This document shows, in pieces, positions 1-41,310 of a stretch of 41,310 nucleotides of DNA. Origin of the DNA: Oscillospiraceae bacterium (GTDB taxonomy: Bacteria; Bacillota; Clostridia; Oscillospirales; Acutalibacteraceae). The stretch covers positions 1 through 41,310 of the forward strand of contig CADAVL010000002.1 of the NCBI GenBank assembly GCA_902791335.1, written 5' to 3'. Every line of letters starts with the position of its first letter. Position 1 is the stretch's first letter. The notes beneath the pieces were generated by a model. That model searched no databases. It was not told the DNA's origin and saw nothing but the letters and a program-made list of their open reading frames with translations. The position numbers and the translations under genes were made by a program.

Positions 1-2
1 CG

Positions 3-1763
3 GGGCTCATTCATGATACCTCCGGTTCGGGCGCGACGCTGTTTATTGAACCGATGGCTATCGTGGAGGTCAACAACGAGCTGCGCGTGTTGAGAAACTG
101 CGAGGCTGACGAGATCGAACGTATTTTGACAGAAATGAGTAGGGAAGCCGCCGATTTTGCCGACAATATTCGCTTATCTTTTGACGCGGTCGTTTTACTT
201 GACCTTTATTTTTGCAAAGCAAAATATGCTTTTGACCTAAAAGCAGTTGTGCCGAAGGTCAATGACCGCGGCCGCTGTCTTTTAAAAAACGCGCGGCATC
301 CGCTTTTGAAAAATCGCGCCGTGCCGATCACCGTCATGCTCGGTAAATCGTTTGATACGCTCATTATTACAGGCCCCAATACCGGCGGTAAAACCGTCAC
401 CTTAAAAACGGTCGGTCTTTTAACGCTGATGGCACTGTGCGGTCTGATGATTCCGGCCGACGACGGCTCCGAGATCAACGTATACAGCGGCATTTTCGCC
501 GATATCGGCGATGAACAGAGCATTGAGCAATCGCTTTCAACCTTTTCTTCGCACATGACGAATATTGTTTCCATTTTGAAAAAACCGCTAAGAAACAGTC
601 TGGTTTTGCTTGATGAACTTGGCGCCGGAACCGACCCGGTTGAGGGCGCGGCACTGGCCAGATCCATTATAGAGGAACTGCACAAAAAAGGTGCTTACGT
701 GATTACCACCACCCACTATGCCGAGCTGAAAAGCTACGCACTGGACACCGATCGCGTGGAAAATGCTTGCTGTGAATTCGATGTTGTTTCCCTGCGGCCG
801 ACCTATCGGCTTTTGATTGGTGTACCGGGGCGGTCCAACGCCTTTGCAATTTCCGAAAAGCTGGGAATTTCAAAGGAGATTATTGAAAACGCCGCTTCGA
901 TGGTGTCGGAAGAGGATAAGCGATTTGAACGCGTTGTCGCCTCTTTGCAGGAGGCCACGCAGACCGCCGAAAAGGAACGCGACGAAGCAACAAGGCTTCG
1001 CAGCGAACTGGATCGCCAAAAAGAATATCTTAAAGTTCAACAGGAAAAAATCAAAGCGGAACGCGAAGCAGTCTTAAATAAAGCGCATGAAACGGCGGCG
1101 GATATTCTTGAACGGGCAAGAAACGATTCCGCAGTGCTTTTAAATCAGCTTGAAGACATGAAGAAAAAGCTGACGGGCGCAAACGCCAAAGAAACCGTGA
1201 TGAAAGCGCGGGAGGCTGCCAAACGCTCGCTCAATTCCCTGGAAAAGAGCGCGCATTTCGTGGACGGTGTTGAGGAAAACTATGAATTGCCGCGCGAACT
1301 GATGATCGGTGATACCGTGGAGCTTGTGGATATTAAAAAGCGTGCAAGCGTGGTGACCCTGCCGGATAAGTCGGGCAATTTGGAAGTGATGGCCGGCATC
1401 ATCAAGCTTCGCACCAATCTTAAAAATCTTCGGTTGATCGAAGAAAGCGTCCAATTAAACGGACAGTCAAAACCGAAGCAACGCAAAGTTTCCGGCTTAA
1501 AATCCAGAGCGGAGCGCACGGTGGAAAGTGAGCTGGATCTGCGCGGCATGGCAAGCGATGAAGCCCTCTTGGAGCTTGAACGGTTTATTGATAACGCGCT
1601 GCTTTCCGGCATAGAAACGGTGCGGATTATTCACGGCAAAGGCACCGGTGTTTTAAGAAAAGCGGTAGCTGCCTCATTAAAGCATAATAAAAGCGTTCGG
1701 ACCTTTCGCCTCGGCGTATTCGGAGAGGGCGAGGACGGCGTGACGATTGCCGAATTAAAATAG
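3..1763 (+). CDS. mutS2: Endonuclease MutS2 (5' part cut by window edge)
   Basis: MutS2 is a MutS-family ATPase with a C-terminal Smr nuclease. It acts on branched DNA and, in Bacillus, on collided ribosomes. The frame is open from base 3; upstream of the first ATG (54) it reads HDTSGSGATLFIEP, a core MutS2 motif, so the true start lies outside the window and about 200 N-terminal residues are missing. Visible parts in order: the end of the lever/clamp region, the P-loop GPNTGGKT (about nt 372-395), Walker B with LLDELGAGTDP (about nt 606-640), the TTHY switch, a long charged coiled coil (about nt 930-1250), a KOW-like linker, and the Smr domain with LDLRG and HGKGTGVLR (about nt 1530-1760). 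All catalytic motifs are intact. The gene reads towards yunB and ligA. The only uncertainty is the missing start. Confidence 0.96.
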   Translation, partial: GLIHDTSGSGATLFIEPMAIVEVNNELRVLRNCEADEIERILTEMSREAADFADNIRLSFDAVVLLDLYFCKAKYAFDLKAVVPKVNDRGRCLLKNARHPLLKNRAVPITVMLGKSFDTLIITGPNTGGKTVTLKTVGLLTLMALCGLMIPADDGSEINVYSGIFADIGDEQSIEQSLSTFSSHMTNIVSILKKPLRNSLVLLDELGAGTDPVEGAALARSIIEELHKKGAYVITTTHYAELKSYALDTDRVENACCEFDVVSLRPTYRLLIGVPGRSNAFAISEKLGISKEIIENAASMVSEEDKRFERVVASLQEATQTAEKERDEATRLRSELDRQKEYLKVQQEKIKAEREAVLNKAHETAADILERARNDSAVLLNQLEDMKKKLTGANAKETVMKAREAAKRSLNSLEKSAHFVDGVEENYELPRELMIGDTVELVDIKKRASVVTLPDKSGNLEVMAGIIKLRTNLKNLRLIEESVQLNGQSKPKQRKVSGLKSRAERTVESELDLRGMASDEALLELERFIDNALLSGIETVRIIHGKGTGVLRKAVAASLKHNKSVRTFRLGVFGEGEDGVTIAELK

Positions 1764-1956
1764 TGTCATATTTCAAGGAATCACGATAAATAATATAATA
1801 TCCGATAAAAGCGAAAGAAACGCTGTCAAACGGCGCAAAAGTTTTAAAAAACCGCTGCAGCACTTGTCGAAAAATTTCATTGAAAATTCCTGTTTAACAA
1901 TTAAAAAAGCATTCGCGTAAACTGTACTAAATTCAACCGGAAAGGAAAGTTTCGGA

Positions 1957-2622
1957 ATGCTTTTGCGGCGCAAAATGTTTAAAAAGCGGAATTTTCGGCG
2001 CAGACGGCGCATCGTTTTGCTTGTGGTATTCGTTTCAATCCTGTCGCTGGCTTTATATCTTGATTCCACCATTCAAGGTATTGTGGAGGGCCTGGTAATC
2101 AAAAATGCGCAGGGACTGATACAAGACGCTGTGAATCAAACGGTGGAGGAAACTCAAAAGCAGCTCAATATTTCTTACGATAATTTGGTTTTGTCAGATG
2201 GCAATGAGAAAAGCGCCGCGTCGCTTCAGGTGAATGCGCCGGTGGTAAATTCCATGAAAACCGCGGTGATCAATACGGTGTCAAAGAAGCTTTATACTTA
2301 CAGAAACCTTGAAACAACGTTTCAGATCGGCAGTATTACCGGCAGTGCGATTTTATCGAACCACGGACCGGATATTCCGATCTACTGCGATTTTTACAGC
2401 TTTGTAAACGCCGAGATCGTTTCAAAATTTTCGGGTGCCGGTTTAAATCAAACTGTCCATCGCGTCATGCTTACGGTCACTACAAAATACTGCTTAATGA
2501 TTATCAACGACCGATACGAGGATTCGGTTACGTCGGATTATTGCCTTGGTGAATCGGTCATTGTGGGGGAGGTCCCCAACTCGTATGGCTCGCTCTACGG
2601 TGTGGACACCGACACAAATTAA
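1957..2622 (+). CDS. yunB: Sporulation protein YunB
   Basis: This 221-residue protein starts at ATG 1957 behind an AAAGGAAAG ribosome binding site. It has a very basic N-terminus (RRKMFKKRNFRRRRR), one membrane helix at about residues 20-38, and an extracytoplasmic domain. The segment SKFSGAGLNQTVHRVMLTV, followed by GESVIVGEVPNSYG, is the signature I associate with the YunB family. In Bacillus that gene is sigma-E controlled and needed for efficient sporulation; its biochemical role is unknown. It suggests the host forms endospores or descends from spore formers. The gene sits 27 nt before ligA, so the two may share a transcript. I could not identify a confident sigma-E promoter in the 190-nt gap after mutS2. 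Confidence 0.85.
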   Translation: MLLRRKMFKKRNFRRRRRIVLLVVFVSILSLALYLDSTIQGIVEGLVIKNAQGLIQDAVNQTVEETQKQLNISYDNLVLSDGNEKSAASLQVNAPVVNSMKTAVINTVSKKLYTYRNLETTFQIGSITGSAILSNHGPDIPIYCDFYSFVNAEIVSKFSGAGLNQTVHRVMLTVTTKYCLMIINDRYEDSVTSDYCLGESVIVGEVPNSYGSLYGVDTDTN

Positions 2623-4641
<2,019 letters not shown>

Positions 4642-4670
4642 TGCCGCAAATTGTGAGCAATGATCCCTAC

Positions 4671-4704
4671 AAAAAAGCAGTAACGCAAAGTTACTGCTTT
4701 TTTT
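4671..4704 (+). terminator. Rho-independent terminator after ligA
   Basis: A 14-bp stem (AAAAAAGCAGTAAC against GTTACTGCTTTTTT, loop GCAA, with one A of the left run extending the pairing) is followed by a T run. It closes the mutS2-yunB-ligA direction. Because the left arm begins with six A residues it would also work for transcripts arriving from queH on the other strand. Confidence 0.93.
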
Positions 4705-4749
4705 CTTTATTTAAGTGTCGGGAGTCGGTCGTGCGCGGTGATCGGTCGG

Positions 4750-5391
4750 TTATAGCTGTTCTTTCTTTGCAGCCGCTGCTTTTGAAAAAGCACAGCCACA
4801 GTAATTTTGCCGATAAAGGTGATATTCCCGTGAAAGCTCGCAGGAGCGCTTGTAGCCGTTGTTTTTCTTAAAATCCGAAAAGAGATAGGGAACACCGTAC
4901 TGCTCGGACAGCGCTTTGCCGATTTCGTTTATAAGAGCGGCGTTCTTGTGCGGACTGATGCTGAGCGTGGTGGTAAAATAATCAAACTGATGAGCCTTTG
5001 CCGCCTGGGCAGCCTTTTGAAGTCTTAAATAAAAACACTTTTCGCAGCGTTTGCCGCCTTCCGGTTCGTTTTCAAGACCTTCGGCCGCTTTCAAAAATAC
5101 TTCCGGTTCGTAGTGCTCAATCAGGATTTCCGGCTTATTTTCCAAAGGCATCTCTTTTAAGAGCCGCTGTAATTCCTCCGCTCTGAAATCGTGCTCCGAT
5201 TTCGGCGAAATATTGGGATTATAAAAATACAGGGTAATTTGAAAATAATGATTTAAGTATTCCAAAACATAGCTGGAGCAGGGCGCGCAGCAAACGTGTA
5301 AAAGCAGATGCGGTCTTACTTGCAGTGGTTCGATTTCTTCGAGTTTTTTTGACAGAAGTTTTCCGTAATTGATTATTTGGTTGTCGTTCAT
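4750..5391 (-). CDS. queH: Epoxyqueuosine reductase QueH
   Basis: QueH (formerly DUF208) reduces epoxyqueuosine to queuosine in tRNA, the last step of queuosine synthesis. It is unrelated in sequence to the cobalamin enzyme QueG. The 213-residue product shows the family cysteine clusters: VCCAPC (C34, C35, C38), RCEKCFYLRL (C116, C119) and YCGC (C198, C200); it also has FTTTLSISPHKN and KNNGYKRSCELSREYHLYRQ. These cysteines are expected to hold an iron-sulfur centre and a nearby metal. It begins 1 nt after the stop of the LysR gene upstream on the same strand, so the two are probably co-transcribed. No other queuosine genes are in the window. Confidence 0.95.
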   Translation of the reverse strand: MNDNQIINYGKLLSKKLEEIEPLQVRPHLLLHVCCAPCSSYVLEYLNHYFQITLYFYNPNISPKSEHDFRAEELQRLLKEMPLENKPEILIEHYEPEVFLKAAEGLENEPEGGKRCEKCFYLRLQKAAQAAKAHQFDYFTTTLSISPHKNAALINEIGKALSEQYGVPYLFSDFKKNNGYKRSCELSREYHLYRQNYCGCAFSKAAAAKKEQL

Positions 5392-5392
5392 T

Positions 5393-6280
5393 TTATTTCT
5401 CCGCCGAATAAGCGTCCAAAACGTACTGTTGCGAAATATTGATAAAATCCTTAATATAGCGGTTTTTCAAGCGGTCTTTTTTGAGCGCGACGCCGAGTAT
5501 TCGATAGGAGGCCGGCTCTAAGGGCAGTGCCTTTACACCAATAAAATTACCGGTTTCCATCACGAGTTCCGAAAGAATGCTGATGCCAAGGCCGCAGCCG
5601 ACCATGGAAATAACCACAGAATCGTCCACTAAGGTGGATTTAATGGCCGGTTTTACATTGTTTTTGTTTAATACCCTTAAAATATCCTTGTCGAATCCGT
5701 AAGCAGGCATCAAAAATTCTTTGCCGTCAAATTTGGTTACCGGGAAAGCGCTATCGTTCATTGGATAGTCTTTTGGAAGAATTGCCAGGAGTGGATCGTT
5801 GTGCAGGTCGATCCAGTGGACGTCGGGATCGTCCTGTCGGCTGCCGAAGCCGAGGTCGATCTCACCGTTTTTTACCGCTTCAAACATTCCGGCGACGGTG
5901 CAGTGACTGAATTCCAGGTTTACGTCCGGATGAATTTTATGAAAGCGGCGTGTGATTTCGGGCAGCCAGATCAGTGCAATGCTGGAATAAGCACCAATGA
6001 AAAGTGTAAGCTTCTTTGTGCCGGCAATTTCCGCAATTTCCTGATCAAACCGATTGCCCGTTGCCACGATATCCTTAATGATCGGCAACAGCCGCTCGCC
6101 CTCGTGGGTGAGCCGGATACCGCGAAAGTCGCGGATCAGGAGCTTAAAGCCGATTTCCTTTTCAATGCTGTTCATCATGTGCGTAATTCCGGACTGCGTA
6201 TAGTTCAGCTGTTCGGCCGCTTTAGAAAAGCTGCCGGCATCTACAACGGTTAAAATTGCCGCCAGTTTTTTTAATTCCAT
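5393..6280 (-). CDS. LysR-family transcriptional regulator
   Basis: This is a 295-residue regulator with an N-terminal winged helix-turn-helix (about residues 1-60; GSFSKAAEQLNYTQSGITHMM is typical) and a type 2 periplasmic-binding-like effector domain (about 90-290, with NLEFSHCTVAGMFEAVKNGEIDLGF). The start ATG (complement of 6278-6280) has AAGGATG upstream. A consensus promoter on the minus strand (6322-6350) and a 7-bp dyad (6298-6318) lie just in front of it; the dyad is downstream of the -10 box, which suggests autorepression. The gene runs directly into queH. The effector and targets cannot be told from sequence. LysR proteins often act on the divergent gene, here the lipoprotein at 6492. 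Confidence 0.93.
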   Translation of the reverse strand: MELKKLAAILTVVDAGSFSKAAEQLNYTQSGITHMMNSIEKEIGFKLLIRDFRGIRLTHEGERLLPIIKDIVATGNRFDQEIAEIAGTKKLTLFIGAYSSIALIWLPEITRRFHKIHPDVNLEFSHCTVAGMFEAVKNGEIDLGFGSRQDDPDVHWIDLHNDPLLAILPKDYPMNDSAFPVTKFDGKEFLMPAYGFDKDILRVLNKNNVKPAIKSTLVDDSVVISMVGCGLGISILSELVMETGNFIGVKALPLEPASYRILGVALKKDRLKNRYIKDFINISQQYVLDAYSAEK

Positions 6281-6297
6281 TCCAATTCATCCTTTAT

Positions 6298-6318
6298 GGT
6301 ATTACTATTTCTAATACC
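6298..6318. promoter_or_regulatory. Candidate LysR operator (perfect dyad)
   Basis: The sequence GGTATTA, 7 nt, TAATACC is a perfect 7-bp inverted repeat between the -10 box of the lysR promoter and its ribosome binding site. Position and symmetry fit an autoregulatory site (inference). It contains the T-N11-A pattern usual for LysR boxes. Confidence 0.55.
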
Positions 6319-6321
6319 CAT

Positions 6322-6350
6322 ATTATAAAATGTACGAGTATAAAAATCAA
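6322..6350 (-). promoter_or_regulatory. Sigma-A-type promoter for lysR-queH
   Basis: Read on the minus strand, the -35 box is TTGATT (6345-6350) and the -10 box is TATAAT (6322-6327), spaced by 17 nt. It fires towards the LysR gene, giving a leader of about 35 nt that contains the dyad. Confidence 0.75.
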
Positions 6351-6440
6351 GTGGAAATGAATACTTTTTTTCGTTTGCAAATAATGAAAGCCAAATTTGT
6401 TGATTTTTGTAAAAAGAGTGCGCAGGAATTTAACCGTTTG

Positions 6441-6469
6441 TTGAAATTTATATCATTTTGTGCTATAGT
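6441..6469 (+). promoter_or_regulatory. Sigma-A-type promoter for the lipoprotein gene
   Basis: The -35 box TTGAAA (6441-6446) and -10 box TATAGT (6464-6469) are 17 nt apart. The start codon at 6492 follows after a leader of about 15 nt containing GGAGGG. Confidence 0.75.
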
Positions 6470-6491
6470 TAATAAAAACGGAGGGAATTTT

Positions 6492-7079
6492 ATGCTGAGA
6501 AAGATTCAAACGGTTTTGCCGATTCTTATAATGATAATGTTGCTATGCAGCGGCTGTTCGGGCAGCAATGTTTGGGAAGTACCTTCGGGGAATGCTTCGA
6601 GCAATAAGAACAGCATTGTTGAGAAAAACAAAATGCTTTGGAACAGTTCTGCGAGCAGCACGGACGCTGCCGCAGCTTCGTCATCCGTGAAAGTTCTCAC
6701 GGAAAGCGGTAAATCTTCCGGCAATGTTGTTTCTTCTGTAACGTCTGTTACTTCAAGCGTTTCTTCTGATAAGGTATCTTCTAAAGTATCTTCCTTCGGC
6801 AGAAATACGTCGTCCGAAAGCGGAAAGACGGTGAGCCGCTTGTCGTCGGGCAGTGCAAAAGGCAGTTTGTCAAAGAGTGTCAGTTCAAAGACTGCGAACA
6901 GTTCCGTGAAGACCACGTACAACACGGCCGATAAAGCCGGCAACATGGTCTGGATTCCGCAAAGCGGTTCAAAATATCACAAAAACGCCGGTTGCAGTAA
7001 AATGAAATCGCCCACAAAGGTTACAAGAGCCAAGGCGGAAAGTATGGGTTATACACCCTGCAAGCGGTGCTACAAATAA
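6492..7079 (+). CDS. Small lipoprotein with Ser/Thr-rich stalk and C-terminal Cys/His domain
   Basis: The start ATG at 6492 is preceded by GGAGGG and a good promoter; longer in-frame starts lie upstream of that promoter and are unlikely. The 195-residue product has a hydrophobic signal sequence ending in LLCSGC, read as a lipoprotein cleavage site although the -3 residue is Cys rather than the usual Leu/Val. A low-complexity stalk rich in Ser, Thr and Val (about residues 35-150) should span the cell wall. The last about 45 residues (VWIPQSGSKYHKNAGC ... GYTPCKRCYK) form a compact module with three Cys and a His, resembling the Ada-like metal-binding tail often found at the end of secreted clostridial nucleases and lipoproteins. 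Its function is not known. It is divergent from the LysR gene. Confidence 0.8.
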   Translation: MLRKIQTVLPILIMIMLLCSGCSGSNVWEVPSGNASSNKNSIVEKNKMLWNSSASSTDAAAASSSVKVLTESGKSSGNVVSSVTSVTSSVSSDKVSSKVSSFGRNTSSESGKTVSRLSSGSAKGSLSKSVSSKTANSSVKTTYNTADKAGNMVWIPQSGSKYHKNAGCSKMKSPTKVTRAKAESMGYTPCKRCYK

Positions 7080-7181
7080 AGCGGCTGATTGGAGTGTTTT
7101 CAGCCCGGTTTTGCACTTTATCGCAGGCTTAATTCTAAGCTTTGGCTTTTTTATTCCTGCTTTTTCAGCTCTTTATCATTC

Positions 7182-7334
7182 AAACGTCAGCAATCCAAAA
7201 AGGGAGGTTCCCCGCGCGGCGCGCCTTTTTTCAGAAGAAAAAAGGCTTTAAAGCGGCCTTTAGGCCGCTTTACCGGCGTTTTTTTGCGCCGGCGCCGCGC
7301 GGGAAACCCGCCTTTTTTTGGACGGCTGACGTTT
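7182..7334. repeat. Cloverleaf palindrome, copy 1
   Basis: A 153-bp intergenic element. Its ends AAACGTCAGC (7182-7191) and GCTGACGTTT (7325-7334) pair perfectly. The stem continues inward with small mismatches and closes on a perfect 12-bp core CCCGCGCGGCGC (7211-7222) with 7292-7303. Inside are three hairpins in a row: a 10-bp stem at 7223-7246 (loop AGAA), a 10-bp stem at 7249-7272 (loop TTTA), and a 6-bp GC stem with a T-rich loop at about 7273-7291. The long T runs could also terminate transcription. The same plan recurs at 41147-41287. No protein is encoded; its origin and function are unknown. Confidence 0.8.
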
Positions 7335-7378
7335 TTTTCATCTTGTGACAAATTCACAAAAAGTTCACGAATTAGCTA

Positions 7379-7409
7379 TTGACTTAGAGTAAACTCCAAG
7401 TAATATAAT
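7379..7409 (+). promoter_or_regulatory. MerR-type promoter with 19-bp spacer and operator
   Basis: The -35 box TTGACT (7379-7384) and -10 box TATAAT (7404-7409) are separated by 19 nt, the over-long spacing that MerR activators correct by DNA distortion. The spacer carries a near-perfect dyad, CTTAGAGT AA ACTCCAAG (7383-7400; 7 of 8 pairs), like NmlR/AdhR-type operators. It drives the MerR gene itself, so that gene is probably autoregulated. Confidence 0.85.
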
Positions 7410-7453
7410 ATTTTCAAAGAGAAAACATTTTTTAAAAGGGCAGGGGGCAAATT

Positions 7454-7840
7454 ATGACGATCAAAGAGGTCAGCGAAAAATTTCATATTTCCAGTGATAC
7501 CTTGAGATACTATGAAAGAATCGGCATGCTGCCGCCGGTCAACCGAACCGACAGCGGGATTCGCGATTATACGAACGAGGATCTCAATTGGCTGGAATTA
7601 ATTTTATGTATGCGGAATGCCGGACTTCAGATTGAAGCGATTATTGAATACGTCAAGCTTTATTCCATGGGCGATGCGACCTTTGAGGCAAGACTGGCTT
7701 TGTTAAAGGAGCAGCGTGAAAAGCTTTTGTGCCAGCAAGCACAGATCATCAAGGCGCTGGATCGCCTGAGTTACAAAATTTCGCGCTATGAGGTTGCCGT
7801 AAAAACCGGTAGCTTAAGCTGGGACAACGAAAAGTGTTAG
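7454..7840 (+). CDS. MerR-family transcriptional regulator (AdhR/NmlR-like)
   Basis: A 128-residue regulator. Residues 1-70 form the MerR winged helix-turn-helix (EVSEKFHISSDTLRYYERIG, then GIRDYTNEDLNWLELI), followed by a dimerising helix (about 80-120) and a short tail. There is no cysteine cluster of the metal-sensing type. Its promoter has the 19-bp spacer and dyad of this family. The genes that follow, a flavin reductase and an iron alcohol dehydrogenase, are typical partners of aldehyde- or electrophile-responsive MerR proteins, so a role in carbonyl stress is plausible (inference). The ribosome binding site is the purine stretch AAAAGGGCAGGGGG, slightly unusual in length. Confidence 0.93.
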   Translation: MTIKEVSEKFHISSDTLRYYERIGMLPPVNRTDSGIRDYTNEDLNWLELILCMRNAGLQIEAIIEYVKLYSMGDATFEARLALLKEQREKLLCQQAQIIKALDRLSYKISRYEVAVKTGSLSWDNEKC

Positions 7841-7902
7841 AAATCCGCACGAAGCGAAACCCCCGAAGATTATCCCGATTGCAATTGACATAGCGCGGCA
7901 CG

Positions 7903-7931
7903 TTGACAAGACGGAACAACGATTTTATAAA
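7903..7931 (+). promoter_or_regulatory. Consensus sigma-A promoter for flavin reductase and ADH
   Basis: The -35 box TTGACA (7903-7908) and -10 box TATAAA (7926-7931) are 17 nt apart. It lies between the MerR gene and the flavin reductase, so these genes can be transcribed without the regulator. No second copy of the MerR dyad is visible here. Confidence 0.75.
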
Positions 7932-7965
7932 ACAATAATTATTAAAAAATAAAGGAGCGATTTTT

Positions 7966-8526
7966 ATGAGAAAGAATTTTGGAGCAAAGCCGTATACCTA
8001 TCCGCAGCCGGTTTTTATCTTAGCTTCCTACGGTGAGGATGGCACACCGGGTGCCATGAACGCAGCCTGGGGCGGTATCAGCAAGGACAACGAGCTTTCT
8101 ATGTGCATCAGTGCCGGCCACAAAACCACCAAGGATATTTTAAAAAGAAAAGCCTTTACCGTGAGCATGGCAGACGTCGGGCACATGGTCGCCTGCGATT
8201 ATGTCGGCATTACATCCGGCAATTCCGTGCCCGATAAATTCCAAAAAGCCGGTTTTCATGCCGTAAAATCCGAATTTGTGGACGCTCCGCTGATTGAGGA
8301 GCTTCCGGTTGCAGTGGAATGCACATTGAAAAGCTACGATCCCGACACCTGCCGCATGGTTGGCGAAATTGTAAATGTCAGCGTGGACGAACGTGTGTTG
8401 GATAAAGACGGCAATGTTGATATTCGCCTTGTAAAACCGATCACTTTCGATCCGTTCAACAACACCTATGTTGCTTTGGGCGAGATCATCGGCAATGCAT
8501 TCAGTGCCGGCAAGGGAATTGAATAA
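7966..8526 (+). CDS. Flavin reductase family protein (flavoredoxin-like)
   Basis: A 186-residue FMN-binding split-barrel protein. The N-terminal YPQPVFILASYGEDGTPGAMNAAWGG and the following SMCISAGHKTTKDILKRKAFTVSMAD match the flavoredoxin branch of the flavin reductase family. Such proteins bind FMN and pass electrons from NAD(P)H or ferredoxin to acceptors. The start ATG has AAAGGAG about 8 nt upstream. It lies 41 nt before the alcohol dehydrogenase and behind its own strong promoter. The physiological acceptor is unknown; a degraded flavodoxin remains at the end of the same block, which suggests an ancestral redox cluster. Confidence 0.9.
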   Translation: MRKNFGAKPYTYPQPVFILASYGEDGTPGAMNAAWGGISKDNELSMCISAGHKTTKDILKRKAFTVSMADVGHMVACDYVGITSGNSVPDKFQKAGFHAVKSEFVDAPLIEELPVAVECTLKSYDPDTCRMVGEIVNVSVDERVLDKDGNVDIRLVKPITFDPFNNTYVALGEIIGNAFSAGKGIE

Positions 8527-8567
8527 TTGAGCTCTAAAAATATCATATTGAAAGGTTGGTATTTTTT

Positions 8568-9731
8568 ATGGAAAACTTTACCTATTGCACCCCTACAAAG
8601 CTGATTTTCGGCGATGGCGCCATTAAAAATCTGCCGGAGGTTTTAGCACCGTTCGGCAAAAAAGTACTGCTCACATACGGTGGCGGCAGTATCAAAAAAA
8701 TCGGTCTTTATGACACCGTCAAAGAACTTTTAAAGGATTTTGAAGTTTACGAACTTTCCGGTATTGAGCCAAACCCCAAATATACCACCAGTGTTTTGGG
8801 CGGCGTAAAGATTTGTAAAGAGCAGAAGATCGACGTTGTTTTGGCAGTGGGCGGCGGCAGTGTGCTGGACTGCTCCAAGGCCATTTGCGCCGGTGCGCTT
8901 TACGACGGTGAGCCGTGGGATCTTATTACCTACAAGGTCAAGGCGAAAAAGGCGTTGCCGCTGGTTGATGTGCTGACCCTTGCCGCCACCGGTTCGGAAT
9001 ACGACAGCGGCTGCGTGATCTCGCGCACCGAAACCAACGATAAAGTCGGTTACCTCGACGAGCTTCTTTTCCCGGTTGCGTCCTTTCTTGATCCGAAATA
9101 TACCTACTCGGTATCCCGCAAGCAAACAGCCGCCGGTGCTGCGGACGCGATCAATCACATTATGGAACAGTATTTTTGTGCGAAACACTCCACTTTGGCA
9201 GACGGCATGTGCGAAGCCGCGATCAGAAGCCTGATTGCCAACGCAAAGATCGCCCTGGAAGAGCCGGAGAATTACGACGCGCGCGGAGAATTTATGGTGG
9301 ACTGTTCGCTTGCCTGCAACACGATCTTATCAATCGGCAACAGCTATTCCGGTTGGCCGTGCCACGGCATGGAACACGCTTTAAGTGCGTATTATGACAT
9401 CACGCACGGCGAAGGACTTGCAATTTTAACACCGCGCTGGATGAAATATATTCTGAACGATTCCACCATGGAGCGTTTTGTCAGCTTCGGCAAAGGGGTA
9501 TTCGGCATGGATCCTGCCTTGTCCGACCGCGAAATTGCCGAAAAGACCATTGACGCGGTTTACAGCTTGTTTGAGTCCTTTGGTATGCCCATGCATTTAA
9601 AAGACGTCGGCATTGACGAAACAAGACTGCAGGAAATGGCGCACCACATTGCCGAAAACGAGGGCCTTGACAAAGCCTGGGCGCCTTTGAAAGAAAACGA
9701 TATTTTGGAAATTCTGAAAGCTTCGCTGTAA
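8568..9731 (+). CDS. Iron-containing alcohol dehydrogenase (BdhA/YqhD-like)
   Basis: A group III, metal-dependent alcohol dehydrogenase of 387 residues, interconverting aldehydes or ketones and alcohols with NAD(P)H. I chose ATG 8568; an in-frame TTG 12 nt earlier overlaps the ribosome binding site (AAAGGTTGG). Motifs: the N-terminal TPTKLIFGDGAI, the nucleotide-binding GGGSVLDCSKAI, ATGSEYDSGCVIS, and metal ligands in ADAINHIMEQY and GMEHALSAYYDITHGEGLAI. The overall pattern is closest to butanol dehydrogenase BdhA and YqhD, which prefer NADPH. With the MerR regulator and flavin reductase it probably removes toxic aldehydes or disposes of reductant. Confidence 0.94.
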   Translation: MENFTYCTPTKLIFGDGAIKNLPEVLAPFGKKVLLTYGGGSIKKIGLYDTVKELLKDFEVYELSGIEPNPKYTTSVLGGVKICKEQKIDVVLAVGGGSVLDCSKAICAGALYDGEPWDLITYKVKAKKALPLVDVLTLAATGSEYDSGCVISRTETNDKVGYLDELLFPVASFLDPKYTYSVSRKQTAAGAADAINHIMEQYFCAKHSTLADGMCEAAIRSLIANAKIALEEPENYDARGEFMVDCSLACNTILSIGNSYSGWPCHGMEHALSAYYDITHGEGLAILTPRWMKYILNDSTMERFVSFGKGVFGMDPALSDREIAEKTIDAVYSLFESFGMPMHLKDVGIDETRLQEMAHHIAENEGLDKAWAPLKENDILEILKASL

Positions 9732-9733
9732 TA

Positions 9734-9899
9734 TTCCAACCCACAAAGCCCTATACGGACGATGACCTTGATTATAATAATGATTAATACCGTGTTTCAG
9801 CTGAAAGCCCTTTCAAACGGCGGCGCCTGGAAAGAGGGACAGCGGTTTTCCTCCGGTGTTGATTCTGCAACGGTGGTTGACTGGCTGAACCAAAAATAG
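9734..9899 (+). pseudogene. Decayed flavodoxin remnant
   Basis: Two reading frames preserve pieces of a flavodoxin. From 9734 one frame reads FQPTKPYTDDDLDYNND then a stop (TAA 9785-9787), matching the internal flavodoxin segment around the pYTdaDLdynd motif. A second frame then reads TVFQLKALSNGGAWKEGQRF and SSGVDSATVVDWLNQK, matching the C-terminal end (NGG-W-xGxRFssG ... WI/L). The N-terminus and the region between the pieces are missing, so this is a remnant with an internal deletion. It directly follows the alcohol dehydrogenase stop. It could alternatively be expressed as a 45-residue peptide from ATG 9762, but no ribosome binding site supports this. Confidence 0.65.
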
Positions 9900-9920
9900 A
9901 CTTAAAAAAGCTAAATAAAA

Positions 9921-9961
9921 AACAGAGCATCGGATCTTTCGGTTCGATGCTCTGTTTTTTT
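9921..9961. terminator. Bidirectional rho-independent terminator
   Basis: A 12-bp stem (AACAGAGCATCG 9921-9932 with CGATGCTCTGTT 9945-9956) is followed by a T run and preceded by an A-rich run. It lies between convergent genes, serving the dehydrogenase block on the plus strand and the PRPP synthetase on the minus strand. Confidence 0.93.
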
Positions 9962-9978
9962 ATTTTTGAAAATTTTAA

Positions 9979-11103
9979 TTAGATCTGGTTGTACTTTTTA
10001 AGAGTCGCTTTGATTCTGTCCACAGGATTTAAAAGATTGCTGATCGAATTGTCATAATTCATGGTGTCAACAAGGTAAGCGATGTATTTCGACATATCCA
10101 CGCTGACGTACCATTCACGCTGCAAAAGTTCTTTGCGAGAGTAAATGAGGTTGGTGGTGAATACGCGGTCGATCAGACCTTTTTTATAATAATCGTCAAA
10201 CTTTTCAAAGCCGCTTGTGAAAAGGCCGAAGGTTGAAAAAGCGAAAATACGTTTGGCATTCATGGCTTTCAGCTTTTCGGCAATATCCAGAATAGAATCG
10301 CCCGAAGCGATCATATCGTCAACAATAATTACGTCCTTGCCGGAAATGTTGCTGCCGAGAAATTCGTGTGCTTCAATGGGGTTGCGTCCGTTAACGATTT
10401 TGGAATAGTTACGGCGCTTATAGAACATACCGAGATCCAAGCCTAAAACAGAGGAATAATAAATACATCTTGACATGCCGCCTTCGTCGGGTGAAATGAT
10501 CATGGCGTGATCCTTGTCAAGCTTTATGTTGGGGACATTCTTTAACATGGCTTTGATCATCTGATAGGTTGCCTGCACATTGTCAAAACCGCCGAGCGGA
10601 ATGGAATTCTGAATTCTCGGATCGTGTGCGTCAAAGGTGATGATGTTCGATACACCCATGCCGATGATCTCCTGCAGTGCCATGGCGCAGTCGAGCGACT
10701 CTCGAGCGGTCTTTCTGTGCTGACGGCCCTCATAGAGCATGGGCATAACCACGGTGATGCGGCGTGCCTTACCGCCGAGCGCCAAAATCACGCGCTTTAG
10801 ATCCTGATAATGGTCGTCGGGGCTCATTGGTACGTCTTGTCCGTACATTTTGTACGTGACGCCGTAGTTGAAGCAGTCAACCACAATATAAACGTCTGTG
10901 CCGCGCGCGGTGTGATTTAAAACCGCCTTGCCTTCACCGGTGCCGAAACGGGGAAGATCTACATTTACAATGTAGGTGTGCTCCTCCGGCATTCCGCGCC
11001 ACTGTAAAAGATAGTAGTCAACCTTGGCCGCAAAGGCCTCGCAGCCTCGAAGCGGAATGATCGCAAGGTCACCGAATGTGGAATGTTTATTTTCTGATGC
11101 CAT
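9979..11103 (-). CDS. prs: Ribose-phosphate pyrophosphokinase (PRPP synthetase)
   Basis: Makes PRPP from ribose 5-phosphate and ATP for purine, pyrimidine, histidine and NAD synthesis. Starting at the ATG complementary to 11101-11103 (GGAGGG 7 nt upstream) gives 374 residues, longer than the classic 315-residue enzyme but like the extended clostridial form; a Met 16 codons earlier has no such site. Motifs: MPMLYEGRQHRKTARESLD (catalytic flexible loop region), FDAHDPRIQN, and the PRPP loop VIIVDDMIASGDS. The N-terminal about 40 residues and the insert before the PRPP loop (YYSSVLGLDLGMFYKRRNYSKI) set this subtype apart. It is transcribed divergently from thyX. Confidence 0.93.
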   Translation of the reverse strand: MASENKHSTFGDLAIIPLRGCEAFAAKVDYYLLQWRGMPEEHTYIVNVDLPRFGTGEGKAVLNHTARGTDVYIVVDCFNYGVTYKMYGQDVPMSPDDHYQDLKRVILALGGKARRITVVMPMLYEGRQHRKTARESLDCAMALQEIIGMGVSNIITFDAHDPRIQNSIPLGGFDNVQATYQMIKAMLKNVPNIKLDKDHAMIISPDEGGMSRCIYYSSVLGLDLGMFYKRRNYSKIVNGRNPIEAHEFLGSNISGKDVIIVDDMIASGDSILDIAEKLKAMNAKRIFAFSTFGLFTSGFEKFDDYYKKGLIDRVFTTNLIYSRKELLQREWYVSVDMSKYIAYLVDTMNYDNSISNLLNPVDRIKATLKKYNQI

Positions 11104-11181
11104 AGAATGTCCCTCCATTTTTTTCTTTCCGCTTAATATATTAACACACAATGAACGGTTAGAAAAGAGGTTTTTTACTAC

Positions 11182-11209
11182 TTTATAAAAAAATCGTCAT
11201 TTTTTGCAA
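11182..11209 (-). promoter_or_regulatory. Candidate promoter for PRPP synthetase
   Basis: On the minus strand, -35 TTGCAA (11204-11209) and -10 TATAAA (11182-11187) are spaced by 16 nt. It sits back to back with the thyX promoter. The leader to the start codon would be about 70 nt. Confidence 0.5.
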
Positions 11210-11216
11210 GCGTTGG

Positions 11217-11245
11217 TTGCTATTAGACGTTTTTTTTGGTATAAT
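11217..11245 (+). promoter_or_regulatory. Candidate promoter for the thyX operon
   Basis: The -10 box TATAAT (11240-11245) is perfect; the best -35 is TTGCTA (11217-11222), 17 nt away. It implies a leader of about 250 nt before the thyX start, which contains the structure at 11420-11486. Confidence 0.65.
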
Positions 11246-11419
11246 GATAAGCAATAAAATGATATAAAGTGATAGTGTGAAGAATTATGCTATCCGCAAT
11301 TTAAGAATTCCGGCAGATATTTCTTTCAGTGTTCCGTAAACTGCACACCTTTTTGGGTCGGTTTTTGTCAGTTCCGGCACCCAAAGCATCTTGCGTGTGC
11401 GGCATACCTTATCTGTCAA

Positions 11420-11486
11420 TTATAATTTTGTTCTGCCGCTGTCAAAATTATAAGCTTCTTAATTTGTATATCACGTTTGCGGCAGA
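11420..11486 (+). promoter_or_regulatory. Candidate pseudoknot leader of thyX
   Basis: An 11-bp perfect stem, TTATAATTTTG (11420-11430) with CAAAATTATAA (11443-11453), exposes a 12-nt loop. Eight loop bases, TCTGCCGC (11432-11439), are exactly complementary to GCGGCAGA (11479-11486), which ends 5 nt before the thyX ribosome binding site (GGAG 11492-11495). Loop-to-downstream pairing of this kind forms a pseudoknot and could control translation. This is inferred from complementarity alone. The rest of the leader (11252-11419) also folds, for example GGGTCGG with CCGGCACCC. Confidence 0.45.
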
Positions 11487-11503
11487 GGAACGGAGAAAAG
11501 ATT

Positions 11504-12277
11504 ATGCCTAATGTTACCTTAATTTCGCACACGCCCGACCCTGAAAAGGTGGTGGCGGCCGCGGCCAAGCTTTGCTATTCTCATTCGGACGTTACCGAGA
11601 TCAGCGAAAATCTCACCGAAGAAAGCACGGCCAAATTTGTAAAAATGCTTTCAAGCTTTGGCCATGAAAGCCCGATCGAACACGTCAGCTTTACCTTTGG
11701 TATTGAGGGCGTTTCAAGAGCACTGTTAGCCCAGATCACAAGACACCGCATTGCCTCTTATTCCGTGCAAAGTCAGCGGTATGTCACCATGGACGATTTT
11801 CCGTTTGTGACGCCGCCGGAAATTGAAAACATTCCCGAAGCCAAAGCACTTTTTGAGGAAGCCATGGCGGCAGATCGGAACTATTACGACCGGCTTTCAA
11901 AGCTTTTAAAAGCGCACCATAAAAAAGAAAACCTCAGCTTAGGGTTGGACGAAAAGGCCGCCGATAAGGCCGCCGAGAAAAAAGCGAACGAGGACGCGCG
12001 CTTTGTTTTGCCGAATGCCTGCGAAACCAAAATGGTGGTTACCATGAACGCGCGCAGTCTTTTGAATTTCTTCAAGGTGCGGTGCTGCAGCCGCGCGCAG
12101 TGGGAAATTCGCGAGGTCGCCGAAAAAATGTACAGCCTTGTATACGCTGTGGCGCCGAATTTGTTTGCCGCCGCCGGTCCCTCCTGCGTAAGCGGTGCCT
12201 GCACCGAAGGAAAAATGACCTGCGGAAAGGCCGCAGAGGTTCGCAAAAAATACGAAAGCCTTAGAAAAGGGGAGTAG
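11504..12277 (+). CDS. thyX: FAD-dependent thymidylate synthase ThyX
   Basis: ThyX methylates dUMP to dTMP using methylene-THF and NADPH through FAD, and is unrelated to ThyA. The protein is 257 residues from ATG 11504, which has GGAG 8 nt upstream; an earlier in-frame ATG at 11477 falls inside the leader element. The signature RHRxxSxxxxSxR is present as R80-H81-R82, S85, S90 and R92. The C-terminal part holds [21 protein letters not shown], the nucleotide-binding and catalytic segment typical of ThyX. An internal Lys/Ala-rich helix ([17 protein letters not shown]) is a common family insertion. It heads an operon with thymidylate kinase and a folate enzyme, fitting dTTP and one-carbon metabolism. 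Confidence 0.97.
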
Positions 12278-12281
12278 GATC

Positions 12282-12944
12282 TTGGGAAAGCTCATTGTAA
12301 TCGAAGGCCTGGACGGTTGCGGCAAAAGTACGCAGCTTCAAATGCTTATTGACCGTCTGACGGCCGAAAACGTCGATTTTCGCGCAGTTTCTTTCCCAAA
12401 TTATGCGTCAGCGGCGTGCGAACCTGTGAAAATGTACTTAGCCGGAGATTTTGGCCAAAAACCGAACGATGTAAATGCCTATGCGGCCTCCACACTTTAT
12501 GCGGTTGACCGCTACGCCTCTTTTAAAACCGACTGGGGAGATTTCTATGACCGCGGCGGATTGATTGTTTGTGCGAGGTATGTTACCTCCAACGCCATTC
12601 ATCAGTGTTCAAAGCTGCCGCAGGAACAGTGGACAAGTTTTACCGAGTGGCTTTATGATTTTGAATATTGTAAAATGGGCATTCCAAAGCCCGATTGCGT
12701 GCTGTTTTTAAAAATGCCGCCCGAAATGTCCGAAAAGCTTTTGTTAAAGCGCTACAAAGGCAATGCCGATTTGGAGGATATTCATGAAAAGGATCGCGCG
12801 TATCAGGAAAAATGCCGTGAAGCGGCGCTGTTTTCCGCCGCGTACGGCCATTGGATCGGCATTGACTGCACCGAAAATGAGGAATTCAGATCCCGCGAAG
12901 CGATTCACAACGAAATATATAAGAATATTCAAAAATATATATAA
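12282..12944 (+). CDS. tmk: Thymidylate kinase-like protein (dTMP kinase)
   Basis: Phosphorylates dTMP to dTDP. The 220-residue product starts at TTG 12282, 4 nt after the thyX stop, with AAAGGGGAG upstream; no better start exists. The P-loop is GLDGCGKST (residues 9-17). VDRYAS (about 75-80) and the LID-like KRYKGNADLEDIHEKD region (about 155-175) fit the family. The usual DR(Y/H) motif is ARY here (A98-R99-Y100, followed by VTSNAIHQ), so the Asp is missing. The subtype resembles the divergent clostridial dTMP kinases; a different deoxynucleotide substrate cannot be excluded. Position next to thyX supports a role in dTTP synthesis. Confidence 0.85.
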   Translation: MGKLIVIEGLDGCGKSTQLQMLIDRLTAENVDFRAVSFPNYASAACEPVKMYLAGDFGQKPNDVNAYAASTLYAVDRYASFKTDWGDFYDRGGLIVCARYVTSNAIHQCSKLPQEQWTSFTEWLYDFEYCKMGIPKPDCVLFLKMPPEMSEKLLLKRYKGNADLEDIHEKDRAYQEKCREAALFSAAYGHWIGIDCTENEEFRSREAIHNEIYKNIQKYI

Positions 12945-12974
12945 AGGTCAATGGAGAGTTTTAAGGAGAATTTT

Positions 12975-13517
12975 ATGATATATGTTTTTTTGGCCGACGG
13001 CTTTGAAGAAATGGAAGCCTTGGCACCCATAGATATTTTACGACGCGTCGGCATAGAGGTTGCAACGGTCGGGGTGACCGGTACCGCTGTTACTGCGGCG
13101 CACGGTGTTACCTTTCAAACCGACTTAAGTCTGCGCGATATTTCAATGGAAACCTGTGACGGCGTACTTCTGCCCGGCGGAATGCCCGGCACGAAGCATT
13201 TAAAGGAAAACCAAACGGTTTGCGATTTTACGTTGGAAGCGTATCACAAAGGCGCTTTAGTGGCTGCGATTTGCGCGGCACCTTCGGTGCTTGGAAGCTT
13301 AGGAATATTAAAGGGCAAAAAAGCCACCTGCTTTCCCGGTTTTGAGGAAGCGCTTTCCGGTGCCGATGTTACCGGCGACTATGTAACGGTCTGCGAAAAT
13401 TGTATCACTGCGCGCGGTGCCGGTGCTTCCATTGAGTTTGGCCTTGCGCTGGTGACTTATCTTCTTTCAGAGGAAAAAAGCGAGGAATTGAGGGCGTCAA
13501 TGCAATGCGTCCGATAG
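12975..13517 (+). CDS. DJ-1/PfpI family protein (YajL/ThiJ-like)
   Basis: A 180-residue class I glutamine amidotransferase-like protein. The start ATG 12975 has AAGGAG about 7 nt upstream. The N-terminus VFLADGFEEMEALAPIDILRR and the nucleophile-elbow cysteine in AAICAAPSVLG (C100) are standard for the DJ-1 branch with a catalytic Cys and a conserved Glu (E11 or E12). Family roles proposed include glyoxalase or deglycase activity, cyclic-phosphoglycerate hydrolysis and oxidative-stress protection; sequence does not choose between them. It overlaps the next gene by 13 nt, so the two are translationally coupled. Confidence 0.93.
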   Translation: MIYVFLADGFEEMEALAPIDILRRVGIEVATVGVTGTAVTAAHGVTFQTDLSLRDISMETCDGVLLPGGMPGTKHLKENQTVCDFTLEAYHKGALVAAICAAPSVLGSLGILKGKKATCFPGFEEALSGADVTGDYVTVCENCITARGAGASIEFGLALVTYLLSEEKSEELRASMQCVR

Positions 13518-14089
13518 ATTTAAGAGAATATAAAAACCGCCTGAGAACCGAAGTTAAGGCCTGGCGGCGCGCACTGGACGCCGAGAAAAAAGCAAAGCTT
13601 GACGCAGGCGTTTTATCGAATGTTTTAAAAATGCGCGAATACAAGCATTGCAATACGGTATATATTTATGTATCGACCCCAATTGAGGTGGATACAAGAA
13701 ATATAATCACGGCGGCGTTAAACGGCGGAAAAAGAGTTGCCGTGCCGCGCTGTATTCCCGATACAAGGCAAATGGTCTTTCATTATATTACCGGTTTTGA
13801 AGATCTTGAACCGGGCACTTTTGGGGTCTTGGAACCGTTCAGTTCCTTGCCGACGGCCGAGGATTTCGGCAATTCTTTAATGCTTGTACCGGCAATGATG
13901 ATCGACCGCTACGGTTATCGTCTCGGCTACGGCAAGGGCTACTACGACCGCTATATTTCCAAATATCACGGCGTTACGGCCGGACTTTGCTATCTGGAAA
14001 ATCTGAAGCCGAAGCTTTTGCACGGAAAATACGATCAAAAGCTTGACTATTTTATCACCGAAAAATATATCAGAAAAACAATGAAGTAA
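13505..14089 (+). CDS. 5-formyltetrahydrofolate cyclo-ligase
   Basis: Converts 5-formyl-THF to methenyl-THF with ATP, returning stored folate to the active one-carbon pool. The product has 194 residues. Diagnostic motifs: the basic N-terminus REYKNRLRTEVKAWRRAL, TVYIYVSTPIEVDT, GKRVAVPRC, LEPGTFGVLEP, and the ATP/substrate loop DRYGYRLGYGKGYYDRY. The start ATG lies inside the DJ-1 gene end (13-nt overlap) behind a GAGGG-type site. With thyX and tmk in the same operon, it fits maintenance of the methylene-THF supply for dTMP synthesis. Confidence 0.95.
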   Translation: MRPIDLREYKNRLRTEVKAWRRALDAEKKAKLDAGVLSNVLKMREYKHCNTVYIYVSTPIEVDTRNIITAALNGGKRVAVPRCIPDTRQMVFHYITGFEDLEPGTFGVLEPFSSLPTAEDFGNSLMLVPAMMIDRYGYRLGYGKGYYDRYISKYHGVTAGLCYLENLKPKLLHGKYDQKLDYFITEKYIRKTMK

Positions 14090-14115
14090 TTTAGAAAGCG
14101 GCAAAAGAAAGGAAG

Positions 14116-15435
14116 ATGATCGTGGACAAGGAATTCATGACCGGTGAATTTGTGCCCGGTGCGGCCGGCTCTACAAAGCAGGCCGGGGAAGAACCCGGAT
14201 TTGATATTATGAGTGCGGCCGACAATGCGCCCGAAACCGCGGCGCACAGCGCACCCATTCCGGAAAATCCGGGGAATACCGCGGATAATGGCGAAACTGC
14301 AAGCGGCGATGAATACGTGATCGGCGGCGGTTTTGAGATTACGCAAACACCCGATGAGCCGAACAGGAAGTCGCAAAAAAAACGCAGAAAAAAGCCGCGC
14401 GGTGTTTTTCGCACCGTCTTTTGGGTGGTTTTGATTCTTGCTGTTTCTGCCGGTATCGCGGTGGGCGCAATTTTTTGTGTCATTGATTATATGGGCCTCG
14501 GTGCTTCCAATTCGGTCACCGTTACCATCACAAAAGGGGAAAGTCTGGACAGTATTGCCGACCAGCTGCAAAACGTCGGCGCAATTCGGTTTAAATTCCT
14601 TTTTAAGCTGTATGCCGAGAAAAAAGGCTATTACAACGAATTCAAAGAGGGTATACATACTTTTAAAACAGACTATGGTTATGCAAACATTGTAAATGAA
14701 TTTGTTCACGTTCCCGGCCAGACAGCAAAGACCACCACGGTTACCATTCCGGAGCTTGCCACGGTGGACTCTATTGCAGAGCTTTTGGCGGATAAGGGCG
14801 TCTGCTCAAAAGAGGACTTTTATGACGTGGTGCAAAACAGCACCTTTAACTATGACTTTTTAAAGGATATTCCCTTAAAATCCGTTCACTATCGGCTGGA
14901 GGGTTATCTTTATCCCGATACCTATGAATTCTATGTTTGGAATTCCAAGGAGGGTGCGGAGGCCGCCGTTACCAAAATGCTCGACAACTTTTATTCAAAG
15001 TATACAAAAGAGCTTCGAGAGCAGGGAGAAAAGCTCGGCTATACCACCCATGAGATTTTAACCATGGCTTCCATTGTGGAAATGGAATGCAACGGTTATT
15101 ATGACGAAATGCCCAAGGTTGCCGCCGTGTTTTATAACCGCTTGAAATATTGGGGTGACGAACCGAAAAAGCTGGGTTCCTCTCCCACGGCAAACTATCC
15201 TTACGGCAGCGGAAATTACGACACGAACAAAATTGAAGGTCTGCCGCCGGGTCCGATGTGTTCCACCGGGATCGAGGCCATCAAAGCCGCCACAAATCCG
15301 GACGAGTCCATGAAAAAGAAATATTTTTATTTTGTGACCGATACAGACTTTAAATATTATTATAATGAATCGTTGGCACAGCATAACGCCACCATTGAAA
15401 GCCTGAGAATGAAGGGCAAGTGGGGAGAAGATTAA
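14116..15435 (+). CDS. mltG: Endolytic murein transglycosylase MltG
   Basis: MltG cuts nascent glycan strands at the membrane and helps set their length. Layout: a disordered, acidic cytoplasmic N-terminus (about 1-90), a basic stop (KSQKKRRKKPR), one membrane helix (about 97-122), a LysM-like subdomain (VTITKGESLDSIADQL), and the YceG catalytic domain. The catalytic Glu is in MASIVEMECN; other hallmarks are VAAVFYNRL, LGSSPTANYPYG, YDTNKIEGLPPGPMCSTG and YFYFVTDTD. At 439 residues it is long because of its cytoplasmic tail. The ribosome binding site AAAGGAAG abuts ATG 14116, so GTG 14122 may be the real start. It overlaps the U32 gene by 1 nt. Confidence 0.95.
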   Translation: MIVDKEFMTGEFVPGAAGSTKQAGEEPGFDIMSAADNAPETAAHSAPIPENPGNTADNGETASGDEYVIGGGFEITQTPDEPNRKSQKKRRKKPRGVFRTVFWVVLILAVSAGIAVGAIFCVIDYMGLGASNSVTVTITKGESLDSIADQLQNVGAIRFKFLFKLYAEKKGYYNEFKEGIHTFKTDYGYANIVNEFVHVPGQTAKTTTVTIPELATVDSIAELLADKGVCSKEDFYDVVQNSTFNYDFLKDIPLKSVHYRLEGYLYPDTYEFYVWNSKEGAEAAVTKMLDNFYSKYTKELREQGEKLGYTTHEILTMASIVEMECNGYYDEMPKVAAVFYNRLKYWGDEPKKLGSSPTANYPYGSGNYDTNKIEGLPPGPMCSTGIEAIKAATNPDESMKKKYFYFVTDTDFKYYYNESLAQHNATIESLRMKGKWGED

Positions 15436-16676
15436 TGGATAAAAACCCAAAGCATTCTCTTGAGCTTTTGTGTCCGGCCGGTGATCTTACAAGGCTTTAT
15501 GCTGCGGTGGACTACGGCGCAGACGCGGTGTATCTTGCCGGCGAGGAATTCGGTATGCGAACGGCCACGGCAAATTTTTCAAATGATGATCTCGTCACCG
15601 GCATTCAATACGCACACAAAAACAATGTGCCGGTTTATGTGACCTGCAACACAGTGCCGCACAACGATGAAATAAAGCGACTGCCGCAGTTTGTTTCGGT
15701 TTGTAAAGAAGCCGGTGCGGACGCTTTCATCGTTTCCGATCTCGGAACGATCTCGGTGATCCGAAGCCTTATAAAAGATGCCAGAATTCATGTATCGGTG
15801 CAAGCAGGCATTGTAAACTATGAAACTGCGCGTTATTTTGCGGACATGGGCGCCGAAAGGATCGTCGTTGCGCGCGAACTGAGCCTTGATGAAATTGCCG
15901 AAATTCGCATAAAAACGCCAAAGACGCTTAAAATCGAGGCGTTCGTCCACGGCGCGATGTGCGTCTCCTATTCCGGCCGCTGCCTGCTTTCAAGCTATAT
16001 GACCGGCCGCGACGCCAACCGCGGAGATTGCGCTCAGCCGTGCCGCTGGAGCTACGCGCTCATGGAAGAAAAACGCCCCGGGCAATATTTTGATATTTCC
16101 GAAACCGAAAAGGGCAGTTACATTTTGAACGCCAATGATCTGTGCATGGTGGAACATCTTGACAAGCTTGCGGCCGCCGGCGTGGACAGCTTAAAGATCG
16201 AAGGACGCGCAAAATCCCATTATTACACGGCTGTGACCGCCAACGCTTATCGCGGTGCATTGGACGAATATTACCGCGATTCGACGCATTACAAAGCGCC
16301 GCAGTGGGTTTTGGAGGAGCTTTCCAAGATCAGCCATCGGCATTATTCCACTGGTTTTTACTTTGGAAAACCGCAAAACGAGCAGACCTATTCCCACGCG
16401 GGCTACGAGCGTGATTATGCTGTGGCCGCTGTGGTGGAGGGGTATCAGGACGGCATGATCTTGGCGCGCCTTAAAAATAAATTTTCTTTGGGGCAGGAGC
16501 TTGACTGTCTTGAGCCGAAATCGCCGCCAACGGTGTTTAAAGTCTCAAAAATGTTCGATAGCAGCGGTGTAGCGATTCAAGTAGCCCCCCATCCGATGAA
16601 CCTTATTAAAATTCCGTTTGAGCGGCCCTTAAAAACGGGCGCTTTGCTGCGAATGAAAAACAACAATCAGAATTAA
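15435..16676 (+). CDS. U32 family peptidase (TrhP/YrrO-like)
   Basis: A 413-residue U32 protein. ATG 15435 overlaps the mltG stop (TAATG). The N-terminal ELLCPAGDLTRLYAAVDYGADAVYLAGEEFGMR and the central HGAMCVSYSGRCLLSSYMTGRDANRGDCAQPCRW are the family signature, with cysteines that probably bind an iron-sulfur cluster. Homologues TrhP/YegQ and YrrN/YrrO are needed for prephenate-dependent 5-hydroxylation of wobble uridine in tRNA rather than for proteolysis. The mltG-to-U32 order resembles the yrrL to yrrO region in Bacillus, supporting this assignment. The stop codon falls inside the first copy of a degenerate repeat that continues downstream. Confidence 0.92.
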   Translation: MDKNPKHSLELLCPAGDLTRLYAAVDYGADAVYLAGEEFGMRTATANFSNDDLVTGIQYAHKNNVPVYVTCNTVPHNDEIKRLPQFVSVCKEAGADAFIVSDLGTISVIRSLIKDARIHVSVQAGIVNYETARYFADMGAERIVVARELSLDEIAEIRIKTPKTLKIEAFVHGAMCVSYSGRCLLSSYMTGRDANRGDCAQPCRWSYALMEEKRPGQYFDISETEKGSYILNANDLCMVEHLDKLAAAGVDSLKIEGRAKSHYYTAVTANAYRGALDEYYRDSTHYKAPQWVLEELSKISHRHYSTGFYFGKPQNEQTYSHAGYERDYAVAAVVEGYQDGMILARLKNKFSLGQELDCLEPKSPPTVFKVSKMFDSSGVAIQVAPHPMNLIKIPFERPLKTGALLRMKNNNQN

Positions 16677-16936
16677 ATTCCGTTGCTGCGAATAAAGACG
16701 GCAATCAGAAATCAACCCCATTGGTAAGAATGAACAAACTGAGGCCAAAATCCGGTTGCGTTACCAAAAACGCTGTCGAATTTTTACTGTACTGCTAATA
16801 CTGTAAAAGTGGTGCATAAAATTAGACAGTTCCTTTTGAAAATGAACAGCTGTGACCGGAATTAATTCGCGCTGGGGAAAATGCGAAACGGCGACCGGAA
16901 TCAAACAGTACCGCTAAGAATAAAACGGTAATCGGG
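16645..16936 (+). repeat. Degenerate short repeats after the U32 gene
   Basis: A roughly 30-nt unit appears in imperfect copies: 16645-16676 (the last U32 codons), 16684-16716 (same TTGCTGCGAAT start and CAATCAGAA core), 16838-16864, 16876-16905 (GACCGGAAT core in both) and 16911-16936. Similarity decays with distance. It looks like old tandem duplication of a gene end. Confidence 0.4.
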
Positions 16937-17348
16937 TGCTGTGATCAAAGTGAAGCCGTGCGGAAATCTTTAATCATTTCTTTTCGTAGATTAAGGATTT
17001 AAGCGCGAAATCGACCGGATTGTGTTACAATTTGTAGATTTTTCTAAATTCTGAGAAAAAAATGCAATAATATGACGAAAAATTCAATAATATTTTAAAT
17101 AAATATTAAAAATCTATTGATTTTTCGTGCAAATGTGATAAAATAGATTGCGGTTAAATATGACAAAGGTAGATTTGCGCCCTTTCCAATGTGTAAATTC
17201 ACTAAATATTTCACAAAGAATTGTGCAATATTTACTTATCCTACCAAATACTCCCAACAGTCTTGCACAGCTGTGGGAAATTTAAACAAATTGTTGTCGT
17301 TTTAACTGTTAGTTCTTTATCTTCAAGTATTATTTAGGAGGCTAAACA
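16937..17348 (+). other. Long leader/intergenic stretch before the transport operon
   Basis: No coding frame is convincing. The stretch 17030-17150 is very AT-rich, as expected upstream of a strong promoter. It holds the promoter at 17117-17144 and a leader of about 200 nt with one clear hairpin at 17253-17277 (CCC, bulged A, ACAG pairing with CTGTGGG). The leader ends in TTAGGAGG before the start codon. I recognise no riboswitch class. Confidence 0.5.
17117..17144 (+). promoter_or_regulatory. Sigma-A-type promoter for the transport operon
   Basis: The -35 box TTGATT (17117-17122) and -10 box TAAAAT (17139-17144) are 16 nt apart, in an AT-rich context that would strengthen it. It is the only good promoter before the seven-gene operon. 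Confidence 0.7.
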
Positions 17349-20339
17349 ATGCGAAAAAGGTTTTATTGCTTAGGATTAAGCGTGCTAATGGCTGTCACTT
17401 GTCTTGTGGCGCCCTTGTCTGCTTCCGCGGCGTCCGCGTCCGGCAGTAATGGCAGCACGGATCTGAACAGCAAAACTAAAAAAATTGTTGATTCGTACGA
17501 TCAAAACAGCGAATCCAACTCTTACTATGATTATTACAATCATTTTTCTTCCAAAAAGTCGTATTCGGGCTTTATTGATGTTAAGGCCACCAAGTATGCG
17601 AAAATTGAGCATGCAAAAACCGGTACATACGACAAGAAAAAAGCCGTTATTTTAGACGACGGCAACAAATGGGTTGAATACAAGGTTACCGTGCCCGAAA
17701 GTGCAAAATACGGTATTTCCATTGACTATTATCAGCTTCCCTATAAAGAAAAAGATATTGAACTAACGGTATATGTTGACGGCAAGTTACCCTACACGGA
17801 GGCACAGCAGATCTCTGTGCCGCGTATTTGGGAGGACAGCATCGACAAAAAGAAGGTGCCCGAAGGCGGCTACTTTGAATGTGCAAACAAAGACGGCCTG
17901 GCCGACGATACCCGTCCTTCGCAGAAAGAAAAACAGATCTGGACAACGCGTGACCTCATTAACGTCCAGGGTCTTTATACCGAGCCTTATCAGTTCTACC
18001 TTACAAAAGGTACGCACACTCTGCGCTTCAAGCTGGAGCGTGAGGCGCTCGCAATTTCTGATATTCATGTTGGTAACGAAAAGGCTGCAATTTCCTACAG
18101 CGATTACATCGCTCAGTATTCCGACGCCGACTATGTTAAGAACGAGGGGAATAACGATCTGTCGATCATTCGTCAGGCGGAGCAGACTTTCTCCAAAAAC
18201 AACATTATCATTTATCCTACATACGACAAATCCGGTGCTTCAACTCAGCCGAACGATCCGGCTTATACAAAGCTCAACACCATCGGTCAGAGCAACTGGT
18301 CCACAAACGGCGACGAGATCGTTTGGAGCGTCAATGCACAAAAGGCCGGCCTTTATCGACTGGTCATGCGCGCAAGACAGAATTTCAATGCCGGACTTTA
18401 TTCGTACAGAACCCTGAAGATCAACGGTAAGGTTCCGTTTGCAGAGGCAAATGAGATTCGCTTTAAATATCAGCAGGGTTGGTACATGCTCACTTTGGGC
18501 AATGGCGAAACCGGCGACAAACAGCAGGATTATTATGTATATTTAAACGAAGGTGAGAACAAGTTCTCACTGGCCTGTACCACCGGCGAAATGAGCCAGG
18601 TTCTTCGTAACATTCAACAGTCGGTTCTGGATCTCAACGAGATCTATCGTCAGATCATTGCGGTTACTTCGGCCGATCCGGACAGCTACCGTGACTATAC
18701 GCTGGATCAGCAGATTCCCACCTTGACCGACGACTTAAAAGCCGCTTACGATTTTCTGAACGACACGGCAAAGATCGTAAAAGGCATTACCGGTACGGAC
18801 GGTTCTCAGGCAGCGTCTGTAAACTACGTTACAGGCATTATCAAGGATTTCTATGAAGATCCTTATATTATTCCGCAACGTTTAACCACCTTTAAAAACG
18901 GTATTGAAACGCTCGGCAGCTTGATCACCTCCATTGGTAAGCTCGCTTTGGAGCTTGACTATATTGCATTCCTTCCGAAAAACGCTGAAACTCCGGCGGT
19001 TGGCAACGGCTTTTTGAATGCCGTCAGCTTTACTTGGAAGCAGTTTATTTCTTCCTTTACGGTTGATTACAACATGACAAGTACCGATGACGGAACCGCC
19101 ACCGAAAACGCTGACGTTGTTAAGGTTTGGGTTTCCACCGGTCGTGACCAGGCGAAGATCATCAACCGCTTGATCAGCGATAATTCCGAAAAGCTGGTCA
19201 CAAAGAGCGGCAAGAAAGTGGCCGTTCAGCTGAGCATGGTTGATACCGGAGCTACATTGATCAGAGCAACTTTGGCCGGCAAAGGTCCGGACTGCGCGTT
19301 GATGATCGGTGAAGATACGCCGATGAACCTTGCCGCGCGCGGTGCTTTGATTCCGCTGACTTCTTACAAAAAGAACCTTGAAGGTCAGTTCTACTCCTGT
19401 GCATGGATTCCGTTCTATTATAACGGTGAATACTACGCCTTGCCGGAAACCCAGTCCTTTGATTTAATGTTCTATCGGACCGACGTGTTCCGCGAGCTTG
19501 GTATTAAAGCCCCCAAAACGTGGGATGAATTTTACCGCGTCATGGAGGTTCTGCAGAACTCCAACCTGAAAGTCGGCATTCCGGAAGTTAACTCGGCAAA
19601 CGCCGGTGTGTCCTCAGGTATTACCACTTTCGATCGCTTCTTGATTCAGAATGGCGGTACCTATTATACAAAGAAGCTTGACAAGACCCTGTTTGATCAG
19701 GAGGTTGCTTATTCAGCCTTCGAGCAGTGGGTGGAGCTTTATTCTAAATACGGCCTTGACCGTTCGTTTGACTTCTACAGCCGTTTCAGAACCGGTGAAA
19801 TGCCGCTTTCTATTCAAAACTACGCATCTTATAACCAGATCAAGTCTGCGGCGCCCGAACTGAACGGTCTTTGGACCATTGCGCCGATTCCCGGCACCGT
19901 GCAGAAAGACGGCAGCATCAATAACTCCGAAACTTCGGTGGTTACCGGCTGTATTATGTTAAAGAGCGCACAGAAAAAGGGAATAGAGGAGGCCGCTTCC
20001 ACTTTCTTAAGCTGGTGGGTTGACTCCGAAACTCAGGCGGAATACGCCCGCGAACTTGAGGCGACCTTGGGTGTTGCCGCCCGTTACGCACCGGCGAACA
20101 AACTTGCCTTTGAGACCCTCGGTTGGACGGCAGAAGAAAGTGCTGTTATTAAATCGCAGTGGAAGAGTGTTACCGTTATGAACGAAATTCCCGGTAACTA
20201 CGTTTTGAAGCGTTCTCTGACCAGTGCATTCCGTGCAGTTATTGCCGGCAAAAACAGCGCCCGTCGTTCGTTAACCATTTATAATAAGGATATTAACGAC
20301 GAAATCAAGCGGAAACGTAAAGAATTCGGTTTGGAATAG
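17349..20339 (+). CDS. Giant extracellular solute-binding protein with two N-terminal beta-sandwich modules
   Basis: A 996-residue secreted protein that presumably captures a carbohydrate for ABC import. The signal peptide ends in LSASA (about residue 28). There is no lipobox cysteine, unlike most Gram-positive binding proteins. Two related modules follow, at about 50-240 and 260-425; both hold a G-K-x-P-(Y/F)-x-E-A-x-x-I stretch ending in Trp (near residues 144 and 358), the look of carbohydrate-binding sandwiches. A helical linker spans about 430-580. From about 590 to the end it is a group 1 binding protein (VVKVWVSTGRDQAKI, APKTWDEFYRVMEVLQ, CIMLKSAQKKGIEEAASTFL). Ordinary family members are about 420-450 residues. 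It begins a seven-gene operon, with AGGAGG before the start. Confidence 0.88.
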   Translation: MRKRFYCLGLSVLMAVTCLVAPLSASAASASGSNGSTDLNSKTKKIVDSYDQNSESNSYYDYYNHFSSKKSYSGFIDVKATKYAKIEHAKTGTYDKKKAVILDDGNKWVEYKVTVPESAKYGISIDYYQLPYKEKDIELTVYVDGKLPYTEAQQISVPRIWEDSIDKKKVPEGGYFECANKDGLADDTRPSQKEKQIWTTRDLINVQGLYTEPYQFYLTKGTHTLRFKLEREALAISDIHVGNEKAAISYSDYIAQYSDADYVKNEGNNDLSIIRQAEQTFSKNNIIIYPTYDKSGASTQPNDPAYTKLNTIGQSNWSTNGDEIVWSVNAQKAGLYRLVMRARQNFNAGLYSYRTLKINGKVPFAEANEIRFKYQQGWYMLTLGNGETGDKQQDYYVYLNEGENKFSLACTTGEMSQVLRNIQQSVLDLNEIYRQIIAVTSADPDSYRDYTLDQQIPTLTDDLKAAYDFLNDTAKIVKGITGTDGSQAASVNYVTGIIKDFYEDPYIIPQRLTTFKNGIETLGSLITSIGKLALELDYIAFLPKNAETPAVGNGFLNAVSFTWKQFISSFTVDYNMTSTDDGTATENADVVKVWVSTGRDQAKIINRLISDNSEKLVTKSGKKVAVQLSMVDTGATLIRATLAGKGPDCALMIGEDTPMNLAARGALIPLTSYKKNLEGQFYSCAWIPFYYNGEYYALPETQSFDLMFYRTDVFRELGIKAPKTWDEFYRVMEVLQNSNLKVGIPEVNSANAGVSSGITTFDRFLIQNGGTYYTKKLDKTLFDQEVAYSAFEQWVELYSKYGLDRSFDFYSRFRTGEMPLSIQNYASYNQIKSAAPELNGLWTIAPIPGTVQKDGSINNSETSVVTGCIMLKSAQKKGIEEAASTFLSWWVDSETQAEYARELEATLGVAARYAPANKLAFETLGWTAEESAVIKSQWKSVTVMNEIPGNYVLKRSLTSAFRAVIAGKNSARRSLTIYNKDINDEIKRKRKEFGLE

Positions 20340-20353
20340 GAGGCAGCTAATCA

Positions 20354-21265
20354 ATGAGTAAAGAAAACACTGCAATAAAAAAACGCCGCCCTCTTACCAA
20401 TCAGCGGCCGTTTCTGGTACTTCTCGCACCGTATTTGCTCTTTTTCTTCGTTTTCACGATTTTACCGGTGTTATCCTCGATCGTGCTGAGCTTTACGGAT
20501 TTCAACATGGTTACCATTAACAACTTCGTTGGTTTTGATAACTATATTCGGTTGTTTTTGGAAGATGATATCTTCACAATTGCACTGAAAAACACCTTGA
20601 TCTATGCTTTGGTTTCCGGTCCGGTCGGCTTTATTTTGAGCTTTGTGATTGCATGGTTTATCAATGAGCTTAGCAGAGCGGTCCGCACAGTTGTTACCTT
20701 TATTGTATACAGCCCTGCACTGACCGGTAACGTGTTCGTTATCTGGACCTACATCTTCTCGTCCGACAGCCGTGGCTTTGCCAATGACTTTCTGATGAAG
20801 CTCGGCATTGTCAGCGACCCGATCGAATGGCTTTCCAATACCGATTATTCCTTTGGCATTGTAATGTTGGTTATCATTTGGATGAGCTTCGGTACCGGAT
20901 TCCTTTCGTTCTGTGCCGGCTTTAAATCTCTTGATCGCACTTACTTTGAGGCGGCTGCGATCGACGGACTGAAAAACCGTTGGCAGGAGCTTTACTATGT
21001 TACGTTCCCGCAGATGGGACCGCAGCTGTTGTTCGGCGCTGTTATGTCAATCTCAAGTGCGTTCGCTGTAGGTAACGTCAACCAGGTCCTTACCGGTAAC
21101 CCCAGTACGAACTATTCGACCCATACAATTCTTTTGCACATGACCGACTACGCGACCGTTCGTTTTGAAATGGGCTACGCGTCCGCCATCGCCGTTGTGC
21201 TGTTTGGTATGATGCTGTTGTTCTATGTTGTCGTTCATAAAGTATTGAGTAAATTTTCTGATTAG
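20354..21265 (+). CDS. Sugar ABC transporter permease A1 (MalF/UgpA type)
   Basis: A 303-residue inner-membrane subunit with six predicted helices; the first is LLAPYLLFFFVFTILPVLSSIVLSF. The cytoplasmic EAA loop that contacts the ATPase reads EAAAIDGLKNRWQELYYVTF followed by PQMGP. The N-terminal LSFTDFNMVTINNFVGFDNY is typical of the MalF/UgpA class. It lies 14 nt after the binding protein, with AGGAGG upstream, and 11 nt before its likely partner. No ATPase is encoded nearby, so a shared MsmX/MsmK-type ATPase is expected (family knowledge). Confidence 0.94.
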   Translation: MSKENTAIKKRRPLTNQRPFLVLLAPYLLFFFVFTILPVLSSIVLSFTDFNMVTINNFVGFDNYIRLFLEDDIFTIALKNTLIYALVSGPVGFILSFVIAWFINELSRAVRTVVTFIVYSPALTGNVFVIWTYIFSSDSRGFANDFLMKLGIVSDPIEWLSNTDYSFGIVMLVIIWMSFGTGFLSFCAGFKSLDRTYFEAAAIDGLKNRWQELYYVTFPQMGPQLLFGAVMSISSAFAVGNVNQVLTGNPSTNYSTHTILLHMTDYATVRFEMGYASAIAVVLFGMMLLFYVVVHKVLSKFSD

Positions 21266-21276
21266 GAGGTGGAAAC

Positions 21277-22176
21277 ATGGAAAAAATGTCGTTTTGGCGC
21301 AGAGTGCGCTTTAATCACAATTCAAAAAAGACCGTTCTTCTTTCGAGATCCAAAGCGGGTAACTTCGGCGTATTCCTGTTTCTGCTTCTGATCTGTGCTT
21401 TCATGGCATTGCCGATGGTGTATTCTATCATTCAATCCTTGAAGCCGATCGATGAGATCTTCTTATATCCGCCGAGATTTTACGTAAAGAACCCGACCTT
21501 TGAAAACTTCGTGCAGGTCATCGGCCTGGCCGCAAGTCTTTGGGTGCCTTTTACAAGATACCTTTTCAACAGCCTTTTTATCACGATCGTTACCACAGCT
21601 GTGTATTTGATCATTGCTGCCATGGCCGGTTATTCACTGGCAAAGGGTAAATTCCGCGGCCGTGAAGCGATTGCTCAGACGGTTACGCTGACCTTGCTTT
21701 TCCGTGCTGAGGTTACGGCAATTCCGGCGTACTTCATTGTTGCAAAGCTGGGCATGATCGACACCTATTGGGCATTGCTTCTGCCGCCGCTTGCAGGTTC
21801 TCTCGGTGTTTTCCTTATCCGTCAGACCGTTACGGTTTCTATTCCGGACGAAACGCTTGAGGCTGCCAGAATTGACGGTGCTTCGGAATACCGCATCTTT
21901 TCAAAGATCGTGATTCCCGGCATTAAGCCCGCGCTCTTAACCACGATCATCTTTACCTTTCAAAGTATGTGGAACAGCGCCGGTACCTCGCAGTACATTT
22001 TCAGTGAAGCGCTTAAAGAGTTGCCGACCGTTCTTTCTACGATCGCCGCCGGCGGTATTGCCCGTCAGGGTGCGGCTTCGGCAGTTAGCGTTATTGTTAT
22101 GATCCCGCCGATCATCGTTTTCCTTATCTCTCAAAGCTCGGTTATGGAAACGATGTCGCATTCCGGCATGAAGTAA
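21277..22176 (+). CDS. Carbohydrate ABC transporter permease B1 (MalG/UgpE type)
   Basis: A 299-residue partner permease with six helices, a basic cytoplasmic N-terminus and the EAA loop EAARIDGASEYRIFSKIVIP. The stretch SLKPIDEIFLYPPRFYVKNPTFENF after helix 1 is typical of the MalG/UgpE class. With A1 it forms one complete membrane pore. The AGGAGG-type site is 5-6 nt before the start, and the next gene follows after 11 nt, so co-translation is likely. Confidence 0.94.
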   Translation: MEKMSFWRRVRFNHNSKKTVLLSRSKAGNFGVFLFLLLICAFMALPMVYSIIQSLKPIDEIFLYPPRFYVKNPTFENFVQVIGLAASLWVPFTRYLFNSLFITIVTTAVYLIIAAMAGYSLAKGKFRGREAIAQTVTLTLLFRAEVTAIPAYFIVAKLGMIDTYWALLLPPLAGSLGVFLIRQTVTVSIPDETLEAARIDGASEYRIFSKIVIPGIKPALLTTIIFTFQSMWNSAGTSQYIFSEALKELPTVLSTIAAGGIARQGAASAVSVIVMIPPIIVFLISQSSVMETMSHSGMK

Positions 22177-22187
22177 GGAGGCAGACG

Positions 22188-25184
22188 ATGAAAAAATTAT
22201 TTAAAAGCTTTGCTGCCCTTGCTGTGTGCTTTGCACTTGTAGCTTCCACCACGGCCTCCGCTGTTACGCCGTCTTATGCGCCGTATGAGGGCTATGAGTA
22301 CAATTCCTACGAGGAATCCACTGCGGCACCGATCGGTTATTTACCCAGCAATATTGTATCGGGCTCCGACCTTGACTTTTCAGTTAAAGTTTCAAGCGTA
22401 ACCGATATTTGCCTTGATGCCCATGACCCCGATTACTACTCCATGTTCTTATTGGACAGCGTCGGCGGCGTGGTTTACAAAACCGACACCTCTTTAAATA
22501 TTAAATCTATCTTCAATAATTTCACCACGCAAAGCGGCAAGGCGGTCAGCTTAAAGGGTGCCAAGCTTCTTGCCTGTGACTTTACAAACGCATATTTTTA
22601 TGTGTATAAATCCGGCAAGATCTATATTATCAGCTCTCTTTCCAAGGTTGTAAAAACGCTGAATGTCGGCAATGTTGTCACCATGGCAACCTATGCCGCA
22701 CCGGTCGGTGATAATTATGACACTTATCTTTTAGTTACCACCTCCAATGCTCCCGGGAATATCACAATCTATTCCCACATGGGAAAACGTGTTGGCAGTG
22801 TGAAGGCCGGCACCTCCATTAAAGACATTTCCATCAGTTCAGATGCCGGAAATATTCTTGCTTTGGACGCCGGCGCCAACCGCATCGTAAAGCTTATGGC
22901 CGATACGGAGATGGACGACGACGGCAACGAGATCGTTACCGGATTTTCCGTTGATTCGCGTTTAAAAGCAAACGTAAACCTTACCGGTGCAACGGCAATT
23001 TCCTCCGATTCGAGCGACCTTACATATTATCTGACAATGCCTGATAACCGCATTGCCTGCGTTGATTCGGAAAGCGGCGACGTTTCGTATATTACGAAGT
23101 CAAGCATTCCGAGCAATGTTTCGGTTCGCTCCACAAATTATACAAATCTCTGCGTTGCTACCGATACCGATACGATTTATGCATTGTCCAATGATAAAGG
23201 CCCGGAGATTTCAAGCTACAACTCTAAAAAAGGTTTCTTAAACAGTGATTACTCGTTGTCCACTACGCTTACAAACCCGAGTGATATGCTGTATAAAGGC
23301 AAGTATATTTATATTCTTGACAGTGGTAACTCCCGTATTTTAAAGCTCGACCGCGACTTAACAAAGGTTTTGGGCATTTATGCGAACTTCCACAACAAGA
23401 AAAAGGGTTATCTGAGTTTTTACGGTGCAAAGGGCTTTACGGTTGACAATAAAGAAAACTTCTATATTGCCGACACGGAAAATCACAGGGTCTTGGTGAG
23501 CGACAACAAAGGCAACGTTCGCCTGATCATCACAAGACCGGATCAGCAGCTTGCCGATACCGATGCGCCGTTCCGCGCCACCAAGGTTCTTTTGGATCGC
23601 AAAGATCAGATTTATGTTATTTGCGATAGTATCAACCTCGGTGCGTTGGTCTTCGATATGGACGGAAAATTCTTAAACTTCTTCGGAAGTAACACCGTTC
23701 AGGCAACGGCCGAAGTGCTGTTACAGTTTATCAGAAAACGGTTTATGACGCGTGAACAGCTGAAAGCAAACTTTAAAATCACGCCGATTGCCTTAACGAA
23801 CTTTGACATTGACGCTGACGGATTTATTTATACTGTTACCGAAACCGATCAGACCAACCGTAACACGACCTTTACTTCCATGCTTCGTCGATTGAACTAT
23901 CAGGGCGATAATGTTTTTGAACTGACTGATAACACGCCCGGCTTCGGCGATTTTGAATGGGATCGTCAGCAAACAACAACCAACACTTCGTTCTGCGACG
24001 TGGATGTTGACAAAGACGGTTATGTGAATCTGATCGACTCCGGCCGCGGCAAGATCTTCCAATACACGGACGACGGTAACCTTGTCACTGTATTCGGCGG
24101 ATTTTCGGCACAAAAGGGAACCTTCTCCGAGCCGGTGGCTGTGGAAAGTGTTGGCGATAAAATCTATGTTCTTGACCGCACAGACAATAACATTACTGTT
24201 TTCAAACCGACAGGATATGCCAATGCGCTTCGTAAAGCGTTTGCACTGTTAGACAGTAGCGATGCTGACGCAGCACTGGCGGCATGGTCAGCGGTTATCA
24301 AATACAACACCAACAATCAGTATTCATACTACGGCATGGGCAGAGCCTATGAAATGAAAAATGACTATGAAAATGCCATGAAGTATTTCAAGCTTGCCAA
24401 TGCCCGTGGCGGTTATTCCAAATCCTATAAAGAATACCGCAAATCCTATATTCACGATAATATCTGGTGGATGGCACTAGTTGTGATCGCCGTGGTTGTT
24501 TTGTTGGCTCTGCTTTCAAAATACCTCAAAAAGAAAATGGTTGCAAAGCACGGTGAAGCCTATTCGCCGCTGGAAACCAAATGGGGTATGCCGATCTATA
24601 CCATTTTGCACCCGGTTGACGGATTTGAGCAGTTCAGAACCAGAAACATTGAATCCGTTCCCATTGCCATAGGCTTGGTTATTTGTTGGTTCTTAGTTCG
24701 CGTTGTTCAGTTCTTCTTTACAGGGTTTGCATATAATTCCAATCGGTCGATTGACTATGATCTTGTGGCAAATGTTGTGGGAACTGTTGGCCTTTATGTA
24801 CTGTTTGTTATTGCGAACTGGGCGGTCTGCACCTTGGTGAACGGCAAGGGCCGCATGAAAGAAATTTTGTGCGTTACGGCCTATTCACTCACCCCGATGC
24901 TGATTACTTCGCTGATCAATGTTGTTCTTTCAAACAACCTTTCGTTAGACGAAGCGGCATTCATTTCCATTGTTAATATGATTGGTATGATCTGGTCGCT
25001 GGCAATGCTGTTGCTTGGCCTTTATACCATTCATCAGTATTCATTTGCAGGTACGATCGGTACGACGTTTCTTACCGTTGTCGGTATGCTTATCATCGGC
25101 TTGCTTGCAGTTCTGTTCTTCACATTGTTACAACAGTGTTTCTCATTCTTTGTTTCACTCGTTGACGAATTGAAGCTACGCTGA
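22188..25184 (+). CDS. Secreted beta-propeller (NHL-like) / TPR / YIP1 membrane protein
   Basis: A 998-residue three-part protein. A signal sequence (cleavage near TTASA, about residue 28) leads to repeated propeller-like units: TLTNPSDMLYKGKYIYILDS, FTVDNKENFYIADTENHRVL, DVDVDKDGYVNLIDSGRGKI and SVGDKIYVLDRTDNNITVFK, about residues 60-670, resembling NHL repeats. One TPR-like pair follows (about 685-745, YYGMGRAYEMKNDYENAMKYF), then a membrane helix (about 762-780) and a C-terminal YIP1-type domain with about five helices (about 800-998, starting YTILHPVDGFEQF). This puts the propeller and TPR outside the cell and the YIP1 domain in the membrane. The role is unknown; its place between permease pairs suggests a scaffold or receptor for the uptake complex (inference). 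Confidence 0.85.
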   Translation: MKKLFKSFAALAVCFALVASTTASAVTPSYAPYEGYEYNSYEESTAAPIGYLPSNIVSGSDLDFSVKVSSVTDICLDAHDPDYYSMFLLDSVGGVVYKTDTSLNIKSIFNNFTTQSGKAVSLKGAKLLACDFTNAYFYVYKSGKIYIISSLSKVVKTLNVGNVVTMATYAAPVGDNYDTYLLVTTSNAPGNITIYSHMGKRVGSVKAGTSIKDISISSDAGNILALDAGANRIVKLMADTEMDDDGNEIVTGFSVDSRLKANVNLTGATAISSDSSDLTYYLTMPDNRIACVDSESGDVSYITKSSIPSNVSVRSTNYTNLCVATDTDTIYALSNDKGPEISSYNSKKGFLNSDYSLSTTLTNPSDMLYKGKYIYILDSGNSRILKLDRDLTKVLGIYANFHNKKKGYLSFYGAKGFTVDNKENFYIADTENHRVLVSDNKGNVRLIITRPDQQLADTDAPFRATKVLLDRKDQIYVICDSINLGALVFDMDGKFLNFFGSNTVQATAEVLLQFIRKRFMTREQLKANFKITPIALTNFDIDADGFIYTVTETDQTNRNTTFTSMLRRLNYQGDNVFELTDNTPGFGDFEWDRQQTTTNTSFCDVDVDKDGYVNLIDSGRGKIFQYTDDGNLVTVFGGFSAQKGTFSEPVAVESVGDKIYVLDRTDNNITVFKPTGYANALRKAFALLDSSDADAALAAWSAVIKYNTNNQYSYYGMGRAYEMKNDYENAMKYFKLANARGGYSKSYKEYRKSYIHDNIWWMALVVIAVVVLLALLSKYLKKKMVAKHGEAYSPLETKWGMPIYTILHPVDGFEQFRTRNIESVPIAIGLVICWFLVRVVQFFFTGFAYNSNRSIDYDLVANVVGTVGLYVLFVIANWAVCTLVNGKGRMKEILCVTAYSLTPMLITSLINVVLSNNLSLDEAAFISIVNMIGMIWSLAMLLLGLYTIHQYSFAGTIGTTFLTVVGMLIIGLLAVLFFTLLQQCFSFFVSLVDELKLR

Positions 25185-25219
25185 CATCAGCACAATTTAT
25201 AGAAGTGGAGGTTATAAAT

Positions 25220-27592
25220 TTGAAAACAATGACTAAAACGAAACGAAATCTTGTGCTGATCATCACCATTGCTCTTATTCTTGCAACAGCGATTGCGCCG
25301 GTTTCTGCAAAAAACAGATCCGGCGTGGTCGATACCGCAACAAAATCCGCCGGCAATTTTTCGAATATGAAGCTGTCGGATAATTATGAAGAGGTTGCAA
25401 GCGATGGGGAACTGACGCTCAGCGCAGATATGCAATCCGGTTTGATTGCTTTAAAAAACAAAACAAACGGTTATATTTGGTACGGTGTGCCGAATGACAC
25501 AAAGTATGATGGTTTTTCAAAAGGTGAAATTCAGCGTTTCAGCAAATCACAGCTGATCGTTGGCTACGTAAATGCGGAGGACGAGAATTCTACCGCGCGT
25601 GTTGCGTACCTTGACAGTGCTTCTGCGGTTGAAACCAATGTTGAAGCGATCGACAACGGTGTTCGCGTGAGCTACACCTTTGACGTTGATCTGTCAACCA
25701 ATGTTTCTAACACCGATAGTGGCTCCGGCGACAATGCGAGCAGCGGCGATAACACTGATGGTGATGCCGCAGACGATGACAGTGCTGCCGAGGAAGAAGA
25801 TGTTATTAAGATCGTCCAGGTTACAGTTCCAGTGACGTTCCAACTGGTAGACGGCCATTTTGAAGGTGCGGTTGAATTCAAAAATGCCAAATTCACAAGC
25901 GACGTTATCTTGACTGATTACGCACTTTTGCCTTACTTTGGCGCCGGTAACTGGACCGACAGCGGATACATTTTTGTTCCGGACGGCAGTGGTGCTTTGA
26001 TCAACTTTAAAGGCCACGAAAATGATAAGGAATACAGCGAAATGGTTTACGGCAATGATTTAAGCTTGCAGACCGAGCTTAAAACTTCCGTTACCGAAAC
26101 CATTCGTATGCCGGTCTTCGGTATCGTTCACGATAACCAGAACGCCTTGTTTGGTGTTATTTCAAGCGGTGCCGCGGCATCTTCGATTGTAGCTTCTCCT
26201 TCGGGTTCTTCCAAAGGCTACAGCACGGTTAACGCAAAGTATAATTACAAGCTGACTTCCTCTATTACCATGTTTGGCAAAAGCTCCAACAAGCAGGTTG
26301 TTTACCGTCTTTCCGATGATCTTAAAGATGCACCGGATTTCAAGGTGAATTATTATCTGCTTTCGGGCAAAAATGCCGATTACATCGGTATGGCAAACAC
26401 CTATCGGAAATATCTTGAAGACAACAAAATGTTAACGAAGAATATTTCCGAGCCGGCACTCAATGTGGACGCTTACGGTGCGGTTGAAGTAAAAGCAAAC
26501 CTGCTTGGCTTCAACTATGATAAGCTGACAGCGCTCACAAGCTATGAGCAGCTCGGAACGATGTCGAAAGAGCTAAAATCCACCGGTATTGATGATCTTG
26601 CCCTTCGGTATATCGGTTGGGGCAATACTGGCGTCACCAATAAAAATATCACTTCAAAAGCAAAACTGCTCGGCTTATTGGGCGGAAAATCGAAGTATAA
26701 CGATCTTTTGAAGGTTACAAAGGATCAGAATGTTACGCTTTATCAGGACAGTGACCTTCTGACCTTTACAAAGGGCAGAAATAAATACGCCGCAAAAACC
26801 GGATTTTCTGAGGTTTATTATGAATATCAGTATCTCCGTTCGGTGTATGCGACCGATCTGAACGGTATTGCGAAAAAGCTGTTACTTCCGAGCGCCTTAC
26901 CGAATTACTCTGAGAGCTTTATCAAATCTTATCAGAAGCTCGGTAATAAAAATGTATCGTTCTCAACCCTTTCTGACATGGTATACTCACACCTGAAGAA
27001 GGGCGAAAACGAATATCGTACCGAATTCCCGAAGGCCGCCGCCAAAACCTATGAACAGGCAAAAGCGGCCGGATTGAATGTTGCCGGCGATACCGCAAAC
27101 GACTACACGTTCAAATATCTCAACAAGATCTATAAAGCTCCGCTTTACAGCAGTGGTTACAATTTATTCGATTCCGAAGTTCCTTTCTACGAAATCGTTT
27201 TGCACGGTTATATTCCCATGACCGGTGATTCCATTGTTCAGTCTGTTGATTCACAGACAACCTATTTGAAATGTGTAGAAGCAGGCGTGGAACTTCTTTG
27301 GGACGGCATCTACGAAGATTCAGCGCAGCTCCGCGATACAAACTACGACGATTTGTATGGTTCGACTTACACGCTGTGGAAAGAAGACGCTGCGGAAAAG
27401 TATAAAGAATATCAGCCGCTGCTCAAAAAGATCTATGATCAAAAGATCACAGAACACAGTGAAGTGGCCTTTAATGTAACAAAAACGGTTTATGAAAACG
27501 GTATCAGCGTTTACGTAAACTATTCGGACGATGCAGTAACGGTAAACGGAGTGAAAATTCCGGCCCGTAGCTTTACTTATAAGGAGGGATAA
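25220..27592 (+). CDS. DUF5696-type large secreted protein, possibly glycosidase-like
   Basis: A 790-residue protein. TTG 25220 has GTGGAGG 8 nt upstream, while ATG 25229 is too far; GTG 25205 overlaps that site. The signal sequence cleaves near PVSA (about residue 32). The N-terminal half is beta-rich (TLSADMQSGLIALKNKTNGYIWYG; LLPYFGAGNWTDSGYIFVPD) with a striking Asp/Ser/Gly-rich loop at about 165-195. The second half (about 385-740) looks like a barrel (YIGMANTYRKYLEDNKM, TGIDDLALRYIGWGNTG, EAGVELLWDGIYEDSAQL). It ends in a small beta domain (VYENGISVYVNYSDDAVTVN). I recognise the DUF5696 type, which has no proven activity that I know of. A polysaccharide-cleaving or -binding role is inferred from the operon. 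Confidence 0.72.
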   Translation: MKTMTKTKRNLVLIITIALILATAIAPVSAKNRSGVVDTATKSAGNFSNMKLSDNYEEVASDGELTLSADMQSGLIALKNKTNGYIWYGVPNDTKYDGFSKGEIQRFSKSQLIVGYVNAEDENSTARVAYLDSASAVETNVEAIDNGVRVSYTFDVDLSTNVSNTDSGSGDNASSGDNTDGDAADDDSAAEEEDVIKIVQVTVPVTFQLVDGHFEGAVEFKNAKFTSDVILTDYALLPYFGAGNWTDSGYIFVPDGSGALINFKGHENDKEYSEMVYGNDLSLQTELKTSVTETIRMPVFGIVHDNQNALFGVISSGAAASSIVASPSGSSKGYSTVNAKYNYKLTSSITMFGKSSNKQVVYRLSDDLKDAPDFKVNYYLLSGKNADYIGMANTYRKYLEDNKMLTKNISEPALNVDAYGAVEVKANLLGFNYDKLTALTSYEQLGTMSKELKSTGIDDLALRYIGWGNTGVTNKNITSKAKLLGLLGGKSKYNDLLKVTKDQNVTLYQDSDLLTFTKGRNKYAAKTGFSEVYYEYQYLRSVYATDLNGIAKKLLLPSALPNYSESFIKSYQKLGNKNVSFSTLSDMVYSHLKKGENEYRTEFPKAAAKTYEQAKAAGLNVAGDTANDYTFKYLNKIYKAPLYSSGYNLFDSEVPFYEIVLHGYIPMTGDSIVQSVDSQTTYLKCVEAGVELLWDGIYEDSAQLRDTNYDDLYGSTYTLWKEDAAEKYKEYQPLLKKIYDQKITEHSEVAFNVTKTVYENGISVYVNYSDDAVTVNGVKIPARSFTYKEG

Positions 27593-27594
27593 GA

Positions 27595-28500
27595 ATGAAA
27601 CGCAAACCCATGAGCCTTGCAGCACGAAGCGCCTGGACTGCCCAGATATTCATTCTTCCTTTCTATTTGGGCTTTTGGTTTTTCTTTCTGTCACCGTTAA
27701 TTCAGTCGGTCAGAATGAGTTTTAGCTCGGTATCGGTTGACACCTCGACCGGTTATGTGCTTCAGAACGTTGGTTTTGACAACTACAAAACTGCATTTTT
27801 AGAAGATGCGAACTTTACAACCAACCTTTTAAATTCCTTTGCGAAAATGGCTTGGCAGGTACCGGTTATTTTGGTTTTAAGTCTGTTTTTAGCTTTGATC
27901 CTGAACCAAAAATTCCACGGTCGTGTGTTTGTTCGTGCAGTCTTCTTTTTACCGGTTATCTTTGCTTCCGGTATTGCGTTGAGCATGATCTCCGGCGACT
28001 CGATCGCCAGTACTGCACTTTCCGGCGGTACGGTTTCCGGCGGTGAGATCACGCAGAGCAGTGCGCTGAAGGATATGTTGGTGAATGCCGGTTTTAACGA
28101 CAAGATCATCAACATTGCCACAAGCATTGCAAACAGCCTGTTCTCAATGGTTTGGCGTTCCGGTATCCAGATGATCATTTTCCTTGCCGGTTTGCAGAGC
28201 ATTCCGCCGACATTGTATGAAGCGTCCTCCATTGAGGGTGCTACTTCCTGGGAAAACTTCTGGAAGATCACTTTGCCGATGCTGGCACCTACTATTATGA
28301 TCAATATGGTTTACACCATTGTTGACACCTTTACCGATTCAAGCAACAGCATCATGCGTCAGATCACCAATTTGATGACCAGTCAGATCAGTAAGCTTGG
28401 CTTGGCATCTGCGTTTGCATGGACCTACTTCCTGTTTATCGGACTTATACTTTTAGCAGTGTTTGGTATATTCCGCTTAATCAGCAAGCACACATCTTAA
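27595..28500 (+). CDS. Sugar ABC transporter permease A2 (MalF/UgpA type)
   Basis: A 301-residue second MalF-class permease, starting 2 nt after the DUF5696 stop; its ribosome binding site (AAGGAGG) lies inside that gene's end. It has six predicted helices (FILPFYLGFWFFFLSPLIQSV first) and the EAA loop EASSIEGATSWENFWKITLP, a diverged form with Ser in place of the second Ala. An extended periplasmic loop (about residues 130-165, rich in Ser and Gly) is larger than in A1. The two A-type subunits are clearly different, so this is not a recent duplication. Confidence 0.93.
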   Translation: MKRKPMSLAARSAWTAQIFILPFYLGFWFFFLSPLIQSVRMSFSSVSVDTSTGYVLQNVGFDNYKTAFLEDANFTTNLLNSFAKMAWQVPVILVLSLFLALILNQKFHGRVFVRAVFFLPVIFASGIALSMISGDSIASTALSGGTVSGGEITQSSALKDMLVNAGFNDKIINIATSIANSLFSMVWRSGIQMIIFLAGLQSIPPTLYEASSIEGATSWENFWKITLPMLAPTIMINMVYTIVDTFTDSSNSIMRQITNLMTSQISKLGLASAFAWTYFLFIGLILLAVFGIFRLISKHTS

Positions 28501-28519
28501 GGGAAAGGGGCGTTTATCT

Positions 28520-29524
28520 ATGTTTGAAGCAACAAAAGATTTTTTTGAAAACAAAAAGTATCAGAACCCTTACCTGATGAAAAACAAAACAAAGTCGTTT
28601 TTCTTTAAGCTGTTTCGCTTACTGTTTATCATCGGTTTGTCCTATCTGTTCCTGTTTCCGCTGCTTTATATGATCGTCACAGCGTTCCAGGATCCTGCAA
28701 CTGCCAATGACCCCTCGGTTATCTGGATTCCGAAAAAGCTTTCCTTGGCCGGTGTAGTCAATGCGTGGTACTGTTTGAGATTCAGTGAATCGGCCACCTT
28801 AACAGCGATCATCACACTGTTTGGTACCGGTGCTTCGGTTGTTTCCTGCGCAATGGTTGGTTACGGCTTTGCCCGTTTTGAATTCCCGCTGAAAAATGTA
28901 ATTTTTATTCTGGTTATTCTCACCATCATTGTTCCTACGCAGACCATCATCATGTCGCAGTACCTAAACTATTGGTTCTTCGATTTTGGCGGCATTTTGA
29001 AACTGATCCCCGGTCTTAAAAACGTAAATCTTTTAAATACGGCATGGGTTTTCGTTTTGCCGGCAATATTTGCAACCGGACTTCGTAACGGATTGTTTAT
29101 CTTTATTTTCCGTCAGTTTTTCTCGGGTCAGCCGAAGGATCTGGAGGAAGCCGCCCGTATCGACGGTTGCGGACCGTTCAAAACCTTTGTTCGCATCATG
29201 GTCCCCCTGGCAGGCCCTGCGTTTGTTACGGTAATTCTTTTCTCTGTTGTTTGGCATTGGAACGATTACTATAACTCCGCAATCTACTTCACGAATGATA
29301 TTAAGCCGGTTTCCTGTATGCTTAGTAACCTGAGTGATGCGCTTTCCATGGGCAGTGCCACAATGGACGGAAAGGTGTTGTTTAGCAGAGACACCACAAG
29401 ATATGCCATTCGTATGTACTTAATGGCCGGAACCATGCTGTCGGTTCTGCCGCCGTTGTTACTGTATCTCTTTACTCAGAAGTTCTTCACCGAGAGTATC
29501 GAGCGTACCGGTTTGGTTGGATAA
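28520..29524 (+). CDS. Carbohydrate ABC transporter permease B2 (MalG/UgpE type)
   Basis: A 334-residue MalG-class permease with a hydrophilic N-terminus (about 1-30) before helix 1 (LFIIGLSYLFLFPLLYMIVTAFQ). The EAA loop is EEAARIDGCGPFKTFVRIMV followed by PLAGP. An insert (MSQYLNYWFFDFGGILKLIP and onward) makes it longer than B1. It closes the operon; the structure at 29591-29669 follows. With A2 it would form a second pore, or the four subunits could serve two substrates with one binding protein (inference). Confidence 0.93.
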   Translation: MFEATKDFFENKKYQNPYLMKNKTKSFFFKLFRLLFIIGLSYLFLFPLLYMIVTAFQDPATANDPSVIWIPKKLSLAGVVNAWYCLRFSESATLTAIITLFGTGASVVSCAMVGYGFARFEFPLKNVIFILVILTIIVPTQTIIMSQYLNYWFFDFGGILKLIPGLKNVNLLNTAWVFVLPAIFATGLRNGLFIFIFRQFFSGQPKDLEEAARIDGCGPFKTFVRIMVPLAGPAFVTVILFSVVWHWNDYYNSAIYFTNDIKPVSCMLSNLSDALSMGSATMDGKVLFSRDTTRYAIRMYLMAGTMLSVLPPLLLYLFTQKFFTESIERTGLVG

Positions 29525-29590
29525 CTTTTCGACAGTTTGTTTGACGGGGCCAAATTACGTCCTATCAACCTATTGATGAACCGTTTAATT

Positions 29591-29669
29591 AAAAGCAGTC
29601 GTTTGTTACTTTATTTCGTATTTTTGCAATTTTTCTGCAAAAGTTCTTAATATACGATCGGCTGCTTTT
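29591..29669 (+). terminator. Nested hairpin after the transport operon
   Basis: AAAAGCAG (29591-29598) pairs with CTGCTTTT (29662-29669); inside it TCGTAT (29616-29621) pairs with ATACGA (29652-29657), and a TTTTGCA/TGCAAAA hairpin lies at the centre. The final CTGCTTTT is T-rich but broken by ACTTTTG, so it could be a weak terminator or a leader of the next gene. Confidence 0.5.
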
Positions 29670-29812
29670 ACTTTTGCTACGTTTGATTTTTGTCACTTTG
29701 GTCTATCCTTCGCTTGATTGTATTGTCTAAATCGGCAAAAGCTTCAAACCGTAACTGGCTGCAACGCTCATTTTCAGAACCAACAAAGGATTTTTTGAAA
29801 GGATTGATATAC

Positions 29813-30412
29813 TTGAATATCGTTTGCCTCGATATGGAAGGCGTTTTGGTGCCGGAGATCTGGATCGCTTTTTCAAAAGCTTCGGGTATTCCGGAGCTTT
29901 GCCGCACAACACGCGACGAGCCGGACTATGATAAGCTGATGAAGTGGAGATTATCGGTTTTAAAGGAACACGGACTGGGATTGCCGGAAATTCAAAAGGT
30001 AATCGCAACCATTGACCCCATGGACGGTGCAAAAGCATTTTTAGATGAATTGCGCCAGTTAACGCAGGTCATCATTCTCAGCGATACTTTTGAAGAATTT
30101 GCAAAGCCGCTCATGCAAAAGCTTGGCATGCCGACCATTTTCTGCAATTCACTCACAGTGTCCGAAAACGGTGAGATCACCGGATATAATATGCGCTGCG
30201 CGCAGTCAAAGCTTACCACGGTCAAAGCCTTGCAGTCGATCGGTTATGAAACCATTGCAGCAGGCGACAGCTTTAACGATCTTGGTATGATCAAAGAAAG
30301 CAAGGCGGGTTTTTTGTTTAAAAGCACCGACGCAATCAAAAAAGACAACCCGACTTTGGAAGCCTTTGAGACCTACGATGAGTTGCTTTCAGCCATAAAA
30401 AAGGCGCTGTAA
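29813..30412 (+). CDS. HAD phosphatase, ThrH/SerB-like
   Basis: A 199-residue protein of the ThrH branch of phosphoserine phosphatases, which dephosphorylates phosphoserine and can move the phosphate to homoserine. TTG 29813 is chosen because GAAAGGA lies about 9 nt upstream and the family N-terminus (IVCLDMEGVLVPEIWIAF) begins right there; the frame is open further upstream without family similarity. HAD motifs: nucleophile D7 in LDMEG, ILSDTFEEFAKP with the motif II Ser, K in CAQSKLTTVKAL, and GDSFNDLGMI. Its physiological role here is unclear because no serine or threonine genes are close by. Confidence 0.9.
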   Translation: MNIVCLDMEGVLVPEIWIAFSKASGIPELCRTTRDEPDYDKLMKWRLSVLKEHGLGLPEIQKVIATIDPMDGAKAFLDELRQLTQVIILSDTFEEFAKPLMQKLGMPTIFCNSLTVSENGEITGYNMRCAQSKLTTVKALQSIGYETIAAGDSFNDLGMIKESKAGFLFKSTDAIKKDNPTLEAFETYDELLSAIKKAL

Positions 30413-30452
30413 TTTTTTGCATTTTAAAATTTTTACAAAATTTTGTGTTTTT

Positions 30453-30519
30453 AACCGCACGTTTTCATTTCGGTTGGTTAGGAATTTTGCCTTTCTACCG
30501 TTTGCGTGCGGTTTTTTTG
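30453..30519 (+). terminator. Rho-independent terminator after the HAD phosphatase
   Basis: AACCGCACG (30453-30461) pairs with CGTGCGGTT (30505-30513) and is followed by a T run. The large loop carries its own hairpin (CGGT...ACCG). It precedes the AI-2E family gene. Confidence 0.8.
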
Positions 30520-30645
30520 TTGTATTTTTTAAGGCCGGCACATTGGAAACGGAATTTCGTGCATACTATGGTTGCGTTGTCGAAACAGAGGAAGCTTTGC
30601 TCGGCACAGGAAACGATTATTGTATATCTTATGAGGGTGTCGCCA

Positions 30646-31704
30646 ATGAATACAAAGCAAAAAGCCGCTACACTGATCAATTTTGTATTTTACACGGTCG
30701 CGGCCGTGATCGTCTATTTCATTTTTAAATATGCCGTCAGTTATCTTTTGCCGTTTATTTTAAGTTTTGTTCTGATCTATGTCTTACAAAAACCGATGAT
30801 TTATTTATCGGCAAAATTTCATATTCATAAAAAATATCTGACGATCGGCGTTTTGATTCTTTTGGTGCTGCTTTTCTTAGCAATTGTGGCAATCGTGATC
30901 TATAATTTAAGCGAATTTCTTCAAAGAATCATGAGCGATACCGATACGTTTTCGTCGCTTTATGAGATGATCAACCGTTATGATGAATGGGCGGTAAAGC
31001 TTCTGTATCGACTGCCCAAATCTCTCAGAGTGCAATTGAGTTTCCGATCCTCGGACTTAATTCCGGTCGTCACGGACTGGATACAGCGATTCGCCGGTAA
31101 TTTAATTAAAAGCATTGCAAAAGAGGCGCCGAGATTTTTGATCAGCATGACGGTATTCTTTGTGTCTGCCTGTTTTTTTGCCGTTGATTACGACAAATTC
31201 ATAAAATTTATTAAAAGACAGCTGCAAGAGAATACCGTTGAATTTATTAAAAAGGTGAAAGCCGCCGTGAATTCAGGAGTTGTCGGCATTGTCCGCGGAT
31301 ATTTTATTTTATTCATGTTCACTTTTGCAGAAATTTTTTTAGGACTGCTTCTTTTAAGAGCCCGGCATGCCGCAGCGGTGGCATTGCTGATAGCAGTAGT
31401 GGATCTTCTGCCGGTGCTCGGCACCGGATCGGTGCTGATTCCCTGGGGGATCATTATGCTGATCAAAGGGGAAACCGTTTTTGGTATCGGACTGATCATC
31501 CTTTATCTTGGGTATTCGGTTGCAAGATATTTTACAGAGCCAAAGGTGATCTCCGGCAAGGTGGGGGTCCACCCACTGATTTCTTTGCTCTCCATGTTTT
31601 TAGGGCTGCGGTTCTTCGGCTTTTTCGGACTAATAATTCTGCCTTTAAGCGTGGCGGTATTGTCTGTTTTACAGCAAAACGGTCTTGTAAAGCTGTGGAA
31701 ATAG
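30646..31704 (+). CDS. AI-2E family transporter (TqsA/YtvI/PerM-like)
   Basis: A 352-residue integral membrane protein with about seven helices. Typical segments are YLLPFILSFVLIYVLQKPMI (helix 2 region), AVNSGVVGIVRGYFILFMFT, and the re-entrant VVDLLPVLGTGSVLIPWGII, then PKVISGKVGVHPLISLLSMFLGLRFFG, the family hallmark. Family members export autoinducer-2 or act as Na+(Li+)/H+ antiporters; Firmicute YtvI types are often linked to sporulation. Substrate is unknown. ATG 30646 is chosen because GAGGGTG lies 7 nt upstream; the frame is open much further upstream, but that part runs through the terminator. Confidence 0.9.
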   Translation: MNTKQKAATLINFVFYTVAAVIVYFIFKYAVSYLLPFILSFVLIYVLQKPMIYLSAKFHIHKKYLTIGVLILLVLLFLAIVAIVIYNLSEFLQRIMSDTDTFSSLYEMINRYDEWAVKLLYRLPKSLRVQLSFRSSDLIPVVTDWIQRFAGNLIKSIAKEAPRFLISMTVFFVSACFFAVDYDKFIKFIKRQLQENTVEFIKKVKAAVNSGVVGIVRGYFILFMFTFAEIFLGLLLLRARHAAAVALLIAVVDLLPVLGTGSVLIPWGIIMLIKGETVFGIGLIILYLGYSVARYFTEPKVISGKVGVHPLISLLSMFLGLRFFGFFGLIILPLSVAVLSVLQQNGLVKLWK

Positions 31705-31727
31705 CGATTTTTGAGCCGACCGTTCCG

Positions 31728-31851
31728 CACTCGCATAAAATGTAGTGCTATCATTGTGTTGCATTCTCTATTTGCTGAGCCGATCTTTAAAGCATCATTC
31801 ATTCGACTCGGCTTTAAAGACCGGCAGCATAATACTACATTTTACGGAGTG
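31728..31851 (+). promoter_or_regulatory. Structured leader of the DUF3343-cysteine desulfurase genes
   Basis: TAAAATGTAGT (31736-31746) pairs perfectly with ACTACATTTTA (31834-31844). Just outside, CACTC (31728-31732) pairs with GAGTG (31847-31851), which is part of the only plausible ribosome binding site, GGAGTG. Inside, TCTTTAAAGC (31784-31793) pairs with GCTTTAAAGA (31811-31820) and the stem extends to GCTG/CAGC (31774-31777 with 31825-31828). GCCGA at 31715-31719 could compete for TCGGC at 31808-31812. This suggests a switch-like leader, inferred from pairing only. It matches no riboswitch class that I recognise. Confidence 0.5.
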
Positions 31852-31861
31852 AAAAAATATC

Positions 31862-32086
31862 ATGGGAAAAAGTATTATAAATACTGGAACGGTTACCTAC
31901 GCATTGCGCGGCAGAGATCTTTTGCGCGCAAAAGGTTATTCGGCATATATGTTCAGAACGACAGGAAAATCGGCGGTCGGCTGCGGCTACAGCATTTCAA
32001 CGGCGGCTGACGCTGAGACGGTAAAAAGTATTTTCGGTGCTGAGGGGATCAAGTATATTTCCATCGAATCGGGTGAGGGGCAATGA
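31862..32086 (+). CDS. DUF3343 protein, putative Se/S carrier-like
   Basis: A 74-residue protein with a [21 protein letters not shown] start, followed by [20 protein letters not shown]. This matches the small DUF3343 family, proposed to be a selenium/sulfur carrier and usually found beside cysteine desulfurases. The single cysteine in VGCGYS is the likely carrier residue. Its stop overlaps the next start (ATGA at 32083-32086), so the pair is translationally coupled. Sulfur transfer from the desulfurase to this protein is inference from context. The ribosome binding site may be hidden in the leader structure. Confidence 0.82.
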
Positions 32087-33228
32087 TCTACCTTGATAAC
32101 GCCGCTACAACTTTTCCCAAACCCCGTGCAGTAACGCTGGCGGCAGACAATTGCCTGAAAAACTATTCTGCAAATCCGGGAAGAAGCGGTCACGCTTTGT
32201 CGGTACGCGCTTCGGAGGAGGTCTACAATTGCAGAAAAAAGCTCGCCCAGTTTTTCGGGGCCGGGAAGCCGGAAACGGTAATTTTTACCGAAAACTGTAC
32301 CATGGCGATCAACACGGTGCTGAAAGGTGTATTGAATGCCGGTGATCATGTCATTTGTTCCGGTCTTGAACACAACGCCGTTTGGCGGCCGTTGAACCGA
32401 TTGAAAGCCGAGGGCGTTGCGTTTGATACGGCCAGAGTGTTTTTGGAAGATCCGGACGCCACGGTGAAATCCTTTGAGGCGCTGATCAGGGACAATACCA
32501 AAATGATCATCTGCACGCACGCCTCCAATGTATTCGGCACGGTGCTGCCGATAGAAAAATTGGGAAAACTTTCTGAAGCGTACGGGCTGTTGTTTTGCGT
32601 GGACGCGGCGCAGTCGGCCGGTGTACTGCCTATTGACATGGCTCGCATGAATATTGATTATTTATGTATCGCACCGCACAAGGGCCTTTATGCGCCCATG
32701 GGCACCGGCGTTCTGATTGCTTTAAAGGGTATTGATAAAACCCTGATAGAGGGAGGAACCGGATCGCTGTCGATGCTTGAAACGCAGCCCGATTTTATGC
32801 CGGACAAATTTGAAAGCGGCACACTGAACCTTTCGGGCATTGCGGGACTTTCCGCAGGGATCGACTTTGTAATGTCAATCGGTATTCAAAAAATATATCA
32901 AGCGGAAATGAAACATATAGGAATGGTGTATCGCGAACTGTCACGAATGAAAGAAGTGGAACTTTATACAGATGCGCCGCGGCCACAAAGCTCTGTGCCG
33001 GTTTTATCTTTTAATTTAAAAAAATTAAGCTCTGAAGAGGTATCTCAAAAGCTGGACGAGAAGAGCATTGCAACAAGACCGGGACTGCACTGCGCGCCGT
33101 TGGCGCACAGAATGTTTGGAACGATCGAACGCGGAACGGTGAGAATCTGTCCGTCAGCCTTTACAAGCGCCAAGGATATCGCCATGTTTTTGTCCGCTTT
33201 GAAAAATATTGAAAGCAAGGCAGACTAA
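32083..33228 (+). CDS. Cysteine desulfurase family protein (aminotransferase class V)
   Basis: A PLP enzyme of 381 residues that removes sulfur (or selenium) from cysteine (or selenocysteine) as an enzyme-bound persulfide. Motifs: N-terminal [24 protein letters not shown] with the PLP-stacking His, CVDAAQSAG, the PLP lysine K200 in [12 protein letters not shown], and the catalytic cysteine C337 in [12 protein letters not shown]. The class is the SufS/CsdA-like clostridial subfamily linked to DUF3343. No SufU or IscU scaffold is nearby, so its product may feed tRNA thiolation or selenium metabolism rather than general cluster assembly; this is inference. Confidence 0.93.
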
Positions 33229-33319
33229 AATCAAAACAACTTTAAGAAAACGGCATATGAAGAATTCTTAAAACTGCCATTAACGCGTAAATTTCTTGCA
33301 AAATTCATGCATTCTGCAC

Positions 33320-33347
33320 TTGAATATCCCAAAAAATATGTTAAAAT
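33320..33347 (+). promoter_or_regulatory. Promoter for cdaA-cdaR
   Basis: The -35 box TTGAAT (33320-33325) and -10 box TAAAAT (33342-33347) have a 16-nt spacer. It is followed closely by the cdaA ribosome binding site. Confidence 0.65.
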
Positions 33348-33383
33348 AATAATAGGAAAATTTTTAAGTGGCAGGTGATACCG

Positions 33384-34283
33384 ATGGAAAGCTTTTGGAA
33401 CAATATTGCAGTGTTTTTGTATACCGTAAAGAACACGATGGTTTCGGTTTTCTCCGGTATTGGCTTTTTTGATATTATTGACATTATTATTCTGACCTTT
33501 GTGGTTTACAAAGTGATTGAATTCTGCCGCGACACCAGAGCGAAAACCCTGCTGAAGGGTATTTTTCTTATTATCATCATGTATGCGCTGTCATCCTGGC
33601 TTGAAATGACCGGCGTCAACTGGATTCTTGATAAGGTCGTGACCTACGGTCTGGTAATTCTTGCAATCGTATTCCAGCCGGAATTGCGCCGCGGTCTGGA
33701 GCGGGTGGGGCACAGCAGTTTTGGCTTTTTCGGCAAGGGTAATATCGGCGTAAATCAGGAGGTTGTGGACAGCATCAATCAGGTATGCAAAGCAGTTCAC
33801 AGTATGAGTGACCAGAAGATTGGTGCACTGATCGTATTTGAAAACGAAACACCTCTCGGAGAGATCGTCAACACCGGAACCGTGATCGACGCGGAGGCAT
33901 CGGCATCTATGGTTGGCAGTATCTTTTTCCCGAATTCACCGCTTCACGACGGCGCCATGATCATTCGCGGCGGCCGTTTGTATGCCGCCGGCTGCATTCT
34001 TCCGCTTACCTCAAAGCAGGACATCAGTCAGGATCTCGGTACAAGGCACCGTGCCGCCATTGGTATCAGTGAAAATTCCGACGCGGTCACGGTGGTTGTT
34101 TCCGAAGAAACCGGCACGATCTCTTTAACAAGGAACGGGGAAATTACCCGCGGATATAACAGTCAGTCTTTGCAGCAGGAGCTTTATGGCATTTTTGTCG
34201 ATACAGCAGTAGAGACGGGCAACCCTTTTTCAAACTTTTTGAGCATTTTCAAAAAAAAGGATAAGGGGGCAACGCGGAAATGA
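33384..34283 (+). CDS. cdaA: Diadenylate cyclase CdaA
   Basis: Makes cyclic di-AMP from two ATP, controlling potassium, osmolyte and cell-wall homeostasis. It has 299 residues from ATG 33384; a GTG 9 nt earlier overlaps the AGGTG site. Three membrane helices occupy about residues 18-100 (FFDIIDIIILTFVVYKVIEF; LLKGIFLIIIMYALSSWLEM; VTYGLVILAIVFQPELRRGL). The DAC domain follows, with the DGA motif in NSPLHDGAMIIRGG and the RHR motif in LGTRHRAAIGISE, both intact. The next gene starts within its last codons (ATGA overlap, 34280-34283), matching the conserved cdaA-cdaR coupling. Confidence 0.97.
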   Translation: MESFWNNIAVFLYTVKNTMVSVFSGIGFFDIIDIIILTFVVYKVIEFCRDTRAKTLLKGIFLIIIMYALSSWLEMTGVNWILDKVVTYGLVILAIVFQPELRRGLERVGHSSFGFFGKGNIGVNQEVVDSINQVCKAVHSMSDQKIGALIVFENETPLGEIVNTGTVIDAEASASMVGSIFFPNSPLHDGAMIIRGGRLYAAGCILPLTSKQDISQDLGTRHRAAIGISENSDAVTVVVSEETGTISLTRNGEITRGYNSQSLQQELYGIFVDTAVETGNPFSNFLSIFKKKDKGATRK

Positions 34284-35548
34284 ACAACACGCAAAAAAAG
34301 TCGATTTTTTCGTCAAAACGCATTACCGCCTTGGTTTCTTTCATTATTGCGGTCATCTTTTGGGTGACGATCACCCTGGTGGAAAATCCGGAATCCACAA
34401 GAATTATCAGTTCGGTGCCGATCTATCTTGATACGACGGACACGATTGTTGACGAGCAGGGGTTAAGTATTATCGGCCTCAATGAAAAAAACGCGGTTTG
34501 CAGCGTCAGAATCAATGGTGCAAGCTATGTTGTAAATTCCGTTTCTGCGGAGGATATTTTGGTAAAGCCCACGTTTGACGATGTGAGTGCCGCCGGAAAA
34601 TATACTTTAAAGCTTTCGGCCACAAATAACACTTCCAAAAAGTTTACCATTGAATCCGTTACGCCGGACAGCCTCGTGGCACAGTTCGATTATATTGATA
34701 CGGTATCTTACGATATTCAGATCAAGGTGAAAAACGCGGTTGCTGCCGACGGACTGATTTTAGGTACCGAACGGTTTACGAATTCCGATAGCGCGGCTTT
34801 GGAGGTCAGCGGTCCGCGGTCGATTGTCAGCAGAATTTCCACGGTTACCGCGGTTGTAAAGGCCGATAAAAAGCAAAAATTGACCGCCACAAAAAGCTAC
34901 GACGCACCGATCAAGCTGTATGACTCCGACGGTAAAACAATCAGTTCCGACGGGTTGACGCTCAGCATGAACACGATCAGTGTTTCGGTTCCGGTGCTGA
35001 AGACCAAAACCGTGCCGATCAGATGCACTTATACGAACAAGCCCGGCGCTTATACACCATCTGCCGGAATTACAGTGGATGGCAAGTCTACGTCAAGGAT
35101 CGAAATTGAGGGCACGCCGGATATTGTGCACAAAACTGAGTTTATTGAGCTTGAACCGATCGACTTTTACTCCGTTTCAAAATCGGCAAATACATTTAAG
35201 AAAAAATTTGTTTTGCCCAGTGGTATTTCCACAGTAAGCGGTGCCGAAAGTGCAATAGTTAAGCTTTCCACTACTTCATTAAAAACAAAAACCTTCACGG
35301 TATCCTCGGCGGTGGCCGTAAACAACGACAACAAATTCAAAGTAAAGCTGACGCAGCCCATTAAAGTGAAGATCTGCGGTCTAAAAAGCGTTATTAACGA
35401 TTTGAAGGCTTCCGACTTGTACGCTGAGGTTGATCTTGACGGCAAGGCTGTGGGCGATCAAACGCTTTCAGTAAAAATCAAATCCCGCATTAAGGATAAT
35501 ATCTGGCAGGTTCAAAATTACGAAGCAAAGCTCGCGGTAACAGAATAA
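34280..35548 (+). CDS. cdaR: YbbR-domain protein CdaR, regulator of CdaA
   Basis: A 422-residue membrane-anchored protein. One N-terminal helix (RITALVSFIIAVIFWVTITL, about 11-31) is followed by extracytoplasmic YbbR repeats (about four, residues 45-420), with recurrent sequences such as SVPIYLDTTDT, TVPIRCTYTN and EIEGTPDIV. In Firmicutes CdaR binds CdaA through the membrane and tunes its activity. It overlaps cdaA by 4 nt. Commonly glmM comes next, but here a terminator follows, so the three-gene unit is broken. Confidence 0.92.
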   Translation: MNNTQKKSIFSSKRITALVSFIIAVIFWVTITLVENPESTRIISSVPIYLDTTDTIVDEQGLSIIGLNEKNAVCSVRINGASYVVNSVSAEDILVKPTFDDVSAAGKYTLKLSATNNTSKKFTIESVTPDSLVAQFDYIDTVSYDIQIKVKNAVAADGLILGTERFTNSDSAALEVSGPRSIVSRISTVTAVVKADKKQKLTATKSYDAPIKLYDSDGKTISSDGLTLSMNTISVSVPVLKTKTVPIRCTYTNKPGAYTPSAGITVDGKSTSRIEIEGTPDIVHKTEFIELEPIDFYSVSKSANTFKKKFVLPSGISTVSGAESAIVKLSTTSLKTKTFTVSSAVAVNNDNKFKVKLTQPIKVKICGLKSVINDLKASDLYAEVDLDGKAVGDQTLSVKIKSRIKDNIWQVQNYEAKLAVTE

Positions 35549-35555
35549 GTTTTTA

Positions 35556-35616
35556 TCGGCTGTAAAACCAAATTCCGGCAATTACTTCCGGTTCCTGGCT
35601 TTACAGTCGATTTTTT
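35556..35616 (+). terminator. Rho-independent terminator after cdaR
   Basis: TCGGCTGTAAAACCA (35556-35570) pairs, with small gaps, with TGGCTTTACAGTCGA (about 35596-35610), followed by six T. A small inner hairpin (CCGG/CCGG) sits in the loop. Confidence 0.85.
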
Positions 35617-35743
35617 CTTTGCGTACTCTTCACATCGCGTTACTTGGCGGTGCAGAGATATTGCTACAGTCGCGGTGATTGCTCTATGTCGGCATTCACA
35701 CCGAAAGTATTCGCAGCATAGAATGCTTTTGGGGTGTTCATTT

Positions 35744-36100
35744 ATGTATTTTCTTTACATACTGCTGATGTTTTTAAGTCTGCTCGGTTTGGTGACGCTT
35801 GTAAAAGAGATGTTCTCCTGGTTCTTACATATTAAAAACGGATGCAGCAAAACTGTGCTGTTTCTTCCGTTTTATGAAACGGAAAAAGGTGATTTTTCGC
35901 TTGAAGCAGGCATTGCTTTGTCCAGGGCAAAATGGTATAATATGAATCATATTGACAATGTTTTTACCGTAAACTGCTCGCTGTCAAAGGAAAATGCCGA
36001 TGTTTTAAAAGAGCTTTCGAGAGCTTATGACATTTGTTATATTGACGAAAGTGAGATCGGCCGGATTATCAGCCAAAAAGCGTCACTTTTAAAAAGCTGA
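35744..36100 (+). CDS. Small membrane-anchored protein of unknown function
   Basis: I do not recognise the family. From ATG 35744 (GGGGTG about 8 nt upstream) it has 118 residues. A hydrophobic helix at about 2-22 (YFLYILLMFLSLLGLVTLV) anchors it. The rest is soluble and of mixed composition with several charged stretches (NCSLSKENADVLKELSRAYDICYIDESEIG), so it is likely cytoplasmic. It shows no repeats or metal motif. It lies 84 nt before recD2 on the same strand with no terminator between, so they may share a transcript. The frame is open 69 nt further upstream without a start signal. Confidence 0.7.
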   Translation: MYFLYILLMFLSLLGLVTLVKEMFSWFLHIKNGCSKTVLFLPFYETEKGDFSLEAGIALSRAKWYNMNHIDNVFTVNCSLSKENADVLKELSRAYDICYIDESEIGRIISQKASLLKS

Positions 36101-36184
36101 AAGTTTTCTTAAAGAGTTCGCTGACAAGTATAAAACCTGTTGGCTGAATCATATGGATATTTGAAAATTAAAGGGGGTATGCGT

Positions 36185-37241
36185 ATGAGCGACGGAGCTT
36201 TGGAGGAGACAGTACTTTCCGGTTCCGTGGAACACATTACCTACAGCAATAAACAAAACGGATACTGCGTTTTTTCTTTGAAAACCGCCACCGAAACGAT
36301 CACTTGCGTTGGCACTGTACCGGAGCTTCATGCTGATGAGTCCTTGAAGGTTCACGGCGTTTACGGAATTCACCCAACCTACGGTCAGCAATTCAAGGTC
36401 ACAGCCTATGAACCGCTTGCACCGGAGGGCAGTGCCGAAATATTACGCTATCTTTCGTCCGGCGCGATCAAGGGAATCGGGCCTGCTACGGCAAGAAAAA
36501 TTGTGGAACGGTTCGGCTCGGATACGCTGGAAGTGATTGAAAACGATTATGCGCGCTTGAGCGCGATTCGCGGCATTTCACTTTCAAAAGCAAAGCAGAT
36601 CAGTGATAGCTATAAAAAGCAGCATGGAATTCGTGATGTAATGATGCAGCTTGGACGCTATGGAATCACGCCGGAGCAGTCAAATAAAATTTACGGGCTG
36701 CTCGGCAAGGACTGTGTTGCAAAAATTGCGGAAAATCCGTTTGTTTTGTATCATGACGACCTTGATTTCAGCTTTCAAAGGGTTTGTGATATTGCGGCGC
36801 AGTTCCATGTTGAGAACGACTCCATGGGTAGAATTCGCGCCGGCATGCAGTACATATTAAAGCACAATCTTTTAAACGGCCACACCTGTTTGCCGCACCA
36901 AAAGCTGATTGAACTGAGCACTTCTCTTTTACAATGTGAGGAATCGGCAGTCTTGGCCGCTTATGAGGAAATGCAGCGTGACGTTCTTTTGAAATGCGTG
37001 CAGATTGACGGCAAGGATTACGATTTTTTGCAGCGCTATTACACGGCAGAAAGGTATATTGCCACCAAATTTAAAATTATGCTCGATATTAAGCCGAAAC
37101 GCCTGAATACGCCCAAAGGGTTTATTGAGGCTTTGCAGAAAAAATTCGGCATTGTTTATGAAAAAAGACAACGGGAAGCGATCAACATGGCGGTTGATAA
37201 AGGACTGCTCGTGTTGACCGGCGGCCCGGGTACAGGTAAAA
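36185..37241 (+). CDS. recD2: RecD2-type DNA helicase, exon 1 (interrupted by group II intron)
   Basis: RecD2 is a 5'-3' superfamily 1B helicase in repair and replication-fork maintenance. ATG 36185 has AAAGGGGG 7 nt upstream; the ATG at 36179 is too close. Exon 1 encodes the N-terminal OB-like domain (VLSGSVEHITYSNKQNGYCVFSL), a helix-hairpin-helix block (IKGIGPATARKIVERF; LSAIRGISLSKAKQI) and motif I up to GGPGTGK (K352). The frame then runs into the intron and stops within about 50 nt. The exon ends GGTAAAA; the split codon A (37241) plus CA (38021-38022) encodes T353. Together with exon 2 the spliced gene is 2208 nt, 735 residues, the normal RecD2 length. Confidence 0.93.
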
Positions 37242-38020
37242 GTGTGACGCGTTCCTGCGTGAAAAGCGTAGGCCTTGCGGCTTGGAATTTTTAAAAAATT
37301 GCCGCATGAGAACTGATTTTTTGACGGACAGAATGACGGGGGTAACGCTCTTATAAATGTCCGCTCTGCAAACTGCGACGTGCGCGTGTTTTAAGTGATT
37401 TTTAGAATCTGCTTTTTAAAATGTGCGTTCGATAGCTCGCCAAAGTCGGCAGACGTTTTCCTAAAGCAAAGCCATGGAAAGCAATATGCCGGGAGTCTTT
37501 AAAACGTCTATGGTCAGAATGCCGCATGGTGTGGCTGACGAACCCGCGAATGTACGGACCTATAGTACCAATACTGAAAAGTATGCTGCAAATGTTGCGG
37601 CGTCAGTGAGGTTGAGTATTCTTTTTACTGAGAAAGACCTTATACCGTTACAGGCGGTATCCGGCTGACAGGTTCAGAGTGGGGACCTACGGGCGATAAT
37701 AGGAATATGATAGAAAAATCGGAACGCGGAAAGCTGAGGAACAAATCGGCAATTTAAAAGTTGTCGATTTGGCGGCGGCGAAGAAAATAAGCGCCCTTAT
37801 TCTTAGTGAGAGCGGTGCCACAGTACCTATGAAACAGTGATAACAAGCTGCGGAGGGATAGGCACCAGTCGCAAGCAGGCTTGAAAATGTATAAATATAC
37901 AAATTTTGTATATTTTGAAACCTGTCTGCGAGGGAACGCCGTATGAGGGGAAACTTTCACGTACGGTGTGGAGCGGGGGAAAATCCGGAAGTTTTTAATG
38001 AAAGGATTACCTATCGCTAT
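37242..38020 (+). mobile_element. Group II intron lacking an intron-encoded protein
   Basis: A 779-nt intron starting GTGTG (matching GUGYG) and ending CTAT (matching AY). Domain V (37936-37969) is a textbook 34-mer. Domain VI follows: AGCG (about 37972-37975) pairs with CGCT (38015-38018), AAATCC pairs with GGATT, and the likely branch A at 38013 is 8 nt from the 3' end. EBS1 TTTTAC (37623-37628) is complementary to the last six exon bases GTAAAA; EBS2 GTACC (37565-37569) matches exon GGTAC (37229-37233). Domain IV is reduced to an AT-rich hairpin (about 37880-37925) with no reverse-transcriptase gene. Splicing would need a maturase from elsewhere or be self-directed. All this is read by eye. 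Confidence 0.92.
37936..37969 (+). ncRNA. Group II intron domain V (catalytic hairpin)
   Basis: The 34 nt form an 8-bp lower stem (ACGCCGTA with TACGGTGT, one G-U), a 2-nt CG bulge on the 3' side, a 6-bp upper stem (TGAGGG with CTTTCA) and a GAAA tetraloop. The catalytic triad reads CGC at positions 2-4. This is the most conserved part of group II introns and is intact. Confidence 0.93.
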
Positions 38021-39171
38021 CAACGACCTTAAAAGGGGTTATCAGTCTTTTGGAAACCTCCGGTTTTGACGTGGCATTAGCGGCACCCACCGGACGCGCT
38101 GCTAAAAGAATGACCGAGCTTACCGGTCGCGAGTCAAAAACCATTCACCGACTTTTGGAGGTGGAATGGGACGAGCATGACAACCAGGTATTTACAAGAA
38201 ACGAGCACAATCCTTTAAGCTGCGACGCCATTATTATTGATGAAATGTCTATGGTGGATTCGCTGCTATTTGAATGCCTTTTGCGTGCGCTACCGCTGGG
38301 GTGCCGCATTATTATGGTCGGCGACGCGGATCAGCTGCCGAGTGTTGGTGCCGGAAACGTGCTCAGTGATATTATCTCTTCCGGTGTGGTGCCGGTGGTG
38401 GAATTAAAAGAAATCTTCCGCCAGGCGATGACAAGCCTTATTATTACCAATGCTCATAAAATTGTGGGGGGCGTACATCCGGAGCTTGACAGCAAAACCG
38501 GCGATATGTTTATGATCGACATTGTAAATCCGCGCAGTGCCGCGCAGTATATCAATGATCTTTGTGTGCGGCGACTGCCGAAAGCTTACGGTTATGACTG
38601 CATCAGTAACATTCAAATTCTGTGTCCCTCTAAAAAAACGGCGCTCGGCACGGTAACGCTCAATAATATGCTGCAAAATTCCTTAAATCCGCCGGACGAG
38701 CGTAAACCCGAAATTTCCTTTAAGGGCTACGTTTTGCGCTTGGGCGACAAAATTATGCAGATCAAAAATAATTATGATATTGAGTGGACACGTGACAACA
38801 ACGAAAAGGGCAGCGGCGTGTATAACGGCGATATCGGTGTGATTACCGACATCAATACGCTGAGTATGAAGCTGACCGTTCGTTTTGACGACAGGGTGGC
38901 GGTTTACAATGTGGAAGAAGCAAATCAGCTGGAGCTTTCCTATGCGGTCACCATTCACAAAAGTCAGGGCAGTGAGTTTGACTGCGTGATTTTGCCGATC
39001 CTCGACACGCCGCAAAAGCTTTGCTACCGAAATCTTCTTTATACGGCCGTTACAAGAGCCAAAAAGCAATTGATCATTGTGGGCGACAGAAGGCTGGTTC
39101 ATGAAATGACCGACAACTATCGCCGAACCCTTCGCTATACCGGATTGGATGCGTTTTTGAAAAATGAGTAA
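38021..39171 (+). CDS. recD2: RecD2-type DNA helicase, exon 2
   Basis: Continues the helicase after the intron. Base pair 38021-38022 completes codon 353 and the frame reads TTLKGVISLLETSGFDVALA, which continues motif I into the next helix. Later helicase motifs are intact: APTGRAAKRM (motif Ia), IIIDEMSMVD (Walker B), GDADQLPSVGAGNVL (motif III), ELKEIFRQA, and the C-terminal SYAVTIHKSQGSEFDCVILP and LLYTAVTRAKKQLIIVGD (motifs V and VI). It overlaps comF by 8 nt at its end. Taken alone it could be mistaken for a truncated helicase starting at TTG 38050, but that start has no ribosome binding site and lacks the P-loop. Confidence 0.93.
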
Positions 39172-39865
39172 TTTTCTGAAAAAGCTAAAACGGGAAGTTA
39201 TTTGTCTTTTCTTTCCGAACCGTTGCGCTGTGTGTAACCGCGTGGTGGATTCTTCCATTCGCTATTGCTGCGACTGTGAGGAAAAACTGCACCGCGTGCC
39301 TCCGTATATTGCCGAGATCTGCTCATTTACCGGCAATAATCTTATGAGGACTTCGCAAAAGGCGGCGTTCGACGGCTATGCCGCGCCGTTTTTCCACGAA
39401 GCCGGCGGCAGAGAGCTGATCTATAATTTTAAATTCCACAATCGGAGCGAACTGAAAGAAGTGCTGGCGGACGAAATGGCCGACAGCTTTCGCAAATATC
39501 TCTCGGAGCATTCTTTTGATTTTATTTGCGGTGTTCCGTTCACCTTTTCCGGCAAGCTTCGCAGAGGGTACGATCAGGTGGATTTGCTATGCCGCGAACT
39601 GTCGAAACGGCTTTCGATTCCTTATGAACGGCTGCTGAAACAGGTTCGCCGAAAGAAGCCGCAGCACACTTTACGCGCCCATGGCAGATTTTTAAATGTT
39701 AAAGGCATTTATGCGCTGAGAAAAGGTGTGAATATTAAGGAAAAGACAATTTTATTGGTGGACGATATTATTACGACCGGCGCCACGGTAAATGAATGCG
39801 CGAGGGTTTTAAAAAGAAACGGCGCAAAGGCGGTTTACTGCCTGCTTTCAACGATCAACCACTGA
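39164..39865 (+). CDS. comF: ComF family protein (phosphoribosyltransferase)
   Basis: A 233-residue ComF/GntX-like protein implicated in DNA uptake and single-strand handling during competence. The N-terminal zinc-ribbon cysteines are C21, C24, C35/C36 and C38 (FFPNRCAVCNRVV; RYCCDCEEKL). The phosphoribosyltransferase fold holds RGYDQVDLLCRELSKRL, RKKPQHTLRAHGRFLNVKG and the PRPP motif LLVDDIITTGATVNECARVL. The start overlaps recD2 by 8 nt, coupling their translation, so comF also depends on transcription through the intron. Confidence 0.93.
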   Translation: MSNFLKKLKREVICLFFPNRCAVCNRVVDSSIRYCCDCEEKLHRVPPYIAEICSFTGNNLMRTSQKAAFDGYAAPFFHEAGGRELIYNFKFHNRSELKEVLADEMADSFRKYLSEHSFDFICGVPFTFSGKLRRGYDQVDLLCRELSKRLSIPYERLLKQVRRKKPQHTLRAHGRFLNVKGIYALRKGVNIKEKTILLVDDIITTGATVNECARVLKRNGAKAVYCLLSTINH

Positions 39866-39904
39866 AAGGGAAGCTTTTTCCGGCTGTATTTTGCTTGATT
39901 CGTC

Positions 39905-39933
39905 TTGTAAAATCCGGCAGAATATTGTATAAT
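39905..39933 (+). promoter_or_regulatory. Promoter for the MreB-like gene
   Basis: The -35 box TTGTAA (39905-39910) and -10 box TATAAT (39928-39933) are 17 nt apart, giving a leader of about 58 nt with AAGGAGA before the start codon. Confidence 0.7.
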
Positions 39934-39998
39934 GGAAAAAGAAAATCAATCACCGCTTATATTGCGTTTTGTTATTTTGCATTTTAAGGAGAGCAGTT

Positions 39999-41030
39999 AT
40001 GCCTACCGATATTGTTATGGACGCCGGAACCTACAAAACCGTGCTGTATTCCGGCGGTAAAATCGTTTTGGAGCAGCCGTCGGCTGTTTCGGTGGATACG
40101 GATACATACGAGCCGCTGGCATTCGGTGATAAGGCCAAAGCCATGTTTGGCAGAACGCCGCCGAATATCACCACTGTTTTTCCGGTGGAGCGCGGCGTGA
40201 TTTCCGACTATCAGGTTGCTGAGGCCATGATCGTACATTTTATTAAATCTATTTTCGGCAATCGGATCTTTAAGCCGAGGGTAATCGTTGTGGTGCCAAG
40301 CTATGTCACCACAGTTCAGCATCATTCGCTGGCAAACGCTGTGGCGGCGGCCGGTTGCCGCAATATCAGTACCATTGAAAGCTCGGTGGCCTCCGCTGTG
40401 GGGCTTGGCATTGATTTTACGAAGCCGCACGGAAGTATGATCGTTGATATCGGCGGCGGAACCACGGATATTGCCACGCTGTCGCTCGGCGGTGTGGTTT
40501 CAAATGATACGTTGCGCGTGGGGTCGATCGACTTTGACGATGCGATTGAAAAGTATGTCCGCCGCGAGAAAAATATCTTAATTGGCGGCGAAACGGCCGA
40601 GCATATTAAGAAAACTATCGGCAGTGCTGTGAAACGTGATTTTTCTGTTACGGTTACTGCAAAGGGCAGACACTTGTTTTCGGGATTGCCGGAAACCTTT
40701 GAAATATCCTCCGGTGAGGTTTATGAGGCGATTTCGGATCAGCTGGGGCTTATTAAAAAATCCTGCCAAAGTGTTTTGGAAAAGTCTGAGCCGGACGTGG
40801 TGGCAGATATCAGCCACGACGGTATCTATCTGCTCGGCGGCGGCGCAAGGCTTTACGGAATGGAGAAAATGCTGTCGGATTATTTGGACGTGAAAGTCAA
40901 TTTCATTGACGATCCCAGGCGCAGCGCGCTGAACGGTGCGGACAAGGTACTGAAGAATCCGAAGATCGTGAAAAACAGCGATTATCAGTATCGCTCCATT
41001 CAGAATTTGATTGTGAACGACGTTTTTTAA
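39999..41030 (+). CDS. MreB/Mbl-like bacterial actin (divergent paralogue)
   Basis: A 343-residue MreB-family ATPase. ATG 39999 has AAGGAGA 6 nt upstream and its own promoter. Actin-fold motifs: the phosphate 1 loop reads VMDAGTYKTVLYSGG where MreB usually has DLGTANT; then EQPSAVSVD, VFPVERGVISDY, VVPSYVTTVQHHSLANAVAAAG, phosphate 2 MIVDIGGGTTDIATLSLGGV, and the adenosine motif IYLLGGGARLYGMEKML. The DLGTAN to DAGTYK change and the short C-terminal end suggest a specialised paralogue of MreB rather than the main rod-shape protein; no mreC or mreD follows. The family probably forms membrane-bound filaments directing wall synthesis. Confidence 0.88.
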   Translation: MPTDIVMDAGTYKTVLYSGGKIVLEQPSAVSVDTDTYEPLAFGDKAKAMFGRTPPNITTVFPVERGVISDYQVAEAMIVHFIKSIFGNRIFKPRVIVVVPSYVTTVQHHSLANAVAAAGCRNISTIESSVASAVGLGIDFTKPHGSMIVDIGGGTTDIATLSLGGVVSNDTLRVGSIDFDDAIEKYVRREKNILIGGETAEHIKKTIGSAVKRDFSVTVTAKGRHLFSGLPETFEISSGEVYEAISDQLGLIKKSCQSVLEKSEPDVVADISHDGIYLLGGGARLYGMEKMLSDYLDVKVNFIDDPRRSALNGADKVLKNPKIVKNSDYQYRSIQNLIVNDVF

Positions 41031-41075
41031 ATGTGTAGATTCAATGAGGGTCAATACTTTGTAGATCACGAAATT

Positions 41076-41119
41076 AAAAGAGCGAACCGCAAAAAAAGTG
41101 GATAGCTCTTTTCTTTTTT
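41076..41119 (+). terminator. Rho-independent terminator after the MreB-like gene
   Basis: AAAAGAGC (41076-41083) pairs with GCTCTTTT (41105-41112), followed by CTTTTTT. The loop is long (21 nt) and A-rich. Confidence 0.78.
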
Positions 41120-41146
41120 ACAATGTAAACCGTTAAAAACTGCGAT

Positions 41147-41287
41147 AACGCACAAAAAAGCAAAAGCGGCAGTCTCCCGCGCGCCGTCGCCGAAAGGCAA
41201 CCGCCAAACTCGAAAGAGTTTGGCGGCGGACGTTTTTTAAAACGTCACGGCGCGCGGGAGACTGCCGCTTTTGCTTTTTTGTGCGTT
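41147..41287. repeat. Cloverleaf palindrome, copy 2 (perfect 41-bp outer stem)
   Basis: A 141-bp element. Bases 41147-41187 are an exact reverse complement of 41247-41287 (41 of 41). The core is CCCGCGCGCCG, close to that of copy 1. Between them lie three hairpins in a row: GCC-GAAA-GGC (41189-41198), an 11-bp stem with GAAA loop (41201-41226), and GACGTTTT/AAAACGTC (41229-41246), leaving only 6 unpaired linker bases. Sequence outside the core differs from copy 1 while pairing is kept, so structure rather than sequence appears conserved. It follows the MreB-like gene terminator and encodes no protein. Confidence 0.88.
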
Positions 41288-41310
41288 GAAACCGGGATAG
41301 TGGGATTTTG

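Follow-up and report, generated by a model that had tools for sequence, protein, structure and literature searches.

Dispersed cloverleaf palindromes of common descent in the intergenic DNA of an Oscillospiraceae genome

Two cloverleaf elements in the window

The stretch of DNA analyzed here (the window, 41,310 nucleotides) contains two copies of a palindromic element, both of them intergenic and separated by 34 kb (Table 1). Copy 1 is preceded by a plus-strand gene at 6330-7079 and followed by another plus-strand gene. It folds into an outer stem that closes exactly three hairpins, at -104.6 kcal/mol compared to -55.7 +/- 4.7 for dinucleotide shuffles (z -10.5), and copy 2 likewise consists of an outer stem and three hairpins (z -15.1), with outer arms of 41 nt each that are 100% complementary. 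Folding with DNA parameters produced the identical cloverleaf on both strands of both copies, with z values of -7.2 to -17.1. The block CCCGCGCG is found in both copies, and the pattern CCGCGCGN{55,85}CGCGCGG had 2 matches in the window against 0.01 expected. The initial annotation had thus described the cloverleaf plan, its coordinates, the shared block, and the intergenic setting and spacing of the two copies correctly. One point needs correction: the two copies are in mutually opposite orientation, since the succession of short, middle and long hairpins runs along the minus strand in copy 1 and along the plus strand in copy 2.

Table 1. Positions of the two cloverleaf elements, their parts and an adjacent hairpin in the window
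Feature	Position	Strand	Basis
Copy 1, whole element	7182-7334	-	Fold z -10.5; covariance model R1 match 7186-7330, minus, E 8.4e-12
Copy 1, outer-stem arm, left	7182-7222		Fold and inverted repeats
Copy 1, long A/T-rich hairpin (L)	7223-7246		Fold
Copy 1, middle hairpin (M)	7249-7272		Fold
Copy 1, short hairpin (S position)	7274-7291		Fold
Copy 1, outer-stem arm, right	7292-7334		Fold and inverted repeats
Copy 2, whole element	41147-41287	+	Fold z about -15; R1 match 41150-41284, plus, E 1.3e-12
Copy 2, outer-stem arm, left (41 nt, fully complementary to right arm)	41147-41187		Inverted repeat
Copy 2, short hairpin (S)	41189-41198		Fold
Copy 2, middle hairpin (M)	41201-41226		Fold
Copy 2, long A/T-rich hairpin (L)	41229-41246		Fold
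Copy 2, outer-stem arm, right	41247-41287		Inverted repeat
Terminator-like hairpin and T-run, outside the element, between upstream gene and copy 2	41076-41119	+	Sequence reading

Elsewhere in the window, group II intron signals (a D1-D4 piece and domain V in Rfam) were detected at 37308-38020, between two open reading frames (36140-37294 and 38050-39171) that by eye resemble the two halves of a RecD2-type helicase. Judging from these sequence signals, a group II intron may lie within a protein-coding gene at this position, and it may have no ORF of its own, given that a gap of about 700 nt could hardly encode an intron protein as well. ORF-less group II introns inside protein-coding genes are unusual in bacteria.

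A family of common descent

The source assembly (G000) is fragmented and of metagenome type, with 2.1 Mb in 194 contigs and a completeness of 81%. We folded 1.06 Mb of it, in stretches amounting to half of the genome, end to end. With an outer stem of at least 25 bp and exactly three hairpins as filter, this sample contained about 74-78 elements, depending on the filter, and a strict count gave 72 elements in 1.02 Mb. The density of about 64-71 per Mb extrapolates to about 135-150 elements genome-wide; the lower values (about 64 per Mb, about 135 per genome) are obtained when seven small contigs that had been picked for pattern matches, with their 11 elements, are dropped. A loose pattern derived from CCCGCGCG matched 17 places in the genome, mostly clear cloverleaves, compared to 4 for the reversed control.

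The elements are usually about 140-230 bp in size and have four helices: an outer inverted repeat of 25-60 bp that ends in a near-perfect four-way junction, and three hairpins joined by linkers of mostly 0-3 nt. The hairpins follow a fixed order: first a short one rich in G+C (mean 15 nt, 21% A+T), then the middle hairpin, and last a longer one. Their loops are short, 3 nt being the commonest size. In a subset of 24 aligned copies (subfamily A), the ends are sharp and shared, of the form (A)ACCGG...CCGGT(T), and conservation is highest in the GCGCGC core next to the junction and in the short hairpin. Most copies outside subfamily A have copy-specific outer arms and no common terminal repeats.

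A covariance model (R1) trained on subfamily A alone recovered the two copies in the window as well as the majority of the elements detected by folding, generally at full length, indicating shared descent. The orientation of copies outside subfamily A follows from the hairpin-order rule and is therefore a definition rather than a test; for both window copies, the stronger strand of the R1 match agrees with it. Sequence comparison by BLAST connects about one third of the copies, and structure connects nearly all. The elements are a dispersed repeat family of common ancestry. The suggestion of a new dispersed repeat family in the initial annotation is borne out by about 74 intergenic elements in 1.06 Mb under one covariance model, and its own counter-possibilities, that only two copies exist or that their resemblance is chance GC-rich pairing, are clearly not the case.

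Two loci (L045:14763-15140 and L048:2656-3047) carry the same two cloverleaves in tandem, separated by about 42 bp and in similar surroundings, which suggests that the pair was duplicated as a unit. Another dispersed repeat in the genome, about 250 bp long and unrelated to the cloverleaves (L048:2378-2639, L059:5042-5298, L072:1-103), has ends of the type AATCCGAA...TTCGGATT; the sequence AATAATCCGAAC was counted 5 times in the half of the genome that was sampled, and a look-alike of this repeat in a relative (L099:8982-9261) has a 25-bp outer stem and two branches. Finally, a 105-bp inverted repeat with 92% identity (L060:11093-11197 and 11944-12048) surrounds about 750 bp, possibly representing a small transposon or an invertible segment.

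Genomic neighborhood of the elements

Gene context was derived with a home-made gene caller, which in the window misread the gene at 6330-7079 that precedes copy 1. Elements were located in 31 same-direction gaps, 24 convergent gaps and 6 divergent gaps, with 7 at the ends of stretches, and 10 elements overlapped weak or mis-called frames. One apparent gene overlap (L071:3846-4001) probably reflects a gene start called wrongly in front of a membrane-protein gene. Among gaps of at least 100 bp, convergent gaps carried an element more often than same-direction gaps (24 of 72 versus 31 of 272, p 4e-5), and within same-direction gaps the elements were nearer to the upstream stop (median 144 versus 240 bp, p 0.02). 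Element orientation showed no bias relative to the neighboring gene (13 same and 15 opposite in same-direction gaps), nor relative to GC skew or replication strand. Spacing was irregular, with a minimum of 394 bp and a median of 7 kb, and 9 of the 50 contigs had no element. Genes that precede elements had a terminator-like hairpin in 31 of 79 cases, compared to about 21% in length-matched controls (Fisher p 0.001), indicating that the elements do not replace terminators.

Maintenance of pairing

The outer arms within a copy are about 92% identical. Copies outside subfamily A are about 64% identical to one another when gaps are allowed, against a shuffled baseline of 57%. The middle hairpins of subfamily A behave in the same way, being 93% paired within a copy and 63% alike across copies. 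Since the arms of these middle hairpins range from 11 to 22 nt and are nevertheless paired to this extent, changes in length have been mirrored in both arms, which is more easily explained by arm-to-arm copying than by separate mutations.

In the 24-copy alignment, 33 of 58 pairs had changed on both sides. These both-side changes amounted to 95 cells compared to 24.9 +/- 4.5 in shuffles, a value reached in 0 of 500 shuffles, and the covariation signal was abolished by sliding the partner column. This alignment is a cleaner test than the comparison of two copies in which the initial annotation had noticed compensatory differences. Its further proposal, that structure is selected, goes beyond the data: pairing is maintained, but the mismatches lack the G-U excess expected of RNA-level selection, and mutational self-correction of the palindromes explains the pairing at least as well.

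Selection at the RNA level tolerates G-U pairs and does not tolerate A-C pairs. Counted with a symmetric aligner, 2172 outer-arm pairs contained 35 G·T and 54 A·C mismatches as well as 46 transversions, and tRNAs of the same genome, used as a control, had 30 G·T mismatches and no A·C mismatch among 345 pairs. The elements, unlike the tRNAs, have no G-U excess, indicating that pairing is kept in DNA and not in RNA. Arm pairing thus looks to be maintained at the DNA level, and nothing pointed to selection for pairing in RNA. At the curated Rfam thresholds, the elements had no match, and group II intron pieces were the only ones found; weak Rfam matches with E below 1 were far under the family thresholds.

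Distribution among other genomes

Searches with R1 of 60 relatives, of 300 genomes of the family (135 genera) and of 391 genomes of the class produced no match. These sets overlap in part and each included G000 as a positive control; the family and class scans scored 7-9 candidates per genome, so that weak single copies could escape them. A scan of related Clostridia, as the initial annotation had proposed, thus gave no occurrence. Matches to the CCGCGCG pattern in the 60 relatives resembled ordinary coding DNA. Folding, which does not depend on sequence similarity, was also applied to 1.37 Mb surrounding ligA in 80 named relatives, for the most part uncultured Clostridia and Oscillospiraceae, among which the nearest LigA is 63% identical; it detected 0 strict elements. 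In 0.35 Mb from other relatives, folding yielded 1 weak match, which we interpret as GC-rich coding DNA. Plasmid and phage records had no match, and viral contigs gave one 18-mer match, apparently in coding DNA. The best reading of these results is that the family is lineage-specific, having been detected in no other genome searched, with its genus represented by one genome.

Discussion

We have moderate confidence in the explanation that the elements are a lineage-specific family of REP/MITE-like intergenic palindromic DNA, with template-switch correction as the process that maintains the complementarity of the arms. Common descent, dispersal, intergenic location, and arms that remain complementary despite divergence are established by the results above. 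The family may once have spread as a non-autonomous element of the REP/MITE type, and would have been tolerated only in transcriptionally quiet intergenic DNA. During replication, a strand could snap back on itself, so that the polymerase copies one arm off the other (quasipalindrome template switching); by such copying, each element would re-perfect and lengthen its own arms while drifting from its sisters. The data do not require a benefit to the host. The sharp ends of subfamily A, together with unrelated flanks in which shared sequence or an insertion motif was limited to scattered short similarities, fit past spread, and it is these ends and the dispersal that point to mobility. The best full-length identity between copies is 0.89, indicating that any spread was not recent.

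To our knowledge, template-switch correction is known at single-locus mutation hotspots, and not as a force acting on entire repeat families. Template switching does perfect quasipalindromes in E. coli (PMC7202029). For the present family, it is the pattern of pairing that suggests this process, and the mismatch spectrum would look similar under selection for a DNA cruciform.

Several relatives carry clear copies of sbcC and sbcD side by side, which is the usual arrangement of these genes. In G000, which is 81% complete, we found no candidate for SbcD and no match for SbcC, a faint indication, given that the two genes are usually neighbors, that SbcCD is absent. The SbcCD nuclease attacks hairpins of this kind (PMC3733652), and its apparent lack may let the palindromes persist. 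Several relatives without SbcD are also without elements, which speaks against loss of SbcCD as the sole cause, and such a loss would be permissive at most.

It is conceivable, but unlikely, that the elements are instead host DNA sites, in which a protein recognizes the extruded cruciform or four-way junction and selection rather than templated repair keeps the arms paired; roles in nucleoid organization, topology, or the control of replication or recombination could be postulated. The fixed plan and order of three hairpins with their tight linkers, the wide dispersal, and the missing wobble bias, as DNA pairing predicts, are in agreement with such sites. Because the GCGCGC core at the junction and the short hairpin are best conserved, a host DNA-binding function is possible; this conservation is a hint that a protein recognizes these parts, something not expected from self-correction alone. 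However, the elements have no polarity to genes or GC skew, their spacing is irregular and some contigs are empty, they were found in a single genus represented by one genome, and the middle hairpin is free to vary in length and sequence. A structure acting in transcribed RNA, such as a bidirectional terminator, an mRNA 3' stabilizer or a regulatory RNA, would account for the position downstream of genes, the enrichment in convergent gaps and the very stable RNA fold. We nevertheless consider it improbable, in view of the mismatch comparison with tRNAs, the absence of orientation bias and of any Rfam family above threshold, and the finding that preceding genes more often have terminators of their own.

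The initial annotation had named a MITE or a REP-like element among its candidates. An ordinary MITE of a known insertion sequence family, mobilized in trans and now old, would be compatible with the dispersal, the unrelated flanks and the sharp AACCGG...CCGGTT ends of subfamily A, and yet several observations make it rather unlikely. Target-site duplication was not evident among the 24 copies of subfamily A, with a mean match of 1.2 nt against 1.4 by chance, and the sampled half of the genome contained no larger, inverted-repeat-flanked version that could be the autonomous partner. The only Y1 transposase found in the 81% complete genome (G000:C8:20848-21204, L086) is of the IS200 type with its own hairpin ends and no cloverleaf alongside, and no RAYT transposase was located next to the repeats. 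In an old MITE, moreover, the arms should decay as well, whereas they remain 92% alike while the copies are near chance. The REP-like candidate fails with respect to tags, with GTAG at 0 and CGTC at 5 of the 74 element ends. Folded single-strand recombination sites recognized by structure, as attC sites are, would also keep structure with little sequence (PMC2727003), but attC is a single imperfect hairpin and not a cloverleaf, the end boxes RYYYAAC / GTTRRRY occurred in 0 of 74 copies, and the spacing is unlike that of a cassette array, making this reading very improbable. Inverted chimeras produced during assembly might be suspected in a single fragmented, metagenome-type assembly of 194 contigs; with about 74 elements that share plan and ancestry, lie within contigs and are almost without exception intergenic, and with such folds at 3 of 84 contig ends against a background of 1.8%, which is not significant, an artifact is hardly credible.

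We also tentatively put forward the less probable idea that the heritable identity of these elements is a DNA shape and not a sequence. The family might then be a four-arm cloverleaf that templates itself, arm to arm, at each site and that spread in one genome, the junction rather than the letters being conserved or recognized.

These findings may be relevant beyond this genome. Repeat families are normally detected by sequence similarity, and given that BLAST connects a third of the copies and structure nearly all, similar families may go unnoticed elsewhere. Well over 100 palindromes with arms of 25-60 bp, which would be expected targets of SbcCD in E. coli, represent a natural experiment on palindrome stability. 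The comparison of mismatches expected for DNA and RNA, with tRNAs as internal control, provides a simple indicator of whether a fold is kept in DNA or in RNA. Should arm-to-arm templating be the cause, compensatory change arises by mutation alone, and caution would be needed in taking covariation as proof of RNA structure.

Comparison with known repeats

In our search of the literature, which covered mainly openly accessible titles, no cloverleaf repeat family was found. A survey of stem-loop repeats recognized 92 families; in 47 of these the members have a stem-loop in common, and in 10 a "more complex" fold (PMC2267715), and we found no cloverleaf among the family descriptions of that survey. 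Like REPs and BIMEs, the elements are high in copy number and extragenic, and lie mostly downstream of genes in same-direction and convergent gaps. REPs, however, are 20-40 bp long, carry GTAG or CGTC tags and have similar sequences within a family, and GTAG REPs are linked to RAYT transposases, with some REP dimers forming larger hairpins (PMC3733652); the elements described here are usually about 140-230 bp, consist of one stem and three hairpins, are untagged and have nearly unrelated sequences. With MITEs, bcr1, ERIC, NEMIS and the stem-loop families of the survey (PMC2267715) they share a dispersed, intergenic, non-coding and lineage-specific occurrence and inverted-repeat ends, and they differ from these repeats in having no target-site duplication and no partner element, and in terminal repeats that are mostly not common to the copies. 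Integron attC sites are alike in that structure is kept without sequence conservation and the DNA itself folds (PMC2727003), but the present elements have no R-box ends, form no cassette array and are of another architecture. In quasipalindrome template switching, imperfect inverted repeats are made perfect (PMC7202029), which is the kind of upkeep that we infer here. Overall, the elements resemble known extragenic palindromes in their genomic habits, but differ from them in plan, size and sequence divergence (PMC3733652, PMC2267715).

Follow-up and report, generated by a model that had tools for sequence, protein, structure and literature searches.

The MITE-like palindromic repeats of bacteria are the nearest class to the repeat family reported here. 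Within that class, ERIC, Correia/NEMIS and RPE are, according to the available part of a review of small palindromic bacterial repeats (PMC10969869), short, non-coding, multi-copy, intergenic and lineage-limited, with inverted-repeat ends and without a transposase of their own, and the family resembles them in each of these respects. It departs from the elements treated there in forming a cloverleaf with three further near-perfect hairpins and in comprising, within a single genome, many diverged subfamilies, each apparently re-matched, with no target duplication found; the word cloverleaf has no occurrence in that part of the review, and the literature searched held no bacterial cloverleaf repeat of a comparable kind. 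REP/REPIN sequences with RAYT are likewise dispersed intergenic palindromes able to form large hairpins or cruciforms, with REP stems of 5 to 13 bp and a GTAG or CGTC tag (PMC3733652, in the text available). Membership in that group was rejected on stem length and tag: stems here are mostly 30 to 50 bp, neither tag was noticed in the flanks, which are not conserved, and the incomplete draft genome yielded no RAYT.

Three further systems are comparable, each as described in the accessible part of its source. Nematomorpha mitochondria also have perfect inverted repeats with arms that change together, template switching being offered as one mechanism, but these lie in coding genes and in mitochondria, whereas the present family is interspersed (PMC6649704). 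The LIMP palindromes of Lobosphaera mitochondria are likewise lineage-specific, dispersed and cruciform-capable; unlike the cloverleaves, each is a single hairpin made of a repeated pentanucleotide and closed by a fixed loop (PMC4524435). Hairpin maintenance by template switching, with matched stem changes made in one event, is the same process as that proposed below, seen in rRNA and microRNA genes and not in a repeat family (PMC8794818). Here, we describe a non-coding, MITE-like interspersed cloverleaf repeat, lineage-limited as far as seen, whose arms were probably re-matched by fold-back or template-switch DNA synthesis, and whose mobility and mechanism we infer. What is new is the cloverleaf plan together with the re-matching of the arms; the MITE-like palindromic repeat is the known class.

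The window (the whole stretch of 41,310 nt that was analysed) is contig C2 of a draft genome (2.1 Mb, 194 contigs, 81% complete). A first-pass annotation had marked a perfect 41-bp inverted repeat around three hairpins at 41147-41287, and an inverted-repeat search bore this out, the 41-nt arms (41147-41187 and 41247-41287) being 100% complementary at a spacing of 59 nt; an extra T-G pair is possible just outside the perfect stem, at 41146/41288. The DNA fold of 41147-41287 reached -82.4 kcal/mol, compared with -32.6 (SD, 2.95) for 200 dinucleotide shuffles (z, -16.9), and 0/200 shuffles folded as stably. All bases except loops and 6 linker bases had been described as paired; the hairpin plan stood, with 5 linker bases in the fold. 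The window features are as follows, the detector and covariance model being described below.

41146 to 41187, plus strand: left arm of the outer stem (perfect over 41147-41187), from the fold, inverted-repeat search and detector
41189 to 41198, plus strand: short hairpin of 3 bp with a GAAA loop, from the DNA fold
41201 to 41226, plus strand: middle hairpin of 11 bp with a GAAA loop, from the DNA fold
41229 to 41246, plus strand: third hairpin of 7 bp, from the DNA fold
41247 to 41288, plus strand: right arm of the outer stem (perfect over 41247-41287), from the fold, inverted-repeat search and detector
7182 to 7334, minus strand (the better model match): second cloverleaf of the same family, from the inverted repeat, fold, detector and covariance model

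Upstream of the palindrome at 41147-41287 lies a plus-strand open reading frame (ORF; last base, 41030), and downstream the contig ends after 23 nt. In each outer arm there is a hairpin with a T run that resembles a terminator, the two being on opposite strands. The nearest known relative of this copy is 22% different, though its outer arms are perfect. Left of 7182, the crude gene finder gives a minus-strand ORF and the ORF list a plus-strand one ending at 7079. No Rfam family reached its gathering score over either element. Elsewhere in the window, a group II intron in which no long ORF is evident (37240-38035; matches to Rfam RF02004 at 37308-37503 and to RF00029 at 37934-38020) interrupts, at a GGPGTGKS motif, a gene that we take to encode a RecD-like helicase (ORFs 36140-37294 and 38050-39171).

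Covariance model R1 was built from 28 copies of subfamily A, neither window element being among them, and matched both (41147-41287, E 6e-16; 7181-7335, E 9.1e-13). It matched at least about 69 places in the draft genome, about 60 of them full-length (a distinct count over 118 rows, with both strands and partial matches merged, the best 150 of 2,234 first-look candidates having been scored). Places found by BLAST with the window element in its own genome mostly folded into a long outer stem with short, middle and third hairpins. A detector (inverted seeds, then RNAfold, then a branched junction with at least 80% paired) gave 26 hits in 429 kb of this genome, 24 of them clean three-arm cloverleaves, and 0 hits both in shuffled sequence and in 50 kb of Escherichia coli; by simple scaling of detector counts, the genome would hold roughly 110 to 120 copies. 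The reading as a four-way junction or cloverleaf is upheld, and the same plan recurs in the second window copy and at dozens of other places; the first-pass annotation had staked its case on further copies of this architecture, and many exist. One analysis took 25 of the 26 hits, and the location analysis took 24 (excluding L038:11160, which has two branches, and L046:19190, a nested duplicate). Of the 30 best A loci, 28 entered the A-alignment analyses (L098 had no detector hit, and L111 was two-branched), and a 57-copy comparison was limited to distinct three-branch copies.

The 57 distinct copies examined are short, non-coding and multi-copy, with terminal inverted repeats. Copies measure 111 to 277 bp by detector bounds, mostly 140 to 200, and outer stems of the 57 have 12 to 80 paired positions, mostly 30 to 50 bp; outer-arm sequences, lengths and hairpins differ widely from copy to copy. 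One copy of subfamily A used as query retrieved 40 distinct places, of which one was itself and the rest were 75 to 88% identical, and subfamily B comprises a handful of copies. In the 28-copy A alignment, the junction stem GCGCGCCGC and the short arm CGCCTTCGGCG are conserved, the middle arm varies in sequence and length, and copies end near GAACC...GGTTC. The A ends are sharp, with flanks beyond them unrelated between copies and not conserved.

Several other arrangements were observed around the copies. At two places, C11:14761-15140 and C14:2654-3047 (L046, L049), an A copy adjoins a B copy across a similar linker, and at L102, right of 1631, one A copy is followed by tandem units resembling the A-element end (TTTCATCGCGGTCGGTTT...). 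Several A copies adjoin a different dispersed repeat, some 300 nt long and partly palindromic, and a repeated motif is found intergenically as well as at a contig end.

L121:1190-1495, L099:1813-1980, L106:1173-1450 and L048:16505-16630: partly palindromic repeat, CTCGTCAGCCTAGGCAAG...
L045:4100-4145, L046 near 15200, L032 near 260, L120:530-580 and L182: repeated motif AAATGTCAGGCGTGACGGGTTC

Element similarity was found at 6/40 contig ends, two of which hold complete copies, and a short-read draft may have lost young copies that are nearly identical. The start of contig C14 and the end of contig C23 have roughly 100 nt in common, which looks like a further repeat at which the assembly breaks.

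All cloverleaves in the location analysis (24/24) lay outside genes predicted by the crude gene finder, though 79% of the sequence is coding. Among 22 copies with both neighbouring genes, 14 lay between same-direction genes, 7 between convergent and at most 1 between divergent ones, and terminator-like hairpins occur near several A copies. Two of the checks proposed by the first-pass annotation, BLASTN against the genome and its relatives and covariance modelling, both returned further copies in the same genome. Outside it, BLAST with the window element gave weak short matches alone (4/97 genomes), and model R1 matched 0/119 other genomes of the family and 0/294 other genomes in a sample of the order. 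The detector, run on 613 kb from relatives (40 genomes, each contributing a single stretch of up to 20 kb), gave 2 hits, neither of the cloverleaf-family kind; a different branched hairpin, built on repeated TATGATATA units, was seen at L074:12804-12912 in a relative of the same order. The family was absent from the phages, plasmids and viral contigs searched. A GTDB pattern scan, in which records of or near this genome may be missing, gave 2 hits in unrelated genomes that were taken as chance. The nearest sampled relatives have about 60% LigA identity, too distant for a comparison of empty sites.

Under selection on an RNA, G-U intermediates should be many and A-C intermediates few, whereas a DNA palindrome in neutral decay should have the two in equal numbers. 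Across the A alignment, 95.0% of cells pair (37 to 50% with partners slid), and both sides have changed at 30/57 pairs (0/500 shuffles as high), sequences differing between copies with pairing kept. Imperfect pairs numbered 44 G-U and 46 A-C in the column count, as expected if the symmetry arises in DNA and then decays and not under selected RNA pairing; A outer stems held 30 G-T and 33 A-C. In RNAfold-trimmed stems of the 57 copies, G-T exceeded A-C (78 versus 59 in outer stems, 39 versus 13 in inner arms), which is partly or wholly an effect of helix-end trimming. Double transversions, which G-U cannot bridge, occupied 43 cells, and single-side transversion mismatches numbered 26. Middle arms span 8 to 25 bp, with halves equal in 43/57 copies.

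Divergence between the two arms of a copy averaged 5.5%, against 16.1% to the nearest other copy, with none listed below 12% (43/57 copies with a neighbour), and copies with arms 0 to 3% diverged were likewise separated from their nearest relatives by at least 12%. Double changes come in runs (23 adjacent versus 9.8 expected; 0/2,000 permutations); single mismatches cluster too (23 versus 13.2; 5/2,000 permutations), which weakens the argument from runs. Unmatched private changes (51) outnumber matched ones (16), so that re-matching is at most partial. The pairing and divergence data fit arms copied, to that partial extent, from each other in DNA.

The first-pass annotation had also pointed to a RAYT/IS200-like transposase. 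This link was not supported: the incomplete draft yielded one Y1_Tnp match, a 150-amino-acid ORF that we take to be an ordinary IS200-type TnpA, and no RAYT, and mobilisation by that route was set aside. Retroposition by a host reverse transcriptase was set aside because RVT_1 had no match in the draft, as was inverted copying of flanking DNA, the flanks having no excess of inverted similarity. An outer motif, CTCGTCAGCCTA, was considered as a shared feature; with up to 2 mismatches it occurred at 25 sites versus 30 in base-shuffled sequence, no overall excess, and its recurrences seem to be parts of other repeats. No clear excess of target duplications was seen for k of 1 to 12 in 19 A copies with defined ends (k = 1, 7 versus 3.9 expected), and no gene flanked by element arms, as an autonomous partner would be, was noticed among matches to an A copy in the 81%-complete draft. 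Models of the hairpin nuclease subunits SbcD and SbcC had no match in this draft; among 40 genomes searched, this one included, 13 passed the SbcD cut-off, and SbcC was below its cut-off in 40/40. Since SbcD absence is common among these genomes, loss of SbcCD was rejected as the sole cause and would be at most permissive.

Under the preferred reading, copies would have spread between genes, the many copies with unrelated flanks being what is observed, and one arm would be copied from the other by fold-back or template-switch synthesis, so that stems stay complementary. This copying may take place at replication of a resident copy or at the making of each new one; between such events unmatched mutations would build up and the palindrome would decay, and the apparent absence of SbcCD may be permissive. 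One more specific form is possible, and we propose it tentatively: resident palindromes would correct themselves, continual concerted evolution of the arms through replication template switching keeping dozens near-perfect while copies diverge by 12 to 20% with SbcCD apparently absent, or else multiplication through a folded single strand would copy one arm from the other every round. The data are compatible with either timing. Gene conversion between arms, one of three causes that the first-pass annotation had offered for the perfection, is the best fit, though not separated from re-matching at each multiplication. Recent origin does not easily suffice alone, given a nearest known relative 22% diverged, with the caveat that a short-read draft may hide young copies; strong selection, in its RNA-pairing form, lacks the G-U excess expected of it in the column count.

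That last form, a structured RNA element (a bidirectional terminator, 3'-end stabiliser or RNase III substrate) with pairing kept by selection, would account for the strong covariation, the intergenic placement rarely between divergent genes, the hairpin and T run in each outer arm of the window copy and the inner-arm surplus of G-T. We consider it unlikely: neither the column count nor the A outer stems carry the G-U excess, lengths, outer-arm sequences and hairpins vary widely among copies, relatives in both the family and order samples lack the element, and no Rfam family matches at its gathering score.

An ordinary MITE, with arms perfect because an unseen transposase made the copies recently and without any copying between arms, has in its favour multi-copy subfamilies with sharp ends, mismatches that resemble neutral decay and a draft incomplete enough that a partner gene may be missing. 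Yet arms 0 to 3% diverged sit in copies at least 12% from any relative, matched double transversions and symmetric hairpin-length changes would still need an origin, and target duplication was not found in the 19 A copies, which leaves this explanation rather improbable. Fold-back chimeras from assembly or library preparation might be suspected in a draft of so many contigs, with the window copy so near a contig end and some contigs starting within an element; dozens of contig-internal copies with a common architecture and core sequence, carrying arm-arm mismatches, make such an artefact very improbable. The first-pass interpretation of 41147-41287 is, overall, partly supported.

Most of what is known about template-switch correction of palindromes comes from reporter loci and single genes. 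A genome carrying dozens of diverged, near-perfect cloverleaves would make the rate of correction, its patch length and its strand bias measurable on natural sequence. The family also carries a caution, that strong covariation need not imply a functional RNA, and such a genome would offer a test of whether palindromic repeats accumulate once SbcCD is lost.
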